Assembly (NCBI GenBank): GCA_021413475.1
Contig: JAIOQJ010000118.1
Span: forward strand, 1-34,346
From: Planctomycetota bacterium
Lineage (GTDB): Bacteria > Planctomycetota > Planctomycetia > Gemmatales > Gemmataceae
Length of the DNA stretch: 34,346 nt
Reading direction: 5' to 3'
Position 1 is the stretch's first letter, and every line of letters starts with the position of its first letter. The position numbers and the translations under genes were made by a program. Below are positions 1-34,346 of the stretch, one piece after another. The notes beneath the pieces were generated by a model. The model saw only the letters and a program-made list of their open reading frames with translations. It did no database searches and was not told where the DNA came from.

Positions 1-219
1 GGAAACGTCGGCGGGAAAATCGCGGGAACGTCGGCAGGTAAGTATGAAGTTACTTTACCCACAATCATCGGCTTCGGGAAGAAAATAATTGACGGCAGCG
101 TCCAAAGTCGAGTAGGGTTAACCATTGGAGAGGGGCGTCGATGGTTGCATTTTGAGTTAACCGACCCTCGTACTCCGCGAATGGTCTCACGATCCCGCCT
201 TTGCTTTCCCCACCGTTAA
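1..219 (+). CDS. C-terminal part of an unidentified protein (partial, runs off the left edge)
   Basis: Frame 1 is open from the window edge to TAA at 217-219 and reads GNVGGKIAGTSAGKYEVTLPTIIGFGKKIIDGSVQSRVGLTIGEGRRWLHFELTDPRTPRMVSRSRLCFPHR. The composition looks coding. No family recognised. Confidence 0.35.
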   Translation, partial: GNVGGKIAGTSAGKYEVTLPTIIGFGKKIIDGSVQSRVGLTIGEGRRWLHFELTDPRTPRMVSRSRLCFPHR

Positions 220-253
220 TTGTCTCGCCTCGCTCTCCGAACGATGAATTTTC

Positions 254-1963
254 ATGACCTCTCCAAGCATGCGTGTCAACGTTGCATTGTTGTTGGCCTT
301 GGCGATCGCGGCGTTTCCGCCGTTCGCACGGGCGGCGGACGGCGAGCGGCCATTGCATCAGCAAATCGATACGCTCGTGGCCAAGCGTCTGGCCGAGCTG
401 AAGATCGTTCCCGCGGAAGCGAGTAGCGATGCGGAGTTCCTGCGTCGCATTTATCTCGATCTGACCGGGGTCATTCCCACCGCCACGCAAGCCCGCTCCT
501 TTCTCGACGACAAGTCGCCGAACAAGCGAAGTCGATTGATCGACGAACTGCTTGCCAGTCCCGATTACATCCTCCACATGGCTCGGGTGTTCGACGTCAT
601 GCTGGCCGAGCGCCGCGTTGCGACGATCAATTCTTACGATGTGACGACCGCGGCCTGGCGGACATATCTGGCGGGTGCGTTTGCCGAGAACAAGCCCTGG
701 GATCGGATCACCCGGGAAATACTGGGCAGCGACGGGGCGGACGAAAAGTTCGCCGGCGCGGCCAAATTTTATCTGGTCCGCGACGTCGCCCCACATCAAC
801 TCACGCGCGATATTGGCCGCCTGTTCCTCGGCGTTGATTTGCAATGTGCTCAGTGCCACGACGATCCGCGATTCAAAGACTATCGCCAGGCCGACTATTT
901 CGGTATCTTTGCCTTCACGCAACGGATGAAATTGCACCCGATGACGCCGAGAGGGGCATTGGTGGCGGAAACGGCCGTCGGCAAGACGACGTTCACATCG
1001 GTCTTCACGGCCAAGAGCGGTGAAACCAACCCGCGGCTTCCCGGCGGAGCGATGATTGCCGACCCTGCGCTCGAAAAGGGGAAGGAATACGTCGTCCAAC
1101 CTGGCCCCAAGGAACGCGGCATTCCGAGCTATAGCCGACGCCTGAAACTGGCCGAGCAGTTACCGCGGCCCGAAACGCAGGGCTTCTCCCGCAACATCGC
1201 CAATCGACTTTGGGCAATGGTCATGGGCCGGGGGATCGTATACCCGCTTGATCTGAATCATGCCGCCAATCCTCCGTCGCATCCTGAATTGCTCGCCCGG
1301 CTCGAACAATGGCTCGTTGAACACAAGTACGATATCAAGGCGATGGCGCGGGAAATCGTTCTGAGCGAGACTTACCAGCGTTCAAGTGTCCTTCCCAGAG
1401 GGGTAAAAAAGCTACCCGACGAGGCATTTGCGGTCGCTCCATTGCGAGGCCTGACGGCCGAGCAATTGCGTTGGTCCGTTCTGCAAGCCACCGGCCGGAT
1501 CGAACAGCATCACGCGAAGCTCGACCTCCAACAAAAGAAAGCCCCGCCTTCGAAAACTGCCACGGTAGAGCCTGCCTGGAAGGTGCGGAACACTCGCAAC
1601 GATGCGCTCGAACGCCAAAGCGCAAGCCTGCTTGCTGCCTTCGCCGGCTTGCCCGGCCAAGCGGAGGGTAGCTTTCAGCCGGTGGTCGATCAGGCCTTGT
1701 ACCTGCGCAACAGCACGAAGCTCCTACCGCTCTTGCAAGACGAGCCCGGAACGACGCTGGCCCGATTGGGAGCGATGCGCGAAATCGAGCCGCTGGCCGA
1801 GGAACTCTATCTTAGCGTGCTGACCCGCCGGCCGACGGGGGACGAGATCGCGGATGCCAAGCAACTGATTGAGTTGGCCAAGACGCCCGCTGAACGCCGC
1901 GAACAGTTACAAGCATTGATGTGGGGTCTGCTTTTGTCGGCCGAGTTTCGTTTGAATCACTGA
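254..1963 (+). CDS. DUF1549/DUF1553 domain protein (secreted, planctomycete type)
   Basis: Signal peptide followed by DAEFLRRIYLDLTGVIPTATQARSFLDD (DUF1549) and RNIANRLWAMVMGRGIVYPLD...HPELLARLEQWLVEHKYDIKAMAREIVLSETYQRSS (DUF1553). Confidence 0.93.
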   Translation: MTSPSMRVNVALLLALAIAAFPPFARAADGERPLHQQIDTLVAKRLAELKIVPAEASSDAEFLRRIYLDLTGVIPTATQARSFLDDKSPNKRSRLIDELLASPDYILHMARVFDVMLAERRVATINSYDVTTAAWRTYLAGAFAENKPWDRITREILGSDGADEKFAGAAKFYLVRDVAPHQLTRDIGRLFLGVDLQCAQCHDDPRFKDYRQADYFGIFAFTQRMKLHPMTPRGALVAETAVGKTTFTSVFTAKSGETNPRLPGGAMIADPALEKGKEYVVQPGPKERGIPSYSRRLKLAEQLPRPETQGFSRNIANRLWAMVMGRGIVYPLDLNHAANPPSHPELLARLEQWLVEHKYDIKAMAREIVLSETYQRSSVLPRGVKKLPDEAFAVAPLRGLTAEQLRWSVLQATGRIEQHHAKLDLQQKKAPPSKTATVEPAWKVRNTRNDALERQSASLLAAFAGLPGQAEGSFQPVVDQALYLRNSTKLLPLLQDEPGTTLARLGAMREIEPLAEELYLSVLTRRPTGDEIADAKQLIELAKTPAERREQLQALMWGLLLSAEFRLNH

Positions 1964-1978
1964 TTCAGGAATTACACG

Positions 1979-3247
1979 ATGATTCATGACCATTCGAACA
2001 TTGCCGATCAACCGATGTCGCGCCGCGCGTGGCTTGCCGGAACGGCCGGGGCCCTCGCTTGCGGCACCCTCGCGAATCCTCTGCGAGCCGAGGCGACCAA
2101 GGGGCCGCGGAAGCAATTGCTGCTGTTGTTTCTGTCCGGGGGGGCCAGCCAATTCGAGACCTGGGATCCCAAACCGGGCACCAAGACTGGCGGCCCTTTT
2201 CGTGCCATTCAAACGTCCCTCAACGGAGTGCGCATCGGCGAGCTTTTGCCGCAGACCGCGAAGATCATGCACCGCTTGACGGTCGTCCGCAGCTTGAACT
2301 CGAACATCCCCGACCATTTTCAGGGGCACTATGCGATGCAGTCCGGGCGCATTGTCCCCGGCTATCCCGTGCTTGGTTCCGCCGTGGCAAAATTGCTCGA
2401 ACGCCCGGACAATGTCCTCCCTGGCTATGTCTCGATTCGCCGTGACGGTCCGAAGGCATACACGGATGTTGGCGATGCCGGCTTCCTTGGTGCGAAATAC
2501 GAAGGCGTGCGGATCTACAATAATCAGCCGCCCGAGAATCTCGTTCAGCCGCCGACGGTTAAGTCGGCGTTGGCCGACGCGGTCGATAGAGTGCGTCGGG
2601 CGTCGGACGAACGATTCCGCCAAGGTCGTGAAGAGGCGCCCATCCACTCTTACAGCACGACATTCAATCAGGCCAAATCGTTGATGCAACGCCGTGAAAT
2701 CTTCGATCTGACGAAGGAATCGACCGCCGACCATGAACGCTACGGCAAGCACGACTTCGGTCAGAATTGTCTCCTCGCGCGTCGATTGCTTCAGTCAGGA
2801 GTGACCTGCGTCAGGGTAACTCATTTCGATTGGGATGCCCACCAGGACAACTTCTACTGGCATCAGGTCCGTTGTGCCGAGTTCGATCGCACGTTTGTCA
2901 CCCTACTCAACGATCTATCGGAACGCGGCATGCTCGAGCATACGCTCGTGGTCATCTCCGGTGAGATGGGCCGAACTCCGCAAATCAACAATCTCGGCGG
3001 ACGCGATCACTGGGGGCGTGCCTGGAGCGTCGCGATGGCCGGTTGCGGCGTGAAGCCGGGGATCGTCTACGGTTCGACGAACGACGCGGGCACCGAAGTG
3101 AAAGACAAGCCCGTCAAGCTCGGCGATTTGTTTCACACCTACCTGAGCGCCCTCGGGATCGATTCGAGCATGAAATACCAAATCGATGGCCAATCGAATC
3201 CCGTGGCCGACCCCGCGGCCAAGCCGATCGACGCACTCCTCGCTTAA
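1979..3247 (+). CDS. DUF1501 domain protein
   Basis: Tat-like N-terminus (MSRRAWLAGTAGALA), LLLFLSGGASQFETWDPKPG, HFDWDAHQDN, VVISGEMGRTPQINNLGGRDHWGRAWSVAMAG. Starts 15 bp after the DUF1549 gene. Confidence 0.93.
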   Translation: MIHDHSNIADQPMSRRAWLAGTAGALACGTLANPLRAEATKGPRKQLLLLFLSGGASQFETWDPKPGTKTGGPFRAIQTSLNGVRIGELLPQTAKIMHRLTVVRSLNSNIPDHFQGHYAMQSGRIVPGYPVLGSAVAKLLERPDNVLPGYVSIRRDGPKAYTDVGDAGFLGAKYEGVRIYNNQPPENLVQPPTVKSALADAVDRVRRASDERFRQGREEAPIHSYSTTFNQAKSLMQRREIFDLTKESTADHERYGKHDFGQNCLLARRLLQSGVTCVRVTHFDWDAHQDNFYWHQVRCAEFDRTFVTLLNDLSERGMLEHTLVVISGEMGRTPQINNLGGRDHWGRAWSVAMAGCGVKPGIVYGSTNDAGTEVKDKPVKLGDLFHTYLSALGIDSSMKYQIDGQSNPVADPAAKPIDALLA

Positions 3248-3269
3248 ATTCTCTCCTGAGCGATTCATC

Positions 3270-4262
3270 ATGGCCATCGATCCATCGAAGTCGAAGCTCG
3301 CGACCGAGCACAAACACGAATCGCCGCTATTAAGCTGCGCCTTTGACCCCACAGGTCGATTTCTGTTCGCCGGCGGACGCGACCGAGGCGTGGTGATTGT
3401 CAATTTGGCATCGAACAAAAAGAACACGCTCACCGGGCACGAGAGTTGGGTCGGCGTAATGGAACGCGCGGCCGGCAATCTGGTGCTGACCGGCGATTTC
3501 GTGGGGCGTCTGATCGCCTGGGATTGCAGTGGCGCGGAGCCCAAACAGCGATGGAGCGCCGAAGCACATGCGAGCACCATTTGCGGGTTGTCGGTCAGTG
3601 CCGATGGTAAGTCGTTCGCAACCGCCGACCGTGACGGAATCGTCCGTGTCTGGCAGACCAGCGACGGCAAGCGGCTGCACGAATTGCCCCGGATCGAACA
3701 CCCGGTCTATGGCGTCGCGTTGCACCCGGATGGTAAGCGATTAGTCACGGCCGACCGCCAGCCGCAAAAGCCTCGCATCAAGGTGTGGGACATTGCCTCC
3801 GGCAAGGAGCAACTCGCCATCGATCTCGCCGAACTTTCGGGCTATCGGCGGGTCGAGGATATCGAGTGGGGAGGCATCCGTGGTCTCACGGTATCCCCCG
3901 ATGGCAAGCAGATCGTCGCCTGCGGCCGCACTGGCTACGACGGCCCGGCGAGTGCCTATGTGTTCGATGTGAATACCGGCAAACAGCAACGCAAACTCGC
4001 TTCGACACTCAAAGGGTTCTATTACGCAGTCAAGTTCCATCCCCAAGGTTTTTTGATGACCACCGGCGGCGATGTGGGGAAGGGGGAGTTTCGCGCCTGG
4101 AATCCAGAGAAGGATGCCTCGCTCGCCGATGTCGCCACCCCCGGACCATGCACTTCGATCGACATTCATCCCGATGGCAAGCGGTTTGCCGTGACGCAGA
4201 CGATCGGCAAAGGCTCGTATCCCGACTCGGGGACGCTCATCGTCTATGATTGGATCGCGTGA
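3270..4262 (+). CDS. WD40 repeat protein
   Basis: Repeated LLSCAFDPTGRFLFAGGRDRGVVIVNL / GLSVSADGKSFATADRDGIVRVWQTSDGK / GVALHPDGKRLVTADRQ...IKVWDIASGK. The ATG at 3270 is preferred over the 3186 ORF start, which overlaps the DUF1501 gene. Confidence 0.88.
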   Translation: MAIDPSKSKLATEHKHESPLLSCAFDPTGRFLFAGGRDRGVVIVNLASNKKNTLTGHESWVGVMERAAGNLVLTGDFVGRLIAWDCSGAEPKQRWSAEAHASTICGLSVSADGKSFATADRDGIVRVWQTSDGKRLHELPRIEHPVYGVALHPDGKRLVTADRQPQKPRIKVWDIASGKEQLAIDLAELSGYRRVEDIEWGGIRGLTVSPDGKQIVACGRTGYDGPASAYVFDVNTGKQQRKLASTLKGFYYAVKFHPQGFLMTTGGDVGKGEFRAWNPEKDASLADVATPGPCTSIDIHPDGKRFAVTQTIGKGSYPDSGTLIVYDWIA

Positions 4263-4469
4263 TTGCTGCGGTGGAGTGTTGCTCCTCCTCGGCCTTCATC
4301 TCAAACAAAACATTCGGCAAAATCCTTTCCCAGCGCGAACGACCGTCATCGGCGATTTCGAATGGTGCGCCAGGAGATCTAACGGCCAAAGAAAACGTGA
4401 AGCCGAAGCACTGACGGAACTGGTCGATATGCTTTTCCTGATGAAGGCGCGGGCCGGGTAAACCGACTT

Positions 4470-4683
4470 CTTCCGACCCTGATAAGGGTCGCAGCTATTA
4501 GCCGGCGGTTGAGCGAAGCGACACCGCCGGTAGAACCACAAATCCCAATCGATCCCGGAGGAATCGCAGCGAGTCGGCGTTGCTGCGACCCCTTCCGGGG
4601 TCGGGAAACTCGCGGATCCGTAACCCCGGGTGCGCGAAACGCGACCCGGGGCTAATAGCTGCGACCCCTATCGGGGTCGGAAG
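4470..4683. repeat. Compound palindromic element with ~34-bp terminal inverted repeats
   Basis: Left arm cttccgaccctgataagggtcgcagctattagcc (4470-4503). Right arm ggctaatagctgcgacccctatcggggtcggaag (4650-4683) is its reverse complement with 2 mismatches. Internal palindromes include ccggcggt..accgccgg and gaccccttccggggtc. Confidence 0.85.
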
Positions 4684-4695
4684 AGGTGATGCGGC

Positions 4696-4863
4696 TTGCT
4701 CCCAGGGGACGACATCGTCTGGGTTGGAATCGTCGTCCGCGACGCGACGACGCAATTCGGACCGCTGTGCCTCGGTCAACAAGGGTGGCGACGACTCGGC
4801 CGCAATGGTGTCCCAGATGTCCAGAACGAAGGCAATTCGCTGCTCGCGGCTCAACTGGTTTAT
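4696..4863 (-). pseudogene. Addiction-module antitoxin component (PF09720-like), 3' end disrupted
   Basis: LSREQRIAFVLDIWDTIAAESSPPLLTEAQRSELRRRVADDDSNPDDVVPWEQ matches the PF09720/TIGR02574 pattern. The frame then runs straight into the repeat at 4683 (full ORF 4498..4953, minus strand). Confidence 0.7.
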
Positions 4864-5073
4864 TCCCAAGGTCTCATCGTTTCGACGAGGTTCGTCTGGA
4901 AGGTAAGTAACGAGCCCAGACGAGCCCACTCGTATTGTCGCATTTCCAACCAATTGTACCCCGCATGGGCCGTGCTGTCGACCGAAGGCTTCCGACGCGA
5001 CTTGCGGCTATCACAACGGCAACTGAACTTACAAATGAAAAGGCAACCGCAAGGGACCGATCGCGCGTACAAT

Positions 5074-6999
5074 TCACTTCTTGCGCAACGTCTTCAAATC
5101 AAAGAGAACCACTCGGTGGAGGTCCGCAACGGCCAGCAGACCGTCCTGTTTGCGGAAGGCGCAGGCACCTCTTCGATCATAACCCACGATTCGTTGGTCG
5201 CGAAAAAAGTCCTCCTTGACCTCAAAAGTCTGGATGTCGCGAAGTGCGACGCGGCCAGCGCTATCTGCACTGATGAAAAACTTGCCATCGGGACTGAAGG
5301 CGATCTGCTTCACTTGAGCCACTTGGCGGAAATCACGCCGTTTGCCGACCTCCAATTGATCCCCATTCCGTTCAAGCGGCCAGAAATACACCGCTTGTCG
5401 ATACACGGCGGCCAGCAGCTTCCCGTTTCGGTCGAAATCGAGGAAATAGGGGAACTCGTTTTTTGGTACCTCCAGCGTTGCCAATCGGTTAAAGGTTCGG
5501 GCATCATGGATGACTACTTGATTGGACGCGGTGGTGGCGAGCAACGAACCGTCAGGCGACCATGCCGCCGCGTCGACGCGATCCTCGTAGCCGTCCAGTT
5601 TTTCGATCATGGCTTTCTTGTCGACGTCCCAGATTTGGGCTGTCTTGTCATCGTGCGTCGAGCAAAGACGCTTTCCGTCACTCGAAAAAGCGGTATTCCA
5701 TATTTTCGGTTGGTTCGGAGAATCTTTGGACAAGACGATCGGTTCAATCGATTCCGCTCGATTGAAATAGGACAGCCTACCATGAGGCGGGAAAACGGCG
5801 ACCTTCGTGGTATCTGGAGAAATGGCTGAAACGGTACGTACGTCATTTCCAAATGGCTGGGTTTTGGGTGCCTCTGGCGCTACTCCGATGACTTTTCGTT
5901 TATCCACGTCAATCCAACAAGCGTGCTCAAGCTGGGTGCCGCAAGCAAGCGTCTTGCCATCATCGCTGAACCGCAGTGCTATTACTTCACCAATGTCCTC
6001 TGGCAGCGGGATTTGGGCGATGGCATCTACCGGCAATGGGCCCAATCTGGGATCGAAATTAAGTTCAATTTTCTTCGGCGTTTTTGCGGGTTCTTTCAAA
6101 ATTGGAGGAGGCAATTCCGGCACATTGACGACCGGAACGTGTTGTTGCGGGATAAAGACGTTAGCTAGCTCCTTTTCCTTTCGACCCAACTTGACGGAAT
6201 AGATCACCACGATAATCACCCCAATTAGCACCACGACACCAAGAATGGGAATTACCCAGCGACCAATGCCAGTCGATTCATCGCGTTCGTCACGTTCGCG
6301 CCGACGATCTCGGCGTGGCCGAGTTACAACTTCCTCCTCCTCGTCTCGGGCAGACGCGAACGGCACTTCGACGTCGAAGACCTTTCGGCAATGCGTGCAG
6401 CGCACTCGGTCGCCGACTTCCCGGCTGGGCAGCGCGAATAATTCACCGCACTTCGGACAATCGAGGTCCACCAATTCTTCGCGTGCCTGGCGGACCGGCC
6501 TATCACGGCGACGCGAAGGCGCGTCGATCTCGTCCGGTTCGGCGTCGTCCTCACCTCGCCGGGGACGCCGACGCGTTTTGCGCCGTTCCCTTTCAAATGC
6601 AAAGGCTGCCGGGATCGATCCGGCCAGCGCGGCAACGATGGGTATTTTGATGAACAGGCCGGAAAAGATCGCTCCAGGCACGACTACCCCCATCACGGCG
6701 TGGCAGGTGACGTAAATAATGAACGCCGTGATCGTGATCGGGACCGGGAAACGCTTGACGAAAATGCCGAAGCCAATGAAGACGACGCCCACCCCGGTGA
6801 ACACCAAAAAGAGTTGTTGTGCCCAGACTGCGGCTTTGCCCTGGGTGAAAAAATACAAGTTGGCACCGGACGTGATAAAACCGACGACAAGCAATATCAC
6901 ACGGACCGCGAAGATTTGTCTCAGGCCATTTGAACGCTCGTCCGTGTCGTCTTCATATCTGCGGCTTTTTTCATTTCGGCGGTCGGGATAGGAACCCAT
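5074..6999 (-). CDS. Membrane protein with zinc-ribbon (MJ0042-like) and C-terminal WD40 repeats
   Basis: Several N-terminal TM helices, then LDCPKCGELFALPSREVGDRVRCTHCRKVFDVEV, a further TM helix (WVIPILGVVVLIGVIIVVIY), and WD40-like repeats (FSSDGKRLCSTHDDKTAQIWDVDKK). Confidence 0.85.
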   Translation of the reverse strand: MGSYPDRRNEKSRRYEDDTDERSNGLRQIFAVRVILLVVGFITSGANLYFFTQGKAAVWAQQLFLVFTGVGVVFIGFGIFVKRFPVPITITAFIIYVTCHAVMGVVVPGAIFSGLFIKIPIVAALAGSIPAAFAFERERRKTRRRPRRGEDDAEPDEIDAPSRRRDRPVRQAREELVDLDCPKCGELFALPSREVGDRVRCTHCRKVFDVEVPFASARDEEEEVVTRPRRDRRRERDERDESTGIGRWVIPILGVVVLIGVIIVVIYSVKLGRKEKELANVFIPQQHVPVVNVPELPPPILKEPAKTPKKIELNFDPRLGPLPVDAIAQIPLPEDIGEVIALRFSDDGKTLACGTQLEHACWIDVDKRKVIGVAPEAPKTQPFGNDVRTVSAISPDTTKVAVFPPHGRLSYFNRAESIEPIVLSKDSPNQPKIWNTAFSSDGKRLCSTHDDKTAQIWDVDKKAMIEKLDGYEDRVDAAAWSPDGSLLATTASNQVVIHDARTFNRLATLEVPKNEFPYFLDFDRNGKLLAAVYRQAVYFWPLERNGDQLEVGKRRDFRQVAQVKQIAFSPDGKFFISADSAGRVALRDIQTFEVKEDFFRDQRIVGYDRRGACAFRKQDGLLAVADLHRVVLFDLKTLRKK

Positions 7000-7143
7000 G
7001 TGGGCGTTCTCCAGTTAGGCGTGGGAGTTTGAGACGCCGGTGGTCGGTGCGTTCTCTGGCTGACTATTAAATAGAGTGTCGGCATCGAAACGAACAGATT
7101 ACCGCACGTGACGAGAAAAGCGATCAAAAAGTGGAATCGTGGA

Positions 7144-7692
7144 TTAGTCCTTGTCCCGCAACTCCTGAATCTCTTTGTCATCCGGAAATGCTTCCTTGGC
7201 CAGCTTGGCGAGTTGAATGAAGACAGTTCCGAAGGTCTTGTTGGTTTTGGATTTGCCAAAGTTACCGAACTCACCGCCTATGTCGCCGATCGAAAGATTG
7301 AAGCATCCGAAACAGATTGCCACTTCAATTGATTCTTTGCCGTTCCAGATGCGGTATCCGACGCCCGGTTCAAAACACTTGGCACCCTCGCCAAAGTAAG
7401 CCTCGTCTGTCGTCAATACCGCGGCCAACTTGCCGGCGAACACTTTGCCCTGTTCCTTGCCGATCGCCGTGATGACGAAGCGGCGGAACTTCTTGTCCCC
7501 TTTAGCGTCCTCGTCGCCGTTGAGGCGATAGACTTCGACCCGATCCGCTCCTTTGAGAATCGCGAGCGTTTTCTCTCCGAGGAGTTTCTCCACTTTCTCG
7601 CTGGGCCTCGCCTCTTTATCCGCCGCGGAAACTTGTCCGCCGAGGGATAGGATCAGGAGCAATGCGCGGCCGGTTTTGCAGAATGTTGTCAT
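7144..7692 (-). CDS. Secreted protein of unknown function
   Basis: Signal peptide MTTFCKTGRALLLILSLGGQVSAAD and a 182-aa coding-like body. Confidence 0.65.
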   Translation of the reverse strand: MTTFCKTGRALLLILSLGGQVSAADKEARPSEKVEKLLGEKTLAILKGADRVEVYRLNGDEDAKGDKKFRRFVITAIGKEQGKVFAGKLAAVLTTDEAYFGEGAKCFEPGVGYRIWNGKESIEVAICFGCFNLSIGDIGGEFGNFGKSKTNKTFGTVFIQLAKLAKEAFPDDKEIQELRDKD

Positions 7693-7774
7693 TGGTTGTC
7701 CTCCGCATGGTAATCCGCAATATCCAAAGTGCGCTCAGGCTTTGTTCAGCTGAGTGGGGATGATGAGCCGCAAC

Positions 7775-7830
7775 GTGGGGACAAGCTTCTAGCTTGTCCG
7801 AATTTGGACAAGCTAGAAGCTTGTCCCCAC
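7775..7830. repeat. Perfect 25-bp inverted repeat, 6-nt loop
   Basis: gtggggacaagcttctagcttgtcc - gaattt - ggacaagctagaagcttgtccccac. Confidence 0.95.
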
Positions 7831-7852
7831 AGCACAACCCCGATCCGTTTTG

Positions 7853-9316
7853 CTACCCCAACACCTCCCCCATCACCTCCCCATGCACATCCGTCAGCCG
7901 CCTTTCGATGCCGTTGTGGTAATACGCCAACCGTTCGTGGTCCAACCCCAGCAGATGCAGAATCGTCGCGTGCAGGTTGTAGATCGACGAGATCTTGTCG
8001 ACGGCTTTGTAGCCGAATTCGTCGGTGGCGCCGTAGCTGAACGCACGTTTGACGCCGGCTCCCATTAGCCAGGCGGTGAAGCCTTTGGGGTTGTGGTCGC
8101 GGCCGTTGGTCCCCTTCTGGAATGTCGGCATGCGGCCGAACTCGGTGACCCAAGCGACGAGCGTGTCGTCGAGTAGGCCGGTGCGTTTTAGGTCGCGCAA
8201 GAGTGCGGCACACGGTTGGTCGAAGATTGGGCCGTGGATGTTGTACTGGGTGTGGATGGTGCGATGGCCGTCCCAGTTGCCGACGCCTTCGCCCATCGCG
8301 TACGAGCCGTTGAAGAGTTGCACGAAACGGACGTCGCGTTCAAGCAGTCGGCGGGCCAGCAGGCAATTGCGAGCGAAGCCGGCCTTGGTCGGGTTCGAAC
8401 TGGTGGTGCCGTATTCGTCGTGAATTTTGGCGGTTTCCTTCGAGAGATCGGAGACCTCGGCCGCCCGAAGCTGCATGCGGGCGGCTAGTTCGTAACTGGC
8501 GATCCGGGCCGCGAGGTCGGTGTCCTCGGGGTGTTTTTTCAAATGCTCGTCGTTGAGCATTTTCAGAAAGTCCCGGGCGGCCAGGTCGGCCCGGCCATCG
8601 ACACTGCTGGGCCGTTGCAGATGGACGATCGGCTTGTCGGCATTGAAGGCGGGGCCCAGAAACACGGACGGCAGAAACGCACTGCCCCAATTATTCGGCC
8701 CCACTTGCGGCACGCCGCGCGGGTCGGGGATGGCGACGAACGCGGGGAGATCGGCACATTCGCTGCCGAGGGCATAGCTCACCCAGGCCCCGGCACTCGG
8801 GTAGCCATCGAGCGTGAAGCCGGTGCTCATCTGATTCTCGGCCGGCCCGTGCGTGTTGCTCTTGGCGGTCATCGAATGGATGAAGCACATGTCGTCGGCC
8901 AACTCGGCCAGGTTCGGCAACAGGTCCGAGACCATCTTGCCCGACTGCCCACGCGGCTTGAAGGCCCAGATTGGTTTGACGAGATTGCCGTTCGCCCCCT
9001 GGAACGTGACGAGATTGTCGCCACCCGGCATCGGCTGCCCATCACGGCGCACCAGTTCCGGCTTATAGTCCCAGGTATCGACATGGCTCACCGCGCCCGA
9101 GCAGAAGATCACCAGCACGCGCTTGGCCTTCGGCGTGAAATGCGGCGAACGCGGGGCGAGTGGATTCTCGGGGCGGATGACCGGGCGAATTGGAGTGGAA
9201 GCGCGCGAGTCGGCAAGCAAAGCGGCGAGCGCAATCCCCGCAAGGCCCTCGGCCGACGAACCGAGAAACGTACGGCGATCGAGGAGGCGACGGCCGGGGG
9301 TGGAGAGATCGAGCAT
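7853..9316 (-). CDS. DUF1501 domain protein
   Basis: DRRTFLGSSAEGLAGIALAALL (Tat-like), FCSGAVSHVDTWDYKPEL, NWDGHRTIHTQYNIHGPIFDQPCAALLRDLKRTGLLDDTLVAWVTEFGRMP. Confidence 0.93.
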   Translation of the reverse strand: MLDLSTPGRRLLDRRTFLGSSAEGLAGIALAALLADSRASTPIRPVIRPENPLAPRSPHFTPKAKRVLVIFCSGAVSHVDTWDYKPELVRRDGQPMPGGDNLVTFQGANGNLVKPIWAFKPRGQSGKMVSDLLPNLAELADDMCFIHSMTAKSNTHGPAENQMSTGFTLDGYPSAGAWVSYALGSECADLPAFVAIPDPRGVPQVGPNNWGSAFLPSVFLGPAFNADKPIVHLQRPSSVDGRADLAARDFLKMLNDEHLKKHPEDTDLAARIASYELAARMQLRAAEVSDLSKETAKIHDEYGTTSSNPTKAGFARNCLLARRLLERDVRFVQLFNGSYAMGEGVGNWDGHRTIHTQYNIHGPIFDQPCAALLRDLKRTGLLDDTLVAWVTEFGRMPTFQKGTNGRDHNPKGFTAWLMGAGVKRAFSYGATDEFGYKAVDKISSIYNLHATILHLLGLDHERLAYYHNGIERRLTDVHGEVMGEVLG

Positions 9317-9336
9317 GTGGGTACTCTAGCGGAAAT

Positions 9337-9436
9337 TTTAGCCACGGATTGAACACAGATTAAACACGGATTAAATCCGGGACATTGTCATCTCATTCTT
9401 TATCCGTGTTAAATCCGTGTTCAATCCGTGGCTAAA
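9337..9436. repeat. ~35-bp imperfect inverted repeat (TTTAGCCACGGATTGAACAC type)
   Basis: tttagccacggattgaacacagattaaacacggat ... atccgtgttaaatccgtgttcaatccgtggctaaa. Confidence 0.9.
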
Positions 9437-9489
9437 GTTCTTCAAGTATTCCTCGGGTCGCTTACGCTCCCGGCGCGCCAAACTCGCCT

Positions 9490-11955
9490 TCAAAACACAA
9501 ACAAAAACTCATTCGCATTGAACAGGGCCCGGCACAAGGCACTCAGGCCATGTTCGCGGACCAGGATCAACGCCGCGGCGGATTCGTTGGCCGTCGGTTC
9601 GCGCTGGAATGCCAAACGGAAGGCCCAGCGAACTTGCTGGGTCGTGTCGTTGCCCGCATTCTTTTCGATGCGCTCGGCCAGAAACTTCGCCTGTTGCAGC
9701 AGGAACGGGCTATTGAGCAGATTGAGCGATTGCAGGGGCGTCGTTGAACTCGTTCTTTTCGGGGCGATCTGGCCGCTGTCGGGGCAATCGAAGGCTCCGA
9801 AGGTGTTGTCGACGTGCATGCGCGGCTTGCTCTGGTAGATCATCCGGCGGAACTCCGCGGGGCCGAATTCCTTCTTGGACGTGTAGACCTTCACGTAGTT
9901 ACCGTTCGGTTCGAAGAGGTCGAAGCCCGGACCGCCCATCGAGGTTTCGAGCTTGCCGCTGACGAAGAGGATCGAATCGCGCAGGGCCTCGGCTTCCAGG
10001 CGTCGCGGCGGATAGCGCCAGAGCAAACGGCCCTGGGCGTCTTTCGCCAACGCGTTCGGATTCGCGGCGGATGATTGGCGATAGGTTGCCGAGGTCACGA
10101 TCAAGCGGTGAATCTGTTTCAGGCTCCACTTGCGCTCCACTAGCTCGCTCGCCAGCCAATCGAGAAGTTCCGGGTGCGACGGCGTGCCACCGTTTTTGCC
10201 AAAATCGCTCGGCGTGGCAACGATGCCGGTGCCGAAATGGTAGTGCCAGAGGCGATTGACGATCACACGAGCCGTCAGCGGGTTGGCGGGATCGGTGATC
10301 CACTCGGCCAGCGCCTTGCGGCGATCATGATCCGAGGCATTCGTGGCGAGTTGCAGCTTGGGCGCGAACGACGCCAGGGCGGCGGGCGGGATCGCTTGGA
10401 GCTTCTGGGTCGCGTCGCCGCGATTCAATAAATGAGTGGCCTCGGGATTGGTGAAGCGGCCGAGATAGGCCATCGCCGGCCGTTCGAGTGCCGCGATCTG
10501 GCGTGTCAATTCGGCCTGCCGTGCCGCGTTGCGTTTCCAAGCTTCACGCTCCGCCTCCGTCTCGCCGGGCGGCGTCATCGGGTCGGGTTCGCCGAAACCG
10601 GCCCGATCGTTCGAGCCGGCCACGCTTTGCCATTGGCCTGCCTCCAGAGCGATTTCGATCTGGTAACGAACGGCGACGCGATCGTTAAATTTCCCTTCGC
10701 GGTCACGGCCCCAGACGATCCGATCGATGGTGGCCGGTTCCTTGAGTTCAATCTGGATCCAGCCCTTGCCGGCCTGGTTGGAGATCCAGCTTTGCGAATT
10801 GCCAAATCGGCCGTTGTTGATGTGTTCGAGCTTGTGAATCGGATGGCTCGGAAAATTGCCCGACGACGTCGCGACCCCGCCCAGGGCGACATTGCTCGAC
10901 TTCGCACCCGCCGAGAAGATTTCCAATTCATCGAGGCACGGTTCCCCGCCGTTCGTCGCTAGCACCGTGAAACGCACGAACTTGGCGAGCACCGGTTTGA
11001 AACGTTCGGTATTCATTCGCGCATTCACCGGCGGGCGGCGTTTGGCAGTCGCCTTCGGGTCGGCGAAAGGTTCCGTCGCGGCCAGTAGCACGGCAAGCGA
11101 CGCTCGCTCTTTCTTTAATGCCTCCAATTGATGGACGCGTGACTCTTCGGTGTTCGTGGGAAACGCTCGTTCGCCATGCTGCACTCCGGCGAACATGGCT
11201 TTGATGCCGTAATAGTCTTTCATCGAAATCGGATCGAACTTGTGATCGTGGCAGCGAGCGCAACCGACGGTCAGCCCGAGAAACGTCGCGGCCGTGGTGC
11301 TGACCATGTCGTGCAGTTCGTCGGCCCGCTGTTGCTGGGTGAGAACCGGATCGGGGCTTTTGACCTTGTCGAAAGGCCCTCCGACGAGGAACGCGGTCGC
11401 GGCATCGGCCTGGAAAACATCGCCCGCTATTTGTTCGCGGACGAAGCGATCGTACGGCTTGTCGTCGTTGAAAGAACGAATCACGTAATCGCGAAAAGGC
11501 CAGGCGTTCGGCCGGGCCTGGTTCATCTCGAATCCGTCGCTCTCGGCGAAGCGCACCACATCGAGCCAGTGCCGTGCCCAGCGTTCGCCGAAGTGCGGCG
11601 AGGCGAGGTATTGATCGACCAGCTTCTCGTAAGCATCGGGAGCGGCATCCTTGATGAAGGCATCGACTTCCTCGGGCGTCGGCGGCAAGCCGAGCAGGTC
11701 AAACTTGAGGCGACGAATTAAGAGAGTTTTGTCGGCTTCCGTCGATGGTGTCAAGCCGCTGACTTCCAGGTTCGCCAGGATGAAGGCATCGATGGCGTTA
11801 CGCTTCCAGGTGGCGTTTTTCGTCGGAGGGAGGGCTGGCCGTGCGATCGGTTGAAACGACCAGTGCGGCGTTGGCTCTTTTCTTTGGAGCGTCTTACCGT
11901 GGAGAAGCATCGCGACGGCACACGACACGAGAAAAATGCGGGATCGGTATTTCAT
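9490..11955 (-). CDS. DUF1549/DUF1553 protein with internal F5/8 type C (discoidin)-like segment
   Basis: LLIRRLKFDLLGLPPTPEEVDAFIKD, GCARCHDHKFDPISMKDYYGIKAMFAGVQHGER, RVIVNRLWHYHFGTGIVATPSDFGKNGGTPSHPELLDWLASELVERKWSLKQIHRLIVTSATYRQSS. The middle FVRFTVLATNGGEPCLDELEIFSAG..NVALGGVATSSG..IQIELKEPATIDRIVWGRD is F5/8C-like. The ATG at 11955 (MKYRSR) is preferred over 12009. Confidence 0.9.
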   Translation of the reverse strand: MKYRSRIFLVSCAVAMLLHGKTLQRKEPTPHWSFQPIARPALPPTKNATWKRNAIDAFILANLEVSGLTPSTEADKTLLIRRLKFDLLGLPPTPEEVDAFIKDAAPDAYEKLVDQYLASPHFGERWARHWLDVVRFAESDGFEMNQARPNAWPFRDYVIRSFNDDKPYDRFVREQIAGDVFQADAATAFLVGGPFDKVKSPDPVLTQQQRADELHDMVSTTAATFLGLTVGCARCHDHKFDPISMKDYYGIKAMFAGVQHGERAFPTNTEESRVHQLEALKKERASLAVLLAATEPFADPKATAKRRPPVNARMNTERFKPVLAKFVRFTVLATNGGEPCLDELEIFSAGAKSSNVALGGVATSSGNFPSHPIHKLEHINNGRFGNSQSWISNQAGKGWIQIELKEPATIDRIVWGRDREGKFNDRVAVRYQIEIALEAGQWQSVAGSNDRAGFGEPDPMTPPGETEAEREAWKRNAARQAELTRQIAALERPAMAYLGRFTNPEATHLLNRGDATQKLQAIPPAALASFAPKLQLATNASDHDRRKALAEWITDPANPLTARVIVNRLWHYHFGTGIVATPSDFGKNGGTPSHPELLDWLASELVERKWSLKQIHRLIVTSATYRQSSAANPNALAKDAQGRLLWRYPPRRLEAEALRDSILFVSGKLETSMGGPGFDLFEPNGNYVKVYTSKKEFGPAEFRRMIYQSKPRMHVDNTFGAFDCPDSGQIAPKRTSSTTPLQSLNLLNSPFLLQQAKFLAERIEKNAGNDTTQQVRWAFRLAFQREPTANESAAALILVREHGLSALCRALFNANEFLFVF

Positions 11956-12004
11956 CCTGGGAATTCTCGCAAAGACAGCGACCCATCGCCGTTGAAAAAT
12001 TTGT

Positions 12005-12143
12005 ATCACGAAAACACGAAAGAATGAAAGAACGAAAAAATCGAACCACGACGAAAAACAAGCCTCTGCCCGCCCACTTTTCGATTCTGAAATCTACCGA
12101 GACCCTGCTTCTTCGACTTTTCATACTTTCGTGTTTTCGTGAT
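12005..12143. repeat. Inverted repeat with perfect 18-bp ends (ATCACGAAAACACGAAAG)
   Basis: atcacgaaaacacgaaag at 12005-12022 and ctttcgtgttttcgtgat at 12126-12143. Confidence 0.9.
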
Positions 12144-12248
12144 TGATTCTGTTCTTTTAACTTACTCCAATCACTCGCCATGCTACCAGAATAACGCGCC
12201 GGCATCCGGATACAAGAATGTGTTCGGACAGCCAAGGAAGACCGTCGA

Positions 12249-13010
12249 TTACGCTTCCGGCTCGCTCCATTCCGCTTTCACCCCATGCTCCGTGACAAAT
12301 AAAAGCTGCCGGGCCAAGCCGTGGAGAATTTTCACTTCATTCGGCGACGGTTGCGCCCGCGTGATCAGTTGCCGGATCGCGTGCATCAATTGCTCGGACT
12401 TTGCCCCGAAGAGAAAATGAACCGCGCTGAGTGCCTCGCGGAGATGCTCGAACATGCGCTCCTGCTCTTCGAACGGAGCGATCTTGTGGGTGGGTTGATT
12501 GGCGGTGTCCTGGGCGAGCAACCACTGATGGCGAAGTTCGCACAAGCAGATCGCGACGGCCTGGGCGAGATTTAGGGCCGCGTAATCGGGATCAGTCAGG
12601 ATGCGAATCAACCCGTGGCAGCGAGCGACCTCGACATTGGTTAGCCCCGACGGTTCCGGGCCGAAGACCAGGGCGCAGGGGCCTTCTGGTAAGGCTTGGG
12701 CCAGACGCGGGATCACTTCGTCAGGCCTGCCATACGTGTGGGTGCGAAAAAGACCGTCGATATTCGAGGACGTGGCGAGCACCACCCGGCAATCGACCAA
12801 AGCCTCGTCGAGTGAAGTGACCACGCGAGCGGCGTCGAGGATCGCTTCCCCGTGCGTCGACATTCGCCGGGCTTCCGGGGCGAAACGATCGGCGATGGGT
12901 TCGACGAGTACCAGGTCGGACAGGCCGAAGTTTCGCATGGCCCTGGCCGTCGCGCCGAGATTTCCCGCATAGTGCGGCCGAACCAGAACGACACGGCAGT
13001 TGGTGAGCAT
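12249..13010 (-). CDS. trmJ: tRNA/rRNA methyltransferase, SpoU/TrmJ-like
   Basis: VVLVRPHYAGNLGATARAMRNFGLSDLVLVEP, LVFGPEPSGLTNVEVARCHGLIRI, YAALNLAQAVAICLCELR (SPOUT motifs). Confidence 0.85.
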   Translation of the reverse strand: MLTNCRVVLVRPHYAGNLGATARAMRNFGLSDLVLVEPIADRFAPEARRMSTHGEAILDAARVVTSLDEALVDCRVVLATSSNIDGLFRTHTYGRPDEVIPRLAQALPEGPCALVFGPEPSGLTNVEVARCHGLIRILTDPDYAALNLAQAVAICLCELRHQWLLAQDTANQPTHKIAPFEEQERMFEHLREALSAVHFLFGAKSEQLMHAIRQLITRAQPSPNEVKILHGLARQLLFVTEHGVKAEWSEPEA

Positions 13011-13041
13011 GAGGACCGCGAAATCCGAGGAAGATTGATTA

Positions 13042-13413
13042 CTATCGGCGTCTGTATTGCATATCCACAGAATGGATGCCCGACGAGTCTAACTCGACCT
13101 GGTACGATGCCGGACTACTGCCATCGAAATATCCTCCTGCATTGACCCTCTTACGTTCGCCGTGAGACGTTGAAAATTCGATTTCCAAGTGAGAGTCGTG
13201 GCTGGGGATCACACGAGAAGTTAAATAGTCGCCCGAATCCAAATCCCCTACTGGATATGATCTTCCTGAAACATGAATCACGATATCGCTGATGGACTGG
13301 TCGCTGACATTCGTCAATCTTACTCTGGTAGCGGATAGATCATAAAGAAACCAGTACGGGATGCCGATGGCTACAACAAAACAGATCAAAATTTTGACAC
13401 TTCGTTGCAACAT
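13042..13413 (-). CDS. Small membrane-anchored/secreted protein of unknown function
   Basis: N-terminal hydrophobic helix KILICFVVAIGIPYWFLYDL and a plausible beta-rich body. Confidence 0.5.
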   Translation of the reverse strand: MLQRSVKILICFVVAIGIPYWFLYDLSATRVRLTNVSDQSISDIVIHVSGRSYPVGDLDSGDYLTSRVIPSHDSHLEIEFSTSHGERKRVNAGGYFDGSSPASYQVELDSSGIHSVDMQYRRR

Positions 13414-13726
13414 AGGCTCACCTTCAAAATGATCTTGGATTGCTTCGTTTCAAGACCGTCTACCAATTGCTTGCATCATCAATCAAGTGCCGCACCCAAT
13501 GCAAGAGCACACAATTCGAACTGTTGCTCAAACGAACGTAGTATCAATCTTCGAAGGTTGTCTGAAATTAGTCGAAACAGTTTCCAATAGCTGATTTTCC
13601 GTCGCGGGACGGGCGAGTTTATGGTACTTTCTTCCTTTCTACACGAAATGGAGAGTAGCCGCCCCCTCGCCGCGGCTCTTCGCATCAGTTTGTCGAGCAT
13701 TATTGATCCATCACCCGGAGTCCAGC

Positions 13727-16216
13727 ATGCCGGTTGCCGACCAGGAGCAACAGCGGTTAGAGGAACAAAAACTCGGTAAAGCCAACTGGCGCAAGTGGGG
13801 GCCGTATGTCAGCGATCGCTCCTGGGGGACCGTGCGCGAGGACTACAGCGGCGACGGCAACGCCTGGGACCATTTTCCCCACGACATGGCTCGTTCCCGG
13901 GCGTACCGCTGGGGAGAAGACGGCATCGCCGGCTTCTGCGATCGCTATCAACTGCTCGTTTTTGCACCTGCGTTCTGGAACGGCAAGGATCCGATCCTCA
14001 AGGAACGCCTGTTTGGGCTGACCCCGCCCGAGGCAAATCACGGCGAGGACGTCAAGGAAGCGTACTTTCATCTCGATGCCACGCCATCGCACTCGTATCA
14101 GCGTTTTCTCTACAAGTACCCCCACGCGGAATACCCGTACGCGAAATTGCTCGAAAAGAACCGCTCACGCTCGGAATTCGAACCGGAATATGAACTGGCC
14201 GACGCGGGCGTTTTCGATCAGGGGCGCTATTTCGATATTTTCATCGAGTACGCCAAGGTCGACACGGATGATTTCGTGATCCGCTTCGAGATCTGGAATC
14301 GCGGACCGGAACGGGCTTCGTTGCATGTCGTCCCACAACTCTGGTTCCGCAATCGCTGGTCGTGGTCGGGCACGCCGAAACCGAAGCCCGCCATTCAAGT
14401 GAACGAGGAGAACAAGAAGTTCGTCTGCCTGCTCGCCGACGAAGCGGACTCGGAGCCGTTGCCGAATTTGCCGTTTCAATACAAGCTCGGCCATCGCTAC
14501 TTGTATGCCCCGGCGGGGGGCGTGCCGCTCTTCACGGAAAACGACACAAATACCGCGCGTCTCTGGAACGTCCCGTGCGGCGAATTCGTCAAGGATGCCT
14601 TTCATCGCCACGTCGTTCATGGGGAAGCGTGCGTCAATCCGGCGAAGCGAGGCACCAAATCGGCGATCCACTATGGGCCGATCGCGATCGATGCTGGGAA
14701 ATGCCATGTGATTCACATGCGCCTGGCCCATAAGTCGATCAAGGATCCTCTGTCCGAAGTTGACGCGATCGTCGCCCAGCGAAAAAAAGAAGCAGACACG
14801 TTTTACGCGAAGGTCCACCCGAAAAACGCGACGGCGGAAGAAAAAGCCATCCAGCGAAAAGCGATTGCCGGCTTGCTGTGGAGCAAGCAGATTTATCTCT
14901 TCGACGTGAACACCTGGCTGGAAGGGGACAATCCGGCCGCCCCGCCGCCGGCTTCGCGGAAAGCGATTCGCAATCAGCACTGGCAGCATCTCAACTCGAT
15001 GCGCGTGCTCTCGATGCCCGACAAATGGGAATACCCCTGGTTCGCTGCCTGGGATCTCGCGTTTCACACGCTGCCGCTCGCGCTGGTCGATGTGGAATAC
15101 GCCAAGGATCAACTCTGGCTGATGCTCTTCGAACAGTTCCAGCACCCGAACGGCCAGATCCCCGCGTACGAATGGGAATTTTCCGATCTCAATCCGCCCG
15201 TGCATGCCTGGGCGGTCTGGCGAGTCTATCAGATCGATCTCGAACGCTCCGGGAAGGCCGATCATCTCTTCCTGGAGAAGTGCTTCCACAAGCTGCTGAT
15301 CAATTTCACGTGGTGGGTCAACAAGGTCGATAAAGTTGGCAACAACCTGTTCGAGGGCGGATTCCTCGGACTCGATAATATCACCCTCATCGATCGGAGC
15401 TCGCCGTTCGCCCCCGGCACCAAGATCTTGCAATCGGACGCCACCGGCTGGATGGGGATGTTCTGCTTGAACATGATGCGCATCGCCATCGAGCTATCGA
15501 CTTCGAATGCCGCCTACCTCGGCATGGCGACCAAGTTCTTCGAACACTTCATCTACATCGGCGCGGCCCTGAACCGCAAGCGAACCCACAACGAATTCGC
15601 TCTATGGAGCGAACGCGACGGCTACTTCTACGACGTTCTTCTCTGGCCGGACGGTAGCTGGCACAAGTTCCGCGTCCGGTCGCTAGTGGGGTTAATCCCG
15701 CTCTTCGGCGTGGAAGTACTCGACGACGTGACGCTCGACACGCATCCAGAATTCAAAGCGAACTTCCTGTGGTTCCTCAAGAACCGCACCGACATGACGG
15801 ATCGCTGCGTCACCAAGATCGAGAAGAACGGGAAGACGAGTTACGTTTTGAAACTCCTCAGCGATCCGCATCTCGGCCGTGTCTTGTCGCGGGTAGCCGA
15901 CCCCGAGGAATTCCTCAGCCCCTACGGTCTGCGGAGCCTTTCGAAGTACCACGAACAGCATCCGTTCGAATACAACGGAGCACGCGTTAATTACGAGCCG
16001 GCCGAGGCGGTGTCCGCGAGCTATCGGAAGGCATGGTCCGCCTGTTCCGCCGCGGCCCGGACGGCCATCGACCGTTCGAGGGAACGCAGCGATTGTTCCA
16101 CGATGATCCGCACTGGAAGGATCTGCCGCAATTCCACGAGTACTTCAACCCGGAAACGGGCGAAGGCCTCGGTGCGTCGCATCAGACGGGCTGGACGGCC
16201 CTGGCGGCGTCGTTGA
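13727..16216 (+). CDS. MGH1-like glycoside hydrolase family protein, frameshifted near the 3' end
   Basis: WRKWGPYVSDRSWGTVREDYSGDGNAWDHFPHDMARSRAYRWGEDGIAGFCD... matches the family N-terminus. The frame changes near 16010, and the genuine C-terminus (MVRLFRRGPDGHRPF...GLGASHQTGWTALAASLIDELRR) lies in another frame ending at 16236. Confidence 0.85.
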   Translation: MPVADQEQQRLEEQKLGKANWRKWGPYVSDRSWGTVREDYSGDGNAWDHFPHDMARSRAYRWGEDGIAGFCDRYQLLVFAPAFWNGKDPILKERLFGLTPPEANHGEDVKEAYFHLDATPSHSYQRFLYKYPHAEYPYAKLLEKNRSRSEFEPEYELADAGVFDQGRYFDIFIEYAKVDTDDFVIRFEIWNRGPERASLHVVPQLWFRNRWSWSGTPKPKPAIQVNEENKKFVCLLADEADSEPLPNLPFQYKLGHRYLYAPAGGVPLFTENDTNTARLWNVPCGEFVKDAFHRHVVHGEACVNPAKRGTKSAIHYGPIAIDAGKCHVIHMRLAHKSIKDPLSEVDAIVAQRKKEADTFYAKVHPKNATAEEKAIQRKAIAGLLWSKQIYLFDVNTWLEGDNPAAPPPASRKAIRNQHWQHLNSMRVLSMPDKWEYPWFAAWDLAFHTLPLALVDVEYAKDQLWLMLFEQFQHPNGQIPAYEWEFSDLNPPVHAWAVWRVYQIDLERSGKADHLFLEKCFHKLLINFTWWVNKVDKVGNNLFEGGFLGLDNITLIDRSSPFAPGTKILQSDATGWMGMFCLNMMRIAIELSTSNAAYLGMATKFFEHFIYIGAALNRKRTHNEFALWSERDGYFYDVLLWPDGSWHKFRVRSLVGLIPLFGVEVLDDVTLDTHPEFKANFLWFLKNRTDMTDRCVTKIEKNGKTSYVLKLLSDPHLGRVLSRVADPEEFLSPYGLRSLSKYHEQHPFEYNGARVNYEPAEAVSASYRKAWSACSAAARTAIDRSRERSDCSTMIRTGRICRNSTSTSTRKRAKASVRRIRRAGRPWRRR

Positions 16217-16253
16217 TTGATGAATTGCGGCGGTGAGGACGACGCGCGAATTT

Positions 16254-16320
16254 TCGTTTGTGGTGACCCGCTTTAGCGGGTCTGACGCCTCGACCCGCTA
16301 TTGCGGGTCACTACAAACGA
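16254..16320. repeat. Nested palindromic repeat between convergent genes
   Basis: Outer arms tcgtttgtggtgacccgc / gcgggtcactacaaacga (1 mismatch). Inner palindromes gacccgctttagcgggtc and gacccgctattgcgggtc. Confidence 0.9.
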
Positions 16321-16338
16321 GCACGAACGCTCATCCAT

Positions 16339-18183
16339 TCACTTCGTCTGCATCACGATCGTCCCATCCCAGTTCTCGGGGGGCTTGTTGTCGTAGCGGT
16401 CCATGTATTCCAGAAACACTTTCGACGCTTTCTCCGTCGCGAGATTCTCCGGTGTTACCGAGCGGAGAAACTTCTCGAAGCGATCGCGAGACCGGACCCA
16501 ATTCCCTTCCATGAACGTTTTGACGGCTGCTTCCCAGACTCCGTAGGGAAGTTGCGTTTCATCGGCGTCGGCTTCTTCGATGGGGGGCAATATCTCATGA
16601 ATGAGCACTTTCACGGTCATGCCGGCCGGCTGAATCTTGCCGAGAGATCGGAGCCGGCAGCGGCTCGAATCGGGGTCAACCGTCTTCAGGCGGTTGGCCA
16701 CCGCATCGTCCACCAGGATTTCCACGCCGAAATGCTTGGTAAGCGATTCGAGCCGAGATGAGAGATTCATGATCGGCCCGTAGGCGTCGAGCTTGAATGA
16801 ATCGTAGGTGCCGAGCCTTCCGACGACGGCCGCGCCGTGGGCCAGGCCAATGCCGCAATTAAAGTGGCTCTCCTTGAGCTTCCGATCCCGTGCGAAGGCT
16901 CGCCGGATGTTCAGAACCGCCCGGACGGCACTGTCGATTTGTTCCACTTTGGAGTTAGGCCAGCCCCAGAAACCAACAGCGGCGTCGCCTTGCAAGCCAC
17001 CGATCACGCCTTCATTATCGTGGATGGCGCTGGTCATGATGTCCAGGGCCGAGCTCATGCGTTTCCACGAGGAGAACATGTCGCCAGTCTCCTCGGCATT
17101 CTGACACGAACCGCGAAGATCGCAGAACAGGGCGGTAACCTCCGCGATACGCGGCTTCAGCTTCTCGTCGAGGTCCTGGTGCTCGAGCATCGAGACAATG
17201 CGTTTCGGCAGATATTGACGCAAGCGGGAATTCTGATTCTCCGTTCGCCGCATCTCACGCATGGAACTGAAGAGTTCGGCCGCGAGGTTGACGAACTTGT
17301 GATAGTCCTGGAACTCCGAATCGTTTTTGAGTTGCGTCTCGGAAAGAATGTTCTTCGGCGTTCGGCCGGCCACATAGATGGCCCGGTGCAGGTTCGACTT
17401 TTCCTCGAGGGGTGTGCAAATGGCCCAATCGGTTCCTGGAATGACCGACATCGACAAATTCGAGTCACTCAGTTTCTTGTCCCAAACGTAGAGAACGCTC
17501 TCCATGCTCTCGCGCACCTGGCGGACCAGGCGAGTGGAGATGTGAATGCTCTCTTCCTTCGCGGCACGTTGCTTGCATCGCGTGATGGCGGCGCGAGCGG
17601 TGGGCCCGCCGCGCGGATCGATCTGCGCGAAGCTGGCGAATTCCGCGAGCGGCAATCCCTTCAGGATGACGTCGAGGACGCGATCCTCAAGTTGACTGTC
17701 TTCGCGAATGACGCGGATGATTTCAGGCAGTTCGGCCAGGGCAATCAACGGCCGTTGCGAATTGGCGAACGGATTGTGCCGCAATTCGCCCCGGGTCATC
17801 GTGTGAGTCATCCCGGATTCGCTGTCATCCTGGGGCAAGAGCACCGTGAAAGTCGTCGAGCCGACCGTGAACGATTCGCCGGCATCGATTTCGAAATCGT
17901 CGCTTGGTTTGGCTTTGTAAAAGACCGGATTGATCGCGGGCCGATCCGCCGGCTCCTTGCGCCGCTGAACGCGCAGTTTCTTACCCGACCAGTGGATGAT
18001 AACGTGCTGACCCGAGATTCGCGGATCGTCGACGACCCATTCCGAGCGATTCCAGGCAGGGACATCCAACGCGGCAAGAGAAAGCCGACCGATCGTCACA
18101 TTCCGACCTTCGGGCAACGTATAGCGCCACAAACTTTGCGTCCGTGTGTCCGGATTCTCGAAGCGAGCTTGCAATTCAGCCAT
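16339..18183 (-). CDS. FHA - GAF-like - class III adenylate/guanylate cyclase
   Basis: FHA-like DDPRISGQHVIIHWSGKKLRVQRR; GAF-like middle; cyclase VTALFCDLRGSCQNAEETGD ... GVIGGLQGDAAVGFWGWPN ... KLDAYGPIMNLSSRLESLTKHFG. Confidence 0.9.
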   Translation of the reverse strand: MAELQARFENPDTRTQSLWRYTLPEGRNVTIGRLSLAALDVPAWNRSEWVVDDPRISGQHVIIHWSGKKLRVQRRKEPADRPAINPVFYKAKPSDDFEIDAGESFTVGSTTFTVLLPQDDSESGMTHTMTRGELRHNPFANSQRPLIALAELPEIIRVIREDSQLEDRVLDVILKGLPLAEFASFAQIDPRGGPTARAAITRCKQRAAKEESIHISTRLVRQVRESMESVLYVWDKKLSDSNLSMSVIPGTDWAICTPLEEKSNLHRAIYVAGRTPKNILSETQLKNDSEFQDYHKFVNLAAELFSSMREMRRTENQNSRLRQYLPKRIVSMLEHQDLDEKLKPRIAEVTALFCDLRGSCQNAEETGDMFSSWKRMSSALDIMTSAIHDNEGVIGGLQGDAAVGFWGWPNSKVEQIDSAVRAVLNIRRAFARDRKLKESHFNCGIGLAHGAAVVGRLGTYDSFKLDAYGPIMNLSSRLESLTKHFGVEILVDDAVANRLKTVDPDSSRCRLRSLGKIQPAGMTVKVLIHEILPPIEEADADETQLPYGVWEAAVKTFMEGNWVRSRDRFEKFLRSVTPENLATEKASKVFLEYMDRYDNKPPENWDGTIVMQTK

Positions 18184-20530
18184 TGGCCATCAACTCCTGA
18201 CGCCGCAAGGTTCGGATCCACCAGATCCACAATCCTAGAACCATGCTGCCTAAAACCACCAACGCGGCGATCCCAATTCCGTAAATAGATTCCCGCAATT
18301 TTCGCAAGGGCTTTTCAGCAGCGGTCTTGCTTACCTGAACGGCGAGCAACCAACGGCGATCGTCCTTTTTCACTGTGTCGTCGCCTCCCACATGGTAAGG
18401 ATACAGCGGCACGCTGCTAACGAAAAATTCGTCCTGGCCTTCTCCGTTTGGAAAGGGATCGCGATAGACCGATTCCCCGGCATTGTTCGCATGAAAGCAA
18501 TCCAGCGACTGATAAATGGGCTTGGGGTCTTCTTCATGTTCGACAATCGTATTCGCTTTCGCATGCCACGCCCAACAGCCGCGCTCATTGACCAGGATGA
18601 CCGACTCATCCTCCGGATTTGCCGCTCGGATTCTGTCACTTCCGAGCCAGCGAAGCAGATCCCGATCGACATCGATATTCGTCGAAATGATGGCGACGAT
18701 TTCTTGCTTCGCGTTGCGGATCGGTGCCGAAACGTCGATTCGCAAATTCTGATGCGTCCGGGAACGAAACACCTGGGAGATATGAACACGCTCGATCGGC
18801 GTATGGGCAATGTGTTTATCTTTCTCGTCGAACTGGTTGCCCATGCCATTGAAGTAATCGCGCCAGGACCAATTTTTGCGGAAGAAGTCTTCACCCTGTT
18901 CGTTCGTGGAATTCACGAATGGCGTTCCGTTCGCCTCCAGGCGCCCGAGCCAATAACCGCGTCCCTCGACGACACCGATCAACGCCACGCCGCGCGATTC
19001 CTTATCCGTGTGATACCAAGGCATGGTTGACTTCGTTTGATCGATTAGCCAGTCGTTGAATACCTTGCGATCTTCCCCGGTCAAGGGAGGCCCTTTCGTT
19101 GTCGGGATCTGCTTGAACTTTTCGAGCGCGGCGAGCAACTTCCCATCTTTCATCCAGTTCGCCTTCTCGGCTTCCTTGGCTGCGATTTGAATGAACTCAA
19201 CGCGATCACGCAATTTCTCCTCGATCAACTGACTGGCGATGCTCGATGTTCGCAGCAGCGACTTTTGGACATTCTCCGCAACAGCTCGTTCGCTCTGCTT
19301 GAAAATTTTGTTCGCGGAGTAAAGGCCCAAGAAGGCCAGAGCCACCAGGAAAATAATGGTAACTGCCGCGGCGGCAATCAGGGCGGGGCGCTGACGAGCC
19401 CAGAGAGCACGGCTATTCAAGCCAGCCAGCAGAGCGGCCGCGCTCGGGGGCCTTTCTTCGGGTTTGACGGCAAGACAACGCTCGATCAACGTAGCCAGGG
19501 TCGAATCGATCTCCGAAACATTCTGCGGCGCGGCCTCCTGCACGGTTTTACGCAGCGAGACGTGAGGTTGTTCTTCCAGCGAACGACGGTACTCGACCAA
19601 GCGAGCGCGGACGTCTTTGATGCTCGCCAACCGACGGACGGTATCGCCGTCCGCTCGCGGGCGTTTTCCGGTCAGCATCTCAAAAAGAATCGCGCCCAGG
19701 GCGTAAACGTCCCAATTCGTATCGGGCAAGGTGCTTTTCGCGGCAGCTTGCTCGGGCGGCATGTAAAACATCGTTCCGAAAGCACCCGGTTCCTGACTGC
19801 CAAGCTGGGCCTGGCCAAAATCCGCAACCAGGGGTTCTCCCGATTCATTCATCAGAATATTGGCCGGCTTCAGATCGCAGTGGATGACGCTTTTCGTATG
19901 AACGTACGCCATGGTCTGCACCACCCGCGTGAAGAGCGGCAATGCCTCGCGCAAGGGGAGCGGTCCACGGTTTTTCAGTAAATCAGCCAGCGATCCATTT
20001 CTGGCGTACGGCATCACGTAGTATGGCGGGTCGGCCTTCTTGTCCGCGAATTGCTTGAAAGACATGACGCCCGTGCAGCCCTCGAGCCTTGCGATCCGGC
20101 TCACTTCACGATGCATGGCCTCCCATTGCGAGCAGGTAAAGAACTTGATCGCCACCTGGCCAATATCCCCTTCGGTGCTCTGGGCTTCCCAGACTGTTCC
20201 AAATGCTCCTTTGCCGATTCGGTGCAGCAGTTTGTAGCCGGGCACCAACGAAGCTTCGCCCGCATCGAGCTGATCGTTTTCGAGCCGTTGCTCGATTCCT
20301 TCCATGGCCGTGTAATGCTGGACGGTAACTAGAAGCGGCTCTTGAGATCCGTCGGCCGCGCGAAATTGAGAATCGATGATCGTCCCTGAAGAACTCGACA
20401 CCTCGGGCGTGGATTTCGACGTGCTTCCTGTCCCCTGGGAAGTTGCCGGAACATAGGCTTCCGTTCGCAGCAAAGGTTCGGCAGAACCCGTGTGCTTGGG
20501 TATTTCGGTGAGATCATTGGGGGAGGACAT
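18176..20530 (-). CDS. Ser/Thr protein kinase with transmembrane Cache-like sensor domain
   Basis: YKLLHRIGKGAFGTVWEAQ, VAIKFF, VIHCDLKPANILM, VADFGQAQ, GTMFYMPPEQ. TM helix, then an extracytoplasmic segment ...WSWRDYFNG...ISQVFRSRTHQNLRIDVSAPIRN...EIVAIISTNIDVD, then a C-terminal TM helix. Confidence 0.9.
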   Translation of the reverse strand: MSSPNDLTEIPKHTGSAEPLLRTEAYVPATSQGTGSTSKSTPEVSSSSGTIIDSQFRAADGSQEPLLVTVQHYTAMEGIEQRLENDQLDAGEASLVPGYKLLHRIGKGAFGTVWEAQSTEGDIGQVAIKFFTCSQWEAMHREVSRIARLEGCTGVMSFKQFADKKADPPYYVMPYARNGSLADLLKNRGPLPLREALPLFTRVVQTMAYVHTKSVIHCDLKPANILMNESGEPLVADFGQAQLGSQEPGAFGTMFYMPPEQAAAKSTLPDTNWDVYALGAILFEMLTGKRPRADGDTVRRLASIKDVRARLVEYRRSLEEQPHVSLRKTVQEAAPQNVSEIDSTLATLIERCLAVKPEERPPSAAALLAGLNSRALWARQRPALIAAAAVTIIFLVALAFLGLYSANKIFKQSERAVAENVQKSLLRTSSIASQLIEEKLRDRVEFIQIAAKEAEKANWMKDGKLLAALEKFKQIPTTKGPPLTGEDRKVFNDWLIDQTKSTMPWYHTDKESRGVALIGVVEGRGYWLGRLEANGTPFVNSTNEQGEDFFRKNWSWRDYFNGMGNQFDEKDKHIAHTPIERVHISQVFRSRTHQNLRIDVSAPIRNAKQEIVAIISTNIDVDRDLLRWLGSDRIRAANPEDESVILVNERGCWAWHAKANTIVEHEEDPKPIYQSLDCFHANNAGESVYRDPFPNGEGQDEFFVSSVPLYPYHVGGDDTVKKDDRRWLLAVQVSKTAAEKPLRKLRESIYGIGIAALVVLGSMVLGLWIWWIRTLRRQELMANG

Positions 20531-20732
20531 GAAAAAATACGTCCCTTCCGATACCTGGGTGACTTCATTCGCTGAGGTTAATTTACGTCAGCGAATGCAC
20601 TCCCGCAACAGGTAGGATGGAACGAAATCCATTCAATCCGGAGAAATGACTTCGGCGCTCGACTCGTCTCAGGCCTTAATCGGGCGCGGATATTGAAGAC
20701 CTGAACGATCGGCGGCCGACAAATTTTATGCG

Positions 20733-21782
20733 TTAGAACTGAAAGCCAAGCTGGAAAAAGAAGCCATCCAGCGACAAATCGCTCGTCCGAGGGAGCGTTT
20801 TTCCTTCAGAGAAATCATCGATAAGCGTCGGCCGCTGGACCAAGCTGAACCAATTGACCGCCTGATAGCCTCCGGTGAAGCTGAAACCGCGATATTGCCA
20901 GGTCGCACCCAATGCCAAACCGATCATTGGAACAATCGGACGATCGAGACTGGCGACGTCGGTATAAACCGTCCCGCCGCCGTTGTTTGTTTCGAACAGT
21001 GCCGAGCGATTGCGGCCGTAGATCAAACCGCCACTGGCTTTAGTGAACACCGAGAAATTCTTGACGACTTTCCAGCGAAATTCCGTGCCCAAGATCGGTC
21101 CAGCCCCTTCAAAATTCGAACGACTCTCGGCAAAAGCGGAATCAGCCAAACGGCCATTGTACGTGGCATTCAGGCTTTGCCGGATCGATGCGAAACGCAC
21201 GCCGCCGTAGAGGCGGATCTGCGTCCATTCATCCACGTTCATCGTCTTGCCGAATTCAAAATCGTAGATGTTGTAGTCGAGCCGGGACCGAGCGATGGCA
21301 GTTAGCGCCGAGTCAGTCAAACCAGGTCGAGTCAAGGTCGGATAAAGAAGCCCACCGGCCGGTGCCCGAGCGAATTCATTCCCACGGCTATGCAGGTACG
21401 TGTAAAAGAATCCCACATCCCAGCCGGATTCCGCGAAGCGATAGCCGAGGCCGGCCCGGAGCCCGCTGCGCGTGTCGTACCGGACTGACTGGAGATCGCC
21501 GCGCGGCGTGATATCGTTCACCGCGTCGATCAAGGCGTAGTCCAGCGTGCGCTGCCGAGGGCGAAGCAGCAGATATTCGGCTGCACCGTAAAATCCGCCC
21601 TCGTGGTGAGCTTCCGCGTGCTCATGCACCTCCGCTGCGTGATGGAGTTCCGGCGGCGTCAAATCCTTGACAGTACCCGCGGGCACTGTGGGCAACACCA
21701 GCGCGCGATTAGGTTCCTCCGCCACTGCGGAGCCAATCGCAAGCATAACCACAACGAGATAGATGAAGAAATACGGTCGCAT
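20733..21782 (-). CDS. Lpg1974-like outer membrane beta-barrel protein
   Basis: Signal peptide, GFYGAAEYLLLRPRQRTLDYAL, GLRAGLGYRFAESGWDVGFFYTYLHS, RLYGGVRFASI, terminal DGFFFQLGFQF. Confidence 0.8.
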   Translation of the reverse strand: MRPYFFIYLVVVMLAIGSAVAEEPNRALVLPTVPAGTVKDLTPPELHHAAEVHEHAEAHHEGGFYGAAEYLLLRPRQRTLDYALIDAVNDITPRGDLQSVRYDTRSGLRAGLGYRFAESGWDVGFFYTYLHSRGNEFARAPAGGLLYPTLTRPGLTDSALTAIARSRLDYNIYDFEFGKTMNVDEWTQIRLYGGVRFASIRQSLNATYNGRLADSAFAESRSNFEGAGPILGTEFRWKVVKNFSVFTKASGGLIYGRNRSALFETNNGGGTVYTDVASLDRPIVPMIGLALGATWQYRGFSFTGGYQAVNWFSLVQRPTLIDDFSEGKTLPRTSDLSLDGFFFQLGFQF

Positions 21783-22114
21783 CCGAGCGGCCTCCTACGG
21801 GGCGCGGGGCGGAAATTAGCTCCAACAAGCGCGATCCGCATAACCGAATCAGTCGATGGAAACAAGACCGACCCGGAGCGACTTTTCGGCTCCGTCCGTT
21901 CGTAGCGATTTGGGAAACTGTCGGGGTTCAAGCAGCTTCCGCCGACCGTCCATTGTCCCTCGGCGACCAGGGTCGAGAAGTCGCTGAAGTCTTGCCGCTT
22001 CCCATGCCGATGAACGGGTACTGCCCGATTCTCCATGCTTTGCAGTTCGCCCAGATTGATAGCCGAAGCGACTTGTGCAGGGTTTCCAAGTTTTGCATCA
22101 GGGACCAAGAAAAA

Positions 22115-22666
22115 ATGAGTGAATCGACTCCGACCGGGCCGATCCATCTCGGGTTTTTGACCGTGTTTCAGGAAGGCAACGGCTTTCTGGGCGGTTATTT
22201 GGCCACCAATTCGTGGGGCAGGCCGCTCGAATTTCGGCTCAGCACCGCTGTGCAGCCGAATCGGGTGCAGTCGATCCTGTACGGAACGACCCTCCAGGAA
22301 TATCTCTGCGCCGATCTCATAGGTAAGACGCTGATCGAAAAGTGTTCGACGTCGGTCCATCTCTTAATTACCGACTCGCTCGATGTGCTCCCCATCCGCA
22401 GCCGGTTGGAAGTCCCCGTCCTCGCGGTGTTGCCGCCGGAGAACCAGGACGTCAGCTTTCTCCCGGCCGAACGCGTGACTCGTTTGCCTCGCGAGAAGTT
22501 GAGCACGGCTCTGTACTTTGATCCCCGCAAGCAAGGCGACTTGGAGCAGATTCAGGCGTTGCTCGATCGCATCGACACGTCCCTCGATTTTGCCGAGCCG
22601 TTCAGCCGAATCCGCGAGGCGATGGTCGAGGCCCGCAAGATGGGGGTCACCAGCCGTGCTGCTTGA
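22115..22666 (+). CDS. Protein of unknown function coupled to the SNF2 helicase gene
   Basis: ATG at 22115: MSESTPTGPIHLGFLTVFQEGNGFLGGYLATNSWGRPLEFRLST... The stop at 22664-22666 overlaps the downstream GTG start. Confidence 0.75.
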   Translation: MSESTPTGPIHLGFLTVFQEGNGFLGGYLATNSWGRPLEFRLSTAVQPNRVQSILYGTTLQEYLCADLIGKTLIEKCSTSVHLLITDSLDVLPIRSRLEVPVLAVLPPENQDVSFLPAERVTRLPREKLSTALYFDPRKQGDLEQIQALLDRIDTSLDFAEPFSRIREAMVEARKMGVTSRAA

Positions 22667-24410
22667 ATCACCCGCGAGTGAAGCCGCCGAGCCGACCGCG
22701 TTTTCCATCGACCTCGAACTGGGTATGGACGTCTTGCGGATGCCCCGTTTCGAAAGTGAAATGCGGCCGCAGGTCCGTGAAGCCCGTCTTCTGAACGACT
22801 CCCCGTGGGCCAGGTCGATCGGTGCGCTCGACATGCGCATCCAAACGGAGGGCTGGAAGTTCCCCGCGCCGCCCGACGAACCGTTGCCGACTCCACAAGC
22901 CGAGTTGAAGCCGGTTTCGGTGGATGAGCCTACCGCCGACGATCCGCAGTTGCCGCGTTCGAAGCCAAAGCTCCGCATACGACCGACCGCCGAGACCGTC
23001 CTCTTCAAGGACCGGTTGCTCTACTTGCTGCAACCGCCGCTCGACAATCTGTTCGGGGGCAAGCAAGTTTCGGTGCCGTTCGCGCCGTTTCCGTATCAGC
23101 TTGAAGGTATCCGCTTTTTGATGCCCCGCCACTCGGCCCTGATCGCCGACGAAATGGGTCTCGGCAAGACGATGCAGACGATTCTCGCCATTCGCCTGCT
23201 GTTCCAGTCGGGGATGATCCGCAAGGTTCTGCTCATCTGCCCGAAGCCGCTGGTGTTCAACTGGACGCGTGAACTGAAATTGTGGGCCGCCGACTTGCCG
23301 TTTGAAGTGCTCGGAGGCGACACGCAGACCCGTCGAGCCTCGTGGCAGGTGTCGAATACCCCTCTGAAGCTCGTCAATTATGAGATCCTCACCCGCGATG
23401 CCGACATGCTTCAGGAAGAGGGGATGCACTTCGACCTCGTCGTTCTCGATGAGGCGCAGCGGATCAAGAACCACGATTCGAAGACCGCCCAAGTGGTCCG
23501 GAGTATCCAGCGCTCACGAAGTTGGGCCCTCACAGGCACGCCGATCGAGAATCGGCCGGAAGACCTGATCAACATCTTTGCGTTCGTCGATCCGGGCCGT
23601 ATTCCTCCCGAGACGCCCGCGAAACGGCTCAATCAATTGACGAGCGACTGCATCATCCGCCGGCTCAAGGAAGACGTGCAGAAGGACATGCCGCCCAAGT
23701 TTGTCTGCGATACGCCGTTGGAACTGTCGCCCGCCCAGCGCGAATCCTATGATCTCGCGGAGAAAGACGGCATCGTCCGCCTGAACGAACTCGGCGAGAC
23801 CATCACGGTCCAGCACGTCTTTCAACTGGTGATGCGGCTGAAGCAGATCTGCAACTTCGATCCTCTCACCGGGTCGAGTGCCAAACTCGAACAATTGCTC
23901 GCCGACATGGAAGAGGTGGCCGAGAACGGCCGCAAGGCGATTATCTTTTCGCAGTGGGTCCAACCGCTGGAGGTGATCGCCAAGTCGCTCGAACCGTACG
24001 GCCCGCTGCAATTCCACGGAAAGATCCCCGGCCGCGACCGCCCGCAGATTCTCGATCAGTTCAAGAACGATCCGACCAAGCACGTCATCTTGATGAGCTA
24101 CGGCACGGGAAGCGTCGGCCTGAACCTGCAGTTCACCAACTATGTATTCCTGTTCGACCGCTGGTGGAACCCGGCCATCGAAGACCAGGCCATCAACCGC
24201 GCCCATCGCATCGGCCAGAAGAACCCGGTGACGGTCAAGCGTTTCGTCATGGAAAACACCATCGAGAAACGGATCGCCGAGGTCCTCGATCGCAAACGGC
24301 AACTGTTCAACGAGATCCTCGAACAAAACGGCGAACCCGTGCTCGGCCTGACCAACGAAGAGGTTTTCGGTTTGTTTGATATCAAGGCTAGGCCGAAAAA
24401 GGTGGGGTGA
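22656..24410 (+). CDS. SNF2-family DEAD/DEAH-type helicase
   Basis: IADEMGLGKTMQTILAIRLL, LVNYEILTRD, VVLDEAQRIKN, SRSWALTGTPIENR, FDRWWNPAIEDQAINRAHRIGQKNPVTVKRFV. In-frame GTG at 22656 is preferred because the upstream 22518 start lies deep in the previous gene. Confidence 0.9.
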   Translation: MLLESPASEAAEPTAFSIDLELGMDVLRMPRFESEMRPQVREARLLNDSPWARSIGALDMRIQTEGWKFPAPPDEPLPTPQAELKPVSVDEPTADDPQLPRSKPKLRIRPTAETVLFKDRLLYLLQPPLDNLFGGKQVSVPFAPFPYQLEGIRFLMPRHSALIADEMGLGKTMQTILAIRLLFQSGMIRKVLLICPKPLVFNWTRELKLWAADLPFEVLGGDTQTRRASWQVSNTPLKLVNYEILTRDADMLQEEGMHFDLVVLDEAQRIKNHDSKTAQVVRSIQRSRSWALTGTPIENRPEDLINIFAFVDPGRIPPETPAKRLNQLTSDCIIRRLKEDVQKDMPPKFVCDTPLELSPAQRESYDLAEKDGIVRLNELGETITVQHVFQLVMRLKQICNFDPLTGSSAKLEQLLADMEEVAENGRKAIIFSQWVQPLEVIAKSLEPYGPLQFHGKIPGRDRPQILDQFKNDPTKHVILMSYGTGSVGLNLQFTNYVFLFDRWWNPAIEDQAINRAHRIGQKNPVTVKRFVMENTIEKRIAEVLDRKRQLFNEILEQNGEPVLGLTNEEVFGLFDIKARPKKVG

Positions 24411-24452
24411 TGCGAATTGATTGATTAGGGCCTCCACCGAGTTCGCAATTGA

Positions 24453-24941
24453 CTAAGGAGTCGCAGGGACAACAAACTCGATTGCCCGCAAAGGCCGCTG
24501 GTCTAATGGTGGGCCATCGCCGCCATCTACGACTCGAATGGTGACCTGTTGGCCACGCCCACGATGCAACAACTCGAATAGCGCGTTTATCGAAAAGCCC
24601 CGAATCACATCTCCGACGTGAAATCCTGCGCGTCCGAAGACTCCATCGGGAGTGACTGATTCGACTACAAGTACCTCTCGCATGTACGAGGATCCATCCT
24701 CCCGAATATAGGGTGTTCCATGCTCAAACCCCAAATCACGCTCCAGGGGACGACCGATCTTTACTTGCCAATAGCAACGTATATTATCCATATGCCAAAG
24801 AGAACGGCGAATACAGTAATTGAGCGGATGAGCCATTTCCGCATTGTTTTCTCTCCATGCTTTGGCACCGACCTCAGGATTGCTCAGTTGATGCTTCAGT
24901 AAATTTCGGCGGCAATTCGGGGCCGCCAACCATTTCACCAT
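24453..24941 (-). CDS. PDZ-like domain protein
   Basis: VLVVESVTPDGVFGRAGFHVGDVIRGFSINALFELLHRGRGQQVTIRVV resembles a PDZ fold. Confidence 0.6.
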   Translation of the reverse strand: MVKWLAAPNCRRNLLKHQLSNPEVGAKAWRENNAEMAHPLNYCIRRSLWHMDNIRCYWQVKIGRPLERDLGFEHGTPYIREDGSSYMREVLVVESVTPDGVFGRAGFHVGDVIRGFSINALFELLHRGRGQQVTIRVVDGGDGPPLDQRPLRAIEFVVPATP

Positions 24942-24944
24942 TCA

Positions 24945-26117
24945 CTACTCAAAAAACACCGCACTAGCCGTGAACCCGTGGATGAAGTTCTTCCCCCCGA
25001 CAGGCCCCAGTTCCCCCGCGGCGAAGAAGCCCGCGAGCGGCAGTGGACCTACCACTTCCTGGATGGCCCCCGCGTCGTGGCTGGCGTCCGTGAACATGCG
25101 GGTGCCGCGGCCGTTGCAGGTGAAGAGAAGGCCGCCTTTCGCTTTGAGGCCGCTGTCGTTTTCGGCTTTGAGCATCGTTCGCAAACAAGCGTCGGCACTG
25201 GCCCCGTCGCGTACCTGGAACTGGACCGTTTGCCCCACGCGAATGCGGTCGGTGATGGCCATCACGCCGGTATTGCGGTCGATGCCGAGCAGATTGCGGA
25301 TCAGGAAATCGCCTTGTCGAAATTCATCGCGATACTCGTTGATGGCGACACCCAGCAGCAATCCTCGTTCACAAAGGGTGCGATCCTGCGGCGTGAGCTC
25401 GCTGTAGAGTCCTTGCAGATACTCGAGCGGTTGCCGGCCACCGAGTTCGATGATGATATTTTCCTGCCCCTTGGTGACGATCATCGGTCGGCCGATCGGT
25501 CGGCAACCTTGTGAAACCACGTTGCGATACCCGAATTTCCCGTGCAGGAGCACGCCCACCGCCCCCTCGGCGATCACTTCATCGTTCAAGATCAGGCTGT
25601 TGGCACTCGGCCCCGACGGGCTCGACGCCATGCCGCCCGCGATGACCAGGCCGGGGTAATCATCGTTGAGGGTCGGCAGAAAAATCTCCGCCGTCGGAAA
25701 AGTGTACGGATCGCCGAAGGCCAGCAGCAGCGACTTGGCGGGGTCAATCTCGAGCATGGCGTCGGGCCAGCCGAGGAGAGTGACGCCGTCGGACGTCTGC
25801 GACATTTGCAACTGGAAGGCATCGACTTCCACGCGGCCGTTCCAGTTGCCGAGCCAAAGCGAAAGAGCCGGATCGCCTTCGACTTCACGGCGATTGCCGA
25901 CGATCGATTCGCCCAGGCAACCGATCAAACAGCGAGGTTGCAGCTTGCCGTGCAGTAGGCGAGCGATCGGCCCGGCGGAGTCAGCGTGGTGCGGCGAATA
26001 GAAAGCCAGCGCGAGTTCCGGGCGGGCGTCCCCCATCTGACGGCTGGCTTCCCAGCAAACTTCGTCCACGGCCTGTCTGGCATCAAGGGCTGTCGAGATT
26101 GCAGCCGCGAACGGCAT
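24945..26117 (-). CDS. FIST N/C domain sensory protein
   Basis: PELALAFYSPHHADSAGPIARLLHGKLQPRCLIGCLGESIVG (FIST_N), ...VQFQVRDGASADACLRTMLKAE...GGLLFTCNGRGTRMFTDASHDAGAIQEVVGPLPLAGFFAAGELGPVGGKNFIHGFTASAVFF (FIST_C). Confidence 0.92.
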   Translation of the reverse strand: MPFAAAISTALDARQAVDEVCWEASRQMGDARPELALAFYSPHHADSAGPIARLLHGKLQPRCLIGCLGESIVGNRREVEGDPALSLWLGNWNGRVEVDAFQLQMSQTSDGVTLLGWPDAMLEIDPAKSLLLAFGDPYTFPTAEIFLPTLNDDYPGLVIAGGMASSPSGPSANSLILNDEVIAEGAVGVLLHGKFGYRNVVSQGCRPIGRPMIVTKGQENIIIELGGRQPLEYLQGLYSELTPQDRTLCERGLLLGVAINEYRDEFRQGDFLIRNLLGIDRNTGVMAITDRIRVGQTVQFQVRDGASADACLRTMLKAENDSGLKAKGGLLFTCNGRGTRMFTDASHDAGAIQEVVGPLPLAGFFAAGELGPVGGKNFIHGFTASAVFFE

Positions 26118-26204
26118 GAATGGCTCCTGCAGTGAAAAGCGTGGACGGAATGTAGGTCGGGTCGAGTCTTCGAGGCCCGACGGTGCGATTGCCAGCGAGC
26201 AAAT

Positions 26205-28517
26205 TCAGACTGCCTCTGGTGCTTCAATCACCACGCGAAACGAAGTGTATGGGCTCGATTTCAAGTAGAACTGCGTTTGAGGCACTTTCGCCTCGTAATC
26301 GAGATCGGCGTAGGTCAGCGGCTTCGTAAGCGTGAAATTTCGTCCACGAAGGATAACAAGATCGCTGGAAGTTGGGCGATCGAGGGGGACTTCGCGAGAG
26401 GTTACGACATCTCGGGTCCACTCGCGTCCATTACCGGCAAGGTCGCGGATTTCCAGAGGGCCCACGTCCTTGATCGGATCGTCATAAGCTCGCGGTTCGG
26501 AACGTCCGATGGCCACAGAGCTTTCTTTTGTCGAGGGGCCGTCTCGTCCTGCCCGGCTGTCCGTGCCGGCGGCAGCATCCCATTGCTTCGCGGTCGGTAA
26601 GTTGCCGCCGAGCCAGCGTGCGAATTGGTAAGCCTCGTCCACGCTGACGCGAACGGCCGGCTGGTGCGAGGGAGCGTCTTTTCGCCATTCGGTTTTCGCC
26701 ACGATCTGGGGCTTAGCCTCCGCGAATTCCGCGAAGAAACCGTTCCAGACTTTGAACTCCGTCATGTAGAACGGTTTCAAACTGCCGGACGGTTTAACGA
26801 GGATGAAGAAGGCTTCCTCGCCATTCTTCAGCTTATACGCGATTCGATCGTACAGCCTGCGGTTGCCAACAGCCACGATCGTGGCGTTCGGAGCCGGAGT
26901 AAAGTTTGGGGGAAGTAACGGGGAATCCTTCTTGTCCTTGGGGAGCTCCTCTTTCTTTTTCGGCTCGATGGGCGGGAGTGGATCGTTGCCTTTAGAAACT
27001 TCCGAAGTCGTCGGTTTGGAAGAGTCGCCCTTGAAGACAAACTGCCAAAGCACGACGCCGATGACAAGCAAGAGAGACAGCAAGCCCCCGAGCATGGCCG
27101 GTGTTTTGCTTTTCTTCGAAGGAGCGTTCGTGGAATCTTGAAGGCTGACCTTAAAGGTTTCAGAAGATGGTCCCGCGGCACCACCTTCCTTCAAAAGGTC
27201 GGCCTCCAAGGGCGTACGGATGCGCATTGGAGTCCCGACCGCGCGTGCAAGCGCGGCGACGAACTCAGAACAAGTGGCGAAACGATCTTCTGGCTTCTTG
27301 GAAAGGGCGCGTTGGACAACTTTGCTCTCTTCGGGAGGCAAACCGCTCAAGTCGGCATTACCTTCTAGCGTGTTGGCCATTACTTCGGTGAAGTCGCTCC
27401 CTTCGACCGGACGACGGCCTTGTCGAAGCTCCGCATAGGCAAACGCCAGACTGTATTGATCGCTTCGGGGCCCGCCCTTGCCGCCCCACGATTCCGGGGC
27501 CATGTAGACCGGCGTTCCGGCAAAGCTGACGGACATCATCTGCCGTTCTTGCAAGCGAGCCAGGCCAAAGTCGGCAATTTTGGCATGGCCGTGCAACAGC
27601 AGGATATTGTCGGGCTTGATGTCGCGGTGGAAAACCTTACGCGTGTGCAGGAAGTCGAGCCCCTCGGCCGCGTCGGCGAAATACATCAACAGTTCATCGC
27701 GCGGAATTCCAGGCTGATTCTGTTTCTTGCACGTTTTCAAGCGATCGCGCATGCTGCCTTCGGCCAGTTCCATGACGATGTGGAGACGGCCTTCCGCAAT
27801 CCAAAAGGCGCTCGTGGTCAACAAGCATGGATGGCGAAGATTCTTGATCAGCTCGAGTGCTTGAAGTTCTCGCTGGGCGGCATCCCGATCAATCGGCTGG
27901 GTGACGACCTTGATGGCGACCTCGATCCCACCAGGTGCCTTGGCCCGCCATACTTCGCCGAAGTTTCCGTGGCCCAGCATCTCGGTTTTTTCATAATTGT
28001 CGGCCTTCTGCGGGGTTGCGGGGGCGTGTTGAGCGGCTTGTCGAATGAGATCGGAAGGTGAGGAAACGATGGTGTCCATCCGCATCGAATGTCCGCCACC
28101 TGTGGTGTCCATCGTCATCGGGTGTTCCCGTTCCAGCAGCTTGTAAACTTCGGCGTACTGTTTGGGGAAGCGGCTCTGATAGCTATCGAGGTCGGGATTT
28201 TGACCGCGTTTGTGGCGAATGCGGAATTCCTCGCAAATCAGATCAACTGGTAGTGACGACGCATCGCCAATTTCGGGAAAACGAGCAATGTACTCCTCGA
28301 GTAGCGGTTTTTGGCCTGCCATTACGCGATGATCGAGGTCGATCTTCACCATCTCCCGCAGGACGGCCGTCCGCATCTCGGGTGACAGGTCTTGAAGAAA
28401 GGTCTGCCAATCAGCAGCCATCCCTTTCTTGAGCGCCTCCGCAAAACGGTCGGCACGCTCCTCGAGGAGCTTCCAATCGCTTTCACTCAGCTTGCGAATA
28501 TTATTCTGCGAAGGCAT
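26205..28517 (-). CDS. Ser/Thr protein kinase with C-terminal SUMF1/FGE-like domain
   Basis: YEKTEMLGHGNFGEVWRAKAPGGIEVAIKVV, VFHRDIKPDNILLLHGHAKIADFGLARL, TM helix LLSLLLVIGVVLWQFVF, then FYMTEFKVWNGFFAEF...PAVRVSVDEAYQFARWLGGNLPTAKQWDAAAG...DLAGNGREWTRDVV. Start set at MPSQNNIRKL (28517); upstream in-frame ATGs exist. Confidence 0.88.
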   Translation of the reverse strand: MPSQNNIRKLSESDWKLLEERADRFAEALKKGMAADWQTFLQDLSPEMRTAVLREMVKIDLDHRVMAGQKPLLEEYIARFPEIGDASSLPVDLICEEFRIRHKRGQNPDLDSYQSRFPKQYAEVYKLLEREHPMTMDTTGGGHSMRMDTIVSSPSDLIRQAAQHAPATPQKADNYEKTEMLGHGNFGEVWRAKAPGGIEVAIKVVTQPIDRDAAQRELQALELIKNLRHPCLLTTSAFWIAEGRLHIVMELAEGSMRDRLKTCKKQNQPGIPRDELLMYFADAAEGLDFLHTRKVFHRDIKPDNILLLHGHAKIADFGLARLQERQMMSVSFAGTPVYMAPESWGGKGGPRSDQYSLAFAYAELRQGRRPVEGSDFTEVMANTLEGNADLSGLPPEESKVVQRALSKKPEDRFATCSEFVAALARAVGTPMRIRTPLEADLLKEGGAAGPSSETFKVSLQDSTNAPSKKSKTPAMLGGLLSLLLVIGVVLWQFVFKGDSSKPTTSEVSKGNDPLPPIEPKKKEELPKDKKDSPLLPPNFTPAPNATIVAVGNRRLYDRIAYKLKNGEEAFFILVKPSGSLKPFYMTEFKVWNGFFAEFAEAKPQIVAKTEWRKDAPSHQPAVRVSVDEAYQFARWLGGNLPTAKQWDAAAGTDSRAGRDGPSTKESSVAIGRSEPRAYDDPIKDVGPLEIRDLAGNGREWTRDVVTSREVPLDRPTSSDLVILRGRNFTLTKPLTYADLDYEAKVPQTQFYLKSSPYTSFRVVIEAPEAV

Positions 28518-28670
28518 GCGAGACTCGTCGGCGAAAGTTTGGATCGACTCAAAGGGCGATTGTATCATGGATCGCACGCGCGGGCGAGACGACACTCTCA
28601 GGATGTGATCGAAATTGCGTCGGGATGCTCCGAGCTTGTACAATGGCATCTCAACTCCGAGGGCAGGAAA

Positions 28671-29270
28671 ATGTCGGCATCCAAGTCAGAAAACGAGGAT
28701 CTCATCCAGCGGCTGCGGACCGGTAGCAATACGGCTGCCCGCGAGGTCTTCGACCGATACGTTGAACGATTGCTCGGCCTGGCGAAGCGGCGGATCGGCC
28801 TGAAAATGAATAGCCGAGTCGACCCCGAAGACGTGGTGCAATCGGTTTTTCGCACGTTCTTTTCGAGGATGAAGAACGACCAGTTTCAGATCAATGCCGA
28901 GGACGATCTGTTCAAGCTTCTCGTTCGGATTACCGTCCACAAAACGCTGCGACAAATTGCGCATCATCGGGCCGCAAAGCGTGATCCAGGCCAAGAGGTC
29001 GGCCACGGCTCAGACGCACATGAAATGCTCCAGCAGGCGATGGCGGCCGAACCGACGCCCGAGACCGTTGTCACCTTCATGGATCATCTCGAACATTTTC
29101 TACGCCAACTTCCCGATCAGGATCGAGAGATTCTCGAACTTCGCCTACAAGGGCATTCCACTGAGGAAATCGCGACCAAAATGGGCTCTTATGATCGGAA
29201 AATCCGTCGCGTGCTCGAGCGAATTCGCGAATCAGTCGTTGAGGAACAAGAAAAGATCGGGGAATCTTAA
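28671..29270 (+). CDS. ECF-type RNA polymerase sigma factor
   Basis: VDPEDVVQSVFRTFFSRM (region 2), LPDQDREILELRLQGHSTEEIATKMGSYDRKIRRVLERIRE (region 4). ATG at 28671 follows an A-rich gcaggaaa. Confidence 0.9.
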   Translation: MSASKSENEDLIQRLRTGSNTAAREVFDRYVERLLGLAKRRIGLKMNSRVDPEDVVQSVFRTFFSRMKNDQFQINAEDDLFKLLVRITVHKTLRQIAHHRAAKRDPGQEVGHGSDAHEMLQQAMAAEPTPETVVTFMDHLEHFLRQLPDQDREILELRLQGHSTEEIATKMGSYDRKIRRVLERIRESVVEEQEKIGES

Positions 29271-29459
29271 CGCTGTGAAATTGAAGAGTTGATGTGTCGT
29301 GGCGTGCAAGTTTATTGACTCCGTCGTCAATGCTCCCTATTTTTTAGCTGTCCCCGGTGTATCGTTGAATGCGCCCGGGTAGATGTACGTCTGAACAAAA
29401 TAGATACCCGGACGTTCCGGGGTAAAATTCGATCCGTTACTAAGCAGGGAGTTCATCGG

Positions 29460-29882
29460 ATGCAGCGATTGTTTGCCGCCGGGGTCGGTGGTGTATTGCT
29501 CGGTGTCGTTCTTTTCTCGGGCTCCGCATCGGTCGGTGCCGACAAAGACAAGAAGGACGTGCCGTCGGTTGAAGACATCATGAAGGTCATTAACAAGCCG
29601 AAAGGTCTTCACAAGGCCGTTGGTAAGGCACTTGCAGAAGACACGGTGAAATGGGATGCCGTGGCGAAGATGTCCAAGGAATACAACGAGCTGGCGAGCG
29701 TCCTGGGTAAGAATCCGTGCCCGAAGGGGAACGCCGGATCTTGGGATAAGCTCTGCAAATCGTACGCCGCCGATGCCAAGGCACTCGACGAAGCGGCCGG
29801 CAAGAAGGATAAGGCCGCCGCAGTGACGGCGATGGGCAAGCTCAACAAGTCGTGTCAGGGATGCCACGACGAGCATCGGTAA
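29460..29882 (+). CDS. Monohaem cytochrome c (class II-like), secreted
   Basis: Signal peptide MQRLFAAGVGGVLLGVVLFSGSASVGA. C-terminal CQGCH haem site (SCQGCHDEHR). Confidence 0.82.
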   Translation: MQRLFAAGVGGVLLGVVLFSGSASVGADKDKKDVPSVEDIMKVINKPKGLHKAVGKALAEDTVKWDAVAKMSKEYNELASVLGKNPCPKGNAGSWDKLCKSYAADAKALDEAAGKKDKAAAVTAMGKLNKSCQGCHDEHR

Positions 29883-29987
29883 TCGGATTTCAGGCGAGCC
29901 GGGAGCGTAAGCGACGGGGGAAGTCAATCTCTCCGATCGTATACGCTCCAGCTCGTCTATCCAATGAAATGCTAATAGGTATCGCAG

Positions 29988-30473
29988 ATGCTTGACGGTC
30001 CCGCTGTCACCGAGGCGTTAGAAACTTGCGGGGTCACTCACGTCGTTTGGATCCCCGATAGTCATCTGGGTACCTGGGAAACCGCGCTCCTGCACTCGAA
30101 ATCCATCCGCTTGATTCGCGCCTGCCGTGAAGGAGAAGCGATCGCCATCGCGGGCGGGTTGCTGATCGGCGGGGCGAAACCCGTCGTCATGATTCAATGC
30201 ACCGGTTTATTCGAGGCCGGCGACGCCTTGCGGAATATCGTTTACGATCTGAACTTGCCGTTGATCCTCGTCGTCGGCGTCCGGAGCTATATTGCTCATC
30301 AGGCAGGCAAAAGCACCGACAATTGCCCCGTCTTCACCCAGCCCGTTCTCGACGCCTGGAAAATTCCGCAAACGATACTCGATCCCAATCAGCACGCGTC
30401 TGGCGATCTGATCGCGGCCATGCGAAATTGTCTTCGCACCGGCACAGCCGGCGCGATTCTCATCGCGGAGTGA
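29988..30473 (+). CDS. ThDP-dependent decarboxylase, alpha (Pyr-domain) subunit, sulfopyruvate/phosphonopyruvate decarboxylase-like
   Basis: THVVWIPDSHLGTWETAL...RACREGEAIAIAGGLLIGGAKPVVMIQCTGLFEAGDALRNIVYDLNLPLILVVGVRS. Confidence 0.8.
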   Translation: MLDGPAVTEALETCGVTHVVWIPDSHLGTWETALLHSKSIRLIRACREGEAIAIAGGLLIGGAKPVVMIQCTGLFEAGDALRNIVYDLNLPLILVVGVRSYIAHQAGKSTDNCPVFTQPVLDAWKIPQTILDPNQHASGDLIAAMRNCLRTGTAGAILIAE

Positions 30474-30477
30474 CCCG

Positions 30478-31044
30478 ATGATGACTCAACGCGAAGCACT
30501 CGAAGTCCTGGCCGGTGTGCGTGGCGATCGCGCCGTCATCACCACCATGGGCTCGAGCGGCCTGTGGCCTTCTATCTCCGATACCCCGCTCGATTTCGCC
30601 TACATTCCTTCCAGCATGGGCCAGGGCATTGCGATTGGCCTGGGAGTCGCCCTGGCGCAAACGCGGCATGGCGTCATCGCGGTGATGGGTGATGGTTCGC
30701 TCTTGATGAATCTCGGATCGATCGTCACCGTCGCAAATCACCCGGCCAATTTGTTCGTCATCCTGATCGACAACGGACTTTATGAAGTGACCGGAGGACA
30801 GCCGACCGCTGGTTCCGGCACGGTTGATTTCGCGGGTATGGCTCGGGCGGCAGGGATTGAACGTGTCCATGCCTTCGACTCGCTCGACGAATGGAAACTG
30901 AAGGCACGGGAGTTGCTCGGCGGTTCTGGGCCCGTTTTCGTTTGGTTAAAAGTGCAGGGGCAGCGCGGACAGAAAACGCCGTTGCCACCGCGATCGATGT
31001 CGGAGCAGATCGAGCGATTGCGCGCCGGGCTTCTTGGTTCGTAG
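30478..31044 (+). CDS. ThDP-dependent decarboxylase, beta (PP-domain) subunit
   Basis: GQGIAIGLGVALAQTRHGVIAVMGDGSLLMNLGSIVTVANHPANLFVILIDNGLYEVTGGQ (GDG..N ThDP motif). Adjacent to the alpha subunit. Confidence 0.83.
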   Translation: MMTQREALEVLAGVRGDRAVITTMGSSGLWPSISDTPLDFAYIPSSMGQGIAIGLGVALAQTRHGVIAVMGDGSLLMNLGSIVTVANHPANLFVILIDNGLYEVTGGQPTAGSGTVDFAGMARAAGIERVHAFDSLDEWKLKARELLGGSGPVFVWLKVQGQRGQKTPLPPRSMSEQIERLRAGLLGS

Positions 31045-31087
31045 TGCCCCGCTTTAGCGGGTCGGAGTGTAAAGACCCGCTACGAAC
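31037..31087. repeat. Palindromic repeat related to the one at 16254-16320
   Basis: gttcgtagtgccccgctttagcgggtcggagtgtaaagacccgctacgaac. Outer arms gttcgtag / ctacgaac, inner cccgctttagcggg. Confidence 0.85.
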
Positions 31088-31141
31088 AATAAACGACGAA
31101 ACGCGAAGCAGGAAACGACGCAAAGCGCTCTCGACTCGCGG

Positions 31142-31513
31142 TTGAGAAATGATTATTCTCCCGCCATGAGGCGGAACCTTCCCACACCACCCATGTTCGC
31201 GGATTGGCCCGAAAGTACTCGGCCGCTCCGACATCGCTTCACGCGCAAACTTCGCGAGGCATTTCGTGGAGCGAAGAAAGGTGTGCGCGGCGAGTCGAAT
31301 TTCTTCGTTCTATTCTTCTTTGCCGCGATTGCGCTGACAGCAGCGATTGCGCTGGATTGCAGTCTTGTGGAATGGTGTCTGCTGATCTTGAGCATCGGCG
31401 GAGTGGTTGCCGCGGAACTTTTCAACAGCGCGATCGAAGCTCTTTTCAGTGGTCTCGATGAAGCTGCCCGCGCTCGCTGGTACGGTCGCCTCTGGATACT
31501 GTTGGCGTCGTGA
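31142..31513 (+). CDS. DgkA-like diacylglycerol/undecaprenol kinase, C-terminus apparently truncated
   Basis: AFRGAKKGVRGESNFFVLFFFAAIALTAAIALDCSLVEWCLLILSIGGVVAAELFNSAIEALF. The E-x-N-F and E-x-x-N-S-A-I-E motifs are present; the third TM helix is missing. Confidence 0.75.
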   Translation: MRNDYSPAMRRNLPTPPMFADWPESTRPLRHRFTRKLREAFRGAKKGVRGESNFFVLFFFAAIALTAAIALDCSLVEWCLLILSIGGVVAAELFNSAIEALFSGLDEAARARWYGRLWILLAS

Positions 31514-31570
31514 GGCTTCTTGCTTCACGGTTCGGATGCTTGCTGCGAGTTGCCCCATTGATTTCGAAAC

Positions 31571-31604
31571 AAAAAAAGGCTCGACGCATTGAGGCGTCGA
31601 GCCC
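31571..31604 (-). terminator. Rho-independent terminator for the BBP7-like gene
   Basis: Minus strand: GGCTCGACGC-CTCAAT-GCGTCGAGCC followed by TTTTTTT, just downstream of the 31623 stop. Confidence 0.9.
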
Positions 31605-31622
31605 TTAATTGCAAGTCGAATC

Positions 31623-33095
31623 TCACCATTTCAACATCAGTCCTAAATTGATGCCTTGAGCGATAAAGTCACGGTCGCGGCCAAGGAACGCCGGTCGGGC
31701 ATTTGGTACGATGTTCGGCGACGGCCGGAAGTTGGGAATCCGGTTCACATCCAGGCTGGTGTCGATCTGATCGCCGGGACGGAGGACGTTCGACCAATAT
31801 AGGATGTTGTAACCGACGAACACTCGGCAATGATCGGAGATGTTGTAACCGAGGTTCAACGTCAATTCCGGAACGATCGTGAACTGCTCGCGGTAGTGCC
31901 GGCCGATGTTGCTGTTCAGAGCCAGCAGACCGCCCTGGCTGACGACGTTGCTCCCATCGGCCATGATGTTCGACTGGCCGCCGCTGATCTGCACGATGGA
32001 CGTTGTGGAGCCGATGGCGAGCATCGTTCGCAGATCCAGCACCCAGCGACCTCGGGCACAACCGAACGCCGCCCCGATCTGGCCGCCGTAGAACTGGTTC
32101 GACGTGCTGAACTGATCGAATGCATGGCCTGAAACGATGAACTGTGAGGGATCACCGACCACGGGGTTGGCATCCGGGGCGAGGCGGGTCGATTGCTCTT
32201 CGATGCGAAGCGATTCCTGCAGGCTCAGGTATCGGAAGCCGACCAATCCATCGATGTAGCTGCGCTCGCCTTGCCAGAATTTTCGGCGAAGGTTGATGTC
32301 CGTGCCCCAGATCTTGGACGAGTTTCCAACGGCGATGCCGCCAGCGAACAAACCCGGGAAACCGACGATTTCCGAAGACGGGCCGCCCGTGTTCAAGCTG
32401 TCGAAAGGCCTGGCCAGCAGTGTATTCGTTCCCGAGTTGAATCGATTATCGCTGCCGCTCTGGGAGAGGAAGAACAGATGACCGTCGAAGCCCCAATTCC
32501 GGCACTTGCCGCACCAATACTCGTATCCGAAGCGGACGCCGCTGCGAAAGTTCGGGATTGTCTCCGACTGATTGCCGAAGAGCGTGGTCACGCCTGCTTG
32601 GCCGAGGGCGCCATCGGATGACGCGGGCCCCGCGGTAACAAGTGCCGGAGTCGGATAGCTATTCGTCCACCACGCCAGGTATTCCGCGCTGAATTTCAGA
32701 CGATCGCGATTAATGAATGGCGGAGCTTCAGGCGCAAGCTGAAAGAGCGGCTCCTCCGTCAGGGCGCTTGAGGTCAGAGCAGGCGTAGTGGTTGCCGGTT
32801 TGCTCGGCACGACGACGTTGGGATCCTTCGACGCATCCTTGGGCATTGGCTTTGGGGCGTCGATGAAGCGATAGGGAGAGGGTGGATTGAAATCCTGAGC
32901 CGGGATGATGGGAGGAAGAATTTCCTCCGCATTGGCCGGGAGAATCGGGGCGATTGTCGGCCGCGATGGCTGCGGCAAACCGAGTGATGCCCTGGGTGCG
33001 CCGAGAGACGCGGCCGGCTGAACCGAGGGGGATTGTCCGCTGGCGGCGAGAGAAGTCGCCAACGAAATACTCAAGCTCCACAACACTTTTTTCAT
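31623..33095 (-). CDS. BBP7-like outer membrane beta-barrel protein
   Basis: Signal peptide MKKVLWSLSISLATSLAASG, Pro-rich linker, RLKFSAEYLAWWTNSYPTPALVTAGP, GVRFGYEYW, ...LTLNLGYNISDHCRVFVGYNILYWSNVLRPGDQID. Confidence 0.85.
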   Translation of the reverse strand: MKKVLWSLSISLATSLAASGQSPSVQPAASLGAPRASLGLPQPSRPTIAPILPANAEEILPPIIPAQDFNPPSPYRFIDAPKPMPKDASKDPNVVVPSKPATTTPALTSSALTEEPLFQLAPEAPPFINRDRLKFSAEYLAWWTNSYPTPALVTAGPASSDGALGQAGVTTLFGNQSETIPNFRSGVRFGYEYWCGKCRNWGFDGHLFFLSQSGSDNRFNSGTNTLLARPFDSLNTGGPSSEIVGFPGLFAGGIAVGNSSKIWGTDINLRRKFWQGERSYIDGLVGFRYLSLQESLRIEEQSTRLAPDANPVVGDPSQFIVSGHAFDQFSTSNQFYGGQIGAAFGCARGRWVLDLRTMLAIGSTTSIVQISGGQSNIMADGSNVVSQGGLLALNSNIGRHYREQFTIVPELTLNLGYNISDHCRVFVGYNILYWSNVLRPGDQIDTSLDVNRIPNFRPSPNIVPNARPAFLGRDRDFIAQGINLGLMLKW

Positions 33096-33447
33096 CTTCG
33101 TGCCCTCCGGGCTCTTCTCTCGCCGCAATTCTAGCGGCGCTGGCTTCCTAGCCTAAATCAAACGGCTTGAGAGATCGGGTGATCCCGATTCTCCTCCTTC
33201 TTTCAATCGGCCAATTGGGGCCGGTCGCACCGTTCGAACATCTGCTTCGATGATAGGCCATTTTGAATAGCCCCCTTTTTCTCCCTTCCTCCGGCACAAT
33301 CCGTATGTCCGTTGCCCGCGAACGCCAATTTTGCGACTGACCGGCATTCACATAAGGACGGAGCAATCCAAACCAAGCGATCAGGCCGATGCAATCGGTA
33401 TTCCAGTACGTCCCGGTCTGATCGGTTCACGCCGGCGCTGGCTTTGC

Positions 33448-33455
33448 AAGGAGGT
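33448..33455 (+). promoter_or_regulatory. Strong Shine-Dalgarno site
   Basis: AAGGAGGT 5 nt upstream of ATG at 33461. Confidence 0.85.
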
Positions 33456-33460
33456 ATTCC

Positions 33461-33775
33461 ATGAAATTCCGGTCCCGCCAATGCAGGAAGCTGATGGCAG
33501 CCGGCCTGCTGGGGCTTGCTCCGCTGCTGATGATGCCCGCGTCAGCCAGCGCGATTTTCCCCCCAATTAATCGCGATCCGGTGGTCGCGACGCCGCAAGT
33601 CGTGACGCCGCTCGTCGTTGTCGACCCCCCGGTTGTGATCGTCGGCGAACCCGATCCGCCGATCGTGTTCGTGCCAGACGAGAAGACTCCTGAGCCGGCG
33701 ACTATAGTCTCCGGCCTGATCGCTTTGACTTGCGCCGGCATTTTCGTCCGCCGTCGCAAGCTTGCACATGTGTAA
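33461..33775 (+). CDS. Small PEP-CTERM sorting-domain protein
   Basis: Signal peptide MKFRSRQCRKLMAAGLLGLAPLLMMPASASA. Ends TPEPATIVSGLIALTCAGIFVRRRKLAHV (PEP, hydrophobic helix, RRRK). Confidence 0.88.
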   Translation: MKFRSRQCRKLMAAGLLGLAPLLMMPASASAIFPPINRDPVVATPQVVTPLVVVDPPVVIVGEPDPPIVFVPDEKTPEPATIVSGLIALTCAGIFVRRRKLAHV

Positions 33776-33801
33776 CGTTTGAAACGATTGTGACAGATAT
33801 G

Positions 33802-33829
33802 CGGCCGGCGAACGTATGTTCGCCGGCCG
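33802..33829. terminator. 12-bp perfect GC-rich hairpin between convergent genes, candidate terminator
   Basis: cggccggcgaac - gtat - gttcgccggccg. Weak T-tract only. Confidence 0.6.
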
Positions 33830-33838
33830 TACTCATTT

Positions 33839-34346
33839 TCAGAATTGCGGCGGGGTTTCCCGCACGAGTTGGTTGGCATGGGCCAGCGAATCGAGCGTGC
33901 CCGCGTCGGTCCAGTAGCCGTCGATGATTGTGTAGCCCATGCGTTTCTGTTGAAGGTAGTAATTATTCACATCGGTGATTTCGAGTTCCCCGCGAGCACT
34001 TGGCTTGAGCGAGCGAATCGCTTCAAACACATCCGGCGGATAAATGTAAACACCGATGACGGCGTAATCGCTTTTCGGGTTCTTCGGCTTCTCTTCAATC
34101 CCCACGACCTGGTTCCCCTTCAACTCCGCGACGCCATAACGACCCGGATCGGGCACGCGCTGCAGGAGTCCCCGGTCCTCGAGCCGGGTGACGAGCCGCG
34201 TGATCCCGCTCGGCGTCAGCATCTGACGCGCACCGAGATCTGTCATGCGCAACCGCATCCGCGGAGCCGTGACGAAGACGATCAGGACGCTGTAGTCGTC
34301 GATCGAGATCTCGCCATGCTCACGTAGGCGGCGGTCGATCTCGCGC
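33839..34346 (-). CDS. Chimeric ORF: MarR-like HTH segment fused in frame to the C-terminal half of a glucose-1-phosphate thymidylyltransferase (RmlA/RfbA-like); partial at right edge
   Basis: Minus-strand translation from the edge: REIDRRLREHGEISIDDYSVLIVFVTAPRMRLRMTDLGARQMLTPSGITRLVTRLEDRGLLQRVPDP (MarR-like), then GRYGVAELKGNQVVGIEEKPKNPKSDYAVIGVYIYPPDVFEAIRSLKPSARGELEITDVNNYYLQQKRMGYTIIDGYWTDAGTLDSLAHANQLVRE (nucleotidyltransferase). Confidence 0.85.
   Translation of the reverse strand, partial: REIDRRLREHGEISIDDYSVLIVFVTAPRMRLRMTDLGARQMLTPSGITRLVTRLEDRGLLQRVPDPGRYGVAELKGNQVVGIEEKPKNPKSDYAVIGVYIYPPDVFEAIRSLKPSARGELEITDVNNYYLQQKRMGYTIIDGYWTDAGTLDSLAHANQLVRETPPQF

Follow-up and report, generated by a model that had tools for sequence, protein, structure and literature searches.

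Architecture of the frame at the contig end

Does the open frame at the right edge of this DNA encode a genuine fusion of a MarR-type regulator with a nucleotidyltransferase, or was the contig misjoined? The window, i.e. the whole stretch of 34,346 bp that was analysed, represents the entire contig C105 (G000:C105:1-34346) of assembly G000 (6.3 Mb in 792 contigs; estimated completeness 93.6%, contamination 6.6%). Its end is the end of the contig, a point left out of the original prediction. The frame in question comprises 168 codons (33839-34345, minus strand), remains open up to the contig end and runs off it, with neither a 5' boundary nor a demonstrated start codon. Its ~62 N-terminal residues are MarR-like, and its C-terminal ~101-102 residues correspond to the second half of RmlA (glucose-1-phosphate thymidylyltransferase). 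Using Pfam, residues 20-68 were assigned to MarR/MarR_2 (PF01047/PF12802; E 5e-7 to 8e-7) and residues 62-162 to NTP_transferase (PF00483; E 2e-23), and the RmlA part was identified in NCBIfam as rmlA_long (TIGR01208; profile positions 131-234 of 353). The matches for both parts are well above chance and bear out the predicted union of a MarR winged helix and a C-terminal RmlA half in one frame. Of the 245 positions of the NTP_transferase profile, the match spans only 138-243; as had also been predicted, the frame lacks the first half of RmlA with its nucleotide-binding motif GGxGTRL. Neither the MarR nor the RmlA piece forms a complete domain. The features are listed in Table 1.

Table 1. Pieces of the chimeric frame and of the rmlA gene, with their coordinates.
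Feature	Location	Strand	Evidence
C-terminal rmlA part, probably native to the genome, GRYGVAELKG through stop codon	33839..34144	-	56-83% identity to intact rmlA of 29 relatives; PF00483 145-243/245; TIGR01208
Junction zone RVPDP, probable misjoin point, fits both parents	34145..34159	-	Sequences of RmlA and MarR relatives
MarR winged-helix fragment, truncated, probably joined by misassembly, running off the contig end	34160..34346	-	PF01047/PF12802; best relatives 50-54%, mostly Actinobacteria; no second copy in the bin
Probable first (N-terminal) half of this rmlA, cut off where C763 ends; rmlB lies upstream	L132 (G000:C763) 5043-5441	+	TIGR01208, Pfam

Identification of the missing rmlA half

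A search of the same assembly with TIGR01208 yielded a match to profile positions 2-121 on contig C763 (5055-5414, plus strand), in addition to the window piece and more distant paralogues. C763 is 5,441 bp long, and its rmlA frame is still open at the last base, ending in ...EANKQPNWAWV. This piece supplies the 133 N-terminal codons of rmlA, contains the GGxGTRL motif and covers NTP_transferase positions 2-127, complemented by positions 138/145-243 in the window piece (Pfam). Directly upstream of it lies rmlB. Judged by these profile searches, the bin apparently has no close rmlA other than the one to which the window piece belongs. C763 and C105 have no terminal k-mers in common, down to a length of 12, and could therefore not be rejoined by overlap.

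Both pieces were then compared, using tblastn, with 29 loci found in relatives. A single intact gene covers both pieces in all 29 cases, and the distance from the last codon on C763 (133) to the codon aligned with residue R63 of the window frame is exactly 9 nt in every one of them. This spacer corresponds to three codons, usually GLK, as in WAWVGLKQVPDPGRYGVAE. Identities to the relatives amount to 61-86% for the N-terminal and 57-83% for the C-terminal piece, and the two sets of values correlate across the 29 loci (Spearman 0.62, p = 0.0003). About ten of these loci carry rmlB on the upstream side of rmlA; in the one-contig genome G001 the two genes adjoin each other, and rmlA forms an intact frame of 243 residues.

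Based on these comparisons, the MarR-RmlA frame is, with a probability of roughly 95%, an assembly artefact, produced by a misjoined contig end in the last ~190 bases, and the real gene is an ordinary rmlA beside rmlB. A different explanation is that a real rearrangement, by recombination or as a strain variant, disrupted rmlA in some members of the population and placed a MarR fragment in front of its 3' half. In its favour, no stop codon interrupts the frame at the junction, and bins can mix strains. However, the two rmlA pieces break no more than 9 nt apart, each at the end of its contig, which is what a break in the assembly of an intact gene would produce. The product of the rearrangement would lack both a full winged helix and the part that binds the nucleotide, and the event would cost the bin what is apparently its sole close rmlA. 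We consider such an event very unlikely, and its stronger form, in which recombination has truly inserted a MarR fragment into the rmlA of a minority strain, with a fused protein of altered function as the result, still less likely.

Position of the junction

The original prediction had located the junction in a stretch that could occur in both parents, and the alignments agree with this. Identity to RmlA relatives starts at residue V64 or R63 of the frame, and identity to MarR relatives stops at about Q62/R63. At the junction, the RmlA relatives read [GA]LK[QEKR]VPDPGRYGVAE, with RVPDPGRYGV itself present in the RmlA of three of them (L016, L021 and L026). The MarR relatives read LEDRGLLQR[YV].CP[DT]DRRG at the corresponding point, or LVERVVDPEDGRK in the case of L116. 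The sequences of both groups fit RVPDP, and the junction can therefore be placed inside this stretch, at residues R63-P67 of the frame. The junction is in frame, an outcome that has a chance of one in three for a random join; this counts against a misjoin, as do the lack of shared terminal k-mers between C763 and C105 and the typical Markov likelihood of the tail (see below).

Under the misassembly reading, the true rmlA would lie directly downstream of rmlB, with its 133 N-terminal codons ending C763 and its C-terminal part represented by the rmlA piece of C105, and ~9 nt of the gene between the two pieces would be missing from both contigs. At this gap, the assembler would have added to C105 some 187-202 bases belonging to a MarR gene located elsewhere, passing through the short RVPDP stretch that fits both genes. 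The join itself may have been made by a chimeric read or a graph path.

Truncation and origin of the MarR fragment

Residues 1-62 of the fragment hold the helix-turn-helix region (LTPSGITRLVTRLEDRGLLQR). The MarR wing with its DRRG-type motif is absent, as the frame switches to RmlA just before it, and so are the flanking and C-terminal dimerisation helices, since the 168-residue frame passes straight into RmlA; MarR relatives go on for ~60 residues past the wing. Close relatives of the fragment are separate genes.

The suggestion that the bases beyond ~34150 come from another genome proved plausible, with evidence on both sides. In its favour, the GC content of the tail is 67.2% vs a contig mean of 57.8% (a value equalled by only 0.6% of the contig's 201-bp windows), and 41 of the 44 loci in the genome collection that are related to the fragment belong to Actinobacteria (best identity 54%). 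On the other hand, the best identity to any relative found is about 50-54%, a relative at 47% occurs in one genome from the family to which the window belongs, and the third-order Markov likelihood of the 196-bp tail is typical, with 51.7% of the contig segments scoring lower or equal. GC3 of the MarR part is 85%. Composition alone does not decide the origin of the tail, given its high GC and GC3 but unremarkable Markov score. Among 392 sampled genomes from the phylum of the window, the fragment had four weak matches and no more. No second copy of the tail DNA was found in the bin, and the searches yielded no close relative that could represent the donor (best identity 50-54%). The fragment probably derives from a different locus, and perhaps from a different organism.

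Search for genuine MarR-RmlA fusions

The two domain matches in one open frame could also reflect a functional regulator that senses a ligand, with a domain for sugar-nucleotide binding attached to the DNA-binding domain of a MarR protein. Homologues with the same two-domain architecture, which the original prediction had associated with a real fusion, did not turn up. When the full 168-residue query was compared with the 58 other genomes of the set of relatives, only its RmlA side was matched, and no listed match showed both domains. The phylum of L037 was searched in 397 genomes; each of the matches listed there involved a single side of the query, and none had both domains. A few of the latter matches reach further N-terminally. 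The frames that contain them have the length of complete RmlA-type proteins, and the extensions probably represent alignment into the N-terminal half of RmlA itself.

Nine plasmid records with a match covering at least 80% of the query were considered as possible fusions and rejected: among those listed, every one with an annotation is an rfbA, and the alignment apparently continues into the N-terminal half of RfbA itself.

Against a functional regulator speak not only the lack of a homologous fusion in these genomes and the annotation of the longest plasmid matches as rfbA, but also the missing wing motif and C-terminal dimer helices of MarR and the fact that the nucleotide-binding GGxGTRL half, missing from the frame, is present on C763. 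We regard this explanation as scarcely credible. The original prediction had weighed a fusion against a misjoin at ~34150; the misjoin is strongly favoured by the complementary piece on C763, the 9-nt gap and the synteny with rmlB, and the fusion is disfavoured, with none in the genomes searched.

The MarR-RmlA fusion is thus most probably not a real feature, and its relevance would be for quality control only. Trimming of the last ~190 bases of C105 is warranted, and the predicted fusion protein should be kept out of protein databases and domain-architecture surveys. More generally, a suspected fusion can be settled without reads when the missing half of the gene is sought at the other contig ends of the bin.

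Neighbouring genes in the window

Next to the frame, a 104-residue protein (33461-33775, plus strand) starts with a stretch similar to a signal peptide, and its C-terminus (PEPATIVSGLIALTCAGIFVRRRK) is reminiscent of a PEP-CTERM sorting signal; the protein gave no Pfam match. Further inward lies a gene for a putative beta-barrel porin of the BBP7 family (31623-33128, minus strand; PF07585, E 6e-85). A thiamine-pyrophosphate decarboxylase-type enzyme is represented by two adjacent genes, TPP_enzyme_N then TPP_enzyme_C (29988-31044, plus strand), followed by a diacylglycerol-kinase-like gene (31142-31513).

Comparison with known systems

The 102 C-terminal residues encoded in the window align end to end with the C-terminal half of intact relatives of the short form of RmlA/RfbA (~245 residues; PF00483; matches TIGR01208; PDB 3hl3). 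They contain the C-terminal motifs, including EEKPKNPKSDYAV and GELEITDVNN, and conform to the pattern EKPKxPKSxYAV/GELEITDVN. They differ from RmlA/RfbA in lacking the N-terminal nucleotide-binding half, which sits on C763. With MarR regulators (PF01047/PF12802), the window shares the helix-turn-helix in residues 1-62, whereas its piece has no DRRG wing, no C-terminal dimerisation helices and no N-terminus before the contig end. A literature search on chimeric contig ends returned nothing. Compared with contig ends of metagenome bins that are chimeric or misassembled, no notable difference emerges at the level of sequence, and the likeness extends to three points: a probably foreign tail at the end of C105, with the length of approximately one read, a junction stretch common to both parents and the complementary part of the broken gene, which lies where another contig of the same assembly ends.
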